From NCBI GenBank assembly GCA_947173495.1, contig CAMWFQ010000006.1, forward strand, positions 124,001 to 188,000: a stretch of 64,000 nt of DNA, read 5' to 3'. Of this stretch, positions 1 through 64,000 are shown one piece after another; the stretch's first letter is position 1; every line of letters begins with the position of its first letter. A program made the position numbers and the translations under genes. The notes below the pieces were generated by a model. It did not search any database, had not been told where the DNA came from, and worked only from the letters and a program-made list of their open reading frames with translations. This DNA is from an uncultured Lachnospiraceae bacterium. GTDB taxonomy: Bacteria > Bacillota > Clostridia > Lachnospirales > Lachnospiraceae.

Positions 1-217
1 TCCGATCTGTCTTCCCTTTGCTGGCATGGCAGGCAGTATCTTCCTCTCCGAGATAGTATTCTGTCTCCATTATTCTGTACTTCAGAACTCCGGCCTCTGT
101 CCGCCTGCACAAAAGCTTACCCAGAAGCTGGGGCGCGAGCTGATCGGCCGGCTGGCTCAGAGTCTTTCTTCCCAGACGCTTTGACCTGTTTTTTATAGGT
201 TTCTCCTGCCCTTCCAT
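1..217 (-). CDS. DNA-3-methyladenine glycosylase, MPG/AAG family (C-terminus beyond window)
   Basis: The first ~72 residues are visible and the frame runs off the left edge. The stretch LAPQLLGKLLCRR followed by a glutamate-rich ETEYYLGEEDTACHAS segment matches the N-terminal signature of alkyladenine DNA glycosylases, whose catalytic glutamate lies in the ETEAY-like motif. These enzymes excise alkylated purines in base excision repair. The ATG at 215-217 has an AGGAG about 9 bases upstream. The first ~20 residues are basic and hydrophilic and may be a lineage-specific extension. Assignment rests on motif memory; the catalytic core beyond the window is unseen. Confidence 0.8.
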   Translation of the reverse strand, partial: MEGQEKPIKNRSKRLGRKTLSQPADQLAPQLLGKLLCRRTEAGVLKYRIMETEYYLGEEDTACHASKGKTDR

Positions 218-281
218 CTGACAAATCTCCTGTTCTGCCGGTTGCTTTTAAGATACCCGCCGGCATTATCATCATCGCCGA

Positions 282-383
282 TCAGTCTCTCAAATATTCC
301 ACATAATCCTCCTCACTGGCAAAAAGCATATATTTTCCATCCACCATTCCCATATAACCATTGCTCACAAAATATCCTTTCAT
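282..383 (-). CDS. 33-residue conserved-looking small protein
   Basis: A short frame of 33 codons starts at an ATG (381-383) with a full AGGAGG placed 7 bases upstream and ends in TGA at 282-284. The product begins MKGYFVSNGYMGMVDGKY and ends with an acidic, aromatic tail (EEDYVEYLRD). It has no signal peptide or membrane segment. I recall near-identical tiny proteins annotated as hypothetical in other Lachnospiraceae, but cannot check this here. It lies between the glycosylase gene and the Na/Pi transporter gene on the same strand, so it may be cotranscribed with the glycosylase. Function is unknown. Confidence 0.7.
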   Translation of the reverse strand: MKGYFVSNGYMGMVDGKYMLFASEEDYVEYLRD

Positions 384-468
384 GAAACCGCCTCCTGTTC
401 TTCTGATCGTTTGTTATCATCAGCATAACATTATGGCTGTCCCATAAAACGGACTTATATGTATCTTT

Positions 469-2241
469 CTACGGCAGTTGATAGCTCTCTCGCAGTCTCT
501 CTACCTGAGCTGTAAATTCTTCCTTCTCCTGTCCCAGAAGAGAATCCTGGTATCCGTGTGTCCCAAAATCCTCCTCTCCCAGCTGAAGCAGGCAGAGCGC
601 TATATTGGAACAGTGATCCGCCACCCTCTCATAATTAGTGGAGATATCCGACAGGATAAAGCCCATTTCAATGGTACATTTTCCCTTACGCAGCCTTTTG
701 ATATGGCGTTTTTTCACCTCCGAATTAAGATGATCGATCAGCTCCTCCAGAGGCTCTACCTTATATGCCAGCTCCAGATCTTCTTCCCGGAATACCTGGC
801 AGGAAGTATTTACAATATCCTGCACCGCCCTGGTAAAAATGGTCAGCTCCTCCTGCGCTTTCCTGGAAAAATAAATCTTTTTCTCATGCATTTCCTGCGC
901 CGACTCCATGATATTGATCGCGTGGTCTGAAATTCTCTCAAAGTCGCCAATACAATGAAGAAGGATCGTAAGCTCCTGACTGTCCTTCGCCCTCAGATGT
1001 TTACTGCTTAATTTTACCAGATAGGATCCCAGCTCATCTTCATAATGATCCACCAGCTCCTCCAGTTCAATCACTTTTGCAGCCGTCTTCTTATCAAACT
1101 TTTCCAAAAGGCCAATGGCCAGAAACAGACCTTCTCTTGCAAGGTCCGCCATTGTAACAGCCGCATTTCTGCATTGCTCCAGAGCCAGACCGGGCGTACT
1201 TAAAAATCTGGGATCCAGAAGCTGTATCTCCTGTCGCGCCGGCTCTTTTTTCAACGGTTCTTCCACTCCTTCCGGAATCGTAAGATATGCCAGCTTTTCC
1301 AGCACCCAGGTAAAAGGATAGATCAGGATCACTGACGCCACGTTAAAAGCTGTGTGCAGCACCGCTACTCCAAGAGCGCTGGCCGGCTTTCCCAGAAACG
1401 AAAAATGAACAAACGCGTTTATCGTATAAAAAATCAGCATAAAAACCGCCGCCTTGATCATTTTGTAGTAGAGATTGATCAGCGCCGCCCGTCTTGCCGG
1501 TTTACCTGCGCCTGCGCCGGATATCAGCGCCGCCACACAGTCTCCCACATTCTGTCCCATGATGATAGGGATCGCCGTCGAATAGCTGACTGCCCCGGAT
1601 ACGCACATGGCCTGCAGGATACCTATGGATGCAGAGGAGGACTGCATGATTGCCGTCAGTACCAGACCTACCAGCATTCCAAGCACAGGATTTGAAAACG
1701 CAAGCAGAATATTGGTAAATTCAGGAATCTGCGCCAGAGGCTTGACCGCATTCGACATTGTGTCCATTCCTGTCATCAGTACTGCAAATCCCACCATAAT
1801 TGTGGCGGCATTTTTGTCTCTTTCCTTTCTGCACATACTTAACATTGCAACACCCACGATCGCAAGAATGGGGGAAAATGAAGATGGTTTTAAAAGCTGC
1901 AGGAAAAGGCTCGAGCCTTCCACTCCTGTCAGACTCAGAAGCCACGCCGTGACTGTGGTGCCGACATTGGCGCCCAGGATCACTCCTACGGCCTGGGACA
2001 GCTTCATAATCCCCGAATTGACGAATCCCACTACCATAACAGTCGTTGCGGAGGAAGACTGAATCACTGCCGTTACGCCTGCTCCCAGAAGAATTGCCAT
2101 CAGCTTGTTGGATGTAAGCTTTTCAAGTATGATCTCCAGAGTACCTCCCGACGCCTTTTTCAGACCGTCTCCCAGTACATCCAGACCATATAGAAACAAT
2201 GCGAGTCCTCCCACCATCGTCAATATATTAAATATGTCCAT
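469..2241 (-). CDS. Na/Pi cotransporter family protein with PhoU-like C-terminal domain
   Basis: The 590-residue protein has an N-terminal hydrophobic half with two inverted repeats carrying the Gln-Ser-Ser-Ser signature (VIQSSSATTVM near residue 58 and IMQSSSASIGI near 199) typical of NptA/PNaS sodium-phosphate symporters. The C-terminal ~200 residues are helical and charged and resemble PhoU four-helix domains. The start at 2241 was chosen over an upstream in-frame ATG because GGAGGG lies 6 bases before it; the first nine codons of the longer frame would overlap that site. It probably moves phosphate across the cytoplasmic membrane, either uptake or overflow export. It is monocistronic. No phosphate-type boxes are seen in front of it. 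Confidence 0.88.
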   Translation of the reverse strand: MDIFNILTMVGGLALFLYGLDVLGDGLKKASGGTLEIILEKLTSNKLMAILLGAGVTAVIQSSSATTVMVVGFVNSGIMKLSQAVGVILGANVGTTVTAWLLSLTGVEGSSLFLQLLKPSSFSPILAIVGVAMLSMCRKERDKNAATIMVGFAVLMTGMDTMSNAVKPLAQIPEFTNILLAFSNPVLGMLVGLVLTAIMQSSSASIGILQAMCVSGAVSYSTAIPIIMGQNVGDCVAALISGAGAGKPARRAALINLYYKMIKAAVFMLIFYTINAFVHFSFLGKPASALGVAVLHTAFNVASVILIYPFTWVLEKLAYLTIPEGVEEPLKKEPARQEIQLLDPRFLSTPGLALEQCRNAAVTMADLAREGLFLAIGLLEKFDKKTAAKVIELEELVDHYEDELGSYLVKLSSKHLRAKDSQELTILLHCIGDFERISDHAINIMESAQEMHEKKIYFSRKAQEELTIFTRAVQDIVNTSCQVFREEDLELAYKVEPLEELIDHLNSEVKKRHIKRLRKGKCTIEMGFILSDISTNYERVADHCSNIALCLLQLGEEDFGTHGYQDSLLGQEKEEFTAQVERLRESYQLP

Positions 2242-2330
2242 CTTTATCCCTCCGGCTCTTATGTACAAACTGTGTCTTTCATTTTACACTATTTCCTTTC
2301 GTTTGGATACAAAAAAATTCTAACAATAGA

Positions 2331-2359
2331 TTGATTCCCTTCTGCCGGATTGCTACAAT
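2331..2359 (+). promoter_or_regulatory. Vegetative promoter of the NahK-like kinase gene
   Basis: A -35 TTGATT (2331-2336) and -10 TACAAT (2354-2359) are separated by 17 bases, and TG one base before the -10 makes it an extended -10. It lies 38 bases upstream of the kinase start codon. Confidence 0.6.
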
Positions 2360-2396
2360 GTATTTAACAAAAGTCAAGCACAAAAGCGAGGTAAAT

Positions 2397-3521
2397 ATGA
2401 ACACAGAAAACACATTCTGCCATAAAATTGATGAAGCAATTGCCCAGTTTGCCACAAAGGGCAGACTGACGGAAAAATCTCCATATGGGAACGGGCATAT
2501 CAACGATACTTTTCTGCTCACCTATGAATTACAGGAGGGCGGCTGCAGACGGTATATTCTGCAGAGAATGAATCATACCATTTTTAAAAAGCCTGAACAG
2601 CTAATGGAAAATGTGGTACACGTGACCGAATATCTGCGCAGAATCCTTCTTGCCCAGGGAGGCGACCCCGAACGGGAAACCTTAAATGTGATCAAGACCA
2701 GAGACGGTGGAAACTATTATATTGACAGCGCTCATAATTACTGGCGAATGTTTCTTTTTATCGAACAGACACTGTGTCTGGAGCAGGTAGAAAGCCCGAA
2801 GGATTTCTATGACAGCGGCTATGCTTTCGGTAATTTCCAGAAAATGCTTGCTGATTATCCTGCCGAAACTCTCCACGAAACGATTCCAAATTTCCACAAT
2901 ACGCCCTCCCGTTTTCAGGATTTCAGGCGGGCTGTAGAATCTGATCCTCTGAAGAGGGCCTCTCTGGCAGAGGAAGAAATTGCATTTGCATTAAGCAGGG
3001 AAAAGGATACTGCGGCGCTTACCAGTCTTCTTCATGAAGGGAAACTGCCTCTGAGAGTTACGCATAATGACACGAAATTAAATAATATTCTGTTTGACAA
3101 AGATACCAAAAAAGCGCTCTGTGTCATTGATCTTGATACTGTTATGCCCGGGCTTTCTCATTATGATTTCGGAGATTCCATTCGCTTTGGAGCCAGTACC
3201 GGAGCAGAAGATGAAAAAGACCTGGACAGGGTGGAACTTGATCTGGGATTGTTTGAAGCATTTACCCGGGGATATCTGGAAGGCTGTGCCGGAAGCCTTA
3301 CACAAACGGAAATCCGTCTGCTTCCCATGGGCGCCAAACTGATGACCTACGAATGCGGTATCCGATTTCTGGCGGATTTTCTTGAAGGAGATGTCTATTT
3401 TAAGATCCACCGGGAAAACCATAATCTCGACCGTGCCCGCACCCAGTTTAAACTGGTTGCGGATATGGAAAAAAAGTGGAAAGATATGGAATCTATTGTG
3501 GATAAATACAAATCAATGTAG
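2397..3521 (+). CDS. Aminoglycoside phosphotransferase-fold sugar kinase, NahK-like
   Basis: The 374-residue product has the APH/choline kinase fold. The Brenner-like loop HNDTKLNNILFD (catalytic Asp and Mg-binding Asn) is near residue 226 and the DFG-equivalent is CVIDLDTVMPGL near 246. The N-terminal GHINDTFLL and RYILQRMN motifs are those of N-acetylhexosamine 1-kinases and relatives, which phosphorylate GlcNAc/GalNAc-type sugars at C1 in mucin and milk-glycan use. The start was set at 2397, where a GAGGT site precedes ATG; the longer frame would begin inside the promoter. It sits immediately upstream of a GPH sugar transporter with its own promoter. The exact sugar is inferred, not shown. 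Confidence 0.75.
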   Translation: MNTENTFCHKIDEAIAQFATKGRLTEKSPYGNGHINDTFLLTYELQEGGCRRYILQRMNHTIFKKPEQLMENVVHVTEYLRRILLAQGGDPERETLNVIKTRDGGNYYIDSAHNYWRMFLFIEQTLCLEQVESPKDFYDSGYAFGNFQKMLADYPAETLHETIPNFHNTPSRFQDFRRAVESDPLKRASLAEEEIAFALSREKDTAALTSLLHEGKLPLRVTHNDTKLNNILFDKDTKKALCVIDLDTVMPGLSHYDFGDSIRFGASTGAEDEKDLDRVELDLGLFEAFTRGYLEGCAGSLTQTEIRLLPMGAKLMTYECGIRFLADFLEGDVYFKIHRENHNLDRARTQFKLVADMEKKWKDMESIVDKYKSM

Positions 3522-3621
3522 GAAATTCCGTGTGTTTTTGTAAATTTTACAGTTTCACAAACTCCTTTTCTGTTTGGGGTCGAACTCATTAACAAATTTT
3601 TTAGTGAATTTTAATAAAAAT

Positions 3622-3650
3622 TTGACATATATATACAAAAATGATATAGT
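3622..3650 (+). promoter_or_regulatory. Strong sigma-A promoter of the GPH symporter gene
   Basis: A perfect -35 TTGACA (3622-3627) and a -10 TATAGT (3645-3650) are separated by exactly 17 bases. The leader from the predicted start to the ATG at 3771 is about 115 bases. Confidence 0.8.
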
Positions 3651-3654
3651 TTTT

Positions 3655-3690
3655 CTATATTACATTAGATAAAAATTTAATGTAATATAG
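3655..3690. promoter_or_regulatory. 13-bp perfect inverted repeat over the transcription start (operator candidate)
   Basis: CTATATTACATTA (3655-3667) and its exact complement (3678-3690) are separated by 10 bases. The left arm covers the predicted +1 about 6 bases after the -10 hexamer, which is where a repressor dimer would block RNA polymerase. It could alternatively form an AU-rich stem at the 5' end of the mRNA. No cognate regulator is adjacent; the nearest is the AraC gene at 13.9 kb. Confidence 0.55.
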
Positions 3691-3770
3691 CCTGTGGTTA
3701 CTCCGATACATATGGGGATATTGGAGCAGGCAGCAAACTCACAATTTTTTAGAGAAGGAGACACTCAATT

Positions 3771-5258
3771 ATGAAAAATGGCACCTCAAAGTATTACGGC
3801 GAGAACGGTATTCACCGCGTTCCACTGTGGCGTATCGGCGGATTTGCGCTGAACAACTCCGCAACCAACTTGTATCTGTTCTTTATGGGTTATGTTGCCT
3901 ATTATCTGACCGGTTTTGTAGGCATTGCAGTAGTAGCCGCATCCAGCTTCTCCATGATCATGCGTCTCTGGGATGGCGTAACAGACCCCTTTATCGGATT
4001 CGTGGTTGACAAGACCAACGGCAAATTCGGAAAGAACCGTCCCTTCATGGTAATCGGTCAGGTGATTTTGTGTATTTCCAGCTTTATTTTGTTCCATGTG
4101 ACACATAAGCTTCCGGAAAATACCACAATCCGTTTCGTGTTCTTCATCATTGTTTCGGCGATTTATTACATCGGATATACCTTCCAGTGCGTGGTTACCA
4201 AATCCGCCCAGACCTGTCTTACCAATGATCCCAAGCAGAGGCCTCTGTTTACCATTTTTGACGGCGTATATAATACCCTCATTTTTACCGGTCTTGCAAT
4301 TCTGGTTGCCAAGATCAGCGCCAACTACGGCGGATCCTTTTATGAAGCAGGATTTTTCCATGACTTCTGGGTATTTACCGCAATCGCATCCGCGATCTGT
4401 ACGGCCATCGCCGTATTCTCCATTGCGCCCAAAGACAGAAGCGAATTCTTCGGAACCGGTAAACCGGTTAAAGTTAACCTGAAGGATTACTGGGAGACCT
4501 TAAAAGGAAACCGCGCCATTCAGATGCTGGTGGTTTCCGCATCTACCGACAAGCTTGCATCCTCTGCCAGAACTAGTGCCGTGACAGCAGTTATGTTCGG
4601 TGTAGTAGCCGGTAACTTTTTACTTTATGGAATCCTGAGCGGCTTTACTTCCATTCCCACCCTGCTTCTTCTCGTTCTGGGCGTAGGTACCCTTGCAACC
4701 ACCCTGGGACAGAGAAAAGCCATGCTGATCGGTTCCTGGGGCGAGATCATCGTCTGCGCGCTGCTTTCGATTCTCTGGCTGTTCGGCGATCCTACCAGTA
4801 TGGATAACGGAAACGGCGGCCTTGCATTTGGTTTCTTTACTCTTGCCTATATCGTTCTTACCATACTTATGGGCGGATTCCAGGGCATTGCAGGTAATAT
4901 CGTAATCCCCATGACAGCGGACTGTGCAGATTATGAGGTATATCGTACCGGCAAGTACGTACCCGGTATGATGGGAACTCTGTTCAGCTTTGTGGATAAG
5001 ATCATATCCTCCCTTGCCCCCATGGTTGCAGGTCTTATGTTCTCCGCCATTGGATTCAAGGAGGCCCTTCCCGATGCTACCACCCCTTACAGCACCTCCT
5101 TACATTATGTAGGCGTGTTCCTGATGTACGGCATGATTATCCTGGGCTGTCTGTGTAACGTAGTCGCCCTGAAGTTTTATCCATTGACGAAAGAAAAGAT
5201 GGAAGAGATCCAGGAAGAAATCGCCGCTATCAAAGCAAGGGCGCTGTCAGAAAAATAG
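3771..5258 (+). CDS. GPH family glycoside/uronide:cation symporter
   Basis: The 495-residue polytopic protein has about 12 hydrophobic segments. The region WDGVTDPFIGFVVDKTNGKFGKNRPFM (residues ~65-90) contains the D-x-x-x-D-P and loop 2-3 R/K-P motifs characteristic of the glycoside-pentoside-hexuronide:cation symporters (MelB, GusB/UidB, LacS group). It imports a glycoside or uronide with Na+ or H+. GGAG precedes the ATG. Its position between a sugar kinase and the uronate operon suggests uptake of the glycoside hydrolyzed by the GH2/GH3 enzymes, but this is an inference. It has its own promoter and palindromic operator and is followed by a strong terminator, so it is monocistronic. Confidence 0.85.
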   Translation: MKNGTSKYYGENGIHRVPLWRIGGFALNNSATNLYLFFMGYVAYYLTGFVGIAVVAASSFSMIMRLWDGVTDPFIGFVVDKTNGKFGKNRPFMVIGQVILCISSFILFHVTHKLPENTTIRFVFFIIVSAIYYIGYTFQCVVTKSAQTCLTNDPKQRPLFTIFDGVYNTLIFTGLAILVAKISANYGGSFYEAGFFHDFWVFTAIASAICTAIAVFSIAPKDRSEFFGTGKPVKVNLKDYWETLKGNRAIQMLVVSASTDKLASSARTSAVTAVMFGVVAGNFLLYGILSGFTSIPTLLLLVLGVGTLATTLGQRKAMLIGSWGEIIVCALLSILWLFGDPTSMDNGNGGLAFGFFTLAYIVLTILMGGFQGIAGNIVIPMTADCADYEVYRTGKYVPGMMGTLFSFVDKIISSLAPMVAGLMFSAIGFKEALPDATTPYSTSLHYVGVFLMYGMIILGCLCNVVALKFYPLTKEKMEEIQEEIAAIKARALSEK

Positions 5259-5298
5259 CTTGAAAACTGATACATAATCTGAAAGATTTAAAATGCGT

Positions 5299-5327
5299 AA
5301 GCGCCGGAATCTTCCGGCGCTTATTTT
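5299..5327 (+). terminator. Intrinsic terminator after the GPH symporter
   Basis: AAGCGCCGGAA (5299-5309) pairs perfectly with TTCCGGCGCTT (5312-5322), followed by ATTTT. The hairpin ends 24 bases before the next start codon. Confidence 0.85.
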
Positions 5328-5345
5328 GAAAGGAATCACAATCAT

Positions 5346-5720
5346 ATGGGAAAAAAATTCGGTTCAGGAAAAAAGCAGGATGTAAGTTTTGACGATTATC
5401 TGGCTCTGCAGCAGGAACTTGACAGGACAAGAAAAGAATATGGCATTGAAGTAAAGGAAGGCCGCATATCCAGAATTATTTCCGGCTTTTTTGACAAACG
5501 CGAGACTCGCCAGGCACAGCCTGTTCTTCGCAAAAAATATCTGCTTCTTGCTCTCTTTACCGGTTGGATGGGCGGACACCGCTTTTATGCCAGGCAGTAT
5601 CCTACAGCCATTTTATATCTGGTTCTTTTCTGGACAGGATTTCCCATCGCTATGACAATCATCGATCTGATGGTGGCGATTCCCAAAGAAGCGGACGCGG
5701 AAGGAAAGATCCTGCTGTAA
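5346..5720 (+). CDS. TM2 domain-containing protein
   Basis: The 124-residue protein has a hydrophilic N-terminal half (~residues 1-58) rich in charged residues and a C-terminal TM2 domain: two hydrophobic helices (about 60-80 and 86-106) joined by a short turn, with the characteristic LLALFTGWMGGHRFYARQY run. TM2 proteins are small membrane proteins of largely unknown function. An AAGGAAT-like site lies about 11 bases before the ATG. The gene is flanked by terminators on both sides, so it relies on read-through or on a promoter I could not identify. Confidence 0.85.
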   Translation: MGKKFGSGKKQDVSFDDYLALQQELDRTRKEYGIEVKEGRISRIISGFFDKRETRQAQPVLRKKYLLLALFTGWMGGHRFYARQYPTAILYLVLFWTGFPIAMTIIDLMVAIPKEADAEGKILL

Positions 5721-5722
5721 AG

Positions 5723-5758
5723 AACAAGGCGCCTCCCTTCCGGAAGCCCCTTGTTTTT
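5723..5758. terminator. Bidirectional terminator between the TM2 gene and uxuB
   Basis: AACAAGG (5723-5729) pairs with CCTTGTT (5749-5755), with an inner CTTCCGGAAG hairpin. TTTTT follows on the plus strand, right after the TM2 stop codon. On the minus strand it is the first hairpin after uxuB. Confidence 0.65.
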
Positions 5759-5794
5759 ACCTGCATTGTTGCTCACATTGCTTTTTTCTGTATC

Positions 5795-7402
5795 TTATAC
5801 ATACTTTTTCAGAGTTGCTCTTACAGCGCCGCACCCTGCGATCATCTCATTCAGATAACCCACAACTGTATCTGCCATTCCAACATCGTACAGGTTCACA
5901 CCAAAGATCTTGGCATTTTCCAGAATCGGCTTCAGTGCCGCCTCATCAGCCACACCGCCCAGTTTAAGATCTGCCACATAAGGGCGGACCGTCTCCAGCA
6001 GCGGATCCGGGCTTAAATCAAACGCTTCTCCTGCATCATTTACACCCATAAGATAGCGCAGCCATCCGGCAAACAGCAAGGGAATCAGCTTCAGATTCTT
6101 CACATCCAGTTCAGAGGATGCCTGATAGGCTTTGATTGTCTCACCAAACCGGATTGCCAGCTTTTGAGAGGTGTCCGTAGCAATACGTTGAGGCGTGTCC
6201 GGCATAAATGGATTCGGGAAGCGGACATTGATAACCGTATCAATAAATTCTCTGGGATCCAAAATACCCGGATTCACTACCACCGGCAGTCCTTCCTGAT
6301 AGCCTACGGTCTTAATCAGCTTCACAAGTTCTTCATCTTTCAGCTCCTCCGATATCTTCTGGTAGCCCAGAACACATCCAAACACCGCCAGACAGGTATG
6401 CAGAGGATTTAAGCAGGTACATACCTTCATCTTCTCCACTTTGTCTACCGTTTCGCGCTGTGTGAAGATCAGACCGCCTTTTTCAAGCGCCGGCTTTCCA
6501 TTTGGAAACGCATCCTCGATCACGAGATATTCACATTCCTCCGCATTAACAAAAGGCGCCACATAGGTTTTCTTGGAAGTGATTACCGGCTCTAATTCTT
6601 CAACCCCATCCTCCTTTAATATCTTTTCTACGGATGCATCCGGACGGGGCGTAATCTTGTCAATCATACTCCAGGGGAAGGAAACCTTCGCCTTGTCATT
6701 CACATAGGCCTTAAAGCCGGCCTCAGCCAGCCCGTTTTCCACCCATTTCTCAGCAAACGCATTGATCGCTGCATACAGTTTATCGCCATTATGAGAACAG
6801 TTATCCATGCTCACCATAGCAATGGGCTTTTCTCCTGCCCTGAAACGGGTATATAACAGGGAAGCCACCTTGCCAATGTAGCTCTTTGGCTTTTCAGGAC
6901 CTGCTGCAAAGTCTGCTGTCACGTCCGGGATTGTCTCACCCTTTCCAGTTACAAGGCTATAGCCTTTTTCTGTGATTGTGAAGCTGGCCATCTGGAGAGA
7001 ATCCTTTTCAAAAATCTCCTTTAAGCGGTCATACTCCTTTTCATTTTCAGAATCCAGAACATGAGATTCAACCACACTTCCCACTACCGTTTTGTCGATG
7101 GTTCCATCTGCCTTTAATGTAACGGCAATTCCGTAATCATCATGGGGACGATTCATCTTCTCAATAATTTCATAATCAAAGCCTTCTGCCACCACCAGAC
7201 CTCTGTCCAGAACGCCTTCATTCAGCAGATTCTGAACCACATTCGCCTGATAGGCACGGAAAATATTTCCTGCACCGAAATGAATCCAGAAAGGATTTTC
7301 CCTTGTCGCATCTTTTACCTTTTCACGGTCATATTTCGGAAGATTAAATCCGGCTTTTTCCCAGGCTGCACGGTCTTTTAAACCCTGTTCACTTAATTTC
7401 AT
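5795..7402 (-). CDS. uxuB: Fructuronate reductase (D-mannonate oxidoreductase), mannitol dehydrogenase family
   Basis: The 535-residue protein has an N-terminal Rossmann domain (HFGAGNIFRAYQ near residue 41), the family motif SMDNCSHNGDKL near residue 200 and the catalytic-lysine region MIDKITPRPD near 250, followed by the helical C-terminal mannitol dehydrogenase domain. It reduces D-fructuronate to D-mannonate with NADH, the step before mannonate dehydratase. It lies 36 bases after uxuA as the last gene of the operon. The SD (GAAAGGG) is somewhat distant from the ATG. Tagaturonate reductase is an alternative, but the adjacency to uxuA favors fructuronate. Confidence 0.88.
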   Translation of the reverse strand: MKLSEQGLKDRAAWEKAGFNLPKYDREKVKDATRENPFWIHFGAGNIFRAYQANVVQNLLNEGVLDRGLVVAEGFDYEIIEKMNRPHDDYGIAVTLKADGTIDKTVVGSVVESHVLDSENEKEYDRLKEIFEKDSLQMASFTITEKGYSLVTGKGETIPDVTADFAAGPEKPKSYIGKVASLLYTRFRAGEKPIAMVSMDNCSHNGDKLYAAINAFAEKWVENGLAEAGFKAYVNDKAKVSFPWSMIDKITPRPDASVEKILKEDGVEELEPVITSKKTYVAPFVNAEECEYLVIEDAFPNGKPALEKGGLIFTQRETVDKVEKMKVCTCLNPLHTCLAVFGCVLGYQKISEELKDEELVKLIKTVGYQEGLPVVVNPGILDPREFIDTVINVRFPNPFMPDTPQRIATDTSQKLAIRFGETIKAYQASSELDVKNLKLIPLLFAGWLRYLMGVNDAGEAFDLSPDPLLETVRPYVADLKLGGVADEAALKPILENAKIFGVNLYDVGMADTVVGYLNEMIAGCGAVRATLKKYV

Positions 7403-7438
7403 GATATTTTCTGTCCCTTTCTTTCAGATAAATTTATT

Positions 7439-8524
7439 TTAGTTTTCCTTCCCGGCATCCAGTTTGTCAAGCATATCCCAGATTCCCCACATATACATAA
7501 TCCCCAGTGCACGATCATAAAGACCATAGCCGGGGCGGACGTTTCCCGGTCCCTCATCCCACAGATGACGTCCGTGATCCGGGCGAATATAGCCCTTGTA
7601 GCCGCAGTCATGATATGCCTTTACAATGTCAAGAATACCTGTCTCACCATCGCAGTCACGGTGACTTGCCTCGGAAAAATCGCCATTCGGGAAATGCTTT
7701 ATATTCCGGATATGAGCAAACGCAATGCGGTCGCAATGCTTGCGGACGATGGCTGCAACATTATTGTCCGGATTGGCATTCAGGCTGCCGGAACAGAGCG
7801 TCAGGCAATTGTAAGGGTCATCCACCAGAGCCAGGAACTTATCCACTGACTCCGCATCCACCAAAAGACGGGGAAGTCCGAAAATATCCCATGGGGGATC
7901 ATCCATGTGAATTGCCATCTTGATATCGCACTCGCGGCAGGCCGGCATCAGCGCTTCCAGGAAATACTTCAGATTCTCCCACAGTTTTTCTTTGGTAACC
8001 GGCTTATATGCCTCAAACAGCTCATCCAGCTTTGCCATTCGTTCCGGTTCCCATCCGGGAAATGTCAGCCCATGCAGATTGTTCAGAATATAGTCCGCCA
8101 TCTCTTTGGGATCATCATGTATCCTGCTCGCTTCATAATACAGCGCCGTAGAACCATCTCCCACCGGATGAAAGAGATCCGTACGTGTCCAGTCAAATAC
8201 CGGCATAAAATTATAACAGATAACCTTAACTCCGAATTTGGACAAATTTCGAATGGTTTGAATATAATTCTCAATATATTTGTCACGGGTAGGAAGGCCG
8301 ATCTTAATATCATCATGAACATTTACCGATTCTACTACATCCATGTTAAAACCATACGGCTCTAACTGTTTCTGTACCTCGGCGATTTCATTCTCCTCCC
8401 AGATTTCTCCCGGCATCTTGTTGTGCAGCGCCCAGACGATGCTTGTCACCCCCGGGATCTGCTTAATGTCCGACAACTTAATGTCATCGTTGCCTTCGCC
8501 ATACCAACGAAAACCCATTTGCAT
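7439..8524 (-). CDS. uxuA: Mannonate dehydratase
   Basis: The 361-residue TIM-barrel protein begins MQMGFRWYGEGND, typical of UxuA, and carries conserved metal and substrate residues in SVNVHDDIK (near 64), MAIHMDDPPW (near 203), LCSGSLNANPDN (near 245) and RPDHGRHLWDE (near 315). It dehydrates D-mannonate to 2-keto-3-deoxygluconate, using Mn2+ or Fe2+. Length matches the family (about 360). AGGAGG lies 8 bases before the ATG. It lies between the GH3 gene and uxuB. KDG kinase and KDPG aldolase, needed downstream, are not in this window. Confidence 0.93.
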   Translation of the reverse strand: MQMGFRWYGEGNDDIKLSDIKQIPGVTSIVWALHNKMPGEIWEENEIAEVQKQLEPYGFNMDVVESVNVHDDIKIGLPTRDKYIENYIQTIRNLSKFGVKVICYNFMPVFDWTRTDLFHPVGDGSTALYYEASRIHDDPKEMADYILNNLHGLTFPGWEPERMAKLDELFEAYKPVTKEKLWENLKYFLEALMPACRECDIKMAIHMDDPPWDIFGLPRLLVDAESVDKFLALVDDPYNCLTLCSGSLNANPDNNVAAIVRKHCDRIAFAHIRNIKHFPNGDFSEASHRDCDGETGILDIVKAYHDCGYKGYIRPDHGRHLWDEGPGNVRPGYGLYDRALGIMYMWGIWDMLDKLDAGKEN

Positions 8525-8560
8525 AATCGTATCCTCCTGTCATTTATTATTTTTTTATTT

Positions 8561-10336
8561 TTATAACCGGGTATCCCATATGCCACAGTAGGAATCTACC
8601 GGATCCTGTCCTTCAAAGGCATCCTCACCCTTCATCAGCTTTTCCACCAGCGCATCAAAGGTACTGTCCAGAACATCATATGTGTTGATATAGGTGCGCG
8701 CCTGCGGAATATCTGCCAGTACGAAAGGCTGCTTTGTGGAAATAACGACTACCGGGAGTTCATGCACATACCAGGGAATCTCTCCGCCTCCCTTGGTCAT
8801 ACCAAACGCCGGCCTTGCCACAGGCTGGAATCCTCCGGGAATATCCACAAGGGTAATGATCAGATCCTGTCCGGCCACAAAATCCTTTATGGCATCCTTC
8901 CCTGCAAAATAAAGATTGATATCCGGCTTGCCGCCCTCCTGCATCTGTTTCATGATCTTCTGAATCGGACTCTCATATATGAAAGCCTCAAACCCTTTCG
9001 CCTTCAGCTTTTCTTTCAGTGTCTCTGCAGGCGAGACCTTATTCTTTCCCAGAATAGCGCCCAGGCCGGGAGCCTCAAGCCCCTTTACATAGACAATCAT
9101 GATCCTCCTGTATCGTTCAGGCGTAATGGGAAGGACATCCTTGTCTTTGTATTTCACAAGTGTAATTGCCTTTTCGGAGATCTCCTTCTGCATTGCCCTG
9201 TGTTCTTCGCACCCCACAATCTCATGCACCTGGCTGCGGGGCGGTACCAGCTCGGCGGCGGCCTTTTTATGCAGTCCCATATGAGCCTTAAGAGCCAGAA
9301 TACGGTGAAGGGCATCACTGAGACGTTCTTCCGTAATTCTTCCGTCCAGGTACCCCTGCTTCATACTCTCAAAGTCCTCATCCATATCGTTAAAGAACAG
9401 GAACATATCAACTCCGGCTGCAATTGCTGCAGGCATCAGATCGCACCGCTTCATACGACAGGTAAGTCCTACCATATGAGAAGCGTCTGTAAGCACCATT
9501 CCATTGAAGCCCAGCTTCGTGCGCAGCAGTCCGTTGATCAGCTCCGGAGAAAGGGTGGCGGGCATGATATCATCATCTTTAATTTCCGGATTGAAATGCC
9601 TTGTATATGCCGGCTGCATGATATGACCTGCCATAATTGCCTCCAGCCCATTATCGATCAGGTTCTGATAGACCCTGCCAAAGGTCTCATCCCATTGCTC
9701 GCAGCTGAAATCATTTACACTGTTGGCAACATGCTGATCGCGAAAGTCCAGTCCATCCCCGGGGAAATGCTTGGCCGCACAGCAAAAGCCCTTGTTTGCA
9801 TGGGCGCCGTCCATATAGGCTTTGGTCATTTCCACCACTCTGTCCACTTCATTTCCGTAAGTCCTTAAGCCAATCACCGGATTCTCCCAGTTGTACAGGA
9901 TATCGCTGACCGGTGCGAAGGAAAGATTACATCCAATGGCCGCGGCTTCCTTATTTGACATATACCCCAGATTATACGCATACTGCACGTTACGGGTCGC
10001 TCCGATCTTGGTCTGGCTGCCTATGGTGGTTCCGTCCACACAGGCGCCATCCCCGCCGTTTTCCGTATTACATGCAATAATCAGCGGGATCTTACTGTTC
10101 TCCTGCAGAATACGGTTCTGCTCATAAACCTCATCCGCTGTGGCAGGATTGTAGCGAATTCCTCCGATGTGATATTTGTTTACCGTCATCTTCAGGTATT
10201 CCTCGTCCCTGGATGAACCCATATTAAAGAACAGCTGCCCGATCTTCTCATCCAGTGTCATTCCTGCAATTGTGTCCTCCACCCATTTACAGTCTTCATC
10301 AGACAGATAAAAGGGATTGGCTTTCATATCAACCAT
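8561..10336 (-). CDS. Glycoside hydrolase family 3 protein (NagZ-like)
   Basis: The 591-residue protein has an N-terminal (beta/alpha)8 domain to ~350 and a C-terminal alpha/beta domain. The motif KHFPGDGLDFRDQH (from residue 189) is the Lys-His-Phe-Pro-Gly signature with the His that acts as acid/base in NagZ-type enzymes. The nucleophile is Asp284 in MVLTDASHM. This favors a beta-N-acetylhexosaminidase-like over a beta-glucosidase-like GH3, although the C-terminal domain is more like the two-domain forms. No signal peptide is seen, so it acts in the cytoplasm on imported glycosides. The first ATG was kept because GGAGAGG lies 7 bases before it. It lies 36 bases before uxuA in the operon. 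Confidence 0.82.
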   Translation of the reverse strand: MVDMKANPFYLSDEDCKWVEDTIAGMTLDEKIGQLFFNMGSSRDEEYLKMTVNKYHIGGIRYNPATADEVYEQNRILQENSKIPLIIACNTENGGDGACVDGTTIGSQTKIGATRNVQYAYNLGYMSNKEAAAIGCNLSFAPVSDILYNWENPVIGLRTYGNEVDRVVEMTKAYMDGAHANKGFCCAAKHFPGDGLDFRDQHVANSVNDFSCEQWDETFGRVYQNLIDNGLEAIMAGHIMQPAYTRHFNPEIKDDDIMPATLSPELINGLLRTKLGFNGMVLTDASHMVGLTCRMKRCDLMPAAIAAGVDMFLFFNDMDEDFESMKQGYLDGRITEERLSDALHRILALKAHMGLHKKAAAELVPPRSQVHEIVGCEEHRAMQKEISEKAITLVKYKDKDVLPITPERYRRIMIVYVKGLEAPGLGAILGKNKVSPAETLKEKLKAKGFEAFIYESPIQKIMKQMQEGGKPDINLYFAGKDAIKDFVAGQDLIITLVDIPGGFQPVARPAFGMTKGGGEIPWYVHELPVVVISTKQPFVLADIPQARTYINTYDVLDSTFDALVEKLMKGEDAFEGQDPVDSYCGIWDTRL

Positions 10337-10355
10337 CGCTATACCTCTCCTTTCT

Positions 10356-11195
10356 TTATTTCAAATTACCTAAAAATGCATGAATCCGTTCCTGCTGATA
10401 TTCTCCCGCATAGCTTCCTTCCAGAAACCTTGGAAGCGCCTCTCTTCCAAAGTTTTCCCAGGAATACGCTTCATGGCGTACCAGAATGGGGTAATACAAT
10501 ACTCCATTCTTTTCAGCCGCATCAAGATCTCCGGGAGCGTCCCCGCACATCAGCACGTGATCCTTTTCATATCCCGCTTTCAAAAGCTCTCCAATACAAA
10601 AGGCCTTACTGCCCGAATCCTGAGCCAGAACAATATCCGTATGCTCCAAAAGTCCATAGCGCTCCCACTCTTCCAGAACCGCATCGATATTCGCACTGGA
10701 TACGATAGCGACATCCGCCTTTTCATGCGCGCCTGCCAGGGCCTGTTTCACCCCTTCAAAAGGAACCTTGTCCCTGTCAGCAAGCCGGTTGATAGACTCA
10801 TTCACTGATCTGCTCCAGTTCAGGGCCTTCCTGAGGCTTACGCTGTCTTTCTCCACAATGGTCCGTTCCAAAGCGCCATTGGACAACTCAGGACTTTCTT
10901 CCACCCATTCCTTCAACGTATCCAGATCTTCTATTGCCGTATACTTTTCGTGAATCTCCGAAAGCGCCATGGCAAGTCCCTTATAACGGTTAATTCCACG
11001 GGTCATGGTGTAGAGATTGATATCGTTCCAGCGGCTCAGGATCTCGTCCTTCCATTCTTCCAGTCCCCATTCCTTTACCATGCACGGGCCAAAGCAGCGA
11101 ATATGCTTGATATCCATCGTATCCATGGCGCAGCCATCACTATCCACACAGACTAAGAATTCCTTCTTCTTTGTATATTCTGATAATTTACTCAA
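10356..11195 (-). CDS. HAD superfamily hydrolase
   Basis: The 279-residue protein shows HAD motif I (VCVDSDGCAMDTM, residues ~16-26), motif II (AIVSSANI near 158) and motif IV (MCGDAPGDLDAA near 217), with a helical cap domain of about 110 residues between motifs I and II. It is probably a small-molecule phosphatase; the substrate is unknown. The start codon is TTG (11193-11195), preceded by GGGAG at 8 bases; there is no ATG that preserves motif I. It lies 15 bases after the GH2 gene and 19 bases before the GH3 gene, so it belongs to the uronide operon, perhaps dephosphorylating a dead-end sugar phosphate (inference). Confidence 0.78.
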   Translation of the reverse strand: MSKLSEYTKKKEFLVCVDSDGCAMDTMDIKHIRCFGPCMVKEWGLEEWKDEILSRWNDINLYTMTRGINRYKGLAMALSEIHEKYTAIEDLDTLKEWVEESPELSNGALERTIVEKDSVSLRKALNWSRSVNESINRLADRDKVPFEGVKQALAGAHEKADVAIVSSANIDAVLEEWERYGLLEHTDIVLAQDSGSKAFCIGELLKAGYEKDHVLMCGDAPGDLDAAEKNGVLYYPILVRHEAYSWENFGREALPRFLEGSYAGEYQQERIHAFLGNLK

Positions 11196-11210
11196 AATAA
11201 TACTCCCTTT

Positions 11211-13478
11211 TTACACTTTATCAATCTTAATCAGCTTCGCATTAATACTCTCAAGGAATCCCTCCGGAACCGAAGAACCGGCCATGTTCACCATGCTCTC
11301 CGGCGTCATGGACTTCATCATATCCCACATTCCCTCACCGGGAGCAATCGTGAAATTCGTGGCAAGTTTCACCGCCTCTGTCACAACCTTCATAGCCTCC
11401 GGACATTGGCTGAACGCTTCCATGGTATCCTTCACGCTGTATTTGCCCTCCGGGAACTCCATGGGTGCCTTCAGATCCAGATCCCCTGCCAGTTTAAACC
11501 AGTTGGCTACTCCCTCTGCTCTTTCATTCACCTCGGGAAGTACATAAATGTCAGGTTCTTTCTCCACTTTCTCCAATGTCATGCTGTCCTTTAAATCACC
11601 GGCCACAGCTACTACGATGTTAAATCCTTCCTTCAGAGATACCCGGAACACAAATACCTTATCTGCGGATTTTTCTTCCACAAGTTCTCCGTTCAGGTAA
11701 AGCATAACCGAAGGCTGGTTTGAGTAAACTCTGATCTCCGTGGTCTCCCCTGCGCGCTGGGCATAACGTTTGCCGCATAAATGGAGTACAGGATTTTTAC
11801 TCCAATATGCCTGATAAATAAAATAGCTGTCCTTTTTGGTCCTGCGGTCCATCGTGACAAGTCCCTTGTTATTTCTTCCTGCCACACCGCCCTCATCACG
11901 GGCTGCACAACCGAAGTCAAACATATTCCATACATGGCTGGACCAGATCCAGGGTCTCTCATCAAATACCTTCGCCATATGTTCATGGTACAGCGCCTGG
12001 TATTCCTCACTGTAGTCCTTGCAGGCAGGGTTCGGGCCATGGTAAGTGATAATGCCTTCACATCCATACTCAGAAACACCCAGACAGATCTCTGGATGAA
12101 CCTTATGGAAATTGTCAAGCCACGGTCCATTGTCCTCCATCCTTCCGCCATACCACCCGAAGTAATGATTATAGCTCTCTACATCTGTAATACCGTGCAT
12201 AGGTCCATCCACAGGCGTCATGGACACATGCGCAATGGTGGTGAGGCGGGTATCGTCAAGCTTTTTACAAAGTGCATTTAATTCTTTGTGATTTTCAACC
12301 AGCTGGTCAGAAATACCGCCGATCAGAATTTCGTTGGATATTCCCCAGAAGCAGATAGAAGGATGATTATAATTCTGGATAATCAGCTCCTTCATCTGGC
12401 TGATACAGTTCTGGTGTGCTTCAGGATCCTTATTCATCACGCTGATAAAGGGAATTTCCGCCCATATAATGAACCCCATCTCGTCACAGGCATCATAGAA
12501 ATCCTGAGAATGCTGATAATGGGCAAGCCGAATGGTATTGGCTCCCAGCTCCTTGATGAGCCTGGCATCTTCATAATGATCCTCCCGGGTAAGGGCATTG
12601 CCTTTATAAAGGCGGTCCTGATGCCGGCTCACACCCCGCAGAGGCGTCTTAACGCCGTTGATCACAAAGCCTTTCTCCGGATCACAGGAAAAGCTTCTCA
12701 CACCCACCCGCGCGCTGACTTCATCATAGGCTTCATTCCTGCGCTGAAGTGTCGCGGTTACTGTATACAGGTAGGGATTGTCAATATCCCATCTTATGGC
12801 ATCCGGAACATAGATGGTCACTTCTGTCTGATCCGCCGGCCGGACAGCTCCCGCTACTTCCTTTCCCTCTTTATCCTTAACAGAATACAGAACTGTAAAG
12901 TTCTCATCACCGTTCTTTACCCAGGAAGCAAGCGCAAAGGTTGCTCCGCCGCTCTCGCAGGGCTTCGGCGTCACCTTAAGCCCTGAACCTCCGTAATAAT
13001 CCAGCTCAAAATGGGCTTCCGGTACACTGATCAGGTTGACCCCTCTGTACAGACCTCCATAAAACGTAAAATCTGCTGCCTGAGGATATACATTGCTCTT
13101 GTTCTCATTGCTGCAGGCAACTACAAGAAGATTTTCCCCGTCTGGCCTGCACAGATCTGTTATATCTGCGCGGAAGGCTGAATATCCGCCCTCGTGGCAG
13201 ACCGCCTCTGTACCGTTTACATAGACCTCTGCCTGCTGTCCTGCCGCCAGGATTTCCACATACACTCTTCCGCCTGTCAAAGGCTGCACAGGTGTTGCAA
13301 AGCTTTTGGCGTACCAGCATTTTGCACGCGCATAGCCTCCGTTCCCATCATGGCCATCCACGGCATTCCAGGTATGAGGCAGATCAATCTTTTCCCATTC
13401 TGCGGGAAGAGACTGGGGCAGGCCTGCATCCTTTGCTGTAAACATCCACCTTCGGTTCAAATTGATTACGTTTCGCAT
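11211..13478 (-). CDS. Glycoside hydrolase family 2 (beta-galactosidase/beta-glucuronidase type)
   Basis: The 755-residue protein has the GH2 order: N-terminal jelly roll (~1-170), immunoglobulin-like domain (~180-270) and TIM barrel (~275-570), plus a ~180-residue C-terminal extension. The acid/base is Glu383 in FWGISNEI and the nucleophile is Glu470 in VSEYGCEG. An Asn-x-Lys (N536, K538, in RNNKGL) sits where beta-glucuronidases bind the carboxylate, but similar residues occur in many GH2 beta-galactosidases, so it is not decisive. Being first in an operon with uxuA/uxuB supports a glucuronide substrate. No signal peptide is seen. GGAGG precedes the ATG. The divergent AraC gene is the likely regulator. 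Confidence 0.85.
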   Translation of the reverse strand: MRNVINLNRRWMFTAKDAGLPQSLPAEWEKIDLPHTWNAVDGHDGNGGYARAKCWYAKSFATPVQPLTGGRVYVEILAAGQQAEVYVNGTEAVCHEGGYSAFRADITDLCRPDGENLLVVACSNENKSNVYPQAADFTFYGGLYRGVNLISVPEAHFELDYYGGSGLKVTPKPCESGGATFALASWVKNGDENFTVLYSVKDKEGKEVAGAVRPADQTEVTIYVPDAIRWDIDNPYLYTVTATLQRRNEAYDEVSARVGVRSFSCDPEKGFVINGVKTPLRGVSRHQDRLYKGNALTREDHYEDARLIKELGANTIRLAHYQHSQDFYDACDEMGFIIWAEIPFISVMNKDPEAHQNCISQMKELIIQNYNHPSICFWGISNEILIGGISDQLVENHKELNALCKKLDDTRLTTIAHVSMTPVDGPMHGITDVESYNHYFGWYGGRMEDNGPWLDNFHKVHPEICLGVSEYGCEGIITYHGPNPACKDYSEEYQALYHEHMAKVFDERPWIWSSHVWNMFDFGCAARDEGGVAGRNNKGLVTMDRRTKKDSYFIYQAYWSKNPVLHLCGKRYAQRAGETTEIRVYSNQPSVMLYLNGELVEEKSADKVFVFRVSLKEGFNIVVAVAGDLKDSMTLEKVEKEPDIYVLPEVNERAEGVANWFKLAGDLDLKAPMEFPEGKYSVKDTMEAFSQCPEAMKVVTEAVKLATNFTIAPGEGMWDMMKSMTPESMVNMAGSSVPEGFLESINAKLIKIDKV

Positions 13479-13568
13479 TCTTATCCTCCTTTGCGTCTCA
13501 GTTTTTGTCTATTTTTAACATATTTTCTGCAGGATAAACCTTCCATATTTTACATTTTTTCTACATTT

Positions 13569-13626
13569 ATTATAGAGAGTTTGCCCTTCTTTTTATAGTG
13601 ATTATTTTTAGTATTTGTAGTATAAT
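13569..13626. promoter_or_regulatory. Divergent promoter region between the GH2 operon and the AraC gene
   Basis: On the minus strand a TATAAT (complement at 13569-13574) lies 90 bases before the GH2 start, but no -35 match exists at 17 bases, which suits activator-dependent transcription. On the plus strand TATAAT (13621-13626) with a weak GTGATT at 17 bases upstream could drive the AraC gene. The rest of the 391-base intergenic gap holds the leader repeat and hairpins listed separately. Confidence 0.45.
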
Positions 13627-13694
13627 TTTTATATCGAAACCTGTTTAGGCAAAACCAGGTATCTGGCACATCATTCTATCCACTCCAGATGATT

Positions 13695-13793
13695 ACTGTG
13701 AAAAATTTATTTTTCACAAACGAACTTGTTCGTTTTGCAAATATTGTGCTGACACCCAAATTTGCAGATGTTGGCAACATGGAGATTACTATG
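13695..13793 (+). repeat. Leader repeat, copy 1 (upstream of AraC gene)
   Basis: About 99 bases, roughly 90% identical by eye to copies at 46974 and 49422. It begins ACTGTGAAAAAT and contains three inverted repeats: GTGAAAAAT/ATTTTTCAC, AACGAAC/GTTCGTT, and GCAAAT...AAATTTGC. It ends in ATGGAG and an ATG. In this copy the terminal ATG (13791) opens only a short frame, and the real AraC start lies 79 bases further on after two extra hairpins. Confidence 0.8.
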
Positions 13794-13848
13794 AAAGTCA
13801 AGGACTTTCATAGCATGGATGGCCATGCGGCCTGCCAGAGCGGCAGGC
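13791..13848 (+). other. Two perfect hairpins in the AraC leader
   Basis: ATGAAAGTC (13791-13799) pairs with GACTTTCAT (13803-13811), and GCCTGCC (13830-13836) pairs with GGCAGGC (13842-13848). They lie between the ribosome-binding end of leader repeat copy 1 and the true AraC ribosome binding site (GGAGG near 13859), as if an insertion had separated the repeat from its gene. Confidence 0.5.
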
Positions 13849-13869
13849 TGAACATGATGGAGGTTTACT

Positions 13870-15117
13870 ATGAAATTTGAAGCTGAATTAAATTTTACAA
13901 AAGATCTGCTGACCAATTTCCACCTGACCCTCACCCTGGTCAATATCGCTTCAGCACCGCCTTCTCTGTCCCTGGATCTGGGGCTGCGCAGGCTCCTTTT
14001 CCCCGGTTTTGACTATGGCAGAATCTCCGGAATGCTTGAACGTTTCTGCCTTCCAGATACCATCTACCGTATGGAAGATTTATCCCTGTGTCATTATCTT
14101 CTTTTCCTTATTCCGGATGAAAATGAAAAGATTTATGCCATCATCGGCCCTTATACACTGACTGCCGTTTCACCGGAAGCCCTTCCGGATATTTTCAGCG
14201 GCTTTGCCCATTCCCCTGATGTCCTTCTGCAACTGGAAAAGTACTATCAGGAAATTCCCCTTCTGATGGACGAAAACCGACTGCTGACGCTTGTCTATAC
14301 ACTGGGCAGCCGGATGTGGGGGAGTGCCGAGCGTTTTTCTTTTCAGGACACTCCCGATTTCACAGTAGCTGATTATCCCTTCCCCCGCGCGGCGTCAGCT
14401 GCCAGAGAGATGCCGGAGCCCTTCTTATCCATGCACGTTCTCGAGAAGCGGTATTCTGATGAAAATGAACTGATGAGAGCGGTAGCTGCCGGCCAGAATC
14501 ACAGGGCGGACGTTCTTCTTAACAATTTTACCACCCGGCAGATGGAGCAGAGAAGTACGGATCTTCTGCGCAACGCCAAAAATTATGCTGTCATATTAAA
14601 TACTCTTCTTAGAAAGGCTGTAGAGTCCGCTGCGGTCCATCCTTTACATATTGACAATATTTCCGCCAGATATGCCCGCAGGATCGAGCTCTGCGTCTCT
14701 CCCAAAGCCATTGAAGCCCTGAATCGGGATATGGTACATCATTATTGCCTTCTGGTTCAGAACCATTCTCTGCAGGGCTACTCTCTGCTGGTCAGAAAAG
14801 TCCTCACCCGGATCGACTCCGATCTGACCTCTGACTTAAGCTTAAGCGCCCAGGCAAAACTCCTGAATATTAACTCCAGCTATCTTTCTTCTCTGTTCAA
14901 AAAAGAAACAGGAAATACACTGACAGAATATGTCAACAGAAAAAGGATACAGCACGCTGTTTTTCTTTTGAATACGACCCCTATGCAGATTCAGGTGATC
15001 GCTCAGCACTGCGGTATCCCTGATGTAAATTATTTCACCAAAACCTTCAAAAAATTTATTGGAACAACCCCCAAAGAATACCGGGATTCCATAAAAGACA
15101 GGGCCAAAAAGAACTAA
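13870..15117 (+). CDS. AraC family transcriptional regulator
   Basis: The 415-residue protein has a long N-terminal region without a clear known domain and a C-terminal AraC double helix-turn-helix (about residues 315-410): LSAQAKLLNINSSYLSSLFKK for the first HTH and the family signature IPDVNYFTKTFKKFIGTTPKEYR for the second. GGAGG lies 6-7 bases before the ATG. It is divergent from the GH2-uxu operon and therefore the best candidate for its activator, sensing a uronide or its product. Its last four bases overlap the end of mfd, which runs the other way. Confidence 0.88.
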   Translation: MKFEAELNFTKDLLTNFHLTLTLVNIASAPPSLSLDLGLRRLLFPGFDYGRISGMLERFCLPDTIYRMEDLSLCHYLLFLIPDENEKIYAIIGPYTLTAVSPEALPDIFSGFAHSPDVLLQLEKYYQEIPLLMDENRLLTLVYTLGSRMWGSAERFSFQDTPDFTVADYPFPRAASAAREMPEPFLSMHVLEKRYSDENELMRAVAAGQNHRADVLLNNFTTRQMEQRSTDLLRNAKNYAVILNTLLRKAVESAAVHPLHIDNISARYARRIELCVSPKAIEALNRDMVHHYCLLVQNHSLQGYSLLVRKVLTRIDSDLTSDLSLSAQAKLLNINSSYLSSLFKKETGNTLTEYVNRKRIQHAVFLLNTTPMQIQVIAQHCGIPDVNYFTKTFKKFIGTTPKEYRDSIKDRAKKN

Positions 15118-15127
15118 TGGCCCTGTC
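15097..15127 (-). terminator. Terminator of mfd inside the end of the AraC gene
   Basis: GACAGGGCCA (15097-15106) pairs perfectly with TGGCCCTGTC (15118-15127). Read on the minus strand, the hairpin is followed by TTTTAT. It spans both stop codons of the convergent genes. Confidence 0.6.
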
Positions 15128-18100
15128 CGGAAATTTCCCTGCCAAGAAGAATCTCCATGGAAGAAAGTAATTCTTCTGCATAACCTAAAAGCATCTGGGC
15201 ATCTTTTTCTACCATGCCGCATTTTTTGTAGCGGAACAGAAAAAAAGGTGTTCCTTTATGATGAAACGACAGCTTATCGTACTGCTTCAGAAGTTTTGGA
15301 ATCCCTTCAGGACAGATATCCGCATCCTGCTTAAAGAGAAAACGAATCTCTCCATCCCTTCCTTTTACCTCCGTCATATAGAGCCTGTGCGCGCTTACAC
15401 GGAGCATGGAAATGCGAAACAGATTTTCCACCGAAACAGGAATACTGCCAAAACGGTCTAAAAGTTCCCCTTTCATATCATCACATTCCGCCCGGTCTTC
15501 GATTCCGGCAATCCTCTTATAGATTTCCAATTTCTGAATTTCATTGACAATATAAGCCGGCGGAATAAAAGCGTCCACATTCAGGTCCACAGAGGTATTG
15601 AAGTCTTCTGTTGTCCCGGCGCCCTTCAGATTTTTTACTGCCTCGTTGAGCATCTTGCAGTACAGATCATATCCAACCGCCTGCATATGACCATGTTGCT
15701 CATCCCCCAGAAGGTTTCCCGCCCCGCGGATTTCCAGATCCCGCATAGCGATTCGGAAACCGCTGCCAAGATCAGTGAATTCCCTGATGGCAGAGAGCCT
15801 TTTTTCCGCCACCTCCTTAAGTATCTTGTCTCTCCTGTACATTAAAAAGGCATAGGCGGTACGATTACTTCTCCCTACCCTTCCTCTCAGCTGATAAAGC
15901 TGTGAAAGTCCCATACGGTCTGAATCATGGACGATTATCGTATTGACATTGGGAATATCCAGTCCTGTCTCAATGATCGTAGTGGATACCAGTACGTCAA
16001 TTTCTCCATTAATAAAATCATACATAATGCGTTCCAGCTCTCGCTCCTGCATCTGTCCATGGGCATAGACCACGCTGGCCTCCGGAACCAGGCTCTGTAT
16101 GGATGAGGCGATATCCGCAATATTATTAACCCTGTTGTAAACGTAATAAACCTGCCCTTCCCGGGACAACTCCCTGACAATAGCTTCCCGCACCATCTCC
16201 TCATTGTATTCCAGAACATAGGTCTGAATCGGCATTCTGTCATTGGGGGCCTCCTCCAGAACACTCATATCCCGGATTCCCACAAGACTCATATGCAGTG
16301 TTCTGGGAATAGGAGTTGCCGTCAGCGTCATTACATCCACATTCTCTTTCAGTTTTTTGATCTTTTCTTTATGCGTAACTCCAAAACGCTGCTCCTCATC
16401 TACAATAAGAAGTCCCAGGTCTTTATAGATCACATCAGCTGAGAGGACTCTGTGGGTGCCGATCACAATGTCCACGATCCCTTTCTTCAAATCCTCAATC
16501 GTCTTTTTCTGTTCCGCCTTTGTCTTAAAACGGGAGAGCAGGTCGATTCTTACCGGAAAATCCTTCATCCTCTGAACAAACGTGTTATAATGCTGCTGCG
16601 CCAGAATCGTCGTAGGCACCAGATATACCACCTGCTTTCCTTCCTGTATGGCCTTAAATGCCGCCCGCACCGCGATTTCTGTTTTTCCGTATCCCACATC
16701 TCCGCAGATCAGTCTGTCCATGATCTTACTACTTTCCATATCCTGCTTTACGGAAGCGATGGCCAGGAGCTGTCCTTCCGTCTCTTCAAAGGGAAACATT
16801 TCCTCAAATTCCTGCTGCCATACCGTATCCTTTCCATATCGAAAACCGTTTTTCTGCTGGCGGGCCGCATACAATTCCACCAGATCCCTTGCCACTTCCC
16901 CGGCGGCCGCCCGCGCGCGGCTTTTCGTACGCCCCCACTCCTGGGTCCCCAGTTTATTCAGCTTCGGACGTTTTGCATCGGCAGATGCATACTTCTGAAT
17001 CACATCCAGACCAGTTGCCAGAACATATAAATTTCCTCCATCCCGGTACTCGATCTTAATATAATCCTTTACCACCTTTTCAACTTCTATCTTTTCAATT
17101 CCTTTATAGACACCCAGACCGTGATTTTCATGGACCACATAGTCTCCTACCTTAAGTTCATTGAAATCATTGATCCTGCGCCCCTCATAGGTCTTCTTTC
17201 GTTTCTTTTTCTTCTTATCAGCGCCAAAAATATCACTCTCTGAAATCACGGCAAACTTCAGCATGGGGTACTCAAACCCCTTCAGCACCCTGCCGTAAAA
17301 TGTCATGATCTCGCCAGGCTGCACCTCTCTGTCCGGATTCTCTGTGTAAAATGCTGTAAGCTCCTGCTCCCGGAGATCCTGTGCCAGCCGTTCAGCCCTT
17401 GTTCTGGAACCTGACAAAAGAAGCACTCTGTAGCCGTTTCTCCGATAACGCTTCAGATCCTGAGTGAGCGCTTCAAAACTGTTATTATAAGAAGAAATAC
17501 TCTTTACTGCGAAATCTGCCTTTCTTTCTGCTTTAAGGAGAGAATTTTTAAGATCAAGCGCTGCCAGAGACACTGCCCTCCCCCGCTCTATTCTGGCTGT
17601 AACCTCTTCCACCGCGTACAGCAGATCCATCTGCCCGGGCAGAATATAGCCCTTTTGAACCCTGTGAATCATACTTTCCCGGAACTCCAGTTCAACCGCA
17701 TGAGCATGCTCTTTTACTCTGGCCGGTTCATCCACAAAAACACAGGTTTTGTCCTTATCGAAAAGTTCAAGAAAAGATACTGTATTTTCGTAGAAGTAAT
17801 GAATATAGGCATCCAGGCTGACCAGACTGCGAAATTCGCACACCTGCTCTTTCAGTTCCTTCATCTGATTTTCCACCCGATGCGCTTCCTCTGTCCGCAG
17901 TTCCTTTCGAAGCTTTTCTGCAAATGATTTTCCTTCTCTTTCAATCCGCTCCATGCCTTTATGAAGCCTTTCATCAGACAAAAGCATTTCATCTGCCGGA
18001 TAGACTGTGATCCCGGAAAGTTTCTCGATAGAGCGCTGGCTCAGCACATCAAAACTTCGGATAGAATCCACCTCATCTCCCCAAAGCTCAATCCTGTATG

Positions 18101-18662
18101 GGTTTTCTTCCGTGAGATCAAAAATATCCACAATTCCGCCCCGGATACTGAATTCTCCAGGAGCCTGTACCTGATAATTCTTCTCATATCCCATGGAAAC
18201 CAGAGATTTTGCAAGCTCTTTCTCATCAATTCTGCTCGCCTCATCAATCTTCAGGAGATGCTCCCGCCACAATGCAAGCGGAATCTGAGGGGCCATCAGG
18301 CTGCTGAAGGTGGTAACCACCGTTACAGGCTTTTCCTCAAGCATCCTCTTCAGGCATCTGATCCTCTCTGTAACCAGCTGGTTCCCATGGACATCCGCCT
18401 GGTAAAAGATCAGATCCTTCGCCGGATATGCCATAACGTTACGGTCGTAAAATCTATAGTCCTCCAGAATCTCCTTCACCCTTACATCACTGAATGTAAT
18501 GATGAGCCTGTTCCGGAAACCCTCTCCCAGTCCATATATCATATGAAGCTTCTGAGATTCCACGCATCCTGTAAGGGATACACAGGCCTTCTGCCTCTGC
18601 AGTATTTTCCTGATCTCTTCAAATTCTCCCAGTTCTTCCAACGGAGCTGTCAACACTCTCAT
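15114..18662 (-). CDS. mfd: Transcription-repair coupling factor Mfd
   Basis: The 1182-residue length and domain order fit Mfd: N-terminal UvrB-like domains (1-~350), RNA polymerase-interacting domain (~490-560, [21 protein letters not shown]), RecG-like translocase with Walker [12 protein letters not shown] near 655 and DEEQ box near 760, then the TRG motif and C-terminal D7 domain. It displaces stalled RNA polymerase at DNA lesions and recruits UvrA. Its ATG overlaps the pth stop codon by 4 bases, indicating translational coupling. The order pth-mfd is common in Firmicutes. Confidence 0.97.
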
Positions 18663-19264
18663 ACCGGCTGATCCTCCCTGTCCTTCCCGCCAGCAGAAAC
18701 CTTCCTGTTAAATTCATTCATCGCCCGCTCGCTCTCTCCCTGAAGGACCATTTCCGCCGCCCTGACTGCCTTTGAAATTCCCTCTTTCATCAAAGGCTTC
18801 TCTTCCTTTGAAAAATGTCCCAGTACGTAATTCACCAGGTCATATTCTACAGGTTTTTCACCCACTCCAATCCGAATTCTCTGGAAATTTTCACTTCCCA
18901 GATGCTGGATGATATTTTTCAGTCCGTTGTGCCCTCCGGCGCTTCCTCTTTTTCTGATCCTGATCTGCCCTGGCGGTAGGCTGATATCATCTGAAAAAAT
19001 AAGAAGCTCTGTCTCTATGTCTATCTTATAATAGGCTGCCAAGGGGGCAATACTCTCTCCACTCGCATTCATAAAGGTCAGCGGTTTCACCAGAATCACT
19101 TTTTGTCCTTCTATGATTCCCATTCCGGTAAGCGCTCTGTTTTTTATATTTTTTATGGGTATGCTGTATTTGTCTGCTAATACATCTATGGCGGCAAATC
19201 CGATATTATGTCTTGTATTATCATATTCTTTTTTGGGATTTCCAAGTCCTGCTATGAGAAACAT
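18659..19264 (-). CDS. pth: Peptidyl-tRNA hydrolase
   Basis: The protein starting MFLIAGLGNPKKEYDNTRHNIGF has the catalytic His of the TRHNIGF motif, KPLTFMNASG and the Asp of FSDDISLPPG. It releases peptides from prematurely dropped peptidyl-tRNA. The start at 19264 gives the usual family N-terminus and is preceded by AAAGGAG at 6 bases. An upstream in-frame ATG at 19291, with a GAGGGTG site, would add nine residues and cannot be excluded. The product is about 200 residues, normal for Pth. The C-terminus is slightly extended and Gly/Asp-rich. Confidence 0.93.
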   Translation of the reverse strand: MFLIAGLGNPKKEYDNTRHNIGFAAIDVLADKYSIPIKNIKNRALTGMGIIEGQKVILVKPLTFMNASGESIAPLAAYYKIDIETELLIFSDDISLPPGQIRIRKRGSAGGHNGLKNIIQHLGSENFQRIRIGVGEKPVEYDLVNYVLGHFSKEEKPLMKEGISKAVRAAEMVLQGESERAMNEFNRKVSAGGKDREDQPV

Positions 19265-19354
19265 CTTCTGCTCCTTTATACTTTCCGTCATTCTGTCACC
19301 CTCGCTTTTCTCCTGATTTTGAGGGTACCCTGCCATAATAGCATATTTTTCAGG

Positions 19355-19388
19355 AAGAAAAAAGAGGTAAAGCGTCGGCTTTACCTCT
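19355..19388 (-). terminator. Terminator of the glgC-glgD-spoVG unit
   Basis: AGAGGTAAAGC (19363-19373) pairs perfectly with GCTTTACCTCT (19378-19388). On the minus strand it is followed by TTTTTTCTT. It separates spoVG from pth. Confidence 0.88.
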
Positions 19389-19436
19389 GAACTGTTACTC
19401 TGAATTCACCCTTCATTTTACATAGCGACTCTTATA

Positions 19437-19712
19437 TCATTCCCCCTCATCCGGTTCTGACAACGCCTGCCGGTATCTGTCTAGAATGATAGTCTGTATT
19501 CTTTCCCTGGTAGACGAGTTAATTGGATGAGCGATGTCTCTGTATTCGCCATCGGTAGCTTTCTTACTGGGCATTGCGATAAAAAGTCCTTTATCCCCCT
19601 CAATTACCTTGATATCATGAATCACAAATTCATCATCAATGGTAATAGAGACGATGGCGCGCATTTTGCCCTCTTTGGTAATTTTTCTTACCCGTACATC
19701 TGTAATCTGCAT
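19437..19712 (-). CDS. spoVG: Septation/regulatory protein SpoVG
   Basis: The 91-residue protein matches SpoVG over its whole length: [11 protein letters not shown] at the start, [19 protein letters not shown], then FIAMPSKK and the [11 protein letters not shown] segment. SpoVG is a small nucleic-acid-binding regulator tied to asymmetric septation in Bacillus sporulation. The C-terminal tail is acidic. A GGGGG ribosome binding site precedes the ATG. It follows glgD by only 36 bases with no terminator between, so it is probably cotranscribed with the glycogen genes, an unusual partner. Confidence 0.95.
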
Positions 19713-19748
19713 AGTTCGTCCCCCTTGTCAGGTCTCCCAGATTCCCTG

Positions 19749-20867
19749 TTAGATCACGTACCTGTCATTTCTCTCTACTACAATTTTAATGCCATCACCT
19801 CCCGTATGATATGAATTTGCCCTGATCGTATCGCGGCTTTCCACGATACAGTTCTCAATGTGTGTATTGTCTCCAATGTAGACATCATTCAGTATGATAG
19901 AATTTCTGATATAACAATTATTTCCTATAAATGCTTTCTTAAAAATAACGGAGTTTTCCACTGTGCCGTTGATAATACATCCGCTGGAAATCAGAGAATT
20001 CTTTACCTGTGCCCCGGCATTATACTTGGCCGGCGGAAGATCATCCACCTTGGAATATATATCCGGATACTGCCTGAAAAAGTGGTTTCTGGTTTCCGCT
20101 TTTAAAAAATCCATGTTTGCATAAAAGTAATCCTCGACGGAAGCAATGTTTCTCCAGTAATCCTGAATCTTATAGCCATAGATCTTCTTCATATTCCTGT
20201 AGCGGATCAGAATATCTTTCACAAAATCATATCGGTCCTCTTCCGCGCATTTCTCAATCATTTCTATCAGCTGTCGTCTTCTTATGATATAAATTCCACA
20301 GGAAACCGTATTGGATCTGGCCAGCACCGGCTTTTCTTCAAACTCCTCAATGCGGCTTTCCTCGTTCATCTTAACGGTTCCGAACCGTTCCACATCTGCA
20401 TTTTCACCCATATCCTTGCAGACAACAGTCACATCTGCTTTCTTGGCGATATGATACTCCAGCACTTTGTTAAAATCCAGCTTATAAATACAATCACCGG
20501 AGGCAATCACAACATAAGGTTCGTGGCTGTTTTTAAAAAAAGAGAGGTGCTGGGCTATGGCATCCGCCGTTCCTCTGTACCAGAAACTTCCTTCTGCCGT
20601 AACTGAAGGTGTAAACACATACAGCCCTCCCTGCTTCCGGCCAAAATTCCACCATTTAGAAGAGTTCAGATGCTCATTTAAGCTTCCGGCATTGTACTGG
20701 GTAAATACAGCCACTTTTTGAATATGGGAGTTTGTCATATTGCTCAATGCAAAATCAATGCTTCGATAACTGCCCGCTATGGGCATTGCACATACGGCCC
20801 TCTTACGGGAAAGCTCTTTCATCCTGTAACTGTTTCCGCCTGCCAGTATGATCCCTATCGCCCTCAC
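19749..20867 (-). CDS. glgD: Glucose-1-phosphate adenylyltransferase subunit GlgD
   Basis: The 372-residue protein has a nucleotidyltransferase domain and a C-terminal left-handed beta helix ([30 protein letters not shown]). The glycine-rich nucleotide loop, GGQGSRL in the GlgC neighbor, is here GGNSYRM and the following catalytic region is altered, as expected for the GlgD subunit that modulates rather than catalyzes. It forms a hetero-oligomer with GlgC in ADP-glucose synthesis for glycogen. Its start overlaps the glgC stop by 4 bases. Confidence 0.93.
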
Positions 20868-22138
20868 TGTCCATCACCCGCCTTAATCAATGTTTTTCCG
20901 CCTGCAAGGCAGTTATTCTCATAATCCTCTCTGGAAGTAATTCCACAGATACAGGTATTCTTCCCCGTCATAATACCCTGAGGTATAAAACTGTTTTCGC
21001 CAACTGTTACGATTCCGCTGTTATAGATATGAGGTTCTGTTTCATTCGGCACCTCTTCTCCCACGCCCAGCCTGACCTGATCTCCCACCTGCGTGTTCTC
21101 TGCTATAATCGCTTTGCTGATCTCGCACTCTTGTCCGATCCGGGTATTGTTCATAATAATGGAATCCCGGATAACTGTGTCTTTTCCAATGGTAACTCCA
21201 CATCCAATCACAGAATGATATACTCTCCCGTAAATATCCGATCCTTCTCCTATAATACTGCCTTCTACGACCGAGCCTTCTGCAAGATATTGAGGCGGAA
21301 GGATCTCGCTTTTCGTGTAAATCTTCCAGTACTCCTCATACAGATTAAATTCCGGAACAATATCGATCAGCTCCATATTTGCTTCCCAGTAAGAGTTCAA
21401 CGTCCCCACATCTTTCCAGTATCCATTGAATTCAAATGCATAAAGAGGACATCCTCTGTTATGACAGTAGGGAATAATATGTTTGCCAAAATCCAGTCCC
21501 GACTGCTGTGAATTCACAAGCAGAGCTTCTCTTAATGTCTTCCAGTTAAATATGTATATACCCATAGAGGCCAGGTTGCTTCTGGGATTTGCGGGCTTTT
21601 CCTCAAAATCTGTAATTTTTCGTTTTTCATCGGTGATCATAATGCCAAACCGCTTTGCTTCCTCCATTGGAACAGGCATTACCGCAATTGTTACCTCTGC
21701 CCCTTTTTCTTTATGAAAGTCCAGCATTACTTCATAATCCATTTTATATATATGGTCTCCCGAAAGTATCAGTACATACTCGGGGTGAAAGCTTTCCATA
21801 TATTCGAGATTCTGGTAAATTGCATTGGCAGTACCTGTGTACCATTCACTGTGGACATTCTTTTCATAGGGCGGAAGAACCGTTACTCCGCCGATGTTCC
21901 TGTCCAGGTCCCAGGGAATTCCAATTCCGATGTGCGTATTTAAACGCAGAGGCTGATACTGGGTCAGCACTCCCACAGTATCAATTCCGGAATTAATGCA
22001 GTTGCTTAAAGGGAAATCAATGATACGATATTTCCCTCCGAAAGATACCGCCGGTTTCGCCACCTTGGATGTTAATACTCCCAGCCTGCTTCCCTGACCA
22101 CCTGCCAGCAGCATGGCAATCATCTCTTTTTTAATCAT
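20864..22138 (-). CDS. glgC: Glucose-1-phosphate adenylyltransferase GlgC
   Basis: The 424-residue protein has the intact loop [21 protein letters not shown] (residues ~11-31), [14 protein letters not shown], the [10 protein letters not shown] substrate motif, [10 protein letters not shown] and a C-terminal beta-helix domain. It makes ADP-glucose from ATP and glucose-1-phosphate, the committed step of glycogen synthesis. GAGGTGG precedes the ATG. It is the first gene of glgC-glgD-spoVG and has a recognizable promoter. glgA and glgB are not in the window. Confidence 0.96.
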
Positions 22139-22209
22139 AAGACCACCTCTTACAATTTATTATTGTAGTATTCTATCTGGTACAGGCACCGGATAGAGTC
22201 TGTGAGAAT

Positions 22210-22238
22210 AGTATATCATAGTTTCCTGTGAAAGTGAA
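22210..22238 (-). promoter_or_regulatory. Promoter of glgC
   Basis: On the minus strand, -35 TTCACT (complement 22233-22238) and -10 TATACT (complement 22210-22215) are separated by 17 bases. The leader to the glgC ATG is about 65 bases. Confidence 0.6.
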
Positions 22239-22385
22239 TATTATTTACAAATTCATTCGATAAAATTATGATTATTATGTCAATTTTCTACAACGCTATC
22301 ATTTTCTCCCAGAAGCTTTTTGGGGAAATTCTATAATAGATTCTCTCTGTTCCACTCATTCTCTGACTGCTTTTTGAAAATGTCA

Positions 22386-22414
22386 TTGGTTTTTATTGTG
22401 TAATTATATATAAT
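22386..22414 (+). promoter_or_regulatory. Promoter of murC
   Basis: -35 TTGGTT (22386-22391) and perfect -10 TATAAT (22409-22414) are separated by 17 bases, 36 bases before the murC ATG. The remaining part of the 312-base glgC/murC gap is AT-rich with no other feature I can support. Confidence 0.7.
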
Positions 22415-22450
22415 TGAGTCAAGACTATTGTAATAAACGGAGGTTTCGAT

Positions 22451-23830
22451 ATGTATCAGTTAGATTTTGATCACCCCATTCATATATATTTTATGGGAAT
22501 CGGCGGCATCAGTATGAGCGGTCTGGCAGAAATTCTTTTAGAGGAGGGCTTCAGAATTTCCGGCTCTGATCTGAAAGCATCGCCTTTAACCGAGCTTCTT
22601 ATCCGAAAAGGTGCGAACGTCTTCTATGGGCAAAAAGCCGGGAATCTGAGCAGCGATATTGACCTTGTCGTCTATACCGGCGCCATTCATCCGGATAATC
22701 CGGAATTTATTGCCATGCAGGAAATGGGGATCCCTTCTCTCACCCGGGCCCAGCTTTTAGGTCAAATCATGAAAAGCTATAAGCTCCCAATCGCTGTAAG
22801 CGGTACTCACGGCAAAACCACCACGACCTCCATGATTGCGGAAATCCTCCTGGCAGCAGATACCGACCCCACTCTTTCCATTGGCGGTATCCTGAAATCG
22901 ATTGGCGGGAATATCCGAATCGGCCACTCGGACTTTTTTGTAACCGAAGCATGTGAATATACCAACAGTTTTCTGAGTTTTTTCCCAAAAATAGGAATTA
23001 TACTTAATGTGGAGGAAGATCATATGGATTTTTTCAAAGACATCCATGATATTCGCAATTCCTTTCACAGATTTGCCATGCTTCTTCCCTCCGACGGCGT
23101 TCTGATCATTCATGGTGAAATTCCCGGGATTTCCGCTATTTTAGAGGGATTGTCCTGCCGGGTCGTCACATACGGCAGCAACAGCCGGTATGACTATCAT
23201 CCGGAAGAAATCTGCTATGACGAAAAAGGCTGCGCCAGTTTTATGCTTTTCAAAAAAAATCAGCCCTTCTCCAGAATTTCTCTTGGCGTTCCCGGCATTC
23301 ATAATATTTATAACGCTCTGGCAGCTCTTGCACTGGCAGACATTCTTTCCATTGACTTTTCCGCAGCCGCCTCTGCACTGGCCAAATTTCATGGAACAGA
23401 CCGCCGCTTCGAATATAAGGGGGATGTAAATGGTGCCGCCCTTATAGATGATTATGCGCATCACCCTTCAGAAATTACTGCAACCTTAAATGCGGCGTCC
23501 CATTATCCTCACAAAGAGCTCTGGTGTGTTTTCCAGCCTCATACCTATACCCGTACCAAAGCCTTTTTGAAGGAATTTGCCGCGGCGCTCTCCCTGGCTG
23601 ACCATATTGTGCTTACGGACATTTATCCTGCCAGAGAAACCGATAACCTTGGTATCAGCTCCCGGACACTTCAAAGCGAAATCAAAGCGCTCGGAAAAAA
23701 CTGCTATTATTTTTCCTCCTTTGAAGAAATTGAAAATTTTCTTTTAAAAAATTGTACACAGGGCGACATGTTGATAACTATGGGGGCCGGAAATGTCACA
23801 GATATTGGAAATCATCTTTTAAATCGTTGA
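22451..23830 (+). CDS. murC: UDP-N-acetylmuramate--L-alanine ligase
   Basis: The 459-residue Mur ligase begins with an N-terminal Rossmann domain (IYFMGIGGISMSGLAEIL near residue 12), then the ATP-binding loop SGTHGKTTTTSMIAEIL near 117, the central-domain ACEYTNSFLSF and the C-terminal DDYAHHPSEI and FQPHTYTRTK motifs. It adds the first amino acid, L-Ala, to UDP-MurNAc in the cytoplasm. Length and motif order match MurC and not MurD/E/F. A GGAGG lies about 9 bases before the ATG. The gene stands alone rather than in a dcw cluster. Confidence 0.97.
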   Translation: MYQLDFDHPIHIYFMGIGGISMSGLAEILLEEGFRISGSDLKASPLTELLIRKGANVFYGQKAGNLSSDIDLVVYTGAIHPDNPEFIAMQEMGIPSLTRAQLLGQIMKSYKLPIAVSGTHGKTTTTSMIAEILLAADTDPTLSIGGILKSIGGNIRIGHSDFFVTEACEYTNSFLSFFPKIGIILNVEEDHMDFFKDIHDIRNSFHRFAMLLPSDGVLIIHGEIPGISAILEGLSCRVVTYGSNSRYDYHPEEICYDEKGCASFMLFKKNQPFSRISLGVPGIHNIYNALAALALADILSIDFSAAASALAKFHGTDRRFEYKGDVNGAALIDDYAHHPSEITATLNAASHYPHKELWCVFQPHTYTRTKAFLKEFAAALSLADHIVLTDIYPARETDNLGISSRTLQSEIKALGKNCYYFSSFEEIENFLLKNCTQGDMLITMGAGNVTDIGNHLLNR

Positions 23831-23988
23831 TTGTCCACATTATCCACATATTTTTAATGAAAAAAACATTTTAAATATGTGGATATTTTATCTGGAATCA
23901 TCTTTCCATTTTTGCCTTTCTTCTCTGCTTTTTTTCATTTTCTCCTTAAGATTCTTCTTTCATATCCACATTATCCACACTATCCACG
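23831..23988. promoter_or_regulatory. Cluster of DnaA boxes upstream of the dnaD-dnaI genes
   Basis: Six 9-mers match TTATCCACA with at most two mismatches. Two abut at 23831-23848 (TTGTCCACA, TTATCCACA), one inverted ATATCCACA occupies 23878-23886, and three abut at 23962-23988 (ATATCCACA, TTATCCACA, CTATCCACG). The two exact boxes start at 23840 and 23971. The ~110 bases between the outer groups are very AT-rich. The set lies 70-230 bases before the extended -10 of the helicase-loader operon. Confidence 0.75.
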
Positions 23989-24055
23989 AACTGTGCAATG
24001 TATTGTAAATACAAGGTTTTTCGGAATTTTGCCTATTTCAATTTTGAATTGCCTG

Positions 24056-24064
24056 TGCTATAAT
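24056..24064 (+). promoter_or_regulatory. Extended -10 promoter of dnaD-dnaI-prs
   Basis: TGCTATAAT (24056-24064) is a TG-extended perfect -10. The -35 position is only a weak match. The leader to the ATG is about 45 bases and contains AGGAG at the end. Confidence 0.6.
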
Positions 24065-24115
24065 TCAACTTGCTTTCGATTCGTGTAAAAACTAAATGGA
24101 GTCAGGAGATGGCTT

Positions 24116-25201
24116 ATGGGGTGTTTTAAAATCTATCAGGAAAACAGGACTGATGTTACTGTTGTGTCCAATATCTTTATAGACAAGTATATGAAGGATG
24201 CCAATGACGCTCAGCTCAAAATATATCTATATCTGCTTCGTACTATGAGCGCTGGTTTGCCTACCAGTATTTCAGATATTGCGGATCAGTTTAACTATAC
24301 CGAAAAAGATGTCGCCAGAGCGCTCAGGTACTGGGAGAAGACTCATCTCCTCGCTCTTGAATACGACGATCAGAAAAATCTTTCCGGTATCCAGCTTGCG
24401 GATCTTTCCAAAAAATCCGGCAAAGATGTTTCTTCTGAAAAAGAAAATAGTTTAGCCCCGGTAGTCTCTCTTCACTCCGGGAAGGAAGACGCCGCTCCCA
24501 GGCCCCAGTATATAAAGCCTGCTTACACCCTTGATCAGCTGAAGGAGTTTAAGTCGAAGGAAGAGACCTCTCAGCTTCTTTTCGTGGCGGAGCAATACCT
24601 AGGCAAACCCTTAAGCCCTGCAGAAATTACTACTCTGCTGTTCTTTTCGGACAGGCTGGGGTTTTCAGAGGATCTGATCGATTATCTGATTCAGTACTGT
24701 GTTGACAAAGGGAAAAAAGATTTCCGCTATATCGAAAAGGTTGCGTTGAGCTGGGCGGAAGAGGGAATTACAACTCCAAAGCAGGCGGCAAAACTGGCCG
24801 TCAGATACGATAAAACCATATATGCTGTCATGAAAGCACTGGGTAAGTCAGGTACTCCCACCAGGACCGAAGCCGCTTTTGCCAGCCGCTGGATCAAGGA
24901 ATATGGTTTTACCCAGGATATTATTGAAGAAGCCTGCCGCCGTACCGTCATGGCGACAGACAAGCACCGTTTTGAATATGCAGACAGTATTCTTACCAGC
25001 TGGTATGGCAAAAAGGTTCACAATAAAGCCGATATCAAGGCTCTGGATGATGCCTATGCGCAAAGACGGCTTACGGCCCTGCCACAGACGGCGTCAGCCA
25101 GGGGACAGGGGATGAGCACCAGTCAATTTAATTCCTTTAATCAGTTTATGCATACTGAATATGATTTTGAGGAATTGGAAAAAGAAATTCTCAGCAATTG
25201 A
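24116..25201 (+). CDS. DnaD domain protein (replication initiation)
   Basis: The 361-residue protein has an N-terminal winged-helix region (residues ~20-95, LKIYLYLLRTMSAG then ISDIADQFNYTEKDVARALRYWEKTHLL), a low-complexity linker, and two DnaD/DnaB_2-like helical domains (~165-235 and ~240-310, the second with the YxxxIxxxW-type end seen in ILTSWYGK). Such proteins act with DnaA in helicase loading in Firmicutes. AGGAG precedes the ATG. It is followed after 22 bases by the DnaI-like ATPase and preceded by DnaA boxes, which fits a role in initiation. It is closer to the DnaB/DnaD loader group than to phage DnaD proteins, but I cannot be certain. Confidence 0.85.
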   Translation: MGCFKIYQENRTDVTVVSNIFIDKYMKDANDAQLKIYLYLLRTMSAGLPTSISDIADQFNYTEKDVARALRYWEKTHLLALEYDDQKNLSGIQLADLSKKSGKDVSSEKENSLAPVVSLHSGKEDAAPRPQYIKPAYTLDQLKEFKSKEETSQLLFVAEQYLGKPLSPAEITTLLFFSDRLGFSEDLIDYLIQYCVDKGKKDFRYIEKVALSWAEEGITTPKQAAKLAVRYDKTIYAVMKALGKSGTPTRTEAAFASRWIKEYGFTQDIIEEACRRTVMATDKHRFEYADSILTSWYGKKVHNKADIKALDDAYAQRRLTALPQTASARGQGMSTSQFNSFNQFMHTEYDFEELEKEILSN

Positions 25202-25223
25202 ACTGCACAAAGGAGAGTTTATC

Positions 25224-26195
25224 GTGGCCTTAACGAACGCGCAATATGATACCATTATGCGGGAATATGAAGAAAAACGACGAAAAAACAGGCGTCTTCT
25301 GGAGGAGCGCATGGCATATATTTATGAGCATGTAGAAGGGTACCGCGAACTGTCTGAATCCGTAGCCGCCATCTCAGTGTCCTGCGGAAAAAAGCTTCTG
25401 GAGGGAGACGGACAGGCGCTCGAAGAGCTCCATTCCTGTATCAGCAATCTTACCTCTATGAAAGAGCAGCTCTTACTTTCCGCCGGATACAAAGCCGACT
25501 ATCTTTCTCCTGTTTATGACTGCCCCGACTGCAAAGATACCGGCTACATCAACGATCAGAAATGCCATTGTTTCAAGCAGTCCATCATCCGTCTCCTCTA
25601 TGAACAGTCCGGCATTCAGGATATGCTTCTTAAGGAAAATTTTGAAATGCTTTCTTATGATTATTATCAGGGGGAGGATTTGAAGCGCTTTCAGAAAACT
25701 GTCAGCGCATGCAGAAATTTTGTAAAAACCTTTGATTCAGACTACCATAATTTATTTTTTTATGGTACAGTAGGAACAGGCAAGTCTTTTCTGTCCGGCT
25801 GTATCGCCAGAGAATTAATAGAACGCGGACATTCCGTGATCTATTTCAGCGCAGCCGGTCTCTTCGAAACATTATCCAAAAATATATTCGAATACAAAAA
25901 TAAAGAGACGCAATCTGACTTCCGGGACGACCTGCACGAGTGTGATTTGTTAATTATCGATGATCTGGGAACAGAATATACCAGAAACATTGCCCCTTCC
26001 GTGCTCTTTTCTCTTTTAAACAGACGTTGTATTGATCATAAATCAACGATTATATCCACCAATCTGTCCCTGGAAGACATACGCAACCGTTATTCCGACC
26101 GGGTATTTTCCCGGATAACCAGTCAGTATCAAATATGCAAGTTCACCGGACCAGACATCCGAATGTTACAGAAAAAACTTCAAATCAGAAAGTGA
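25224..26195 (+). CDS. DnaC/DnaI-type helicase loader ATPase
   Basis: The 323-residue AAA+ protein has an N-terminal helical part, a Cys cluster CPDCKDTGYINDQKCHC (near residue 108) that looks like the zinc-binding site of DnaI, Walker A GTVGTGKS near 185 and Walker B LLIIDDLGTE near 248. It loads the replicative helicase with the DnaD-type partner. The start is GTG at 25224 with AAAGGAG 8 bases upstream; an upstream ATG frame overlaps the dnaD end and lacks such a site. It lies 9 bases before prs. Confidence 0.88.
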   Translation: MALTNAQYDTIMREYEEKRRKNRRLLEERMAYIYEHVEGYRELSESVAAISVSCGKKLLEGDGQALEELHSCISNLTSMKEQLLLSAGYKADYLSPVYDCPDCKDTGYINDQKCHCFKQSIIRLLYEQSGIQDMLLKENFEMLSYDYYQGEDLKRFQKTVSACRNFVKTFDSDYHNLFFYGTVGTGKSFLSGCIARELIERGHSVIYFSAAGLFETLSKNIFEYKNKETQSDFRDDLHECDLLIIDDLGTEYTRNIAPSVLFSLLNRRCIDHKSTIISTNLSLEDIRNRYSDRVFSRITSQYQICKFTGPDIRMLQKKLQIRK

Positions 26196-26204
26196 GGTAC
26201 ATTC

Positions 26205-27395
26205 ATGGCGCATCGTGAAGAAAAAAGAAATCTGGAAACAATTCCTGTTGGTTCCCTCGGCCTTATTCCTTTGGAAGGATGCCGGCCTTTGGGGAAAAAG
26301 GTTGACGACTACCTGGTAAAATGGCGTACGGAGAGAGAAAGTGAGCACAAGGAATCTCTGGCGTTTGCCGGATACCAGAGAGACTCCTACATTCTGAAGG
26401 CAAACGTACCCCGCTTTGGTTCCGGCGAGGCCAAGGGCATGATCCTTGAATCCGTCCGCGGAATTGATCTGTATCTTCTGGTAGATGTCACCAATTACAG
26501 CCTGACCTATCCCCTGTGCGGACATGAAAACCATATGTCACCGGATGATCACTACCAGGATCTGAAGAGGATCATTGCCGCTGTCGGCGGAAAAGCCAGA
26601 CGGATCACTGTTATTATGCCATACCTTTACGAAAGCAGACAGCACAAAAGAACCGCCCGGGAATCTCTGGACTGTGCACTGGCTCTCCAGGAAATGGTCT
26701 CCATGGGAGTAGACAATATTATCACCTTTGATGCTCATGATCCCAGAGTACAAAATGCCATTCCTCTTAATGGTTTCGAAACTGTCCAGCCTGTTTATCA
26801 GTTTATAAAGGGTCTTTTAAAGCATATTCCCGACCTCAAACTGGACTCCCGTCATATGATGATGATCAGCCCTGACGAAGGCGGTATGAACCGGGCTATC
26901 TACATGGCCAATGTACTGGGGCTGGACATGGGTATGTTCTATAAGCGGAGAGATTATACCCGCATCATCAACGGACGTAATCCTATTGTAGCGCATGAAT
27001 TTCTCGGTTCCTCGGTAGAAGGCAAGGATATGGTCATTATCGACGATATGATTTCCTCCGGCGAAAGTGTTATCGAAGTCGCAACTGCTTTAAAAGAACG
27101 CAAAGCACGCAAGATCTTCATCTGCGCCACCTTTGGCCTGTTCACCAATGGCCTTGAGCGTTTTGACAGAGCCTATGAAAATGGCATCATTGACAGAGTT
27201 CTCACCACCAATCTGATCTATCAGACACCGGAGCTGCTTGAGAGAGAATGGTATATCGACTGTGACATGAGCAAATATATTGCTTATCTGATCGACACCC
27301 TCAATCATGATGCTTCTATCAGCGATCTTCTCGATCCCAATGAACGGATCCAAAATGCCGTGTCCAGATACAAATCAGGCGAACATATTGATTAA
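26205..27395 (+). CDS. prs: Ribose-phosphate pyrophosphokinase
   Basis: The 396-residue protein carries the PRPP-binding signature MVIIDDMISSGESVIEVA near residue 273, the flexible loop KRRDYTRIINGRNPIV, and conserved TFDAHDPRVQN. It makes PRPP from ribose-5-phosphate and ATP for nucleotide, His and Trp synthesis. It is about 80 residues longer than the classical 315-residue enzyme, with an N-terminal extension and insertions, as in a clostridial variant group. It is the third gene behind dnaD and the ATPase, with only 9 bases of spacing, and is followed by a terminator. Confidence 0.92.
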   Translation: MAHREEKRNLETIPVGSLGLIPLEGCRPLGKKVDDYLVKWRTERESEHKESLAFAGYQRDSYILKANVPRFGSGEAKGMILESVRGIDLYLLVDVTNYSLTYPLCGHENHMSPDDHYQDLKRIIAAVGGKARRITVIMPYLYESRQHKRTARESLDCALALQEMVSMGVDNIITFDAHDPRVQNAIPLNGFETVQPVYQFIKGLLKHIPDLKLDSRHMMMISPDEGGMNRAIYMANVLGLDMGMFYKRRDYTRIINGRNPIVAHEFLGSSVEGKDMVIIDDMISSGESVIEVATALKERKARKIFICATFGLFTNGLERFDRAYENGIIDRVLTTNLIYQTPELLEREWYIDCDMSKYIAYLIDTLNHDASISDLLDPNERIQNAVSRYKSGEHID

Positions 27396-27404
27396 ATACA
27401 ACAA

Positions 27405-27436
27405 CAGCCGGCGGGAATTTCGCCGGCTGCTGTTTA
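27405..27436 (+). terminator. Terminator of the dnaD-dnaI-prs operon
   Basis: CAGCCGGCG (27405-27413) pairs perfectly with CGCCGGCTG (27421-27429), and the hairpin is followed by CTGTTTAT. It lies 10 bases after the prs stop. Confidence 0.75.
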
Positions 27437-27443
27437 TGCACAC

Positions 27444-27540
27444 GGGCACCCAGAGGAAAATGTCAGCAGAAGCTGACGGGTGCCCGGCGCGCGAGCAGGG
27501 GAAGATAACTCTTCCCTGCTCGATTGTACACGGGCACCCA
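27444..27540 (-). repeat. GC-rich hairpin repeat, copy 1 (3' of metK)
   Basis: GGGCACCC (27444-27451) pairs with GGGTGCCC (27478-27485) around an inner GTCAGC/GCTGAC hairpin. A second stem CGAGCAGGG...CCCTGCTCG spans 27492-27522, and GGGCACCC recurs at 27532-27539. Relative to copy 2 it is in reverse orientation, so the two copies flank metK as inverted repeats. Confidence 0.75.
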
Positions 27541-27560
27541 GAGGAATTAGTAAGGTCTTC

Positions 27561-28763
27561 TTATAAATATTTCTTAAGTACCTCTGCCTTATCCAGCTTC
27601 TCCCAGGGCAGGTCAAGATCGTTACGGCCAAAATGTCCGTAAGCAGCTGTCTGCTTATAAATAGGACGGCGCAGATCCAGCATTTTGATAATTCCCGCCG
27701 GACGCAGATCGAAGTTCTCCCTGATGATCTCCACCAGTTTTTCATCGGAAACCTTTCCGGTTCCAAAGGTATCAACCATAATGGAAGTAGGCTGCGCGAC
27801 GCCGATGGCATAAGAGAGCTGAATCTCACATTTATCAGCCAGCCCTGCGCCCACAATATTCTTGGCCACATAACGGGCGGCATAAGCAGCGCTGCGGTCT
27901 ACCTTTGTGCAGTCTTTTCCGGAAAAAGCGCCGCCGCCGTGACGGGCATATCCGCCATAGGTATCCACGATTATTTTACGTCCGGTAAGACCCGCATCTC
28001 CGTGAGGTCCGCCGATTACAAAACGTCCTGTAGGATTGATAAAATACTTCGTATCTTCATCTATCAGCTCCCTGGGGAGTACAGGATCAAATACATACTT
28101 CTTAATATCTTCATGAATCTGCTCCTGTGTCACATCCGGATCATGCTGAGTGGAAAGTACTACCGCCTCCAGACGTAACGGTCTTCCAGACTCGTCATAC
28201 TCCACGGAAACCTGGCTTTTACCATCAGGCCTTAAATAAGAAAGCGTTCCCTCCTTACGCACCTTCGTAAGCTGACGTGCCAGTTTGTGCGCAAGATCAA
28301 TCGAATAAGGCATATACTCTTCCGTCTCATTGGTTGCATAGCCAAACATCATTCCCTGGTCTCCTGCACCGATGGCATCAATCTCTGCATCAGACATTTT
28401 GTTTTCAGCCGCCTGCCCCTGCTTCGCTTCCAGTGCTTTGTCAACACCCATTGCAATATCTGCAGACTGTTCATCTATCGCCACCAGTACCGCACATGTA
28501 TTTCCATCAAATCCATATTCCGATTTGGTGTACCCGATTTCCTTTACGGTGTCCCGTACAATTTTCTGGATATCTACATATGCCTTGGTGGTAATTTCTC
28601 CTGTCACGAGTACAAATCCGGTACAGGTGGCTGTTTCACACGCCACACGGCTCATGGGATCCTTCTCCATGCACGCATCCAGAATCGCGTCCGAAATCGC
28701 ATCGCACACCTTATCAGGATGCCCTTCGGTTACAGATTCCGAAGTAAATAAATGTTTTTCCAT
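27561..28763 (-). CDS. metK: S-adenosylmethionine synthetase
   Basis: The 400-residue protein has the family landmarks [18 protein letters not shown] near residue 10, [16 protein letters not shown] near 113, the phosphate loop GGGAFSGKD near 258, and [18 protein letters not shown] near the end. It makes SAM from methionine and ATP. AAGGAGG lies 7-8 bases before the ATG. It is preceded by a SAM-I riboswitch with terminator and promoter, which gives feedback control by its own product. A GC-rich repeat sits between the riboswitch terminator and the ribosome binding site. Confidence 0.98.
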
Positions 28764-28794
28764 TTTCCTTCCTCCTTTGATTTACAATTAATTT

Positions 28795-28940
28795 GCGCGC
28801 CGGGCACCCGTCAGCTTTGGCTGACATTTTCCTCTGGGTGCCCGTGTACAATCGAGTAGGAAAGAGTTATCTTCCCCTACTCGCCGCGCGGCCCGCACGC
28901 CGCTTTAGCGGCATATTCCTCTGTGCGGGCCTGCGCATAA
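28795..28940 (+). repeat. GC-rich hairpin repeat, copy 2 (between riboswitch and metK)
   Basis: Three stems in order: GGGCACCC/GGGTGCCC (28802-28809, 28836-28843) around GTCAGC/GCTGAC; CGAGTAGG/CCTACTCG (28853-28860, 28876-28883); and GCCCGCAC/GTGCGGGC (28891-28898, 28923-28930) around CCGCT/AGCGG. It ends in CTGCGCATAA, the 3' end shared with copies 3 and 4. It lies within the transcribed metK leader, read there in the antisense orientation. Confidence 0.78.
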
Positions 28941-28965
28941 AAAAATCCGCCTGGAACAAGCGGAC
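28939..28965 (-). terminator. Riboswitch-controlled terminator of metK
   Basis: On the minus strand TCCGC and GCGGA (complement 28946-28964) form a hairpin, followed by seven T residues. It follows the SAM aptamer P1 by about 15 bases, so ligand binding would favor it. Confidence 0.8.
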
Positions 28966-28979
28966 CTGATAATCAAATC

Positions 28980-29091
28980 CTCTTATTGTTCGATTCGCCT
29001 TACTTGCTCGTTCGCTCAGGTTAGCACCTTCCGTATACGGGGTTGCCGTGGCTTCACAGGTCCTCTGTACCTCCACCACTCTGAATAAGAG
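28980..29091 (-). promoter_or_regulatory. SAM-I (S-box) riboswitch
   Basis: On the minus strand the P1 arms CTCTTATT (complement 29084-29091) and AATAAGAG (complement 28980-28987) enclose the conserved S-box core: AGAGGTGGAGG-like 5' segment, GAAGCCACGGCAACC and GGTGCTAACC-type motifs. This is the SAM-binding aptamer that represses sulfur-metabolism genes when SAM is high. It sits before metK with a terminator 3' of P1 and a consensus promoter 5'. Confidence 0.93.
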
Positions 29092-29126
29092 TCTCTACAC
29101 AATATTGAATTTTCTTATCTTTTTAC

Positions 29127-29155
29127 AGAATACAGGATATAAATAGGTTTGTCAA
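29127..29155 (-). promoter_or_regulatory. Promoter of the metK leader
   Basis: On the minus strand, -35 TTGACA (complement 29150-29155) and -10 TATTCT (complement 29127-29132) are separated by 17 bases. It starts transcription about 30 bases before the S-box. Confidence 0.75.
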
Positions 29156-29199
29156 CCAAAATTCTCTTTCAATTTATGCTGTGTAATCCACAACGTATT

Positions 29200-30495
29200 T
29201 CAGCCTGTTTTTAAGCGGAATTTCTGCAGCTCCCGCTCGGAATCTACTTTTTCAATCTGAGCCCCCAGGCTTTTTAACTTGATATGGAAGTCTTCATACC
29301 CTCTCTCGATAAATTTAATGTCATCAATCACAGAAATACCTTCCGCTGAAAGCGCCGCAATCACAAGAGCTGCGCCTGCACGCAGATCCGGTGCGCTGAC
29401 ACTGGCTCCCGTATATCTGTTCACGCCATCAATGATAGCCGTATTGCCGCCCTCAACCTTGATACTGGCTCCCATTCTGGTGAGCTCATCCACGTACTTA
29501 AAGCGGTTTTCAAAAACACTTTCGGTAACAATACTGGTTCCTCTGGATAACCCCAGCGCTACTGTGATCTGAGGCTGCATATCTGTAGGAAACCCTGGAT
29601 AAGGAAGCGTTTTTACATGGGTATGCGTCAGAGGTTTGGCTGCCACTACCCGCACTGCATCATCAGATTCTTCTACCTCGCACCCAATCTCGTTGAGCTT
29701 GGCACTGATAGACTCCAAATGCTTGGGGATCACATTTTTGACTGTCACATCTCCCTTGGTTACCGCAGCGGCAAACATAAAGGTGCCTGCTTCGATCTGA
29801 TCCGGAATAATCGCATACTCCGTGCCGTGAAGCCTGCGGACTCCCCGGATTCTGATCACATCTGTACCTGCCCCTTTTATGACCGCTCCCAGACTGTTAA
29901 GAAAATTGGCCACATCTACCACGTGAGGTTCCTTTGCGGCGTTTTCAATAATCGTCTGACCATCCGCCATTACTGCTGCCATCATCACATCGATGGTTGC
30001 GCCCACAGAAGATACATCCATATAAATATGACTGCCATGGAGATGAGCTGCTTCTGCAATTACCAGTCCATGCTCAATCCTCACGTCTGCTCCCAGCGCA
30101 CGAAAGCCTTTGATATGCTGATCAATGGGACGAAGCCCGATATTGCATCCCCCCGGCAATGTCACCTGGGCTCTTTTATACTTACCAAGCATTGCTCCCA
30201 AAAAATAATAGGAAGCACGTATTTTTTTCACAGAGTCATCTTCAATTGCCATATTTCTGACAGATTTTCCGGATATTTTCACGGTATGTCTGTCAAGCTT
30301 TTCAACACTGCCTCCGATACTCTCGATGGCATGCATCATCACATTGGTATCACGAATATCCGGCATATTCTCTATCAATACGGTTTCATCCGTCATAATG
30401 GAGGCAGCGAGGATGGCAAGAGCCGCATTCTTTGCCCCGCCGATCTCCACTTCACCCACAAGCGGATTTCCGCCTTTAATTGCGTACTGCTCCAT
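29200..30495 (-). CDS. murA: UDP-N-acetylglucosamine 1-carboxyvinyltransferase
   Basis: The 431-residue protein has the two-domain EPSP-synthase fold: GGNPLVGEVEIGGAKNA at the start, the catalytic cysteine Cys117 in LPGGCNIGLRPIDQH (the fosfomycin target), and FPTDMQPQ and DLRAGAALVIAAL in the second domain. It transfers enolpyruvate from PEP to UDP-GlcNAc, the first committed step of peptidoglycan synthesis. The cysteine is intact, so fosfomycin resistance by Cys-to-Asp change is not expected. It is monocistronic. An AGAGGTATA site precedes the ATG. Confidence 0.96.
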   Translation of the reverse strand: MEQYAIKGGNPLVGEVEIGGAKNAALAILAASIMTDETVLIENMPDIRDTNVMMHAIESIGGSVEKLDRHTVKISGKSVRNMAIEDDSVKKIRASYYFLGAMLGKYKRAQVTLPGGCNIGLRPIDQHIKGFRALGADVRIEHGLVIAEAAHLHGSHIYMDVSSVGATIDVMMAAVMADGQTIIENAAKEPHVVDVANFLNSLGAVIKGAGTDVIRIRGVRRLHGTEYAIIPDQIEAGTFMFAAAVTKGDVTVKNVIPKHLESISAKLNEIGCEVEESDDAVRVVAAKPLTHTHVKTLPYPGFPTDMQPQITVALGLSRGTSIVTESVFENRFKYVDELTRMGASIKVEGGNTAIIDGVNRYTGASVSAPDLRAGAALVIAALSAEGISVIDDIKFIERGYEDFHIKLKSLGAQIEKVDSERELQKFRLKTG

Positions 30496-30628
30496 AGTAT
30501 ACCTCTATAATAAACAAAAGTTAAATTCTTATAAGCTCACATATCTGTTCATCTTGTTTCTGCTTAGACTTCCCGTCAGCATACTTTCCTTATTATAGCA
30601 CATTGTGGACATTTGTAAATATCAAACA

Positions 30629-32203
30629 TCAGTTCAGATATTTGAGGGGATTCACTTGCGAACCATTGATCAATATCTCGAAATGAATATGTGGTCCTGT
30701 GCTTACACCTGTATTTCCGCTTAAAGCAATCTTTTGTCCCTGTGAAACAGTTTGTCCGGCCGACACCAGTATTTTACTGAGATGCCCGTATCTCGTCTGC
30801 CTTCCATCCGGATGATTAATATAAACCACATAGCCATAGCCGCTGCCCCATCCGGCTCTTGCCACCGTACCGCCGCAGGAAGCCACCACAGCCGTTCCCG
30901 TGGGCGTCGCCCAGTCAATTCCCTTATGGTAGGTACTGGCGCCTTTCGTGGGCCGGCTTCTGGATCCGAAACCGGAAGAAAGACGTCCGCCCGAGATTGG
31001 TTTAATATAAGTAGGCGGTATCTTGGTTCCTCTCTCCACAATCTTGGGAACCGCCTTGTAAGTAACCTCCTCCTTAATGATCTCCGTATCTATCTCCTTA
31101 TCATTTTCAAAAGTCACCACCGCAACCACCTTACGGTGTCCTGCAGAAGGTTCCTGCAGCGTTTTTCTCTCGGTGGTATACCAGTCGTCATTATCCACAT
31201 AGATAACTTCTTCTTCGTAATCCTCCTCGTAGTACATTTCTTCCTGACGTATCACAGCCAGCTTGGGTTCAGGAACCGTAATGATCAGTTCATCTCCGGC
31301 ACGGATCAGAGAATTTTCATCTTCCAGTATATCATTCATTTCTATCAGCCTGTCCATGGGAATATTGGTCTTAATGGCAATTTCAGAAAGAGTATCCCCC
31401 GCCACAACCTCATAAATATCACTTTTTTCCTCATCCTGCGTCACTTCCCGCACAGCGCTGTTTACGTCAGTGATTTCCTCTTCCTTCAGATATGCCTCCA
31501 CTACTTCAATTGTATCTCCGTATTCCATGGAGATCAATCCCAGATCATAATCTTCAAAATCCTTTTCTACCGCCGGCTCCACTTCCTCAAAGACAGTGGT
31601 GAGGTCTGCATGGATCCCTGCTTCCATGTTCACCGCTTCCCTGGCTTCCACAACCTCCTCCCGGCTCTGAATCAGTGTGCTGAGTACCGGAAGCTCCCGG
31701 AAAGAGTCAAACTGCAGTTCTACCTGATATCTGCCTTCACTGTCATATTTGTCCAGCGCTGCCTGCAACAGGAAGACAACATCATCCTTACTCGCAAGAT
31801 TGACCATATACTCGTTGACTTTCACCACATAAGATCTGTGCAGTGTCTCTTTCACATCAGATTTCAGAACCTGCACCATGTTTTCAATAATCTCTTTGGA
31901 ATGATCGGTTCTTCCCCACAGAACCTCCCTTCCCTCTACCTTCAGATCGCTCTCCACCAGTACCAGTTCATCACTTTCCAGGGCCAGCTGCCTTCTTGCC
32001 TCCAAAGCGCACCTTTCAGCTTCCTCCGGCGAAGCGACAGTCCCTACCTTCCGGTTATTTAAAATCACTGCAAACATATTATTACCCAATTTTTCGAAGG
32101 GTACAAAGGATGGCAGAAAAAAGGCACTGACAAATACTGCCAGTACTGCGATTTTCATTTTTACTAATTTTATTTTTTTACAGGAATGGGTCATTCTTCT
32201 CAT
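30629..32203 (-). CDS. M23 metallopeptidase with LysM and G5 domains
   Basis: The 524-residue protein has a basic N-terminus and one hydrophobic segment (~residues 16-35) serving as signal or anchor. A LysM domain (YEVVAGDTLSEIAIKTNIPMD) lies near 264-308. A G5-like domain (~330-395; GHRKVVAVVTFEN, IVERGTK) follows, then an acidic Tyr/Glu stretch, and a C-terminal M23 domain with zinc ligands in TYHKGIDWA and GPHIHFEI. It probably cleaves peptidoglycan cross-links at the cell surface. Length and order match the Lachnospiraceae peptidases of this type. A promoter lies 60-90 bases upstream. Confidence 0.9.
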   Translation of the reverse strand: MRRMTHSCKKIKLVKMKIAVLAVFVSAFFLPSFVPFEKLGNNMFAVILNNRKVGTVASPEEAERCALEARRQLALESDELVLVESDLKVEGREVLWGRTDHSKEIIENMVQVLKSDVKETLHRSYVVKVNEYMVNLASKDDVVFLLQAALDKYDSEGRYQVELQFDSFRELPVLSTLIQSREEVVEAREAVNMEAGIHADLTTVFEEVEPAVEKDFEDYDLGLISMEYGDTIEVVEAYLKEEEITDVNSAVREVTQDEEKSDIYEVVAGDTLSEIAIKTNIPMDRLIEMNDILEDENSLIRAGDELIITVPEPKLAVIRQEEMYYEEDYEEEVIYVDNDDWYTTERKTLQEPSAGHRKVVAVVTFENDKEIDTEIIKEEVTYKAVPKIVERGTKIPPTYIKPISGGRLSSGFGSRSRPTKGASTYHKGIDWATPTGTAVVASCGGTVARAGWGSGYGYVVYINHPDGRQTRYGHLSKILVSAGQTVSQGQKIALSGNTGVSTGPHIHFEILINGSQVNPLKYLN

Positions 32204-32261
32204 TTATTTTAAGCTCCATGGCATATTTTCGATTTTTTTGCAACTTTTTTGTGATGGAATT

Positions 32262-32290
32262 ATTTTAACAGTTATTATTTTAGTTGTAAA
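32262..32290 (-). promoter_or_regulatory. Promoter of the M23 peptidase gene
   Basis: On the minus strand, -35 TTTACA (complement 32285-32290) and -10 TAAAAT (complement 32262-32267) are separated by 17 bases. Confidence 0.55.
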
Positions 32291-32373
32291 GGGTATGTTA
32301 ATTCCATGAATTCTGGTAAAATCAAGTAAAATTATCTTTCCCATTATTTAGAAGTTTAAGCGGAGGAATACGT

Positions 32374-33648
32374 GTGAAGCAGATCATTTTTCACATTGAT
32401 GTCAACTCAGCCTTTTTAAGCTGGAGCGCACAGAAACGTCTTCAGAACGGAGACAGTACAGATTTAAGAGAAGTCCCTTCTATTGTAGGAGGCGATATGG
32501 AACAGCGGCATGGCGTGGTCCTCGCCAAATCAACGCCGGCCAAAAAGTATGGCGTTACCACAGGAGAGCCTGTCGTGAATGCCCTGCGTAAATGTCCTAC
32601 TCTTATAATAGAGCCTCCCGATCATGCTCTGTACCATAAAAGAAGTCAGGAGCTTATGGCCTATTTATCCTCCATCTGCCCTGAAGTTGAACAGCTCAGT
32701 GTAGATGAATGTTTCCTGAATTTCACCCCCATAAAAAATGACTTTTCCTCTCCTGAGCAGGCTGCATACACAATTAAGAACCGCATTCGGGATCAATTCG
32801 GTTTCACTGTAAATATTGGAATTTCCGACAAAAAAGTGCTTGCTAAAATGGCCTCTGATTTTCAGAAGCCAGATAAAGTGCATACTCTTTATTCCTGGGA
32901 AATTTCGGAAAAACTATGGCCCCTTCCCATTTCTTCTTTGTATATGTGCGGAAAGTCAAGCGCCCGAATTCTCCAAAAGCTGGAAATCAGAACTATTGGA
33001 GATCTCGCAGCTGCAAATAAGGAAATCATCTGTTCTCACCTGAAAAGTCATGGGCTTCTTCTCTGGGAGTATGCAAACGGTCATGATGAGAGCAAAGTCT
33101 CCTCACTTGCCGAAGATGTAAAGTGTATCGGCAATTCCACCACCCTCCCAAAAGATGTGACCAAACGCCAGGAAGCCTTTCATTGTCTTTTATCTCTCTC
33201 TGACAGTGTAGCCGCCCGTCTTCGGAGTGCTCAAATGCTTGCCGGTATGGTCAGTGTGGAAATCAAATACAGCAGCTTTCAGACTGCCTCCCATCAGATG
33301 ACGCTCTCTCAGCCCTCCAACACTTCACAGACGATTTATGATGTTGCCTGCCGCCTTTTTGATGAGCTCTGGAACGGTTCTCCCATCCGCCTTTTGGGAA
33401 TACGCTCTTCCAGGCTGACAGGCCTTTCCCAGCCCACACAGCTTTCTCTGTTTGATCTTCCGGGTCAGGACGCAGTATCTTTGGGAGACTTCGCAGAAAC
33501 ACACAATAGTTCCCTTATCCCCGGATCCTCTCCGCCCTCAAGGGAAAAAATGGAAGCCCTGGACAAAACCATAGACGCTATCCGGCAAAAATACGGAGAG
33601 TCTGCCATTGTACGGGGAAGTTTCCTGAAGAATCCGCCCCACAGTTAA
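32374..33648 (+). CDS. dinB: DNA polymerase IV (Y-family)
   Basis: The 424-residue protein has the Y-family catalytic Asp in FHIDVNSAFLSW (residues 6-17) and the second pair in LSVDECFLNF near 107, then a helix-hairpin-helix thumb (RILQKLEIRTIGDLA) and little-finger domain. A clamp-binding-like QLSLF occurs near residue 363. It performs translesion synthesis. The start codon is GTG with GGAGG 7 bases upstream. I see no LexA box in its upstream region. Confidence 0.93.
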   Translation: MKQIIFHIDVNSAFLSWSAQKRLQNGDSTDLREVPSIVGGDMEQRHGVVLAKSTPAKKYGVTTGEPVVNALRKCPTLIIEPPDHALYHKRSQELMAYLSSICPEVEQLSVDECFLNFTPIKNDFSSPEQAAYTIKNRIRDQFGFTVNIGISDKKVLAKMASDFQKPDKVHTLYSWEISEKLWPLPISSLYMCGKSSARILQKLEIRTIGDLAAANKEIICSHLKSHGLLLWEYANGHDESKVSSLAEDVKCIGNSTTLPKDVTKRQEAFHCLLSLSDSVAARLRSAQMLAGMVSVEIKYSSFQTASHQMTLSQPSNTSQTIYDVACRLFDELWNGSPIRLLGIRSSRLTGLSQPTQLSLFDLPGQDAVSLGDFAETHNSSLIPGSSPPSREKMEALDKTIDAIRQKYGESAIVRGSFLKNPPHS

Positions 33649-33671
33649 AAGTCAGACCAGCGCACAATGTG

Positions 33672-34235
33672 TTATGACTTTCTGACACTGTAGCCAAAGG
33701 TCCCCACCTTTTTCCCGAGTGCAAAATAACTTCCATGGGAATATACAATCGGCTCTGACTTTTCCAGAGCAAATCGGCCCTTTTCGTCCATGTATGCCTC
33801 CTGCGCATGTACCCGAACCACATCCGCCAGATACATATCATGAGTTCCCAGGCGCAGTGTCTGTTTCACCCGGCATTCAATATTTACCGGGCTCTCTTTC
33901 AGCAAAGGCGCCTTTACTCTTTCTGCCGGCAGAAGCGCCAGATGCATATCTCTGATTTTATCTGTATCTCTGCCGCTTCTTACACCGCAGTAGTCTGTGG
34001 CATAAGCCAGCCTTCTGGTCGTCAGATTAATCACAAATTCTCCCGTATCCTCAATCATCTGATGGGAATATCTTTCCGGACGGACGGATATGGATACCAT
34101 CGGCGGATCGCTGCAGATCGTACCCGTCCAGGCCACCGTGAAAACATTGGGCTGTCCCTGCCTGTCGGCCACTGTGACCATAACAGCCGGCAAAGGATAA
34201 AGCATGTTTCCCGGTTTCCAGCTTTGCTTACTCAT
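33672..34235 (-). CDS. Flavin reductase family protein
   Basis: The 187-residue protein matches the FMN-binding flavin reductase-like split barrel: SWKPGNMLYPLPAVMVTVAD at the start, FTVAWTGTICSDPPMVSISVRP and EFVINLTT motifs. Members reduce flavins or serve as NADH:FMN oxidoreductases; substrates vary. ATG at 34233-34235 was chosen, with GAGGAG at 9 bases; an in-frame TTG two codons upstream is closer to the SD and less likely. It lies 14 bases after the coiled-coil gene and may be cotranscribed. Confidence 0.85.
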   Translation of the reverse strand: MSKQSWKPGNMLYPLPAVMVTVADRQGQPNVFTVAWTGTICSDPPMVSISVRPERYSHQMIEDTGEFVINLTTRRLAYATDYCGVRSGRDTDKIRDMHLALLPAERVKAPLLKESPVNIECRVKQTLRLGTHDMYLADVVRVHAQEAYMDEKGRFALEKSEPIVYSHGSYFALGKKVGTFGYSVRKS

Positions 34236-34249
34236 AATCAAACGCTCCT

Positions 34250-34900
34250 CTAAAACAGTCCAAGGATTCTGGCAATCGTGATGGCAATATTCGCAATCGT
34301 CACGATCATCGTGATGAGCACAAAAGGAAAGAGCACTTTATTGTTTTTGCTCATCTTCTCCTGCTCTTTTTTTAAATCCTGTGTCTGCTTGTCCAGCTCC
34401 TCAATCATTGCCGCCTGGACATTGCGATAAACCTTCACATTATCCGTGTGCAGATAATCCTCCAGATTCCTGAACAGTTCCTCCAGCTTTGTCTGCACGC
34501 CGGAAAGGTCACTGGTAATTTTTTCGAAAGCTTCAGGATCGTTTCTAATCTCTGCAATTTTTGCCAGGCTCTCACTGATGGTCTGATTGATTCCGGCAAT
34601 CGAAGCATCGGAGGTCTCTTTGATCCTCGATACAGACACTGTCTCGATCTCACCCGCTGTCCGTCCCAGCTTTTCATTCACTGCAAGGGCCAGCTCCTGG
34701 ATTCCCTGGGCCCCCTCTACATTTTTAAGCGTAAGCTTGCGCATCTCCTGAAGGCAGCTGTCATACTTCTGCATCTGTTCTTTAAACAGGACGAGCTGAT
34801 TTTCCAGATTTTCAAGGGCTGCAGCGTCAGCTTCCGCATTCGCCCGTATGATCTCCTGCGGGTTTAATTTCTGTGAAACCCTGTCCATAAAATTATCCAT
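34250..34900 (-). CDS. Coiled-coil protein with C-terminal membrane anchor, unknown function
   Basis: The 216-residue protein is nearly all predicted helix: a long charged region with heptad-like hydrophobic spacing (~residues 15-185) and a single C-terminal hydrophobic segment (FPFVLITMIVTIANIAITIA, ~190-210). This makes it tail-anchored with the bulk in the cytoplasm. GGAGGAAAG lies before the ATG and an extended -10 (TGGTATACT, complement 34947-34955) lies upstream. I do not recognise a family. It may scaffold a membrane process. It precedes the flavin reductase gene by 14 bases. Confidence 0.75.
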   Translation of the reverse strand: MDNFMDRVSQKLNPQEIIRANAEADAAALENLENQLVLFKEQMQKYDSCLQEMRKLTLKNVEGAQGIQELALAVNEKLGRTAGEIETVSVSRIKETSDASIAGINQTISESLAKIAEIRNDPEAFEKITSDLSGVQTKLEELFRNLEDYLHTDNVKVYRNVQAAMIEELDKQTQDLKKEQEKMSKNNKVLFPFVLITMIVTIANIAITIARILGLF

Positions 34901-35047
34901 CCTCTTTCCTCCGGAGTATATGGTGTTTTTTATTTCAATTTTTTACAGTATACCATAATTTATGCGGTTTGCACACACTTTCTGCATTTCTGCTTTTTGT
35001 GCACTTTGCATATTTTCTTTTCTCTTTTTTTCTGATCATTGTAATAA

Positions 35048-35106
35048 TTAACGATATTTTCATATTTCGTTCATACTCTGTTCATATTTTCAGGGTATAT
35101 TATAGT
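35048..35106 (+). promoter_or_regulatory. Four half-sites at 11-bp spacing with -10: Pho-box-like promoter
   Basis: TTAACG (35048), TTCATA (35059), TTCATA (35070) and TTCATA (35081) are spaced exactly 11 bases apart, i.e. on one face of the helix. All fit the PhoP half-site TT(A/T/C)A(C/T)A, the first with one mismatch. Overlapping -10-like hexamers TATATT (35096-35101) and TATAGT (35101-35106) follow, with no -35. This is the layout of a promoter activated by an OmpR/PhoB-type response regulator. Confidence 0.65.
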
Positions 35107-35108
35107 TA

Positions 35109-35290
35109 GATCAAATGAAGGACGATTTGATCGCGTGATTGGTCTTTTATTAAACACATAGATAAATTTTTTCATAATAGCCCGGGTGCAGTAATGCGCC
35201 TGGGCACTCCTCATTTTACGGGGTTTGTTATTCGCACAGCTTTCCGCTAAACAAACGCTGGCACGGCAAAACGTGTCAGCGTTTGTTTCT
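35109..35290 (+). ncRNA. Candidate structured non-coding RNA behind the 11-bp boxes
   Basis: Downstream of the box array no gene lies on the plus strand for a kilobase. The predicted transcript begins with a perfect hairpin GATCAAAT/ATTTGATC (35109-35116, 35125-35132) with GAAGGACG in the loop. It continues with an 11-bp stem (35180-35205, two GU pairs) and ends with a 17-bp stem (35249-35265, 35272-35288, one GU pair) followed by CTTCC. The only frames are 7 and 18 codons without ribosome binding sites. The last hairpin overlaps the stop codon of the convergent alarmone synthetase gene and could terminate both. Confidence 0.45.
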
Positions 35291-35920
35291 TCCGCTTATA
35301 TTCAGCACCTCTTCATTTAAGGAGCGCATTTTTTCATCCAGCTCCGATACCATTTTCGCACATTCTATCAGCTCATTTTTAATGTATTCCGGAGCATTCC
35401 CCTCGAATTTATAATGAATCTTATGCTCTAAGCTGGCCCAGAAATCCATGGCCACGGTACGGATCTGAACCTCCACCTTGGCATGCTCGATTCTGTCTGA
35501 GAGGTAAACCGGCACCGTGATCAGCATATGGTAACTCTTGTAGCCGCTGGGCTTGGGATTTACAATGTAATCTTTCACAGTAATCACCTGAATATCGCTC
35601 TGATTTGCGATCATCTCGGCGATCCGGTAAATATCGGTTGTAAAAGAACAGATCACCCGGATCCCTGCGATATCATTAACATAGCGGACCATATTCTGAA
35701 TGGTGGATTCATAGCCATGCTTTTTCAGCTTTTTGACAATACTCTCTGAGGTTTTTAACCGGGATTTAATATGCTCAATGGGATTATATCTATGTACATG
35801 CTGAAACTCGTCATTCAGTATTTCCAGTTTTACTGAGATCTGCTTCAGTGCAGACCGGTAAATCAGTATCACCTCCTCCCAGCTGTCTATATCGCTGTCA
35901 CATTCTTCTCTTAATTCCAT
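35276..35920 (-). CDS. Small alarmone synthetase, RelA/SpoT domain (RelQ/YjbM-like)
   Basis: The 214-residue protein consists of a single RelA_SpoT synthetase domain: DIAGIRVICSF near residue 84, SGYKSYHMLI near 125, and the EVQIRTVAMDFWASLEHKIHYK motif near 150. The EXQIRT acidic motif is typical of Gram-positive synthetases. There is no HD hydrolase, TGS or ACT domain. It makes (p)ppGpp from GTP/GDP and ATP. Monocistronic. Its stop codon lies within a 17-bp hairpin that probably terminates it. Confidence 0.92.
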   Translation of the reverse strand: MELREECDSDIDSWEEVILIYRSALKQISVKLEILNDEFQHVHRYNPIEHIKSRLKTSESIVKKLKKHGYESTIQNMVRYVNDIAGIRVICSFTTDIYRIAEMIANQSDIQVITVKDYIVNPKPSGYKSYHMLITVPVYLSDRIEHAKVEVQIRTVAMDFWASLEHKIHYKFEGNAPEYIKNELIECAKMVSELDEKMRSLNEEVLNISGRNKR

Positions 35921-36169
35921 TTTCTCACCCGCCTTGCCTCTGAAATTTTTCAGCAGATGACAATATTACATCACATCTTTATCCGCTGTATCAACAATTT
36001 TATTTTATCATACTTTTCAGTTAAAATGTATATTATTCAAAATATTTTTTCATTTTATCGGCGTTTTTACGATTAACAATGTATTTTATACACACTTTAA
36101 AAATTTTATACTGCTTTTTTTCTTCCTGCATGGTATGATAAGTTCAAAATCGTGTAAGGAGCTTGGCGC

Positions 36170-36436
36170 ATGTTCAGGATATGGGCAAAAATTTTTAAGG
36201 ACAACCGTTTAGTCCGGGATCTGACCGTCTCTAATAGCAGGCCGGATACACGCACACATAAAATTTTTCAGGCAATGGACGAAATCTGCTGTCAGCTTGA
36301 CCTGGAAACTCCTATCTGGCTGGATTCGACCATCACAGAATTCAAACGACATGATAAAGTTCGTTTTACTCAGGATAACTTCATTGAAACAATTGACTTT
36401 GATTATCTGGAGATCCATGTGATTGAGGAAGATTAA
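36170..36436 (+). CDS. 88-residue conserved hypothetical protein
   Basis: A small acidic protein beginning MFRIWAKIFKDNRLVRD, with a conserved-looking middle (RTHKIFQAMDEIC, PIWLDSTITEFKRHDKVRF) and an acidic end. It has no signal peptide or membrane segment. AAGGAG lies 8 bases before the ATG, an extended -10 (TGGTATGAT, 36131-36139) upstream, and a terminator right after, so it is a complete single-gene unit. I recall homologs annotated only as hypothetical in Lachnospiraceae. Function unknown. Confidence 0.8.
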   Translation: MFRIWAKIFKDNRLVRDLTVSNSRPDTRTHKIFQAMDEICCQLDLETPIWLDSTITEFKRHDKVRFTQDNFIETIDFDYLEIHVIEED

Positions 36437-36464
36437 AGTTTTGAGTTCTAAACTTTATTTTTTT
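36434..36464 (+). terminator. Terminator of the 88-residue protein gene
   Basis: TAAAGTTT (36434-36441) pairs perfectly with AAACTTTA (36450-36457), followed by seven T residues. The stem starts within the stop codon. Confidence 0.8.
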
Positions 36465-36476
36465 GCATAAATTGGA

Positions 36477-36505
36477 TTGACATTCGAGACACTATGAGTT
36501 AGTAT
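36477..36505 (+). promoter_or_regulatory. Promoter of the hemolysin III family gene
   Basis: Perfect -35 TTGACA (36477-36482) and -10 TAGTAT (36500-36505) separated by 17 bases, about 70 bases before the ATG. Confidence 0.72.
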
Positions 36506-36575
36506 TGATTCATGCATAACATAGTTTTTAAAACTATATGTCGAATTATATTTGTCATGAATGGAGGTCTTTACT

Positions 36576-37226
36576 ATGCAGATTACAATTCGCGAACCGG
36601 GAAGCGCAATCACTCATTTCATCGGTATGATGATGGCTGTCTTTGCGGCAGCGCCTCTTCTGATAAAAGCCGCGCTTTCTTCAGGCCGTCATACACTGGC
36701 AGGTCTCAGTATTTTCTGTATCAGTATGATACTGCTCTACGGGGCCAGTGCTGTTTATCACTCCCTCAACATTCGGGGAAAAGCTCTCCGGATTTTCCGC
36801 AAGCTGGATCATATGATGATTTTTGTACTGATTGCAGGTTCCTATACCCCCGTCTGTCTGATCGTTCTGGGCGGCAGAACCGGATACACGCTTCTGGCAG
36901 TAGTATGGGCGATCGCTCTGATCGGAATGACCCTGAAGGCCTGCTGGATCACCTGTCCCAAGTGGTTCTCCTCTCTGATCTATATTGCCATGGGCTGGGT
37001 CTGCCTGGGAGTATTCGGTCCCCTTTGGAATGTACTTCCCCACGCTGCCTTTGGCTGGCTTCTTGCCGGCGGTATCATTTATACCATTGGCGGAATAATT
37101 TATGCCTTAAAGCTCCCTGTTTTTAATGGAAAGCACGAATATTTCGGCTCCCATGAAATTTTCCACCTATTTGTCATGGGAGGGAGCATCTGCCACTTTA
37201 TCTTTATGTATTCTTATGTGGCATAA
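36576..37226 (+). CDS. Hemolysin III family (PAQR-type) membrane protein
   Basis: The 216-residue protein has seven hydrophobic segments and the family residues: YGASAVYHS near 60, KLDHMMIFVLIAGSYTP near 82, and HEIFHLFVMGGSICHF at the end, giving the Ser/Asp/His set thought to bind zinc in HlyIII/PAQR proteins. Members are integral membrane hydrolase-like proteins; a true hemolytic role is rarely shown. The start at 36576 was chosen because GGAGG lies 8 bases before it; an in-frame ATG five codons upstream overlaps that site. Confidence 0.9.
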   Translation: MQITIREPGSAITHFIGMMMAVFAAAPLLIKAALSSGRHTLAGLSIFCISMILLYGASAVYHSLNIRGKALRIFRKLDHMMIFVLIAGSYTPVCLIVLGGRTGYTLLAVVWAIALIGMTLKACWITCPKWFSSLIYIAMGWVCLGVFGPLWNVLPHAAFGWLLAGGIIYTIGGIIYALKLPVFNGKHEYFGSHEIFHLFVMGGSICHFIFMYSYVA

Positions 37227-37276
37227 TGTTCTGTGCGCATTGTATAATGAGCCATAAAATCTGTCGTTCCCTGGAT

Positions 37277-38680
37277 TTATATCTCTCTGTGTTTCCTGTC
37301 CTGGAATGGCACATGATAATCTATGGGAAACCACAGTTTTACACAACAGCCCCTTTTTGTGATCTCAAAGCCTCCCTTATGGGCCAGGACGATCTGCTTC
37401 ACGATCCGCAGTCCCATAATGTGAGGCTTTTTGTCTGTTCCCTGCTTTTCTTCCAGCAGGCCCCTGATTATATTTTCGGGAATGCCGGGCCCGTTATCCT
37501 CCGTCTGAATCAGATAAAAATCCTTCTCAACCCTTCCCTCCACAAAGATCCTGCACCCGCCGGGATTATGGCGGATACTGTTATTCATAAGATTCCTCAC
37601 CGCTCTTGCGATCAGCTCCTCATCGCCCTCTGCTCTGACCGCTTCCATCTCTCTCTGGATCGTAAGGTTTAATTCATACTGCTCAGGCAGCCCCTCATTT
37701 ATCATTTCAGCTGCCAGCTTCCGCAGAAGCGCCGCCGGATAAAACGGACATATTCTCAGCGGCTGCATGTGATATTCCAGCTTGGAGGTGAGGTTCAGGT
37801 CCTCTATCAGCTGTCTGATCTTCAGGCTCTGTCCTTTGATCACGGCTGCTTTGTTCCTCTCTTCCTTCTCCAGATGCTCACTTTGTTCCAGTTCATCCGC
37901 ATACCCCATGATCATAGACAGGGGTGTCCGTATGTCATGGGATACCCCGGCGATCCATTCTGTCCGCGCCTCATCTCTTTTTTCCAGCGCTTTTCTTTGC
38001 TGCTCCAGCACGTCGGAGGTTTTGTTGATCTGCCGGGCCAGCTCTGAGGTAACGCCTTTTTCCGTCAGATGAATCTTCCGGTTGGCAGAGAGGGCCAGGA
38101 TGCCCTTTGACAAAGGAAGCAGAGACTGATAATACCGATATCCGAGAAAAAACACCGTCAGAAGGATGATCAGCAGATTGATGCTTATAAATATACGGAT
38201 ATAGCTTCCCAGATGGTTTATGAAGTCCATGGAATACTCCATACCGTGTTTCCATACACTGCCCTTTTTCCCGCCTGCCACCAGAAGGCCTTTATCGCTC
38301 CGCCACACCTTCACCGGATAATCATAAAGATACCATCTGGAAAATGCGGCGATCTCGCCTGCCGTATAATGATCCGGGAAGCCCTCCGGCTGGTTCCAGC
38401 TCGTCAGCACATCTCCGCCGTCATTTAAAACAAACAGAAATTCGTAGCCCTTTTCCGCCAGATACCGCTCCCCCTCCTCCCCGATCACCGGCTGATCCGC
38501 GCCTTCTTCAAAAATGATATTTTCCAGGTTGCTCAGATCTCTGAACTGTATATTCCTTGCCCCCGCCACACGCTCGAGCCCAAGCCACATAAGAAACATC
38601 ATGTTCGCCATAAACAAAAGCAGGACAATCAGCCATGTCACTCCGATATATTTGCCGTAAATTTTGATCAGACTCTTCAT
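37277..38680 (-). CDS. Sensor histidine kinase (antimicrobial peptide-type)
   Basis: The 467-residue protein has TM1 (~11-33), an extracytoplasmic region of about 125 residues, TM2 (~161-180) and a HAMP-like linker. HisKA with the phosphoacceptor His248 in GVSHDIRTPLSMIMGYADEL follows, then HATPase_c with NNSIRHNP and DNGPGIPENI. It pairs with the response regulator whose gene it overlaps by 4 bases. The ligand is probably a lantibiotic or other cell-envelope peptide, inferred from the divergent LanFEG-type transporter. Confidence 0.92.
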   Translation of the reverse strand: MKSLIKIYGKYIGVTWLIVLLLFMANMMFLMWLGLERVAGARNIQFRDLSNLENIIFEEGADQPVIGEEGERYLAEKGYEFLFVLNDGGDVLTSWNQPEGFPDHYTAGEIAAFSRWYLYDYPVKVWRSDKGLLVAGGKKGSVWKHGMEYSMDFINHLGSYIRIFISINLLIILLTVFFLGYRYYQSLLPLSKGILALSANRKIHLTEKGVTSELARQINKTSDVLEQQRKALEKRDEARTEWIAGVSHDIRTPLSMIMGYADELEQSEHLEKEERNKAAVIKGQSLKIRQLIEDLNLTSKLEYHMQPLRICPFYPAALLRKLAAEMINEGLPEQYELNLTIQREMEAVRAEGDEELIARAVRNLMNNSIRHNPGGCRIFVEGRVEKDFYLIQTEDNGPGIPENIIRGLLEEKQGTDKKPHIMGLRIVKQIVLAHKGGFEITKRGCCVKLWFPIDYHVPFQDRKHREI

Positions 38681-39447
38681 CTTTGCAGCCCCTGTTCTGT
38701 TCTCAGCCTGTAGCCAAGTCCTCTCACCGTCAGAAGGAATCTGGGACTTGACGGATTTTCTTCTATTTTTTCCCGCAGCCGTCTGATATGAACCATTATG
38801 GTATTCTCATATCCGAAATAATGATCCTCCCAGACCGCCTGGCAGAGCTGGTCAAAGGTAACGATATTTCCCCTGTTTTCCCGGAGCTTTTGCAGGATCA
38901 GCAGCTCCTTTGCGGTGAGCGAGAGCTCCCGCTTTTCTCTCCTTTCTTCCTTTTCTTCGCCGCCATGCTCATACCACAGAACCGTTCCGCTTTTAAAATC
39001 AACCTGACAGTTCCCCAGAGTCAGTATCTCTTTTTCATCCTCCGCCTCCTGCTTTCCCGAAAAATAGGTTCTTCTCAGAATGGCGCTGATCCGGAGCGTG
39101 AGCTCTTTGGGCAGAAAGGGCTTTACCATATAATCATCGGCTCCCAGTCCCAGTCCAAAGAGCCGGTCCCGGTCCTCGTCTCTGGCAGATAAAAACAGCA
39201 CCGGCACCCCGGATACGGTCCTGATCTTCTGCATGAAAGAAAATCCATCTCCGTCCGGCAGATTGATATCCAGTATCACCAGATCCGGCTCCTTTTTCCC
39301 CCCGCCAAAATACGCCTCCGCCTCTCTCACGCAGGATGCGCATTCCACATAAAGAAAGCCTTCTCTGTGCAGAATTTCCGTTACCATTTTCCTTAAGTCT
39401 GCGTTGTCATCCACCAAAAGCACTCTGCTCTCAAAGATATGTTTCAT
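38677..39447 (-). CDS. OmpR family response regulator
   Basis: The 256-residue protein has a receiver domain (acidic pair DD at 13-14, phosphoacceptor Asp60 in LVILDINLPDGDG, Thr/Ser and Lys in FLSARDE and VKPF) and a winged-helix DNA-binding domain ending in VRGLGYRL. A ~20-residue charged linker (EEKEERREKRE) joins them. OmpR regulators bind 11-bp-spaced direct repeats, which are present before the divergent ABC operon. Transcribed with the histidine kinase. Confidence 0.94.
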   Translation of the reverse strand: MKHIFESRVLLVDDNADLRKMVTEILHREGFLYVECASCVREAEAYFGGGKKEPDLVILDINLPDGDGFSFMQKIRTVSGVPVLFLSARDEDRDRLFGLGLGADDYMVKPFLPKELTLRISAILRRTYFSGKQEAEDEKEILTLGNCQVDFKSGTVLWYEHGGEEKEERREKRELSLTAKELLILQKLRENRGNIVTFDQLCQAVWEDHYFGYENTIMVHIRRLREKIEENPSSPRFLLTVRGLGYRLRTEQGLQR

Positions 39448-39523
39448 CGCCTTTTTCCTTCCTTTTTTCTATGCATGTTATTTTATAACAATTTTGCTTT
39501 TTTGTAAGTATTTCCGGCAAAAT

Positions 39524-39577
39524 TTAAGGTAATCGTAAGGCAGCTTTCATTCTCATGTAAGGTCTCTTTTGTATGCT
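39524..39577 (+). promoter_or_regulatory. Direct-repeat operator and promoter of the ABC transporter operon
   Basis: TTAAGG (39524), GTAAGG (39535) and GTAAGG (39557) begin 11 and 22 bases apart, i.e. all on one helical face, as OmpR-type regulators require. A -10-like TATGCT lies at 39572-39577 without a good -35, which fits activation by the adjacent response regulator. Confidence 0.6.
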
Positions 39578-39614
39578 TTTCCTGTAAAACAAATTATCAG
39601 AAAGGAATACTATC

Positions 39615-40574
39615 ATGAACAGAAATCATTTTGTTATCCGGACAAAAGGTCTCACCAAACGCTACGGAAAAGCGGACCGCTCCGCGAAGGTGGTAGATCA
39701 TGTGGATCTGTCTGTTCCGGAAGGATGTATCTACGGATTTCTCGGCCCCAACGGAGCCGGGAAGAGCACTACCATGAAAATGCTTCTGGGGCTGATCAAG
39801 CCCAGTGAAGGGGAGATTACCATTCTGGATACTCCTTTTATCTCGCAGGGGCAGCACGCTTCCGGTGAAAAAACAAGGCTGGCCGTCCTTAAGCAGACCG
39901 GTTCCCTGATCGAATCTCCCTCTTACTACGGGCACCTGACAGGACGGGAAAATCTTGAAATTATCTGCACACTGAAAAACATCCCCACAAAGGAAATTGC
40001 AGAGGTTCTCTCCCTTGTAAGGATGGAGAAACAGATGGACAAAAAGGCCTGTCATTATTCTCTGGGGATGAAACAGAGGCTGGGGCTGGCCGGCGCGCTT
40101 TTGGGGCACCCCAGACTCCTTCTGCTGGACGAACCCACCAACGGGCTTGACCCGGCAGGCATTCAGGAGATGCGGGAGCTGATCCGCTCTCTGCCGGAGC
40201 AATACCATATGACCGTTATGGTATCCAGCCATCTTCTCAGTGAGATCGACCAGATGGCCGATTATGCCGGAATCATCAACAAAGGACAGCTGATCTACCA
40301 GGACAGTCTTCTTCACCTCCATGAATACAGCCGGAGGCAGCTGCGGCTGCGCACAGACAACAATACCCGCGCCCTGTGTATCCTGAATGAACACAGGATC
40401 GACTGCAGCCCTGACAAAGATTACCTCGCCTTTCCGGAGGTAAATGACGGGAAAACAGCCTTCCTGATCTCGGAGCTGGTAAAGGCGGGGATCGGTATCC
40501 TGCGGGTGGAAGAGTATCAGAAATCACTGGAGGATATTTTCCTTGATCTCACCGGAAAGCAGGTGAGCTTATGA
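39615..40574 (+). CDS. LanF-type ABC transporter ATP-binding protein (lantibiotic protection)
   Basis: The 319-residue ATPase has Walker A GPNGAGKST (residues 44-52), signature SLGMKQRLGLAGAL near 150, Walker B LLLLDEPTNGLDPAG and the switch His in VSSHLLSEI. It resembles BcrA/LanF/CprA ATPases that export antimicrobial peptides from the membrane. The C-terminal ~100 residues are family-typical. AAAGGAA precedes the ATG. Its stop overlaps the start of the first permease by 4 bases. Confidence 0.9.
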   Translation: MNRNHFVIRTKGLTKRYGKADRSAKVVDHVDLSVPEGCIYGFLGPNGAGKSTTMKMLLGLIKPSEGEITILDTPFISQGQHASGEKTRLAVLKQTGSLIESPSYYGHLTGRENLEIICTLKNIPTKEIAEVLSLVRMEKQMDKKACHYSLGMKQRLGLAGALLGHPRLLLLDEPTNGLDPAGIQEMRELIRSLPEQYHMTVMVSSHLLSEIDQMADYAGIINKGQLIYQDSLLHLHEYSRRQLRLRTDNNTRALCILNEHRIDCSPDKDYLAFPEVNDGKTAFLISELVKAGIGILRVEEYQKSLEDIFLDLTGKQVSL

Positions 40575-41326
40575 TGCGTTTGTTTTTTACGGAATTGCAA
40601 AAGATACGCAGGCGCCATATCGGACTGATCTACGCGGCAGCCTTCTGCATCACTCTGATCTGGCTTTTATGGGCCATGAACCGGATGGAAGGCCAGCTGG
40701 CGCATCAGTGCTACTACTATCTCCTGGGAGGCATCCCACTGATGAACGCCATTTTCCTTCCCACCGTTCTTGCCTGTGCGGAGAGCAGGCTCTGCGATAT
40801 GGAGCTGAAGGGGAATACACTGAAGCTTTTGTGTACCATGCAGCCAAGACACAGTATTTTTCATGTAAAGCTGGTCATAAGCCTTTTTTATCTGCTGCTG
40901 TTTATCCTCTCGGAAGTGGCTCTTATGCCTGTGCTCTGCAGGCTTTTCCACTCTGTCCAACAGATACCGGCAGATCTGATGGCTGTGTTTTTTCTCTCCA
41001 CCTTCACAGTCGGAGGGGTACTGATCCTGCTGCAGGAAACTTTATCGCTTCTGTCGGATAATCAGCTGTTTCCTCTGTTTTTTGGTATCGGCGGAACCTT
41101 CGTGGGAATCTTTTCCTGGTTTTTCCCCGATTTTCCCCTTCGCTATCTGCTGCCCTGGGGATATTACTGCGTTTTCCTTACGGTTGACCTTGATTATGAC
41201 CAGGCCGCCCGGACCACTACCTACTATCCGGCAGAGTTTCCCTGGGCATTTTTTGCAGGCTTTCTGGTCTTCGGAGTTCTGGTCTATCTGACAGGCAAAC
41301 ACAAATTCATGAATAAGGAGGTCTAA
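40571..41326 (+). CDS. LanE-type ABC transporter permease
   Basis: The 251-residue protein has six hydrophobic segments and an amphipathic start (LFFTELQKIRRRHIGL) typical of MutE/EpiE/CprB permeases. It forms the membrane part with the next gene and the preceding ATPase. GGTGAGC within the end of the ATPase gene serves as ribosome binding site. It is transcribed as part of the three-gene operon. Confidence 0.85.
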   Translation: MMRLFFTELQKIRRRHIGLIYAAAFCITLIWLLWAMNRMEGQLAHQCYYYLLGGIPLMNAIFLPTVLACAESRLCDMELKGNTLKLLCTMQPRHSIFHVKLVISLFYLLLFILSEVALMPVLCRLFHSVQQIPADLMAVFFLSTFTVGGVLILLQETLSLLSDNQLFPLFFGIGGTFVGIFSWFFPDFPLRYLLPWGYYCVFLTVDLDYDQAARTTTYYPAEFPWAFFAGFLVFGVLVYLTGKHKFMNKEV

Positions 41327-41329
41327 CGT

Positions 41330-42061
41330 ATGCTTCTGGCCTGTATCAAAAGTGAACAACTGAAAATACGGCGGTCCTTTATCTGGCTCGCCTTCCTTCT
41401 GCTCCCGGTCATCCCCGCCGTCATGGGGGCCGGGAACTATCTGAACAATCTGGAGATGCTCAAAAGCGAATGGTTTTCTCTCTGGACCCAGGAAACACTG
41501 TTTTATTCCGATTTCTTTTATGCCCCTCTGATCGCCGTCTACTGCAGCTATCTGTGGCGCATGGAAAATCAGAATAAAAACCGGCATCTTCTGATGACCG
41601 CCCCTGTGCCTGTGCGGGATATCTTTTTGGGGAAGCTGGTCTCTATCGGAAAAATAACGGTGCTTACCCAGCTCTGGGTATTCGCTCTTTTTGTGATCAG
41701 CGGCCGGCTGGTTCGTCTCTCCGGACTCCCTCCGGCTCAGACGCTCTATTATGCGGCCCGGGGTATCCTGGGCGGTATGGTCATCGCTGCCCTGCAGCTT
41801 TTGATCTCCATGCTGATCCGAAGCTTTGCCGCCCCCGTGGGGATCGCTCTTCTGGGATCCATCACCGGCTTTCTGGCAGCCAATTCCCGTCTGGGGGTTG
41901 TATATCCCTATTCCCTGATGGTGATTGGCATGAATGCAAACAAGTCGGAAGATGTGCTCTCGGGAAGCGGTCCTGTGTTCTTCGCCTCCTGTCTGTTCTA
42001 TATCCTTTTATTTTCTCTGACCGCCGTACTTCTTCTGAAAAGAAGGGATGTGAATGCCTGA
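41330..42061 (+). CDS. LanG-type ABC transporter permease
   Basis: The 243-residue protein has six hydrophobic segments and a start (ACIKSEQLKIRRSFIWLAFLLLPVI) like that of MutG/EpiG/CprC. It completes a LanFEG-type exporter. GGAGGT lies 6 bases before the ATG and only 3 bases separate it from the preceding gene. No lantibiotic precursor or modification genes are nearby, so this looks like a stand-alone resistance module with its own sensor. Confidence 0.85.
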   Translation: MLLACIKSEQLKIRRSFIWLAFLLLPVIPAVMGAGNYLNNLEMLKSEWFSLWTQETLFYSDFFYAPLIAVYCSYLWRMENQNKNRHLLMTAPVPVRDIFLGKLVSIGKITVLTQLWVFALFVISGRLVRLSGLPPAQTLYYAARGILGGMVIAALQLLISMLIRSFAAPVGIALLGSITGFLAANSRLGVVYPYSLMVIGMNANKSEDVLSGSGPVFFASCLFYILLFSLTAVLLLKRRDVNA

Positions 42062-42078
42062 TTCGGGGCCTGCATATG

Positions 42079-42124
42079 ATCGAGCAGGGAAGGCTTTTTC
42101 TCCCTGTGCGCCCCTGCGCATAAC
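42079..42124 (+). repeat. GC-rich hairpin repeat, copy 3 (shortened)
   Basis: It begins with the shared ATCGAGCAGGGAAGG, then CTTTTTCTCCCTG, and ends CCCTGCGCATAA. The central variable stem found in the other copies is absent. It lies just after the ABC operon. Confidence 0.55.
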
Positions 42125-42167
42125 AATAGAATCCACGCTTCGCGAGTCTTCTATTGTCATGAATAAA

Positions 42168-42191
42168 CGCCGGTTCGTTTCCGAACCGGCG
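42168..42191. terminator. Hairpin between the ABC operon and galE
   Basis: CGCCGGTTCG (42168-42177) pairs perfectly with CGAACCGGCG (42182-42191). It lies between two convergent genes and is flanked by a second inverted pair, AGAATCCACGC near 42128 and its complement near 42232. T tracts are weak on both sides, so the hairpin may act in both directions. Confidence 0.55.
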
Positions 42192-42243
42192 CATTGTCTT
42201 CTGTATTTTTTGACAGCAGAATCCTGGCAAGGCGTGGATTCTG

Positions 42244-43260
42244 TTATTCCTCATATCCGTTGGGATTCTGGCTCTGCCACCTCCAGGAATCCTCACACAT
42301 CTCTTTGATTCCGAACTGTGCCTCCCATCCCAGCTCTTTTTTGGCCTTGTCTGCATTGGCGTAACAGGTTGCGATGTCTCCTGCGCGTCTGTCCTTGATC
42401 ACATAAGGGATTTTAACGCCTGTAGCATCCTCAAAATTTTTAACGATATCCAGTACGCTGTAGCCTGTACCTGTTCCCAAATTGTAAATGCAAAGTCCTG
42501 CCTTTTCCTCTATTTTTTTCAGAGCCTTCACATGTCCTATCGCCAGATCGACTACATGAATATAATCTCTCACACCCGTTCCATCCGGAGTATCATAATC
42601 ATTTCCGAATACGCCGAGCTCTTTGAGTTTCCCCACTGCCACCTGCGTAATATAAGGCATCAGGTTGTTGGGAATTCCATTGGGGTTTTCACCGATTGTG
42701 CCGCTCTTGTGTGCGCCGATGGGATTAAAATAGCGAAGCAGAATCACATTCCATTCCGGATCCGCCTTCTGTATATCTGTCAGAACCTGTTCCAGCATGG
42801 ACTTGGTCCAGCCGTAAGGATTGGTACACTGTCCTTTGGGACATTCCTCTGTAATAGGAATGATCTGAGGATCTCCGTAAACCGTTGCCGAGGAAGAAAA
42901 GATGATATTCTTAACTCCATGATTTCTCATAACATCCACCAGGGTCAGCGTTCCTGCAATATTATTCTGATAATACTCCCAGGGCTTCTGTACAGATTCT
43001 CCTACCGCTTTCAGCCCGGCAAAATGAATGCAGGAGTCAATCTTTTCTTTGCTGAATATATCATTTAAAGCCTCTCTGTCCAGAATGTCCGCCTTATAGA
43101 AGGTAACCGGCTTTCCGGTGATTTTTTCTACTCTCTCAAGACTTTTCTCACTGGAATTGCTTAAGTTATCCACAACCACAACATCGTAACCTGCATTCTG
43201 TAACTCTACTACGGTATGACTGCCGATATATCCGGCGCCGCCTGTAACCAGTATTGCCAT
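42244..43260 (-). CDS. galE: UDP-glucose 4-epimerase
   Basis: The 338-residue extended SDR begins [15 protein letters not shown] (NAD-binding GxxGxxG), has FSSSATVYG near 122 and the catalytic YGWTK near 148, NPIGAHKSG and [11 protein letters not shown]. It interconverts UDP-Glc and UDP-Gal, and possibly the GlcNAc forms. AAGGAGG precedes the ATG. It is a single-gene unit with a recognizable promoter. Confidence 0.95.
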
Positions 43261-43311
43261 TTTACTGCCTCCTTCTTCATCCTTTCACTCATTCATTGAT
43301 GATCCTTTTTT

Positions 43312-43341
43312 ATTCTAATCATTGCATTACTGTCTGTACAA
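43312..43341 (-). promoter_or_regulatory. Possible promoter of galE
   Basis: On the minus strand -35 TTGTAC (complement 43336-43341) and -10 TAGAAT (complement 43312-43317) are separated by 18 bases. Confidence 0.4.
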
Positions 43342-43415
43342 GATGATAATGTTAATCAAACCTGTCAAAATGTTATATGAATTCTTTCCAGATCTTTTTC
43401 TGGGCCAGTCCGCTT

Positions 43416-44642
43416 TTAAAGCAGGATTCCGTTTTTCTCACAGAGCGCTCTGGCACTCTCCACAGAGTCAATACCTGTTTTGTTCTTTACAGGAGCAAAC
43501 TCTTTCTCTCTCTCTACTTCAAAGGAGAGACAGCTGTCCAGCTCATGGATCATATCCAGAACAAGCTGCTCAAACTTGTATCCGTTAGGCGATTCCGGCT
43601 TTACCTTTTTTCCTTCACTGTCCAGACAAGGAATCTTCTTCTCTACAACATGGAGAGGAAGTCTTTTCTCCCGTATCTTTTCAAGATCCTCAACCTTAAA
43701 CAGATAATTGAGAATCACTCCGAAATAATATGCCGGATCTCCGTTCTGATCCCTGGCATTCATCAGCTCCTCCGTCAGTTCATAGTATTCTACTATAGAA
43801 GGTCTTCCATCCTCCAGACAGATAACGCCGATTTTTTCATCCGGTGCACATTTCTTCACCACCTTGGCGCCGGAAACACACTGGCCTGCAATCACCGCGC
43901 CTACAAAACAGGGATCTGCAATTCTCTGCAGCACATTATCCACTGCAAAAACATTCATCCATTCCACTCCGTCTTCTATAGCCTTCTGCGCCACCCCCCA
44001 TTTATGCATGGAGGAATACCAGCCGCCATTTCCATTAGGAGAGGTGGAAATTTTCCATTTTTCTTCTAAATAAACCTTCCCTTCATAATCGCAGGCAGGC
44101 GCCATATCCTGCATAAAAAACGTAATCATATCCTCTTTGTAACCAAAATAATCATTTTCTTTCAGGAACTTCACAGTCGCCTCATGGTTCTTATCACTGG
44201 TCATCACATAAAGGGGAATATATGATCCTGCCTCTTTCACTACTGTCAGCAGATTCTCGATTAAACGCTGAAAAATATAAACCTTCCTTGTAATTCCGAT
44301 GTTATACATCCCTTTGGGATCGTCTGAACCAAGCCGGGTCCCCATGCCTCCTGCCAGCAGTACTGCCCCAACCTTTCCCCGTTTGATCGCTTCCAGCCCA
44401 ATAGCCCTGAATTCAGCTTCCTTTTCGCGGATCTGGGGAAGCTGCATAGAAGAAAGCGGTGTGATTTTTCCTCTGATGCTGCTGTCATTCTTATTTTCTA
44501 TGTGGGACAATACTGAGAAATCTGTTCCCTCAATCTGAGTCAGAAGAGCCTCTTTCTGCTGCTCTGTCAACTCCTCATAGTACTTCAGCACATGCTCCTG
44601 TCCAAACCGTGCAAGTTTCTCTGCCGCCTGTTCGTAATTCAT
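43416..44642 (-). CDS. UDPGP type 1 uridylyltransferase (UDP-sugar pyrophosphorylase)
   Basis: The 408-residue protein has the UDPGP signature LLAGGMGTRLGSDDPKGMYNIG near residue 96 and substrate motifs FFMQDMAPACDYEGK and NGNGGWYSSM near 190. This is the eukaryote-like UAP1/UDPGP family, not the bacterial GalU or GlmU fold. It makes a UDP-sugar from UTP and sugar-1-phosphate, most likely UDP-GlcNAc/GalNAc or UDP-Glc. GAGGAGGT precedes the ATG. It could convert the product of the NahK-like kinase, whose gene lies 40 kb away (inference). Confidence 0.88.
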   Translation of the reverse strand: MNYEQAAEKLARFGQEHVLKYYEELTEQQKEALLTQIEGTDFSVLSHIENKNDSSIRGKITPLSSMQLPQIREKEAEFRAIGLEAIKRGKVGAVLLAGGMGTRLGSDDPKGMYNIGITRKVYIFQRLIENLLTVVKEAGSYIPLYVMTSDKNHEATVKFLKENDYFGYKEDMITFFMQDMAPACDYEGKVYLEEKWKISTSPNGNGGWYSSMHKWGVAQKAIEDGVEWMNVFAVDNVLQRIADPCFVGAVIAGQCVSGAKVVKKCAPDEKIGVICLEDGRPSIVEYYELTEELMNARDQNGDPAYYFGVILNYLFKVEDLEKIREKRLPLHVVEKKIPCLDSEGKKVKPESPNGYKFEQLVLDMIHELDSCLSFEVEREKEFAPVKNKTGIDSVESARALCEKNGILL

Positions 44643-44675
44643 TTTTACTTACCTCCTCTTTCATTTTTTATATCG

Positions 44676-45656
44676 TCAGCTTTCTGATGATTTTTCCGGA
44701 AGGCTTTCGGCATGCCGAAGCCTTCTCGGCGTATGTCTCCTATCCACAAAATAGCGGTTTTTCCCTTTCGTCTTCGCCACATACATTACATTGTCCGCTC
44801 TGTTAAAAAGCTCTTCAAAATCGTCATCCGGCGAAATCCGCGCAGTGACCCCCACGCTGCAGTGCAGCGGCCATTCCATGCCTGTGATCTCCTCTGCCAT
44901 CTTCCGCATCATGACATCAATCCTGTCTTCTACTTCCTTCAACGATTCGTCCATCACAAAAATAATAAATTCGTCTCCCCCAAACCGGGATAAAATACTG
45001 CTTTGTGAAAAGGATTCGCTCATAACCTTCGCAGTTTCTTTCAGAACCTCGTCCCCAAAAGAATGCCCGTAAGTATCATTGATGCCCTTAAAATCATCCA
45101 GATCCAGCATGATCATGTGAGCCTGCCTGTCAGGGTTATCCTTCAGCCAGACTGAAATCTTCTCCGTAGCCGTACCCTTGTTATATAAGCCGGTCAAAAA
45201 ATCTGTCTCCAGCTTGCGTACAATATCCTGACTTTCTATCACAGACTTATGGATATTTCTAATTTTACCCAACACCCTGATCACCCCGCCGGTCTCGCCC
45301 GCCAGGCTGGTATAGGTTACCTTATGCCACTGATATTCCCCGCTCCCGGTCTTTCCCAGATAGGTAAGTTCCTTTGAGACCGGACAGGCAGATGCCTCCT
45401 TCAGTACCTCCAGCAGATTTTTCAGCTGATCTGAGTGTACCGACTGAGATCTTTTTATATATTCACTATAGTTTTCAATCACTTTTCTGGATTTATTATC
45501 AGGAAAGTTAAAAAGAAAAATCATTTCGTCTTTACGAGGATCATACTCAAAAAGCAATGCGGATGTAGTTTCTTCCAGTATCCGGCATCGCTCTTTTATC
45601 AGCTCTAATTGCATTTCAAGTTTCCCGAGTCGTTCTTCATACCCCTTCTTATCCAT
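44676..45656 (-). CDS. Diguanylate cyclase (GGDEF) with N-terminal PAS-like region
   Basis: The 326-residue protein has a short N-terminal coiled coil, a PAS-like sensor region (~25-150) and a GGDEF domain with an intact active site FGGDEFIIF near 246. The usual inhibitory RxxD site five residues before GGDEF is absent, so product inhibition at that site is unlikely. It makes c-di-GMP in the cytoplasm; no membrane segment is seen. The ATG at 45654-45656 was preferred over a GTG two codons upstream because GAGG lies 8-9 bases before it. Confidence 0.9.
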   Translation of the reverse strand: MDKKGYEERLGKLEMQLELIKERCRILEETTSALLFEYDPRKDEMIFLFNFPDNKSRKVIENYSEYIKRSQSVHSDQLKNLLEVLKEASACPVSKELTYLGKTGSGEYQWHKVTYTSLAGETGGVIRVLGKIRNIHKSVIESQDIVRKLETDFLTGLYNKGTATEKISVWLKDNPDRQAHMIMLDLDDFKGINDTYGHSFGDEVLKETAKVMSESFSQSSILSRFGGDEFIIFVMDESLKEVEDRIDVMMRKMAEEITGMEWPLHCSVGVTARISPDDDFEELFNRADNVMYVAKTKGKNRYFVDRRHTPRRLRHAESLPEKSSES

Positions 45657-45853
45657 ATACACTTCCTCATAACCACATGCATTTTAAGCGATCCTTCCAA
45701 TCCCCGAAAATACACCTTTCAATACCTGCTGCATTTCTTCTATTATAGTTTTTTTCCCGGTATTATGCAACTGATACTCTCCCTTTTTTCATATACTGAA
45801 TATCGTATGCCTGCCCACCCACATTGCACTTAAACAAATTTAATGTAAAAAAT

Positions 45854-45882
45854 TTGCCGTCATCCGTAATTCGTGGTAAAAT
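45854..45882 (+). promoter_or_regulatory. Promoter of the PseB-like gene
   Basis: -35 TTGCCG (45854-45859) and -10 TAAAAT (45877-45882) are separated by 17 bases, 42 bases before the ATG. Confidence 0.5.
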
Positions 45883-45923
45883 CGGCATATGAACAAACAT
45901 GATTTCAAAACAGGAGGCCATTC

Positions 45924-46922
45924 ATGTTATTAGACAACAAAACAATTCTGATCACCGGAGGAACCGGTTCCTTTGGTAACTGTTTTACCAGATACGTGCT
46001 TACGAATTACAATCCCAAAAAGATCATTATCTACTCCAGAGATGAATTCAAACAGTTTAATATGCAGACAGAATTTAAAGAATATGCGGACAGGCTTCGC
46101 TTTTTTATCGGCGATGTCCGTGATAAAGAGCGGCTGAAAAGAGCCTTTGAAGGTGTGGATTACGTCATTCACGCAGCCGCTTTAAAACAGGTTCCTACCT
46201 GTGAATACAATCCGAATGAAGCGATCAAAACCAATATTCACGGCGCCCAGAACGTAATTGATGCCGCTCTGGATTGCGGAATCAAAAAAGTTGTAGCGCT
46301 TTCCACAGATAAAGCAGTTAATCCGGTTAATCTTTACGGCGGAACCAAACTGGTTTCCGACAAGCTTTTTATTGCCGCCAATGCTTACGCAGGGGTCAAG
46401 GATATTAACTTTTCTATTGTCCGTTATGGTAATGTGGCGGGAAGCCGTGGCTCCATTATCCCTGTCTTTCACAATATCATCAAAAATGGCGGCAATGAAC
46501 TTCCCATCACTGACTATCGTATGACCCGTTTCTGGATCAGCCTGACGGAAGGTGTTGAACTTGTGATCAAAGCACTGGAAGAGGCCACCGGAGGAGAAAC
46601 CTTTATCAGCAAAATTCCCTCCTTTAAGGTCACTGATCTCGCCAGTGCCATGCTTCCCGGCTGTAAAATGCCGGAGATCGGCATCCGTCCGGGAGAAAAG
46701 CTTCATGAGATTATGATAACGGTTGAAGATTCAGCCACAACTTATGAATATGACAAGCATTTTATCGTGTATCCTCAGGTTGTCTGGAACAATAAGCAGA
46801 AAATTAATTTAAGCGGCCGTAAGGTTGAAGAGGGATTTTCCTACAGCTCCGGAAACAACAGACAGTGGCTGAGCGTTGATGATATTAAGGAGCTTCTTAC
46901 AACTGTGGATCTGGAAAAGTAA
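45924..46922 (+). CDS. PseB-like UDP-GlcNAc 4,6-dehydratase / polysaccharide biosynthesis SDR
   Basis: The 332-residue extended SDR has TGGTGSFGNCF near residue 11, SRDEFKQFNM, AAALKQVPTCEYNP near 86, STDKAVNPVNLYGGTK with catalytic Tyr/Lys near 133, and RYGNVAGSRGS. These are the motifs of the inverting UDP-GlcNAc 4,6-dehydratase that opens the pseudaminic acid and related amino-sugar pathways. No pseC/H/G/I partners are adjacent, so it is orphaned or serves another glycan. AGGAGG lies 6 bases before the ATG. Confidence 0.88.
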   Translation: MLLDNKTILITGGTGSFGNCFTRYVLTNYNPKKIIIYSRDEFKQFNMQTEFKEYADRLRFFIGDVRDKERLKRAFEGVDYVIHAAALKQVPTCEYNPNEAIKTNIHGAQNVIDAALDCGIKKVVALSTDKAVNPVNLYGGTKLVSDKLFIAANAYAGVKDINFSIVRYGNVAGSRGSIIPVFHNIIKNGGNELPITDYRMTRFWISLTEGVELVIKALEEATGGETFISKIPSFKVTDLASAMLPGCKMPEIGIRPGEKLHEIMITVEDSATTYEYDKHFIVYPQVVWNNKQKINLSGRKVEEGFSYSSGNNRQWLSVDDIKELLTTVDLEK

Positions 46923-46973
46923 CAAAGTACAGCACTCTGCATATAATCACACAAAAGAAACGATAAGGTGTAA

Positions 46974-47075
46974 ACTGTGAAAAATAAATTTTTCACAAAC
47001 GAACTTGTTCGTTTTGCAAATACTGTGCTGACGCCCAAATTTGCAGGTATTGGCAGGATGGAGGATTATCATATG
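46974..47075 (+). repeat. Leader repeat, copy 2 (upstream of M19 dipeptidase gene)
   Basis: A 102-base copy running from ACTGTGAAAAAT to the dipeptidase ATG. Its 3' end supplies the ribosome binding site GGAGG (47060-47064), 8 bases before ATG. All three internal inverted repeats are intact. The repeat is also open in frame with the dipeptidase, beginning with a possible GTG codon at 46977, but the internal ATG with its GGAGG is the better start. Confidence 0.82.
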
Positions 47076-48119
47076 GATATTAAAATAGAAGAACCATATC
47101 TTGCCCTGGCGCGGGAGCTCCATCGGGCTTATCCGGTAGCAGATGCGCATCTGGATCTGGCAGCAGAAATCCTGTTCCGGCATCAGGCCGGAGAGCACAA
47201 TGTAATCAGAAATCATTACCTGCCTGATTTCAGATCCGCCGGAATAAAGCTGGTGGTCTCTTCCGTCTTTGTGGAAGATTACGATCTGGAAAGAAGCTGG
47301 CAGGTTGCCCTGGATCAGATTAATGCCCTGAAAGAAGATATGAAAGGGCTTTCTGCTGTCACACTGATCACCGGAAAAGAAGATATCGACCGTATTTTAG
47401 GGAACGACCAGATTGGTATCCTTCTCTATATGGAGGGACTTGACTGCATTCATGAGGATATCGATAAATTGAATATTTTATATGATCTGGGCGTAAGGGG
47501 AGCATCTCTCACCTGGAGCAGGCCCAATGCTCTGGCCACCGGATGCTGCAAGGCAAGAGAACACAGACCGATTCCAGGTCCTTTGACAAAGGCCGGTATA
47601 CTTGCTGTGAAACGGTTGGAGGACTTGTCCATGTTCCTCGACATCAGTCATTTAAATGACGAGGGATTTTCACAGGTGTGCAAAATCGCTTCCAGAAGTT
47701 TCATAGCCACTCATTCCTGCAGCCGCCATGTCTTTGACAGCTATCGGAATATGACCGATGAGCAGATGCGCCTTCTTGCCTCGCAGGGAGGCATTATGGG
47801 ACTGAACGGATGCCAGTGTATTGCCGGTTCCCTCCAGGGAAATCACTTTGAAATGCTCTGCCGACATGTAGAATATGAAGTGGAGAAAATAGGGCCGGAA
47901 CATGTGGGTTATGGATTTGATCTGTGTGATTCCTATGAGGAAGCTGAAGCAGCCGTTCATAACAGAGTATTTGATGGCAGGAGCGACTGTCTCTCCAATC
48001 ACGGTCAGATTTACCTGGTGACAGCAGCATTACTGCAGCGCGGAATGGACCGCGGAACACTGGAACTCATTATAGGTAAAAATTTTATCAATTATTTCAG
48101 GAAGATGCTTCCTGACTGA
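47073..48119 (+). CDS. M19 family membrane-type dipeptidase
   Basis: The 348-residue protein carries the M19 zinc residues: VADAHLDLAAE near residue 20 (His-x-Asp), the bridging Glu in YMEGLDCI near 116, THSCSRHVF near 208 and GYGFDLCD near 278. It cleaves dipeptides, often with D-residues. It has no signal peptide, so it is cytoplasmic here. The start at 47073 has a GGAGG provided by the leader repeat. It faces the LysM/GH18 gene tail to tail across a shared terminator. Confidence 0.87.
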   Translation: MDIKIEEPYLALARELHRAYPVADAHLDLAAEILFRHQAGEHNVIRNHYLPDFRSAGIKLVVSSVFVEDYDLERSWQVALDQINALKEDMKGLSAVTLITGKEDIDRILGNDQIGILLYMEGLDCIHEDIDKLNILYDLGVRGASLTWSRPNALATGCCKAREHRPIPGPLTKAGILAVKRLEDLSMFLDISHLNDEGFSQVCKIASRSFIATHSCSRHVFDSYRNMTDEQMRLLASQGGIMGLNGCQCIAGSLQGNHFEMLCRHVEYEVEKIGPEHVGYGFDLCDSYEEAEAAVHNRVFDGRSDCLSNHGQIYLVTAALLQRGMDRGTLELIIGKNFINYFRKMLPD

Positions 48120-48165
48120 AACCCGATTTTCAAAATCGAACATGCAAGTTTTTTCCTGCGCATAA

Positions 48166-48195
48166 AAAAGATGGCCGTATCAGTAGCCATCTTTT
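48166..48195. terminator. Bidirectional terminator between the M19 and GH18 genes
   Basis: AAAAGATGGC (48166-48175) pairs perfectly with GCCATCTTTT (48186-48195), with A/T tracts on both sides. It includes the stop codon of the GH18 gene. Just before it is CCTGCGCATAAA, the same 3' end as in the GC-rich repeats. Confidence 0.75.
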
Positions 48196-49325
48196 CTTAT
48201 TTGGAATGTATCCTCAAGCAACAGCCAGTTGGGACGGAAGAAGCGCATAATCTGCCAGTATCCCATCCCCCGAAGGCCATACTCCGGGATCAACGTAAAC
48301 TTTTCCTTATAGCTTCTCACATCCTCAAACCAAACCTCGTGAAGTTCTCCGTTCTTTTCATATCTGAAAAAAGGCGACATGGCGACTTCATCGAACTGAA
48401 TCTCTGCGCCGGCATCTATGGCAATCTGAACCGCCTCCTGGTTTCCAATGGTTCTTGCCGCAGAAGTCCCTCTTATGTACGGCAGTGTCCAGTCATAACC
48501 ATAATTGGGAATCCCCAGATCGATCTTACCGGGTTCGATACGGGTAACGGCATATTCCACCACCTCCCGCACCTTATTTGCGGGTGCTACAGCCATGGGT
48601 GGTCCATAAGTATACCCCCACTCATAAGTCATAAGAAGCACACTGTCAGCAGCCTTCCCCAAAAGCCCGTAGTCTTTTCCCTGATAGAGTACGCCTTCCT
48701 GTGAGTCCGAAGTTTTCGGCGCAAGCGCAACTGATACCTGAAAGCCGTAAGGCGCAAGAAAATCTCTGACTCCGGCTACAAAATCTGCAAACGGCACTCT
48801 GTCCTCGGGCAAAATATATTCAAAGTCTATGTCAACCCCCTGAAATCCTTTCTCCTGAAGCGTTGCCAGGAGATTGCTGTTAAGCTGCTCTATGGCTGTC
48901 TGACTGTTGACCAGCTCATTGATCAGATAATTACTGAATTTTCCATCCGGTCCAAAAGGCGTCAGCGTAAGAACCGGCCGGACATCTGCTGCCGCAGCTG
49001 CCTGAATCATAAACATATCGTCTATCTGAGGAGGTACCAATTCCCCCTTTGTAGTAAAGCCGTAGGAAAAGACGGACAGGGTGCTGAGATAAGGCAGTGT
49101 AGCCTCCAGCACATCTCCTTTTATAAACGGATAAGCATATCCATTGACACAGGCCGGATCTTTCAAAGATGTTTCCGCACCGACAGACAGGAGAAGAGCC
49201 TGCCCTATTGCCAGAGGATATGGATAGATGAGCTGATTGTCAAATATTACAGAAGATGGAGAAATTCCATAGCGATCAGCTATGGAATCCACCGTATCAT
49301 TTTCTTTCACAATATATATTTCCAG
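48180..49325 (-). CDS. LysM-GH18 spore-type glycosidase (YaaH/SleL-like)
   Basis: An N-terminal LysM domain (YIVKENDTVDSIADRYGISPS, residues ~4-45) is followed by a GH18 barrel with FQGVDIDFEYI near 195. The catalytic Glu is present, while the first Asp of DxxDxDxE is Gln, as often in YaaH-type cortex-lytic enzymes. There is no signal peptide, as in forespore-made spore coat enzymes. No ATG lies near the LysM start. The best start is CTG (49323-49325) six bases after the GGAGG of the leader repeat, giving the usual L/M-EIYIV N-terminus; a GTG five codons later is the alternative. Confidence 0.82.
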   Translation of the reverse strand: MEIYIVKENDTVDSIADRYGISPSSVIFDNQLIYPYPLAIGQALLLSVGAETSLKDPACVNGYAYPFIKGDVLEATLPYLSTLSVFSYGFTTKGELVPPQIDDMFMIQAAAAADVRPVLTLTPFGPDGKFSNYLINELVNSQTAIEQLNSNLLATLQEKGFQGVDIDFEYILPEDRVPFADFVAGVRDFLAPYGFQVSVALAPKTSDSQEGVLYQGKDYGLLGKAADSVLLMTYEWGYTYGPPMAVAPANKVREVVEYAVTRIEPGKIDLGIPNYGYDWTLPYIRGTSAARTIGNQEAVQIAIDAGAEIQFDEVAMSPFFRYEKNGELHEVWFEDVRSYKEKFTLIPEYGLRGMGYWQIMRFFRPNWLLLEDTFQIRKDGY

Positions 49326-49422
49326 AATAATCCTCCATGCGGCCAGCACCTGCAAATTTGGGCGTCAGCACAACATTTGCAAAACGAACAATTTCGTTTG
49401 TGAAAAATTTATTTTTCACAGT
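49323..49422 (-). repeat. Leader repeat, copy 3 (upstream of GH18 gene)
   Basis: The minus-strand copy runs from ACTGTG (complement 49417-49422) to the CTG start codon. It keeps the three inverted repeats, apart from one base change in AACGAA-TTGTTCGTT, and the GGAGGATTAT end seen in copy 2. With copy 2 it forms an inverted pair around two convergent genes. Confidence 0.82.
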
Positions 49423-49461
49423 ACTTCCCGCTGCATTTTTATTATAATATGCGAAGAAGCC

Positions 49462-49605
49462 TTATTTGGTCACAGGAATTCCCAGATGAATCCTGCGGTA
49501 AATCTTCCATATAATAATCGCCGGAAGTGATATTGTCAGATACAGAGTTGAAACAAGCCCTGCCGCTCCGCCCACTATGGCAATCACTAAAATCAATATG
49601 TTCAT
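49462..49605 (-). CDS. 47-residue single-pass membrane protein
   Basis: An ATG at 49603-49605 with AGGAGGTG 7-8 bases upstream opens a 47-codon frame ending in TAA at 49462-49464. The product starts MNILILVIAIVGGAAGL, is hydrophobic over ~30 residues (possibly two short helices, 2-18 and 20-34) and ends with a basic tail (WKIYRRIHLG). The strong ribosome binding site and basic C-terminus (inside) support a real membrane microprotein. Overlapping longer frames in this stretch lack such sites. Function unknown. Confidence 0.72.
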   Translation of the reverse strand: MNILILVIAIVGGAAGLVSTLYLTISLPAIIIWKIYRRIHLGIPVTK

Positions 49606-49791
49606 GGAAACACCTCCTGTTCATAGCGCCGCACCGTTTCTTCGCTGCACCTCTATGTGCACCTTCGGACGGCTGCCGTTTTCTTTCATGCATATCTTAC
49701 CAGAAGAACCTGTTAAGATGAAGCAGCCGGAGGGTTTCTTAACATCAGTTTAACATGATCTTAACGATTTTTTAACACAATAACATAACCT

Positions 49792-50808
49792 TCATTCTTC
49801 CGCCTTCGACACTGCGATGGCTGCGATTCCGCAGAGAATTCCCGCCACTGCATAAATCAGTCCCGCGCTGGCCCAGTAATTTCCCGTAAATCCCAGCGTA
49901 AGAAAAACAATGGTAGCGACAAGCATAATACATCCGCAGATCTTTCCCTTGAGGATATTCCTCCGCTTCGTCTCCGGGCTGGGATTTGCCTCCCGGTTAT
50001 AGGCTTCAATGTCATACTTGTTCTTCTGCATCCCTCCATATACCAGAAGACTGACTGCAGCTGTTATGGCAAGCATAAAGACTCCTCCTGCCATACTTTC
50101 TGTCTGCTCCTTTTCTGCAGTGTCACTTATATAGGCTCCTCCTGCCATACTTTCTGTCTGCTCCTTTTCTGCGGTGTCATTTGTAAAAGCTCCTTCTGCC
50201 ATACTTCCTGTCTGTTCCTTACCTGCCGTATCGCTGATCCTCTCTATCCTGTCACCTGCAATCATAAAGAACAGCACCGCCACCAGAATAATACCTATTC
50301 CGGCCGCCACTCTCACTGTGAAGGTTTTGACCGCCCGTTCTTTCTGCTCTTCCGTATAAAAGTCTTCGACCTGCGGATGCTTATTCTGAAAGTGGGAGTA
50401 TTCCATTCCCTTTACCACCAGGATCAGCACTGCTATGATCAGGAATACAAAAAAGATTTCCACTGAAACCATTTCCCCCACAGCCGTTTCCGAAAGCGCC
50501 ATCATCACGCTCAGTCCCAGCAGAATCAGTCCTACTCCTGCGCTCACCCAGATACTGAACTGATTCTGAAAGCGGTCGTAGCCGTGAACATCCTCCGCAA
50601 ATTCTCTGCTCACATCTCCCTGCACCAGTGCATCCATACTGCAGTGAAACATCCTGCAGATCTGCAGAAGCTTTTCCATCTCAGGGTAGCTCTGGGCGGA
50701 TTCCCATTTCGAGACCGACTGTCTGGAAACCTCCAGTTCTTCTGCCAGCTGTTCTTGAGTAATGTTTTTCCTTTTTCTTAAATACTGTAAATTTTCTGCA
50801 AAGCTCAT
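49792..50808 (-). CDS. XRE family regulator with C-terminal membrane region
   Basis: The 338-residue protein has a Cro/C1-type HTH (residues ~5-62, ITQEQLAEELEVSRQSVSKWESAQSYP) and four to five hydrophobic segments from ~90 to the end. This is a membrane-bound regulator type common in Clostridia. Between segments three and four is a hydrophilic loop made of three 18-residue repeats. The start at 50808 follows GGAGGG directly; the longer frame adds 15 residues before that site and is unlikely. Confidence 0.85.
   Translation of the reverse strand: MSFAENLQYLRKRKNITQEQLAEELEVSRQSVSKWESAQSYPEMEKLLQICRMFHCSMDALVQGDVSREFAEDVHGYDRFQNQFSIWVSAGVGLILLGLSVMMALSETAVGEMVSVEIFFVFLIIAVLILVVKGMEYSHFQNKHPQVEDFYTEEQKERAVKTFTVRVAAGIGIILVAVLFFMIAGDRIERISDTAGKEQTGSMAEGAFTNDTAEKEQTESMAGGAYISDTAEKEQTESMAGGVFMLAITAAVSLLVYGGMQKNKYDIEAYNREANPSPETKRRNILKGKICGCIMLVATIVFLTLGFTGNYWASAGLIYAVAGILCGIAAIAVSKAEE
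50082..50243 (-). repeat. 54-bp tandem repeat (3 copies) inside the XRE membrane regulator
   Basis: Three direct copies of 54 bases start at 50082, 50136 and 50190. The first two are nearly identical and the third has more changes. Each encodes 18 residues of the type DTAEKEQTESMAGGAYIS, so the count can change without shifting the frame. Confidence 0.85.
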
Positions 50809-50969
50809 TTTTCCCTCCATACTGAAGTCTCTGCCCTCCGGGCAGCCTGACATTCTGTTATTTACCGTGTAACACTCTTAAATTTACGGTTGCACAGAGG
50901 CACCTTCAACCAATTTTCTGTTGCTTTTAAGTTTTCTGTGTCAATTTTCAGTTGCAGTGCCCAAAAATG

Positions 50970-51926
50970 CTAAATCTGGAAAATATGTCTGGTCGTAATA
51001 TCTTCGTAGGAGAGTACTTCATTTCTGAGCGGCATCGCCAGATGTTCTCTTCGGTACTGAGTGGGAGAAATATTCAAATACTGCTGAAACTGTCTGTTGA
51101 AACTGGAAAGGCTCCGGTACCCCACCTTCCGCGCAATCAGATTTAAAGGCTCCTGGTTCAGATAGATCAGATGGCATGCCTGCTGGATGCGGTAGTGCTG
51201 AATGTATTCCAACGGGCTTACGCTGATGATCTTTTTGAACAGCCTGCGGAAATGGCTCTCACTGATACAGCAGTGAGCTGACAGATCTCCTATGGAAACA
51301 GGCTCCCTGTAATGCTCATAAATATAAGTAAGGGCAGCGCAGATGTACTCATAGGCATCCGCAGAATCCCTCCCGGATTGCCCGCTTATACCCCCTCCAA
51401 TCGTAATTTGGTTTATCTCAGCCAGAAGCGCTACCAGAAGGCCGTGTACGGCTCTCTGATACAGAACCTTTTTCTCATGGAATTCCCGGAAGATCTCAGA
51501 AATATACAGATGCAAAACCGGAAATTCTTTCCGACTGACCACCACCGGAACTTTCTGGGGAATATAAAAGATCTGCCAGAGCATATCGCAGGAAATTCCT
51601 TCCTTATTTAAGAATAATTTCGGTTCCACGTACAGATATTCCCAGGTGTTTGTCCCGGAGCTGTTCGCGATCATATGAGGAACCTGTGGGAAAAGAATAC
51701 AATAATCGCCTGCCTGGCAGGGAATCCTCTCATTCTCTCCATAGTAGATCTGCCCCGAACCATCCAGGCAGCTGCCGATCTCGATTCCATTATGAAAATG
51801 CAGAAATTCCGGAACGGAACAGGTATTCTGCCAGTAATTTCCTATGAAAGCCAACACCGGAAAAGATGCCGGGAAATCATAAGGACGGTATAGAATCGGC
51901 AAATGTTGAAATGATTGTTTTTGCAT
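50970..51926 (-). CDS. AraC family transcriptional regulator with cupin domain
   Basis: The 318-residue protein has an N-terminal cupin-like sensing domain (HFHNGIEIGSCLDGSG, QAGDYCILFPQVPHM, ~residues 45-110) and a C-terminal AraC double HTH (SIGDLSAHCCISESHFRRLFKKI then VGYRSLSSFNRQFQQYLNISPTQYR). It is divergent from the 52-62 kb catabolic cluster and probably its regulator. The ATG at 51924-51926 was chosen, but no good SD precedes it; an in-frame GTG 14 codons upstream is possible. Confidence 0.88.
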   Translation of the reverse strand: MQKQSFQHLPILYRPYDFPASFPVLAFIGNYWQNTCSVPEFLHFHNGIEIGSCLDGSGQIYYGENERIPCQAGDYCILFPQVPHMIANSSGTNTWEYLYVEPKLFLNKEGISCDMLWQIFYIPQKVPVVVSRKEFPVLHLYISEIFREFHEKKVLYQRAVHGLLVALLAEINQITIGGGISGQSGRDSADAYEYICAALTYIYEHYREPVSIGDLSAHCCISESHFRRLFKKIISVSPLEYIQHYRIQQACHLIYLNQEPLNLIARKVGYRSLSSFNRQFQQYLNISPTQYRREHLAMPLRNEVLSYEDITTRHIFQI

Positions 51927-52042
51927 AGTTTTCAACCCATTAGTGACAAGCTTAAACAGGCTTTGCACCCTATAATAAACAATAAGAATAAATAATATCG
52001 TATTAGAGAAAGTATACTGGAAAAGAAGGAAAAAGTAAACCT

Positions 52043-53311
52043 ATGACAGATATGGTTGAGATCATGAAGCGCGAAATTGTATGCGCCCTGGGATGTACAG
52101 AGCCAAGCGCCGTCGCGCTGGCAGTGGCAAAAGCCAGAGAAACTTTGGGGGAAGAGCCGGACAGGATCCTGATCAAAGTCAGTGGCAATATATTGAAAAA
52201 TGCCATGAATGTGGGAATACCCGGCACGAATCTGAAAGGCATAGAAATCGCCGCCGCATTAGGCTGTGTGGCCGGAAAGGCCGATTGCGGGCTGGAGGTG
52301 CTTCAGAATGTGGAGGAATCTCACATCCGGCAGGCGCAGGAAATGCTCCGTCAGGGCAGAGTTGAAATTGGACTTAAGGAATGCGAAGAGCGTCTTTATA
52401 TAGAAGCCAAATGTCTGAAAGGAGATAAAAGCGCGGAAGCTGTTATTGAAAAATGCCACACCAACATTGCTTCCGTATGTAAGAACGACAAAGTAATTTA
52501 TTTTCGTGAAAAAGAAAATAACCGTGAGGAAGCGCTGGACTCCTATCATCTTTCTTTTCGGGAAATCTGGAACTTTATTCAGGTCTGTGATTTTTCCCAG
52601 TTGGAATTTCTGGAGGAAGTGATCCAGGTAAACAGCCGCATTGCGGAGGAAGGTCTGCGTAAGTCCTACGGCATGGGCGTGGGAAAGCACCTGGCAGATC
52701 GCGGGAAGAGAGCCCACGAAGAAGATTTTCAGACCTGTGTGGTCTCCTATGTGTCCGCGGCAGCAGACGCGCGGATGGCAGGATGTCCTTTGCCGGTTAT
52801 GGCAACCACCGGAAGCGGTAATCAGGGGCTGACAGCCTCCCTTCCTGTCATAGCAGCTGCCGGGTGGCTTAAAAGCAGCAAGGAAGAACTTTATCGGGCA
52901 CTGGCGCTGAGCGAGCTGGTGACAATTCATGTAAAAGAATATATCGGTAAGCTTTCCGCCCTGTGCGGATGCGCCATAGCGGCCTCTATCGGAAGCGCCT
53001 GCGGAATTACCCGTCTGTTGGGCGGCGGATATGAACATATGGAGCATGCTGTGAAAAACATGGTTGCGGATATTTCCGGCTTAATCTGTGACGGCGCAAA
53101 GGCAGGCTGCGCGCTGAAAATTGCCACCTCTATATCAGGTGCTATTCAGTGCGCTTATCTGGCGCTCGAGGGTGTGGAGGTTCCTGAGCGGGACGGCATC
53201 GTCTGCGGCAGTGTGGAAGATACCATTTACAATCTGGGAAATCTGGGAAACAGCGGCATGCGGATCACGGATCACGTGATACTGGATATGATGCTGGCGG
53301 GAAAAGCTTAA
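52043..53311 (+). CDS. L-cysteine desulfidase / UPF0597 family (serine dehydratase-like)
   Basis: The 422-residue protein matches the UPF0597 (CyuA/YhaM) family: CALGCTEPSAVALAVAKA near residue 14, KVSGNILKNAMNVGIPGT near 46, and the Cys-rich SALCGCAIAASIGSACG near 310 and ICDGAKAGCALKI near 350 that supply Fe-S ligands in the SDH alpha-like fold. Members release sulfide and ammonia from cysteine or deaminate related amino acids. AAGAAGGAA lies before the ATG. It is first in the cluster. The true substrate here may differ from cysteine. Confidence 0.88.
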   Translation: MTDMVEIMKREIVCALGCTEPSAVALAVAKARETLGEEPDRILIKVSGNILKNAMNVGIPGTNLKGIEIAAALGCVAGKADCGLEVLQNVEESHIRQAQEMLRQGRVEIGLKECEERLYIEAKCLKGDKSAEAVIEKCHTNIASVCKNDKVIYFREKENNREEALDSYHLSFREIWNFIQVCDFSQLEFLEEVIQVNSRIAEEGLRKSYGMGVGKHLADRGKRAHEEDFQTCVVSYVSAAADARMAGCPLPVMATTGSGNQGLTASLPVIAAAGWLKSSKEELYRALALSELVTIHVKEYIGKLSALCGCAIAASIGSACGITRLLGGGYEHMEHAVKNMVADISGLICDGAKAGCALKIATSISGAIQCAYLALEGVEVPERDGIVCGSVEDTIYNLGNLGNSGMRITDHVILDMMLAGKA

Positions 53312-53418
53312 ATTTATCATCCGTCAAAAAGATATGTACAGCATAGAAATATGCTTTCCATATAATAAGGTACAAACTGAAATTATTATTAAACTACTGC
53401 ATTGGAATGGAGGCCGCT

Positions 53419-54378
53419 ATGACGAAAAAGGAAAGAGTATTAAAAGCGTTTCAGAACCAGCCGGTGGATAAGGTTCCCATGGGATTCTGGTATCATTTTT
53501 CTCCCGATGAGGATACAGGAAATGTGATGGTGGAGCAGCACCTGGAGCTTTACCGGGAATCCGGGATGGATATGATTAAAGTAATGTGTGATGGATATTT
53601 TAATTATCCCAATCCTGGTATCGAAAAGATCACCTGTGCGGACGACTGGTTTCATCTGACGCCATTAGGAGACGATCATCCTTATATCACCAATCAGGTA
53701 AACCGTGTCAAGGCGATCGTGGAAAGGGTAAAGGACGAATGCTGCGTCTTTTACAACGTATTCTGTCCGATGTCTTTAATGCGCTTTGGCACCAGCGAAG
53801 AACTTCTGATGAAGCACCTGCGTGAAAATCCTGAGGCCGTCTGCCATGCGTTTACTGTTATTGCCGAAGATATCAAGGCTCTGATCCGCAGACTGATCAC
53901 AGAAGCGAAAAGTACCGGCATCTACTATTGTGTGCAGAACGCGGAGACCTTCCGCTTTACCGCCGAGGAATACCGCAGGCTTGTTGCTCCGGCCGAGCTG
54001 GATGTTCTCAACTATGCCAACACCTTAAGTGAAAATAATATTCTGCACTGCTGCGGCTGGGCAGGAGATAAAAACCGCGTGGAAGTCTGGCAGGATTATC
54101 CTGCAAAGGCAGTAAACTGGGCCGTATACGTGGAAGACCTTCCTCTGAAAGAAGGGAAAGAATTTTTTGGCGGCCGCTGTGTTCTGGGCGGATTTGACAA
54201 TCGCAAGGAAGGCATTCTCTACTCCGGATCCAGACAGGAGGTTGAACAGGAAGTAGAAAGACTTCTTGCATCTGCAGGGAAAACAGGCGTCATCCTGGGC
54301 GCGGACTGCACACTTCCCTCAGATATCAGTACGGAAAGGCTTTGCTGGATCAGAGAAAAGCTGGATCAGCTTGCCTGA
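53419..54378 (+). CDS. Uroporphyrinogen decarboxylase-fold protein (UroD/MtaA-like)
   Basis: The 319-residue protein begins TKKERVLKAFQNQPVDKVPMGFW, the usual start of the UroD superfamily, and has SMDxIK-like DMIKVMCDGYFNYP, YYCVQNAETFRF and LHCCGWAGDKNRVE (a Cys/His motif as in corrinoid-linked methyltransferases). It lacks the full residue set of true HemE, and no heme genes are nearby. It may act as a decarboxylase or methyltransferase in the degradation of an imported compound. Start at 53419 with GGAGG 5 bases upstream. Confidence 0.78.
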   Translation: MTKKERVLKAFQNQPVDKVPMGFWYHFSPDEDTGNVMVEQHLELYRESGMDMIKVMCDGYFNYPNPGIEKITCADDWFHLTPLGDDHPYITNQVNRVKAIVERVKDECCVFYNVFCPMSLMRFGTSEELLMKHLRENPEAVCHAFTVIAEDIKALIRRLITEAKSTGIYYCVQNAETFRFTAEEYRRLVAPAELDVLNYANTLSENNILHCCGWAGDKNRVEVWQDYPAKAVNWAVYVEDLPLKEGKEFFGGRCVLGGFDNRKEGILYSGSRQEVEQEVERLLASAGKTGVILGADCTLPSDISTERLCWIREKLDQLA

Positions 54379-54393
54379 GGAAGGATCTTACAT

Positions 54394-55368
54394 ATGAATT
54401 CTGAAAAGAAAGAAATAACCATGAAATACAATCGTACCGGCGCCAGCGGTCTTTTGCTGCCGGCGATGAGCCTGGGTCTGTGGCATAATTTCGGGGAGGA
54501 CAACCCCTACCAAAACTCCAGGGAAATGGTACTGAAAAGTTTCGATCTGGGAATCACTCATTTCGATCTGGCAAATAATTACGGCACCCCCGCGGGCAGC
54601 GCGGAGCGCACCATGGGGAAGATCCTGCGGGAAGAGCTTTCGGCCCACAGAGATGAGATTGTCATATCCACCAAAGCCGGATATGAGATGTGGTCCGGCC
54701 CCTACGGCGATGGGGGTTCCCGGAAATATCTGTTCGCATCGTTGGATCAGAGTCTTAAGAGACTGGGGCTGGATTATGTAGATATTTTTTATCACCACCG
54801 CCCGGATCCCAATACCCCATTGGAGGAAACTATGAGTGCTCTGACAGATCTGGTGCGGATGGGAAAGACTCTCTATGTGGGTCTGTCCAACTACGGACCG
54901 GAAGAACTGGAGAAGGCTTCCGATATTCTGGAACATATGGGCGTCAGATGTCTCATTCATCAGCATCGCTATTCCATGCTGGACAGGCATAACAAATGTC
55001 TTCTGCCTGTCCTCCGGAAGAAAAAAATGGGGTCTATCGCCTTCTGTCCCTTAGAGCAGGGATTGCTGACCGACAAATACCTCCATGGGATTCCTGCGGA
55101 CTCCAGAGCCGCCGGCAGCAGCATTTTTCTGAATACCGACAGTATCACGCCCGAGTATCTGAAGAAGGCCGCCGCCTTAAACGAACTGGCCATGCAGAGA
55201 AGGCAGTCTCTGGCTCAGATGGCTTTGGTTTATGCCTTAAAGGACGGGGAATTTACCTCTGTGATTCTGGGTGCAAGCCGCTTTTCCCAGATTGTAGAAA
55301 ATATAGGGGCGCTGGCAAACACAGACTTTACCGAAGATGAATTGCATTTAATAGAAGAAATTCTGTGA
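54394..55368 (+). CDS. Aldo/keto reductase (YghZ/YajO-like)
   Basis: The 324-residue TIM-barrel protein has the AKR tetrad in context: Asp in HFDLANNYG with Tyr near residue 65, Lys in VISTKAGYEM near 93, and His in IFYHHRPDPNTP near 133, plus the cofactor region LGASRFSQIVENI near the end. Members reduce carbonyl compounds with NADPH; close relatives act on L-glyceraldehyde 3-phosphate or K-channel beta-like substrates. GAGGAAGGA precedes the ATG by ~8 bases. It overlaps or abuts the next gene, so it is cotranscribed. Confidence 0.87.
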   Translation: MNSEKKEITMKYNRTGASGLLLPAMSLGLWHNFGEDNPYQNSREMVLKSFDLGITHFDLANNYGTPAGSAERTMGKILREELSAHRDEIVISTKAGYEMWSGPYGDGGSRKYLFASLDQSLKRLGLDYVDIFYHHRPDPNTPLEETMSALTDLVRMGKTLYVGLSNYGPEELEKASDILEHMGVRCLIHQHRYSMLDRHNKCLLPVLRKKKMGSIAFCPLEQGLLTDKYLHGIPADSRAAGSSIFLNTDSITPEYLKKAAALNELAMQRRQSLAQMALVYALKDGEFTSVILGASRFSQIVENIGALANTDFTEDELHLIEEIL

Positions 55369-55388
55369 CAGAGAAAATGAGGAAATCT

Positions 55389-56813
55389 ATGGAGAGAAAA
55401 GAAATCAGAACATGGGTCGACTGCAAAATGCCGAAGCTTGTGGAAACCCTGAAAGAGATCTGCCGTATTCGGAGCGTCGCGGAAACGCAAAATACCGCCT
55501 GCCCGCCCTACGGCGAAGGCTGCCGGGAGGTATTGCAGACCATGTTAAGAATCGGCAGTGAGGCCGGTTTTGAGACAACAAACTTTGAAAATTACGTGGG
55601 CCGCATTTCCCTGCCCGGAAGCAATCCGGAAAATATCGGCATATGGGCCCATCTGGACGCTGTTGAGGAGGGCGAAGGCTGGGAATATTCCCCCTACGAG
55701 CCCATTGTAAAGGATGGCTATTTCATCGCCCGGGGATGCCAGGACAACAAAAGCTCTGCTGTCATGGCGCTGTATGTCCTCAAGTTTATAAAGGAGCATC
55801 AGATCACCCTGAATCACACGCTGGATCTCTATCTCGGCACCTGTGAGGAAAAGGGCATGTTTGATCTGGACTATTACACAAAGCATTATGCTCCTCCCAC
55901 CCTGTCCCTTGTACCGGACAGTGGTTTTCCCGTCTGCTGCGGGGAGCGAGGCACTTTCAATGGCGATCTGATCCCGGTGGAAAGCGCCAGCGATGAGCTC
56001 CTCGGCATAGACTGTGACTGCGGGCAATTCACGATTCCGGATAAGGCCGGCGTTGTCCTCCGGTATACGCCGGAGCGCTGGGCACTCTGCGAGCCGGCCT
56101 GCGAAAAGATCAGTGTTTCAAGAAAGAACGATGAGATCCTTCTGCTGGCCAGGGGAGTATCCAGTCAGTCGGCAAATCCCAATCAGGGAGACAACGCGCT
56201 GACAAGGCTGGCTGTGTTTATCTGTGACAGAAAGCTGCTTCCCGAACAGGACCTGCAGATATTCGCCATGGTTCGGGACATCAACCAGGATCTCAATGGA
56301 AGACCTCTGGATATTTACTGTGAAGATGACCTGTCCGGTCCCATCCTTTTGTCTGTTACACAAATGTTTTTACCTGAAAAAGGGGGAAAACCCGTCATCC
56401 ACTTCGTTGCCAAATATCCCGTTTCCCGGAATGATTTTCCGTATGAGGAACGTGCCGGGGCTGCCGCTGCGAAAAAAGGCTTTACGCTTAAGACCACCAA
56501 ACTGGCCAGGGCGAATTATTTTGACCCTGAACGTCCTGTAGTAGCGCGCCTTACTGCATGCAGCAATGAAGGCTTAAACAGGCAGGATAAACCCTTTGTC
56601 ATGAGCGGCGGTACTTATGCCCGGAAGCTTCCCAACGCTTTCGCTTTCGGTACGGGAATGCCGCTGCCGAAAGCCCCGGAAGGCATGTTTCTTCCCGGCC
56701 ATGGTGATTATCATCAGCCGGACGAGAGCATCTCTCTGGAGCGGATCAGAAAAGCGCTGGAAATTTATATCACAGGCATCCTTCAGATAGATGATCTGGA
56801 TCTTACACTCTAA
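55389..56813 (+). CDS. M20 family metallopeptidase (PepV-like), first copy
   Basis: The 474-residue protein carries the di-zinc ligands of PepV-type dipeptidases at nearly the same positions: His88 and Asp90 (WAHLDAV), Asp119 (GCQDNKS), catalytic Glu153 and Glu154 (GTCEEKG), Asp177 (VPDSGFPV) and the C-terminal His in PGHGDYHQPDES. It hydrolyzes dipeptides or N-acyl amino acids in the cytoplasm. ATG at 55389 was chosen for the GAGG before it; an in-frame GTG at 55365 overlaps the AKR stop. A paralog lies 5.4 kb downstream in the same cluster. Confidence 0.88.
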   Translation: MERKEIRTWVDCKMPKLVETLKEICRIRSVAETQNTACPPYGEGCREVLQTMLRIGSEAGFETTNFENYVGRISLPGSNPENIGIWAHLDAVEEGEGWEYSPYEPIVKDGYFIARGCQDNKSSAVMALYVLKFIKEHQITLNHTLDLYLGTCEEKGMFDLDYYTKHYAPPTLSLVPDSGFPVCCGERGTFNGDLIPVESASDELLGIDCDCGQFTIPDKAGVVLRYTPERWALCEPACEKISVSRKNDEILLLARGVSSQSANPNQGDNALTRLAVFICDRKLLPEQDLQIFAMVRDINQDLNGRPLDIYCEDDLSGPILLSVTQMFLPEKGGKPVIHFVAKYPVSRNDFPYEERAGAAAAKKGFTLKTTKLARANYFDPERPVVARLTACSNEGLNRQDKPFVMSGGTYARKLPNAFAFGTGMPLPKAPEGMFLPGHGDYHQPDESISLERIRKALEIYITGILQIDDLDLTL

Positions 56814-56871
56814 AAGGCATATACACATGTCTGGCATGTGTTTACGCAAAATAAAAGAAGGGAGAAAAAAA

Positions 56872-58599
56872 ATGAAAAAAGTAAAAATGACAAGCATTGC
56901 ACTGGCTGCGTTGTTAGTCGCACAGACACTGTTTACCGGCTGCGGAAATACTACGGACAAGACTGATTCCACACCTGCAGACAGCTCTGAAGAGACCTCC
57001 GATGTGCAATCCACCACCAATGAGACCTCCGATTCTGAGGAAACGGAAGCTGCAGAGGATACCGGCAGCACCAGCCACCTGATCGGAGACGGAAGCGTAA
57101 CTCTGACCATCTTCTGTGATTTTCAGAATGCCGCCAGATCCTACTATACCGATCTGGGCGACAATCCTGTTGTTCAGTGGATCGAGAAGGATACAGGGCT
57201 GAATCTGGAATTCATCCATGCCCCTGCAAATGACGACGGTACATTCTTCCAGAATATGCTGCTCGGCGATCTTCCGGACCTGATTTTCTCAAGCCGTTTC
57301 CAGACCCATTATCCCGGCGGCGTGGAAGGCGCTATCGCCGATGGCCTGCTTTTGGATGTAACCGAGCTGGTAGAGAACAACGCTCCGAATTTCTGGGCTC
57401 TGTGCGAGGAGGAGAACGATCCCGATATCCAGAAGAAGATCCGTGGTGATGAAGGCAAAATCATCAAATTCGGCAGCACATTCCTGCCTCCTACCGACAA
57501 CAACAAGGTGTTCAACGGACTGGTGATCCGTCAGGACTGGCTGGATAAATACGAACTGGAAGCACCTGTAACGCTGGATGACTACACAAACGTGCTGCGC
57601 GTGTTTAAGGAGAACGGCGTACAGTATCCTCTGGCTCTGTGCGAATTCTTTAATCAGTCACAGTTTTATGCAAACAACCCCATCGCTTCCGCTTTCGGCG
57701 TATCCGTGAAGGAATTCGACCTGGATGATGAGGGTAATGTACACTATTGCAGAACTCAGGATGGCTACAAGGAATTCCTCAAGCTCCTGAACAGCTGGGC
57801 AAAGGAAGGACTGATCGACGAAGATCTGGTCAGCCGTAACATCGACGATTCCCTGAGACTTTTCCAGGGCGGACAGGCAGGTATGTGTTTTGCTCATACC
57901 TACAATGTAAAGCAGTCCGTAGCGGTTGGTCCCGCAACAGACCCTGAATTTAAGCTTCTGTGTCTGGAAATGCCCAAGAAGAACGCCAGCGATGAGACAC
58001 ATCTCTCATCTCCCACCAGATCCATCAACAGCAACTCCTGGCAGGTAGCTGCTTCCAGCAAGCATCCTGAGGAGGCTGTGGCCTTCATCGATTACCTTAT
58101 GAGCCCTGATACCCTGCTTCTTACCGCATGGGGAACCAACGAAGGCGAGAACAAGACCTATCAGATCAACGATGCAGGAGAACGTGAGTTCACAGAATTC
58201 GTGACGAACAACCCCGACGGACTGGACTATGATACCGTCCGCGCACTGAATATGTGCGCGCCTTTCCAGATCAAATATGATGAGACTATGGAAGCCTCCC
58301 AGTACTCTGAGGCAGAATGTCATCAGTCCTGGGATGCCTGGGGCAAACAGAACGACGGCGCTCATGTACTGCCCAGATACCTGACACTGACCGTGGAGGA
58401 ATCAGAAGAATTAACCAGGATCAAACAGGATCTTGCCAACTATTCCGATGAAATGGTATACAAATTCATCTTTGGTCAGGAAGATATCGACGCGCAGTGG
58501 GATACCTTCGTAGCTGAGCTTGAACGTCTTGGAAGCACCAGAGGCGAAGAGATCAACAAACAGGCTTACGACAGATACCTTGAGCGTGGTCAGAACTGA
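56872..58599 (+). CDS. Extracellular solute-binding lipoprotein (LplA-like)
   Basis: The 575-residue protein has a lipoprotein signal peptide with lipobox LFTGC (Cys24), an acidic Ser/Thr-rich linker (~25-65) and a family 1 solute-binding domain. Its length (~550 after cleavage) and C-terminus (IDAQWDTFVAELERLGSTRG) are typical of the LplA/YtcQ group that works with LplB/LplC permeases for oligosaccharides or aldouronates. AAGGGAG lies 9 bases before the ATG. Here it lies between peptidase genes, so the ligand may be a glyco- or peptide conjugate. Confidence 0.88.
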   Translation: MKKVKMTSIALAALLVAQTLFTGCGNTTDKTDSTPADSSEETSDVQSTTNETSDSEETEAAEDTGSTSHLIGDGSVTLTIFCDFQNAARSYYTDLGDNPVVQWIEKDTGLNLEFIHAPANDDGTFFQNMLLGDLPDLIFSSRFQTHYPGGVEGAIADGLLLDVTELVENNAPNFWALCEEENDPDIQKKIRGDEGKIIKFGSTFLPPTDNNKVFNGLVIRQDWLDKYELEAPVTLDDYTNVLRVFKENGVQYPLALCEFFNQSQFYANNPIASAFGVSVKEFDLDDEGNVHYCRTQDGYKEFLKLLNSWAKEGLIDEDLVSRNIDDSLRLFQGGQAGMCFAHTYNVKQSVAVGPATDPEFKLLCLEMPKKNASDETHLSSPTRSINSNSWQVAASSKHPEEAVAFIDYLMSPDTLLLTAWGTNEGENKTYQINDAGEREFTEFVTNNPDGLDYDTVRALNMCAPFQIKYDETMEASQYSEAECHQSWDAWGKQNDGAHVLPRYLTLTVEESEELTRIKQDLANYSDEMVYKFIFGQEDIDAQWDTFVAELERLGSTRGEEINKQAYDRYLERGQN

Positions 58600-58608
58600 T
58601 TAAAATTA

Positions 58609-58695
58609 ATCGAGCAGGGAAGGTTTATCTTCTCCTACTCGCGCGCGGGGTGTGTGCTGCGTAGCAGCAATTTTCCATACACACCCCTGCGCATA
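58609..58695 (+). repeat. GC-rich hairpin repeat, copy 4 (inside the transporter operon)
   Basis: It begins ATCGAGCAGGGAAGG, forms CGAGCAGG/CCTACTCG (58611-58618, 58634-58641, one mismatch) and GGGTGTGT/ACACACCC (58648-58655, 58679-58686) around GCTGC/GCAGC, and ends CCCTGCGCATAA. It sits 10 bases after the binding-protein gene and may cap its mRNA, raising it above the permease level. Confidence 0.78.
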
Positions 58696-58774
58696 AACAG
58701 CCGGGGCGGGTTTTCGGAATCCGCCCCTTTTGGAAATATCGGAGATACTGCGGCATTAAGAGAGGAGGAAGCTT

Positions 58775-59738
58775 ATGGACCGTACGGCAAAAATCGCCAC
58801 CGACAAAAAAGCGCCGTTTTTCAGGCGTCTGTGGAAAAATATAAAAACGCATCCGCTGCTCTATATTATGATCCTGCCGGTTTTGGCATACTTTATCGTC
58901 TATCACTATTATCCCATGTATGGGATGATTATTTCACTGTTTGACTATGTTCCCACAAAGGGTATTACCGGGAGCAATTTTGTTGGCCTGAAGCATTTCC
59001 GGGCATTTCTGGAGGATCCTTATTTCTTCCGTACCATGAGAAATACCCTCTCCATTAACCTGCTGCTTCTGATATTCGGCTTCCCCTTCCCCATCCTGTT
59101 TGCGGTTCTGTTAAACGAACTGCGCAGTGCAAGGTTCCGGAAGCTCACGCAGACGGTAACCTATATGCCTCATTTTATTTCCACAGTCGTAATCTGCGGT
59201 CTGATGCTGGATTTTTGCAAATCAACCGGTGTGATCACCACCATTGTCAGCGCGGTATCCGGCCAGGAGCCTGTCAATTTATTCAGCCGGGCCTCCTTTT
59301 TCCAGCCTCTCTACGTGCTGATGTGTATCTGGCAGGAATTCGGCTGGGATTCCATCATCTATTTTGCGGCGCTGACCGGTATCTCCCAGGAGCTTTATGA
59401 GGCGGCGGACATCGATGGCGGCGGAAGATGGCGGCGGAAGATGGCAAAAAATCATCCATGTAACTCTGCCGGGCATCTCTCCCACCATCGTGATCCTGCT
59501 GATCATGCGCATCGGTAATATGATGACCCTGGGCTGGGATAAGATTTTACTGCTCTACAATCCCATGATCTATGAAAAAGCGGACGTTATCTCCACCTAC
59601 GTGTACAGGATCGGTCTGATGAACTTCCAATACAGCTTTTCCACGTCGGTAGGTGTGTTTAACTCGGTAATCAATTTCATTTTACTGCTTTCTGCTAATG
59701 CCATCAGCAGAAAGGTAAATGATACCAGTTTATGGTAA
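58775..59738 (+). pseudogene. LplB-type ABC sugar permease, frameshifted by a 13-bp tandem duplication
   Basis: The first frame (58775 on, AGGAGG 7 bases before ATG) encodes five of six membrane segments up to LYEAADIDGGGRW and then goes out of frame, stopping at 59518. The rest (QKIIHVTLPGISPTIV... to the LW end at 59738) continues in another frame. Removing one copy of the 13-base unit at 59414-59439 restores the conserved EAA-loop sequence DGGGRWQKIIHVTLPGI without any other change. As written the transporter lacks a complete LplB subunit. It may be a recent mutation, a reversible switch or a sequencing/assembly error. Confidence 0.88.
59414..59445 (+). repeat. 13-bp tandem duplication in the permease gene
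   Basis: The unit GATGGCGGCGGAA is present at 59414-59426 and 59427-59439, followed by GATGGC of a third. 13 is not a multiple of 3, so adding or losing one unit shifts the frame. Confidence 0.95.
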
Positions 59739-59750
59739 GGAGGACTGAAC

Positions 59751-60623
59751 ATGAAGAAGAAACTGAAACCTTTCCATATTATAAACGCACTGATCATGCT
59801 GTTTTTGATCTTTATCACCATCTATCCCGTATATTATGTGGTAGTGGCCTCCATAAGCGACCCCGTTCTTCTGAAATCTCATACAGGCCCCTTAGCGGGG
59901 GTATTAGGATCACCCACACTGGCCGGATATCAGCGGACTCTGGCCAACAAGAACCTTCTCAGCGGCTTTAAGATCACACTGTTTTATCTGGTCGTGGGAA
60001 CATTGATGCAGCTTACCCTGACAAGTATGGGCGCCTATGTGGTCTCCCGTAAAAGCTTCCTTATTCGCAACGGTGTGATGAAATTCATGGTGTTCACCAT
60101 GTTCTTCAGCGGCGGACTGATCCCTCTGTTTTTTGCTATCCGTAACACGGGAATCTACAATACCATATGGGTATCCTCCATCCCCTATGCTGTCAGCGCT
60201 TACAACCTCATCATCATGAAGACCTTTTTCGAGTCCATACCGGACAGCCTGGAAGAAGCTGCCATCATCGATGGCGCAAGCGATTTCACCGTGTTTTCCA
60301 AGGTGATCATGCCGCTGTCCAAGCCCGTGATCGCTGTCATGACCCTCTACTACGGAGTCGGGCAGTGGAACTCCTGGTTCCCTGCCGCCATGTTCGGCAG
60401 AGACAGAGCTATCTACCCTCTGCAGATGATACTGCGGGAGATCCTCATTCAGAATCAGGAGCAAAGCGCGGATTCCCTCTTTGCAGCGGTGGAGCAGTCC
60501 TTTTCCAATGAGCTGGTAAAATACTGTACCATCGTTGTTTCCACGATTCCGATTCTGGTAATCTATCCTTTTTTGCAGAAATATTTTGAAAAAGGTGTTA
60601 TGATAGGAGCAGTGAAAGGATAG
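59751..60623 (+). CDS. LplC/YtcP-type carbohydrate ABC transporter permease
   Basis: The 290-residue protein has six hydrophobic segments and the EAA loop with SIPDSLEEAAIIDGASDFTVFSKVIMPLSKPV (near residue 165), typical of LplC/YtcP permeases. It forms the second permease subunit with the upstream LplB-type gene. AAGGAGG precedes the ATG by 8 bases. No ATPase gene is present; such systems share a multitask MsmK-like ATPase encoded elsewhere. Confidence 0.9.
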   Translation: MKKKLKPFHIINALIMLFLIFITIYPVYYVVVASISDPVLLKSHTGPLAGVLGSPTLAGYQRTLANKNLLSGFKITLFYLVVGTLMQLTLTSMGAYVVSRKSFLIRNGVMKFMVFTMFFSGGLIPLFFAIRNTGIYNTIWVSSIPYAVSAYNLIIMKTFFESIPDSLEEAAIIDGASDFTVFSKVIMPLSKPVIAVMTLYYGVGQWNSWFPAAMFGRDRAIYPLQMILREILIQNQEQSADSLFAAVEQSFSNELVKYCTIVVSTIPILVIYPFLQKYFEKGVMIGAVKG

Positions 60624-60640
60624 GCACGAAGCGAGGAAAA

Positions 60641-60733
60641 GATTGAAAATTAAAATTTTCAATCGCGAGATTTGTGTCTGCGCGTTGCTTGCCACAAACT
60701 CGTTAAGTCATTCATGGCTTTGCGCAACAAAGC
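60641..60733 (+). other. Three consecutive hairpins between the permease and M20 genes
   Basis: GATTGAAAAT/ATTTTCAATC (60641-60664), CGAG-TTTGTG/CACAAACTCG (60666-60702, one bulged base) and GCTTTG/CAAAGC (60717-60733) follow each other in a 130-base gap within the operon. No T tract follows, so they look like processing or stability structures rather than a terminator. Confidence 0.45.
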
Positions 60734-60754
60734 AGCGCAGAAATGGGGATAACT

Positions 60755-62227
60755 ATGGACAGAAATTTATACAAAAAAGTCGGTAAGTGGTTCGATGAAC
60801 ATCAGGAACAGATGGCAGATGATATCATAAGGCTTGTAAAGATTCCCAGCATTTCCCGGCCTGGGAAGGACGACACGCCCTTCGGTGCCGCCTGCCGGGA
60901 CTGCCTTGAAGAAATGCTTGCCATTGGAAGAGAGCACGGATTCTGCACAGAAAATTATGAAAATTATGTGGGCAGCATCGGAGAGTCCCAAAAAGACTGG
61001 AGCAATATGATCGGTTTCTGGAATCATCTGGATGTGGTTCCCGTGGGCAGCCACTGGCAATACGCTCCCTTCTCTCCTCTTCGGAAGGATTATTTTCTGA
61101 TCGGCCGGGGAGCCCAGGACAATAAAGGTCCCGCGGTGGGAATGCTCTATGTCATGAAATGTCTGCGGGAGCTCAATATTCCGCTGAAGCATCAGCTCTG
61201 CCTCTTTGTGGGATGCGATGAAGAGCGGGGTATGGAGGATCTGGCCTATTACACGAAGCATTATCCCACTCCCTGGCTGTCCATGATCGCGGACAGCGGA
61301 TTCCCCGTATGCTATGGCGAGAAGGGAATTGTGGAGGGAAATCTGAAAAGCAGAGAACCTCTCTCTTCCCTGATCTGCGAGCTCCAGGGCGGAAGCGCCA
61401 GCAATATGATTCCGGACAGCGCGTACGCTCTTCTGCGGCGCACAGAGGCCCTGGATACCGCACTGAGCTCTGCCGCAGCCGATACGGAGACCGGTATGTC
61501 TGCGGAAACAGCACCCTCACGGATCACGGTGGAGACCGGAGAAGATACCATCCGCATCAGCGCCAGAGGCGAAAGCAGACACAGCGCTTTTCCGGATGGG
61601 AGCGTCAATGCCATCCATGAATTGCTATATTTTCTGGCTGCTCTTACTCCCCTGACTCAGGAGGACAGGGACCTCCTTGGCCGGCTGGCCCGTTTATCTG
61701 AGGAATACTACGGAGAGCGTGTGGGAATCTCCGGAAGCGATGAAGTCTCCGGTAAAACCACCTGTGCCGCCACATTATTAAAGTTTGAAGAGGGATACGT
61801 CTCTTTGCATTTTAACATCCGCTATGCCATCTCCACCGATCAGGATAAAATGCTGGCCCAAATAGAATGCTGTGCCCTCCAGAACCGGATGCTCTGGGTA
61901 TTGGAACGAAATTCCGCTCCCAGCTATTTTCCAAAGGAACATCCTGCAGTGGATCTCCTGACAAATCTTTACAATGAGATCACAGGAGAACAAAAGGAGA
62001 GCTTTGTCATGGGCGGCGGAACTTACGCCAGAAAGCTTCCCCGGGCCTTCGCCTACGGGATCGGCGGTATGAGCGAATCCGAGGAAGATCAGAAGCTCAG
62101 AAAGCAGCTCTTTCTTCCCGGACACGGCGGTGCTCATGAACCGGACGAAGGGCTGAATCTGCGTCTTCTGACAGAGGCTTTGAAAATTTATGTTATGGCT
62201 CTCATTGCTCTAAATGACATTTCTTAA
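60755..62227 (+). CDS. M20 family metallopeptidase (PepV-like), second copy
   Basis: The 490-residue protein has the full ligand set: His91/Asp93 (WNHLDVV), Asp122 (GAQDNKGP), Glu156/Glu157 (GCDEERG), Asp180 (IADSGFPV) and the C-terminal GHGGAHEPDEG. It is clearly paralogous to the M20 enzyme at 55.4 kb (GGGTYARKLPRAFAYG vs GGTYARKLPNAFAFG). The two probably act on different conjugates brought in by the transporter. ATG at 60755 was chosen with GGGGA upstream; an in-frame ATG four codons earlier is possible. Its end overlaps the convergent AraC gene by 4 bases. Confidence 0.88.
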   Translation: MDRNLYKKVGKWFDEHQEQMADDIIRLVKIPSISRPGKDDTPFGAACRDCLEEMLAIGREHGFCTENYENYVGSIGESQKDWSNMIGFWNHLDVVPVGSHWQYAPFSPLRKDYFLIGRGAQDNKGPAVGMLYVMKCLRELNIPLKHQLCLFVGCDEERGMEDLAYYTKHYPTPWLSMIADSGFPVCYGEKGIVEGNLKSREPLSSLICELQGGSASNMIPDSAYALLRRTEALDTALSSAAADTETGMSAETAPSRITVETGEDTIRISARGESRHSAFPDGSVNAIHELLYFLAALTPLTQEDRDLLGRLARLSEEYYGERVGISGSDEVSGKTTCAATLLKFEEGYVSLHFNIRYAISTDQDKMLAQIECCALQNRMLWVLERNSAPSYFPKEHPAVDLLTNLYNEITGEQKESFVMGGGTYARKLPRAFAYGIGGMSESEEDQKLRKQLFLPGHGGAHEPDEGLNLRLLTEALKIYVMALIALNDIS

Positions 62228-63150
62228 GATTTCCCCTCTGCCTGATAGGGGGCATATCTGGGCACATTCTTCCGGATTCCGCGTTTTTCATTGCGGAACG
62301 TCTGGGGACTGCGCCCTGTTATTTTGCGAAATGTCCGGTTAAAGCTGGACAGAGAATGAAAACCACTTTCCAGGGCAATGGAAAGAATACTTTCTTCTGT
62401 TCTGGTCAGTTTGCAGCATGCCTTCCGGATACGCACCACCTGCAGGTACTGCCGGGGCGTCTGCTGAAATCCTCTGCGGAAGCATTCCAGAAACTGCGCC
62501 CTGGAAAGCCCGCACAAATGTGCCAGAAAATCAGGCTCCTGATCTTTCATATACTCTTTGTCCATGTAGGCTATCGCGGGAAACAACTGGGCCCTCAGAT
62601 TGCTCTGGTGCAGACCGGAAAGCTTTCCTTCCTGCCTCCGGTAGAGACGAACCATCAGCGCTTCGATCAGACCGGACACTACCTGACTGGAATATTCTTT
62701 GTCCCCATCCATCTCTTCAACGATCAGGTCCAGCAGCTCTGTTTCTTCCGGAAACAATTCTGCAGAAAATATTTTGTTAAATTCCATGTACCAGTACCAG
62801 CTGAATTCCACCGGCAGACCATTTGGATAAAAAGGCGCAAGCAGCTCCTCCGGGTTAAAGAACAGATATTGACAGCACACATCCTCCACAGCCTGAGGCG
62901 GAAAATAAGATGCATGGGTAAAAAACGGCGGCAGAAAAAGAAAAGACCCCTGTGAAATTTCATGAATATCATTTTCCAGATTCCAGTACATTAATCCTTT
63001 TTTGCAGATTGCAATCTCAATACAATTGTGAAAATGTATAAAATCCACCCTGTCCGAAATCTGCGTTCCCTGCATAAACAACAGCGGAAACTTTGATGGA
63101 AATGTGTACTCCCGATAAGTGACCGGAAGATCGGAATAAAACTCGCTCAC
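62224..63150 (-). CDS. AraC family transcriptional regulator with cupin domain
   Basis: The 308-residue protein has an N-terminal cupin-like domain (DFIHFHNCIEIAICKKG, QGSFLFLPPFFTHASYF) and a C-terminal AraC double HTH (FLAHLCGLSRAQFLECFRRGF then LESGFHSLSSFNRTFRKITGRSPQTFR). It resembles the AraC protein at 51 kb, so the catabolic cluster is bracketed by two related regulators. The start is GTG (63148-63150) with AAGGAG 8 bases upstream; a TTG two codons earlier is too close to the SD. Confidence 0.87.
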   Translation of the reverse strand: MSEFYSDLPVTYREYTFPSKFPLLFMQGTQISDRVDFIHFHNCIEIAICKKGLMYWNLENDIHEISQGSFLFLPPFFTHASYFPPQAVEDVCCQYLFFNPEELLAPFYPNGLPVEFSWYWYMEFNKIFSAELFPEETELLDLIVEEMDGDKEYSSQVVSGLIEALMVRLYRRQEGKLSGLHQSNLRAQLFPAIAYMDKEYMKDQEPDFLAHLCGLSRAQFLECFRRGFQQTPRQYLQVVRIRKACCKLTRTEESILSIALESGFHSLSSFNRTFRKITGRSPQTFRNEKRGIRKNVPRYAPYQAEGKS

Positions 63151-63165
63151 TGTCAAAACTCCTTT

Positions 63166-64000
63166 TTAATTCAGCTCATGTAACGTCCACAGTCCCTTTC
63201 TGGCCACTACTGTATCAGAAGAGAGCCTCTCATTTTCTTCCAGCAGCCTCTCTATACACTTCTCCTGATCCTTGTGATCCGCCACATAGACCAGAAGGCT
63301 TTCACTTCCCTCTATGCTTTCATCCCTGACAGGTTCTTCGTTTCCCTGGCTGGCCAGATAGACTCTGGGATATTCCATGAGCTCGTCGGAAAGCCGCCAT
63401 ACATTATCCGGAGAGGCCTCATTATAGAACACTACCACCGGCGTTTCTGCATGCTCTCTCACAAATTCCATAACCTCTCTTTCCTCTTCATAAAGAAAAA
63501 ACACCTTTCCGTTTTTCAGAGCAAGGCTGTTTGTCACCGCCAGCACCAATAGCAGGGCCGCTCCCACGGGCATCCATTTTATTTTCCAGGAGCCTGCTAT
63601 TCCTTCCCACAACATCCACACTGCATATAGAAGAAGAAAGAGCAGAATGCCATAGACCGGCAGCTGATACCGGTTGGAGGTTTCCCCCAAAAGCAGCGCT
63701 GTCTTGGAGATTACAAAAAAGTATCCTCCGCAGGCAAACGCCGGAAGCCAAAATAACACACCAAACCGCTCGCTCTTCGCAGATTTCCATTTTCTCAGAT
63801 ATCCGGCAGTCACGCCAAGAAGGCAAATCACAAGGAGCCATGCACTCAATGTATGGTTCATCACAAAATCATCAAACAGCCCTGCAAAAAAACGGAGTCT
63901 GTCCCATGTATTGGATACGTCCCCAAACTCGCTTACCGCCTCTGTCCCACGATATCCTCTGAAAATATGGGCAAGACTTGCGGGATAATAACAGACTGCA
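63166..64000 (-). CDS. Polytopic membrane protein, N-terminus beyond window
   Basis: The frame is open to the right edge, so the protein is longer than the 278 residues visible. It shows a loop with VCYYPASLAHIFRGYRG and FGDVSNTWDRL, then at least four hydrophobic segments, then a ~110-residue soluble C-terminal part (VVVFYNEASPDNVWRLSDEL, LLVYVADHKDQE). The layout, many TM helices followed by a soluble end, resembles GT-C type glycosyltransferases, but I do not recognise a definite family. It ends 16 bases before the AraC start on the same strand. Confidence 0.6.
   Translation of the reverse strand, partial: AVCYYPASLAHIFRGYRGTEAVSEFGDVSNTWDRLRFFAGLFDDFVMNHTLSAWLLVICLLGVTAGYLRKWKSAKSERFGVLFWLPAFACGGYFFVISKTALLLGETSNRYQLPVYGILLFLLLYAVWMLWEGIAGSWKIKWMPVGAALLLVLAVTNSLALKNGKVFFLYEEEREVMEFVREHAETPVVVFYNEASPDNVWRLSDELMEYPRVYLASQGNEEPVRDESIEGSESLLVYVADHKDQEKCIERLLEENERLSSDTVVARKGLWTLHELN

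Follow-up and report, generated by a model that had tools for sequence, protein, structure and literature searches.

Rickettsia palindromic elements (RPE) are small mobile palindromes found within reading frames, with which they are translated in phase, and SPRITE is the name of a pneumococcal repeat. The TD-1 and TD-2 RNAs are said to come from Treponema, reportedly described by Weinberg in 2017. GTAG-tagged REPs are hypothesised to be moved by RAYTs (PMC3733652). The family described here shares features with each of these, and its copies sit in the gap between the Shine-Dalgarno (SD) sequence and the start codon of genes.

Three copies of this repeat (family 1), each ~97 bp long, two on the forward strand and one on the reverse strand, are present in the window, the whole stretch of 64,000 nucleotides that was analysed. 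The window also holds single members of two further families (families 2 and 3). The features are as follows.

13694..13789, forward strand: family-1 copy 1, consisting of TAC, the P1 hairpin (13697-13718), the P2 hairpin (13719-13734) and the P3 region
13781-13784, forward strand: GGAG, the SD of copy 1 itself, after which the copy runs into the family-2 copy
13790..13869, forward strand: family-2 copy with a perfect hairpin TATGAAAGTC/GACTTTCATA and further hairpins; the AraC-type ATG follows directly
13859-13863, forward strand: GGAGG, the SD of the family-2 copy itself
13870..15117, forward strand: AraC-family regulator, the gene downstream of copy 1
46965..46970, forward strand: AAGGTG, the native SD left of copy 2, read from the window sequence and from orthologous sites without the element
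46973..47069, forward strand: family-1 copy 2 with P1, P2 and P3 and a new SD, GGAGG, at 47060-47064
47073..48119, forward strand: M19 membrane dipeptidase, the gene downstream of copy 2
48180..49325, reverse strand: LysM and GH18 protein, the gene downstream of copy 3, with CTG in the start position
49326..49423, reverse strand: family-1 copy 3 with a new SD, GGAGG, at 49336-49332
49424..49429, reverse strand: GGGAAG, the native SD upstream of copy 3
60633-60637, forward strand: GAGGA, the native SD left of the family-3 element
60640..60750, forward strand: family-3 element, larger and of the same layout, with a hairpin GATTGAAAAT..ATTTTCAATC at 60641-60664, a stem GCGAGATTTGTG..CACAAACTCG and a GCGC hairpin
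60745-60749, forward strand: GGGGA, the new SD of the family-3 element, followed by an ATG at 60755

The original prediction had placed copies of about 90% identity at 13695 (+), 46974 (+) and 49422 (-), ahead of unrelated genes. Copies do lie at these places and on these strands, and across the aligned part BLAST gives copy 3 93% and copy 1 91% identity to copy 2. A 32-nt core pattern containing one N has three mismatch-free matches in the window and 0 in 100 shuffles of it. The family-1 layout reads TA(C/G)-TGTGAAAAATnnATTTTTCACA (P1)-AACGAACTTGTTCGTT (P2)-GCAAATnTTG-TGCTGACGCC-CAAATTTGC-GGTGTTGGCAGCA (P3a/P3b)-TGGAGGATTAT, in which the P1 inverted repeat is TGTGAAAAAT..ATTTTTCACA, the P2 inverted repeat is AACGAAC..GTTCGTT, and the P3 region comprises two overlapping helices, P3a and P3b. 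The three inverted repeats that had been called nested are thus present, but they are arranged consecutively. Each copy had also been said to end at GGAG(G) and a start codon. That is correct for copy 2, whose right end meets the M19 ATG at 47073. Copy 1 does end in GGAGATTACT-ATG, but this ATG opens the family-2 repeat and the AraC ATG lies at 13870, and copy 3 is followed by CTG (49325-49323), where relatives have ATG in 27 of 28 cases and TTTATG in the remaining one. Judging from these sequences, the LysM-GH18 gene may either start at CTG or have had its start damaged after the insertion.

The three copies belong to a dispersed family, as a search of the source genome and its relatives established. 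BLAST of copy 2 against its own 4.58-Mb genome returned 51 matches, which we read as ~40 distinct places, the remaining matches being mostly the palindrome on the opposite strand; since scoring covered 40 of the 76 candidates, the number may be a lower bound. Some of these copies are 97-98% identical to copy 2 along about 90 nt. A consensus query matched 19 of 60 genomes, all from the same genus (the source genome and 18 of 35 others), and none of 24 genomes from other families of the order. Within the genus, copies are numerous in the source genome, G028 and G029, and none was seen in G002 or G004. A draw across the family, in which scoring stopped at three candidates per genome, gave matches in 14 of 299 genomes and 13 of 298 genera, 12 of them beyond the source genus. 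Among named genomes, the exact core pattern was found in 12 stretches, in Parablautia intestinalis D8-82, Lachnospiraceae bacterium COE1 and Lachnospiraceae or Bacillota MAGs. Phage and plasmid collections contained no family-1 match, one of two family-1 pattern scans of IMG/VR was empty and the other gave a single 48-kb contig with two copies, and a TD-type pattern scan of IMG/VR found nothing. A phage or plasmid vehicle was rejected on these searches.

The right end of the element is closely tied to start codons. A profile built from nine typed seeds recovered 172 distinct instances at 166 loci. In a loose test, an ORF start lay near the right end in 142 of 171 instances, compared with 1022 of 4000 random positions. 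A stricter test used the 155 instances whose right end the profile covers. Of the other instances among the 172, two were excluded for E > 0.001, and 15 either had no covered right end or were located at the edge of a locus. Another element follows in six of the 155, which leaves 149 to be scored. An ATG was present in the 19-nt window at the right end in 140 of 149 (94%) versus 1604 of 5000 random positions (32%), and an ORF of at least 60 aa opened there in 126 of 149 versus 469 of 5000. These instances are partly non-independent, as the same alpha-glucosidase-like gene follows in L083, L089 and L092 and was probably inherited with its element. The exceptions are nine copies with no ATG in the window and 14 with a short ORF only; several of the nine hold another codon at that place (TTG in L255, GTG in L093, CTG in window copy 3, L007). 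In 1.22 Mb of the source genome, 18 of 25 profile hits adjoin an ATG with an ORF of at least 50 aa, with seven exceptions: copies 1 and 3 of the window, the family-2 chimera at C1:13068, three hits that are weak or partial, and C9:89994, a full family-1 copy followed by just a short ORF. Copies away from start codons would have spoken against the original prediction, and for family 1 the counts came out in its favour.

The left end is placed with similar regularity. We aligned 119 filtered flanks with a profile-covered left end at TA(C/G)TGTG. Purines predominate at positions -6 to -2 (G 41-73%), followed by T (86%) and A (97%). A match of at least 5/6 to AGGAGG within 14 nt occurs in 64 of 119 flanks, compared with 23% of these flanks after shuffling and 5% of the 617 windows taken 40-134 nt further upstream; at a threshold of 4/6 the corresponding values are 110 of 119, 71% and 28%. 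This enrichment indicates that the element starts, on its left, right at the target gene's own SD, and the GTG or TTG of the element falls at start-codon distance from that native SD.

Orthologous genes in the genus provide sites without the element. For three genes we searched the 170 nt upstream, on the same strand, with the profile at loci fetched from the genus. Upstream of the GH18 gene, a family-1 hit was found in the source genome only and in 0 of 28 relatives, 29 of the 30 loci being usable. Upstream of the M19 gene, it was found in the source genome and one of 29 relatives (30 of 35 matches fetched), the other 28 being free of hits; the hit in this relative (G029, L298) is a different element variant, which we read, from its sequence, as an apparently independent event. 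Upstream of rnc, the source genome alone carries a hit, with 0 of 29 relatives (30 of 37 matches fetched). At the GH18 site an example relative reads atgcggcaggaatattt-ATGGAAATATATG, where the window reads ATGCAGCGGGAAG-TAC[TGTG...GGAGGAT]TATT-CTGGAAATATATA; at the rnc site an example relative reads aaaaggtgaaat-ATG and the source genome GAAAAGGTA-TAC[TGTG...GGAGATT]ATT-ATG. In one relative whose M19 site is free of family 1 (G028, L304), a short palindrome of another kind occupies that position. The native SD is kept on the left and, most clearly at GH18, native spacer bases are kept on the right, so nothing obvious has been replaced. These comparisons argue that the element inserts between the native SD and the start codon, its right end supplying a second SD. 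Since the relatives are 52-78% identical in the compared protein, the exact joint is not fixed to the base, and the bases there fit a duplicated TA target, a piece of the spacer, or neither. The proposal of a spreading element is therefore well supported, given the numerous copies in front of unrelated genes and the orthologous sites free of them, but its corollary that the element replaces native 5' leaders does not hold, as the native SD and the sequence upstream of it remain.

In our view the ~97-bp leader is likely to be a mobile element, short, non-autonomous and MITE- or REP-like in kind, that inserts in one orientation into the gap between SD and start codon. Beside the placement and the orthologous sites, the paired changes in its hairpins, its modular variants, its tandem copies, the random reading phase and the unrelated downstream genes, all given below, speak for this reading. 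Its right end would recreate an SD and spacer, and so rebuild the initiation site of the gene. An insertion of this type would be nearly silent for expression, which would allow copies to accumulate even before rnc, parA and a gyrA-like gene, and each insertion would make a new SD-start gap and could thereby give rise to arrays. The least certain steps are that a trans-acting enzyme may read the hairpins as single-stranded DNA (or RNA) ends and that the target signal may be a purine-rich SD followed by TA.

Among the alternatives, a system like that of the GTAG REPs survives best, though we regard it as unlikely. In such a system, a Y1 (HUH) transposase or RAYT would have been lost from, or missed in, the source genome, and TAC or TAG plus the hairpin would form the tag. 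A constant TAC/TAG does precede the hairpin (positions 0-2 are TA followed by C in 60% or G in 34%; the base before them is A in 48%, T in 27% and G in 19%), and the elements start with palindromes and have no terminal inverted repeats; by eye the left end TACTGTGAAAA and the right end ATGGAGGATTAT do not form one, as a MITE would have. No clear target-site duplication is seen at GH18 or rnc, where a 2-bp TA would be compatible. However, the tag is TAC or TAG, not GTAG, at the hairpin foot, and the source genome (97.4% complete) has 0 hits to PF01797 despite copies nearly identical to copy 2. Across the genus, PF01797 matches 21 of 37 genomes, all of them among the 36 congeners, yet none of four family-1 end patterns (regular expressions) occurs at 30 fetched Y1 loci, out of 34 matches in relatives. 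A mover of the Y1/IS200-605 type is thus unsupported in the source genome and is kept as a rival. Within 1.22 Mb of the source genome no long, autonomous copy turned up; ten lone left-end hairpins were opposite-strand readings of the palindrome in normal copies.

A structured leader, binding a ligand as riboswitches do or a protein, that spreads by giving genes common control is a quite improbable explanation of the family. In its favour, conserved stems lie immediately before the SD, P3a and P3b, which share bases, might form as alternatives, and TD-1 is typed as Cis-reg in Rfam. The helices themselves were evaluated in an alignment (A1) of 39 distinct sequences. The named helices are paired in 84.8% of cells (82.2% when shuffled, 48.8% in the best slid version), 33 cells changed on both sides compared with 16.3 when shuffled, and the covariation score is 0.147 compared with 0.102 shuffled and at most 0.087 slid. 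The slid control was contrary in two respects, as a +3 shift gave 37 two-sided cells (against 33) and a +2 shift gave 11 two-sided pairs (against 9). P3b pairs in just ~70% of cells, and its covariation is under-counted because MAFFT misaligns the bulge; an arm-swap test was used alongside, in which 0 (P1), 9 (P3a) and 1 (P3b) of 5000 permutations paired as well as the true arms. Both the shuffle and the arm-swap controls ignore the relatedness of the sequences. L255 (TGTGGAAAAT..ATTTTCCACA) is an example of a two-sided change in P1. Taken together, the alignment and the arm-swap test indicate that the hairpins are maintained largely through paired changes, with paired substitutions supporting P1 and P3. 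In folding calculations, the window family-1 copies have z values of -1.75, -1.92 and -2.33, modestly better than shuffles, as does the family-3 element (-1.65), and the family-2 copy has -5.48.

Regulation through such a leader is further disfavoured by its variation and its surroundings. The right-end SD bases of one folded composite sequence are unpaired with a probability of 0.59-0.94, and both SDs are predicted to lie mostly outside stems in the folded RNA. The helices vary between genera, and within family 1 the variants P1+P2+P3, P1+P3, P2+P3 (L101 and L082, the latter ahead of a gene read as gyrA-like) and minimal forms lacking P1 and P2 (L201-L204, L210) all keep the SD-start placement. 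Tandem copies, which speak for the mobile element, are present in L208 (two), L242 (three) and L284 (three), where one right end directly precedes the next element. As a side observation, genes of similar N-terminus (PAP2 in the source genome) in L203 (G009), L228 (G012) and L051 (source genome) are each preceded by a different element variant, hinting, as far as these sequences go, at repeated hits on the same gene. Of 32 ORFs listed downstream of source-genome copies, 28 were scanned together with the window GH18 and AraC genes, and 28 of these 30 proteins have Pfam matches, mostly of unrelated kinds: M19, AraC, GH18, flagellar rod, ABC parts, methyltransferase, asparaginase, TPK, nitroreductase, BlaI-type repressor, RNase III, ParA, DacA-type peptidase, GH38, DegV, MATE, RelB and others. 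No shared pathway was seen among the 30. With the downstream genes unrelated, as foreseen from the three window copies, and nearly all fetched orthologues of the three genes lacking the element, the suggestion of a regulon held together by a shared riboregulatory leader finds no support.

An untargeted mobile repeat, landing anywhere and left at start codons by selection, perhaps since a strong new SD helps, is in our judgement very unlikely to account for family 1. Family 2, in the same genome, is what lends weight to this explanation. It was found in the source genome only, among 60 genomes, often lies in ordinary intergenic DNA and can be tandem. A profile from six real copies gave 24 right ends, five of them followed by another element; of the 19 scored, 11 have an ATG and five an ORF of at least 60 aa, so that placement at starts is much weaker than in family 1. 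With its SD-bearing right end mostly away from long ORFs, family 2 indicates that an SD end alone does not force placement. For family 1, copies farther upstream should be equally harmless, yet 140 of 149 lie exactly at the ATG with the left edge on the SD, and selection alone would hardly put both edges into a ~10-nt gap. For family 3, the 25 pattern matches in 1.22 Mb of the source genome include, by our count, 14 copies; 12 of these copies have an ATG and an ORF of at least 60 aa on the right, one is followed by another copy, and by eye a purine-rich SD lies left of most copies. Families 1 and 2 meet in L005 (source genome, C1:12976-13068), in which family 1 on the left is joined to family 2 on the right at GCATGGATGG, apparently a sign of recombination between the two. 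The source genome holds other repeats as well. A cluster at C1:32829-32922 and 48 other places in 1.22 Mb, with an ATG and ORF at one end in eight of its 49 members, is apparently distinct from families 1-3. A repeat with ACCACCATGAATGAAaGGGGTTTACTTTG..CCTCCGGCGGATGCGCAGAAAATGGGA occurs at C1:5148-5322, C1:316893, C13:26705 and C14:10310, the C14 copy diverging at the left, and partly shares the family-2 end GGGGTTTAC.

A coding role, as a mobile N-terminal peptide or a leader peptide (VKNxFFTNELVRFAN...), can be set aside as highly improbable even though a GTG or TTG lies at SD distance from the native SD and the frame from it is open in all three window copies and open to the downstream start in 70 of 109 instances, since the frame stands in random phase to the ATG downstream (32 of 97 are in frame, 34 and 31 in the two other phases), changes in hairpin length shift it, and early stops occur in some sub-lineages (VKNQLSS*). 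In the other phases the peptides are unrelated, and the peptides differ between genera; a leader with a conserved reading frame is not what the copies contain. The ~33-codon GTG frame of the original prediction is accordingly correct for the three window copies but often closed in the collected ones. The fusion it anticipated at 46977 does occur in the mechanical ORF list, where a 380-aa ORF from the GTG inside copy 2 extends the M19 gene. By the phase counts, this fusion is one of the one-in-three chance cases.

Beyond the non-autonomous element that we prefer for family 1, a broader reading is possible, which we put forward tentatively and hold to be rather less probable than its negation: a class of mobile elements may target the translation initiation signal itself, recognising the SD and, through an SD of their own at the right end, regenerating the target and leaving the gene expressed at each insertion, with TD-1 and TD-2 as members of the same class in another phylum. 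Recognition could fall to an enzyme or to an anti-SD-like guide that pairs with the SD, or could take place on the mRNA. If this is right, these genomes would have, at the ribosome-binding site, an insertion site that rebuilds itself, a translational form of the 'safe harbour' strategy. Some of the false N-terminal extensions annotated in Lachnospiraceae would be accounted for, the two Rfam families would gain a second reading, and a search for an enzyme that recognises SD sequences in DNA or RNA would become testable.

The link to TD-1 and TD-2 comes from Rfam searches. No Rfam family reached threshold on the window elements, and the family-3 copy had zero matches at E of 1 or better. Elsewhere in the window, a SAM riboswitch (RF00162) lies at 28980-29091 on the reverse strand (70.4 bits). 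The gathering scores are 48.7 for TD-2 (RF03162) and 64.5 for TD-1 (RF03155), both of clan CL00124. TD-2 matched six of seven family-1 loci below cut-off, with 26.8-33.7 bits and E of 0.1-2.8, and L255 was unmatched. Over whole genomes, seven of 37 have a TD-2 match at E <= 0.01 and 0 of 37 one above the cut-off; the best family-1 match in the source genome has 33.5 bits (E 0.006), and the best in the genus, 44.2 bits (E 2.8e-5), falls on a larger related variant, L280. Model positions 1-98 are aligned at full length but weakly, and several pairs in the model's 5' hairpin are non-standard here. A strict-filter search with TD-2 across the phylum gave 0 of 398, with filters that also missed known copies of the source genome, which makes this count uninformative. 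In the 1,961-base locus L281 (G019, C57), a TD-1 match (51.1 bits) and a TD-2 match (43.8 bits) overlap on opposite strands, and AAGAAGG-TAAAAT-ATG closes the array. This overlap suggests, without proof, that TD-1 and TD-2 may be one kind of start-site element read from two strands. L281 and L287 (G019:C46) are arrays of TD-1/TD-2-like units on short loci and may be foreign to the G019 assembly.

In the open-licence literature, at the level of titles and abstract openings, we found no insertions between SD and start codon described, which does not imply their absence in print. Like family 1, the GTAG- and CGTC-tagged REP palindromes are short dispersed palindromic repeats, single or grouped, that are presumed non-autonomous in the part of the source drawn on here (PMC3733652); the same part proposes RAYT genes as movers of the GTAG type, whereas family 1 sits in the SD-start gap and no RAYT was found in the source genome. 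The pneumococcal BOX, RUP and SPRITE repeats are likewise small and interspersed. Large BOX elements can create expressed ORFs beside genes; SD-start insertion is unreported in the portion of that source considered, where the ORFs made by BOX are without good SDs (PMC3049150). TD-2 resembles family 1 in having an AT-rich hairpin beside GTAC and then a second stem, in the same order, and the TD-1-matching array of L281 shares the SD-start layout. In contrast, TD-2 matches on the strand opposite to the downstream gene in the loci where strands were compared, all TD-1 and TD-2 scores here are under the gathering scores, and Rfam types the two as RNAs (TD-2 'sRNA', TD-1 'Cis-reg') and not as start-site insertions. 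The RPEs share with family 1 that they are small mobile palindromes touching protein-coding frames. They differ in being in frame and translated, whereas family 1 has a random phase and leaves the gene its own start.
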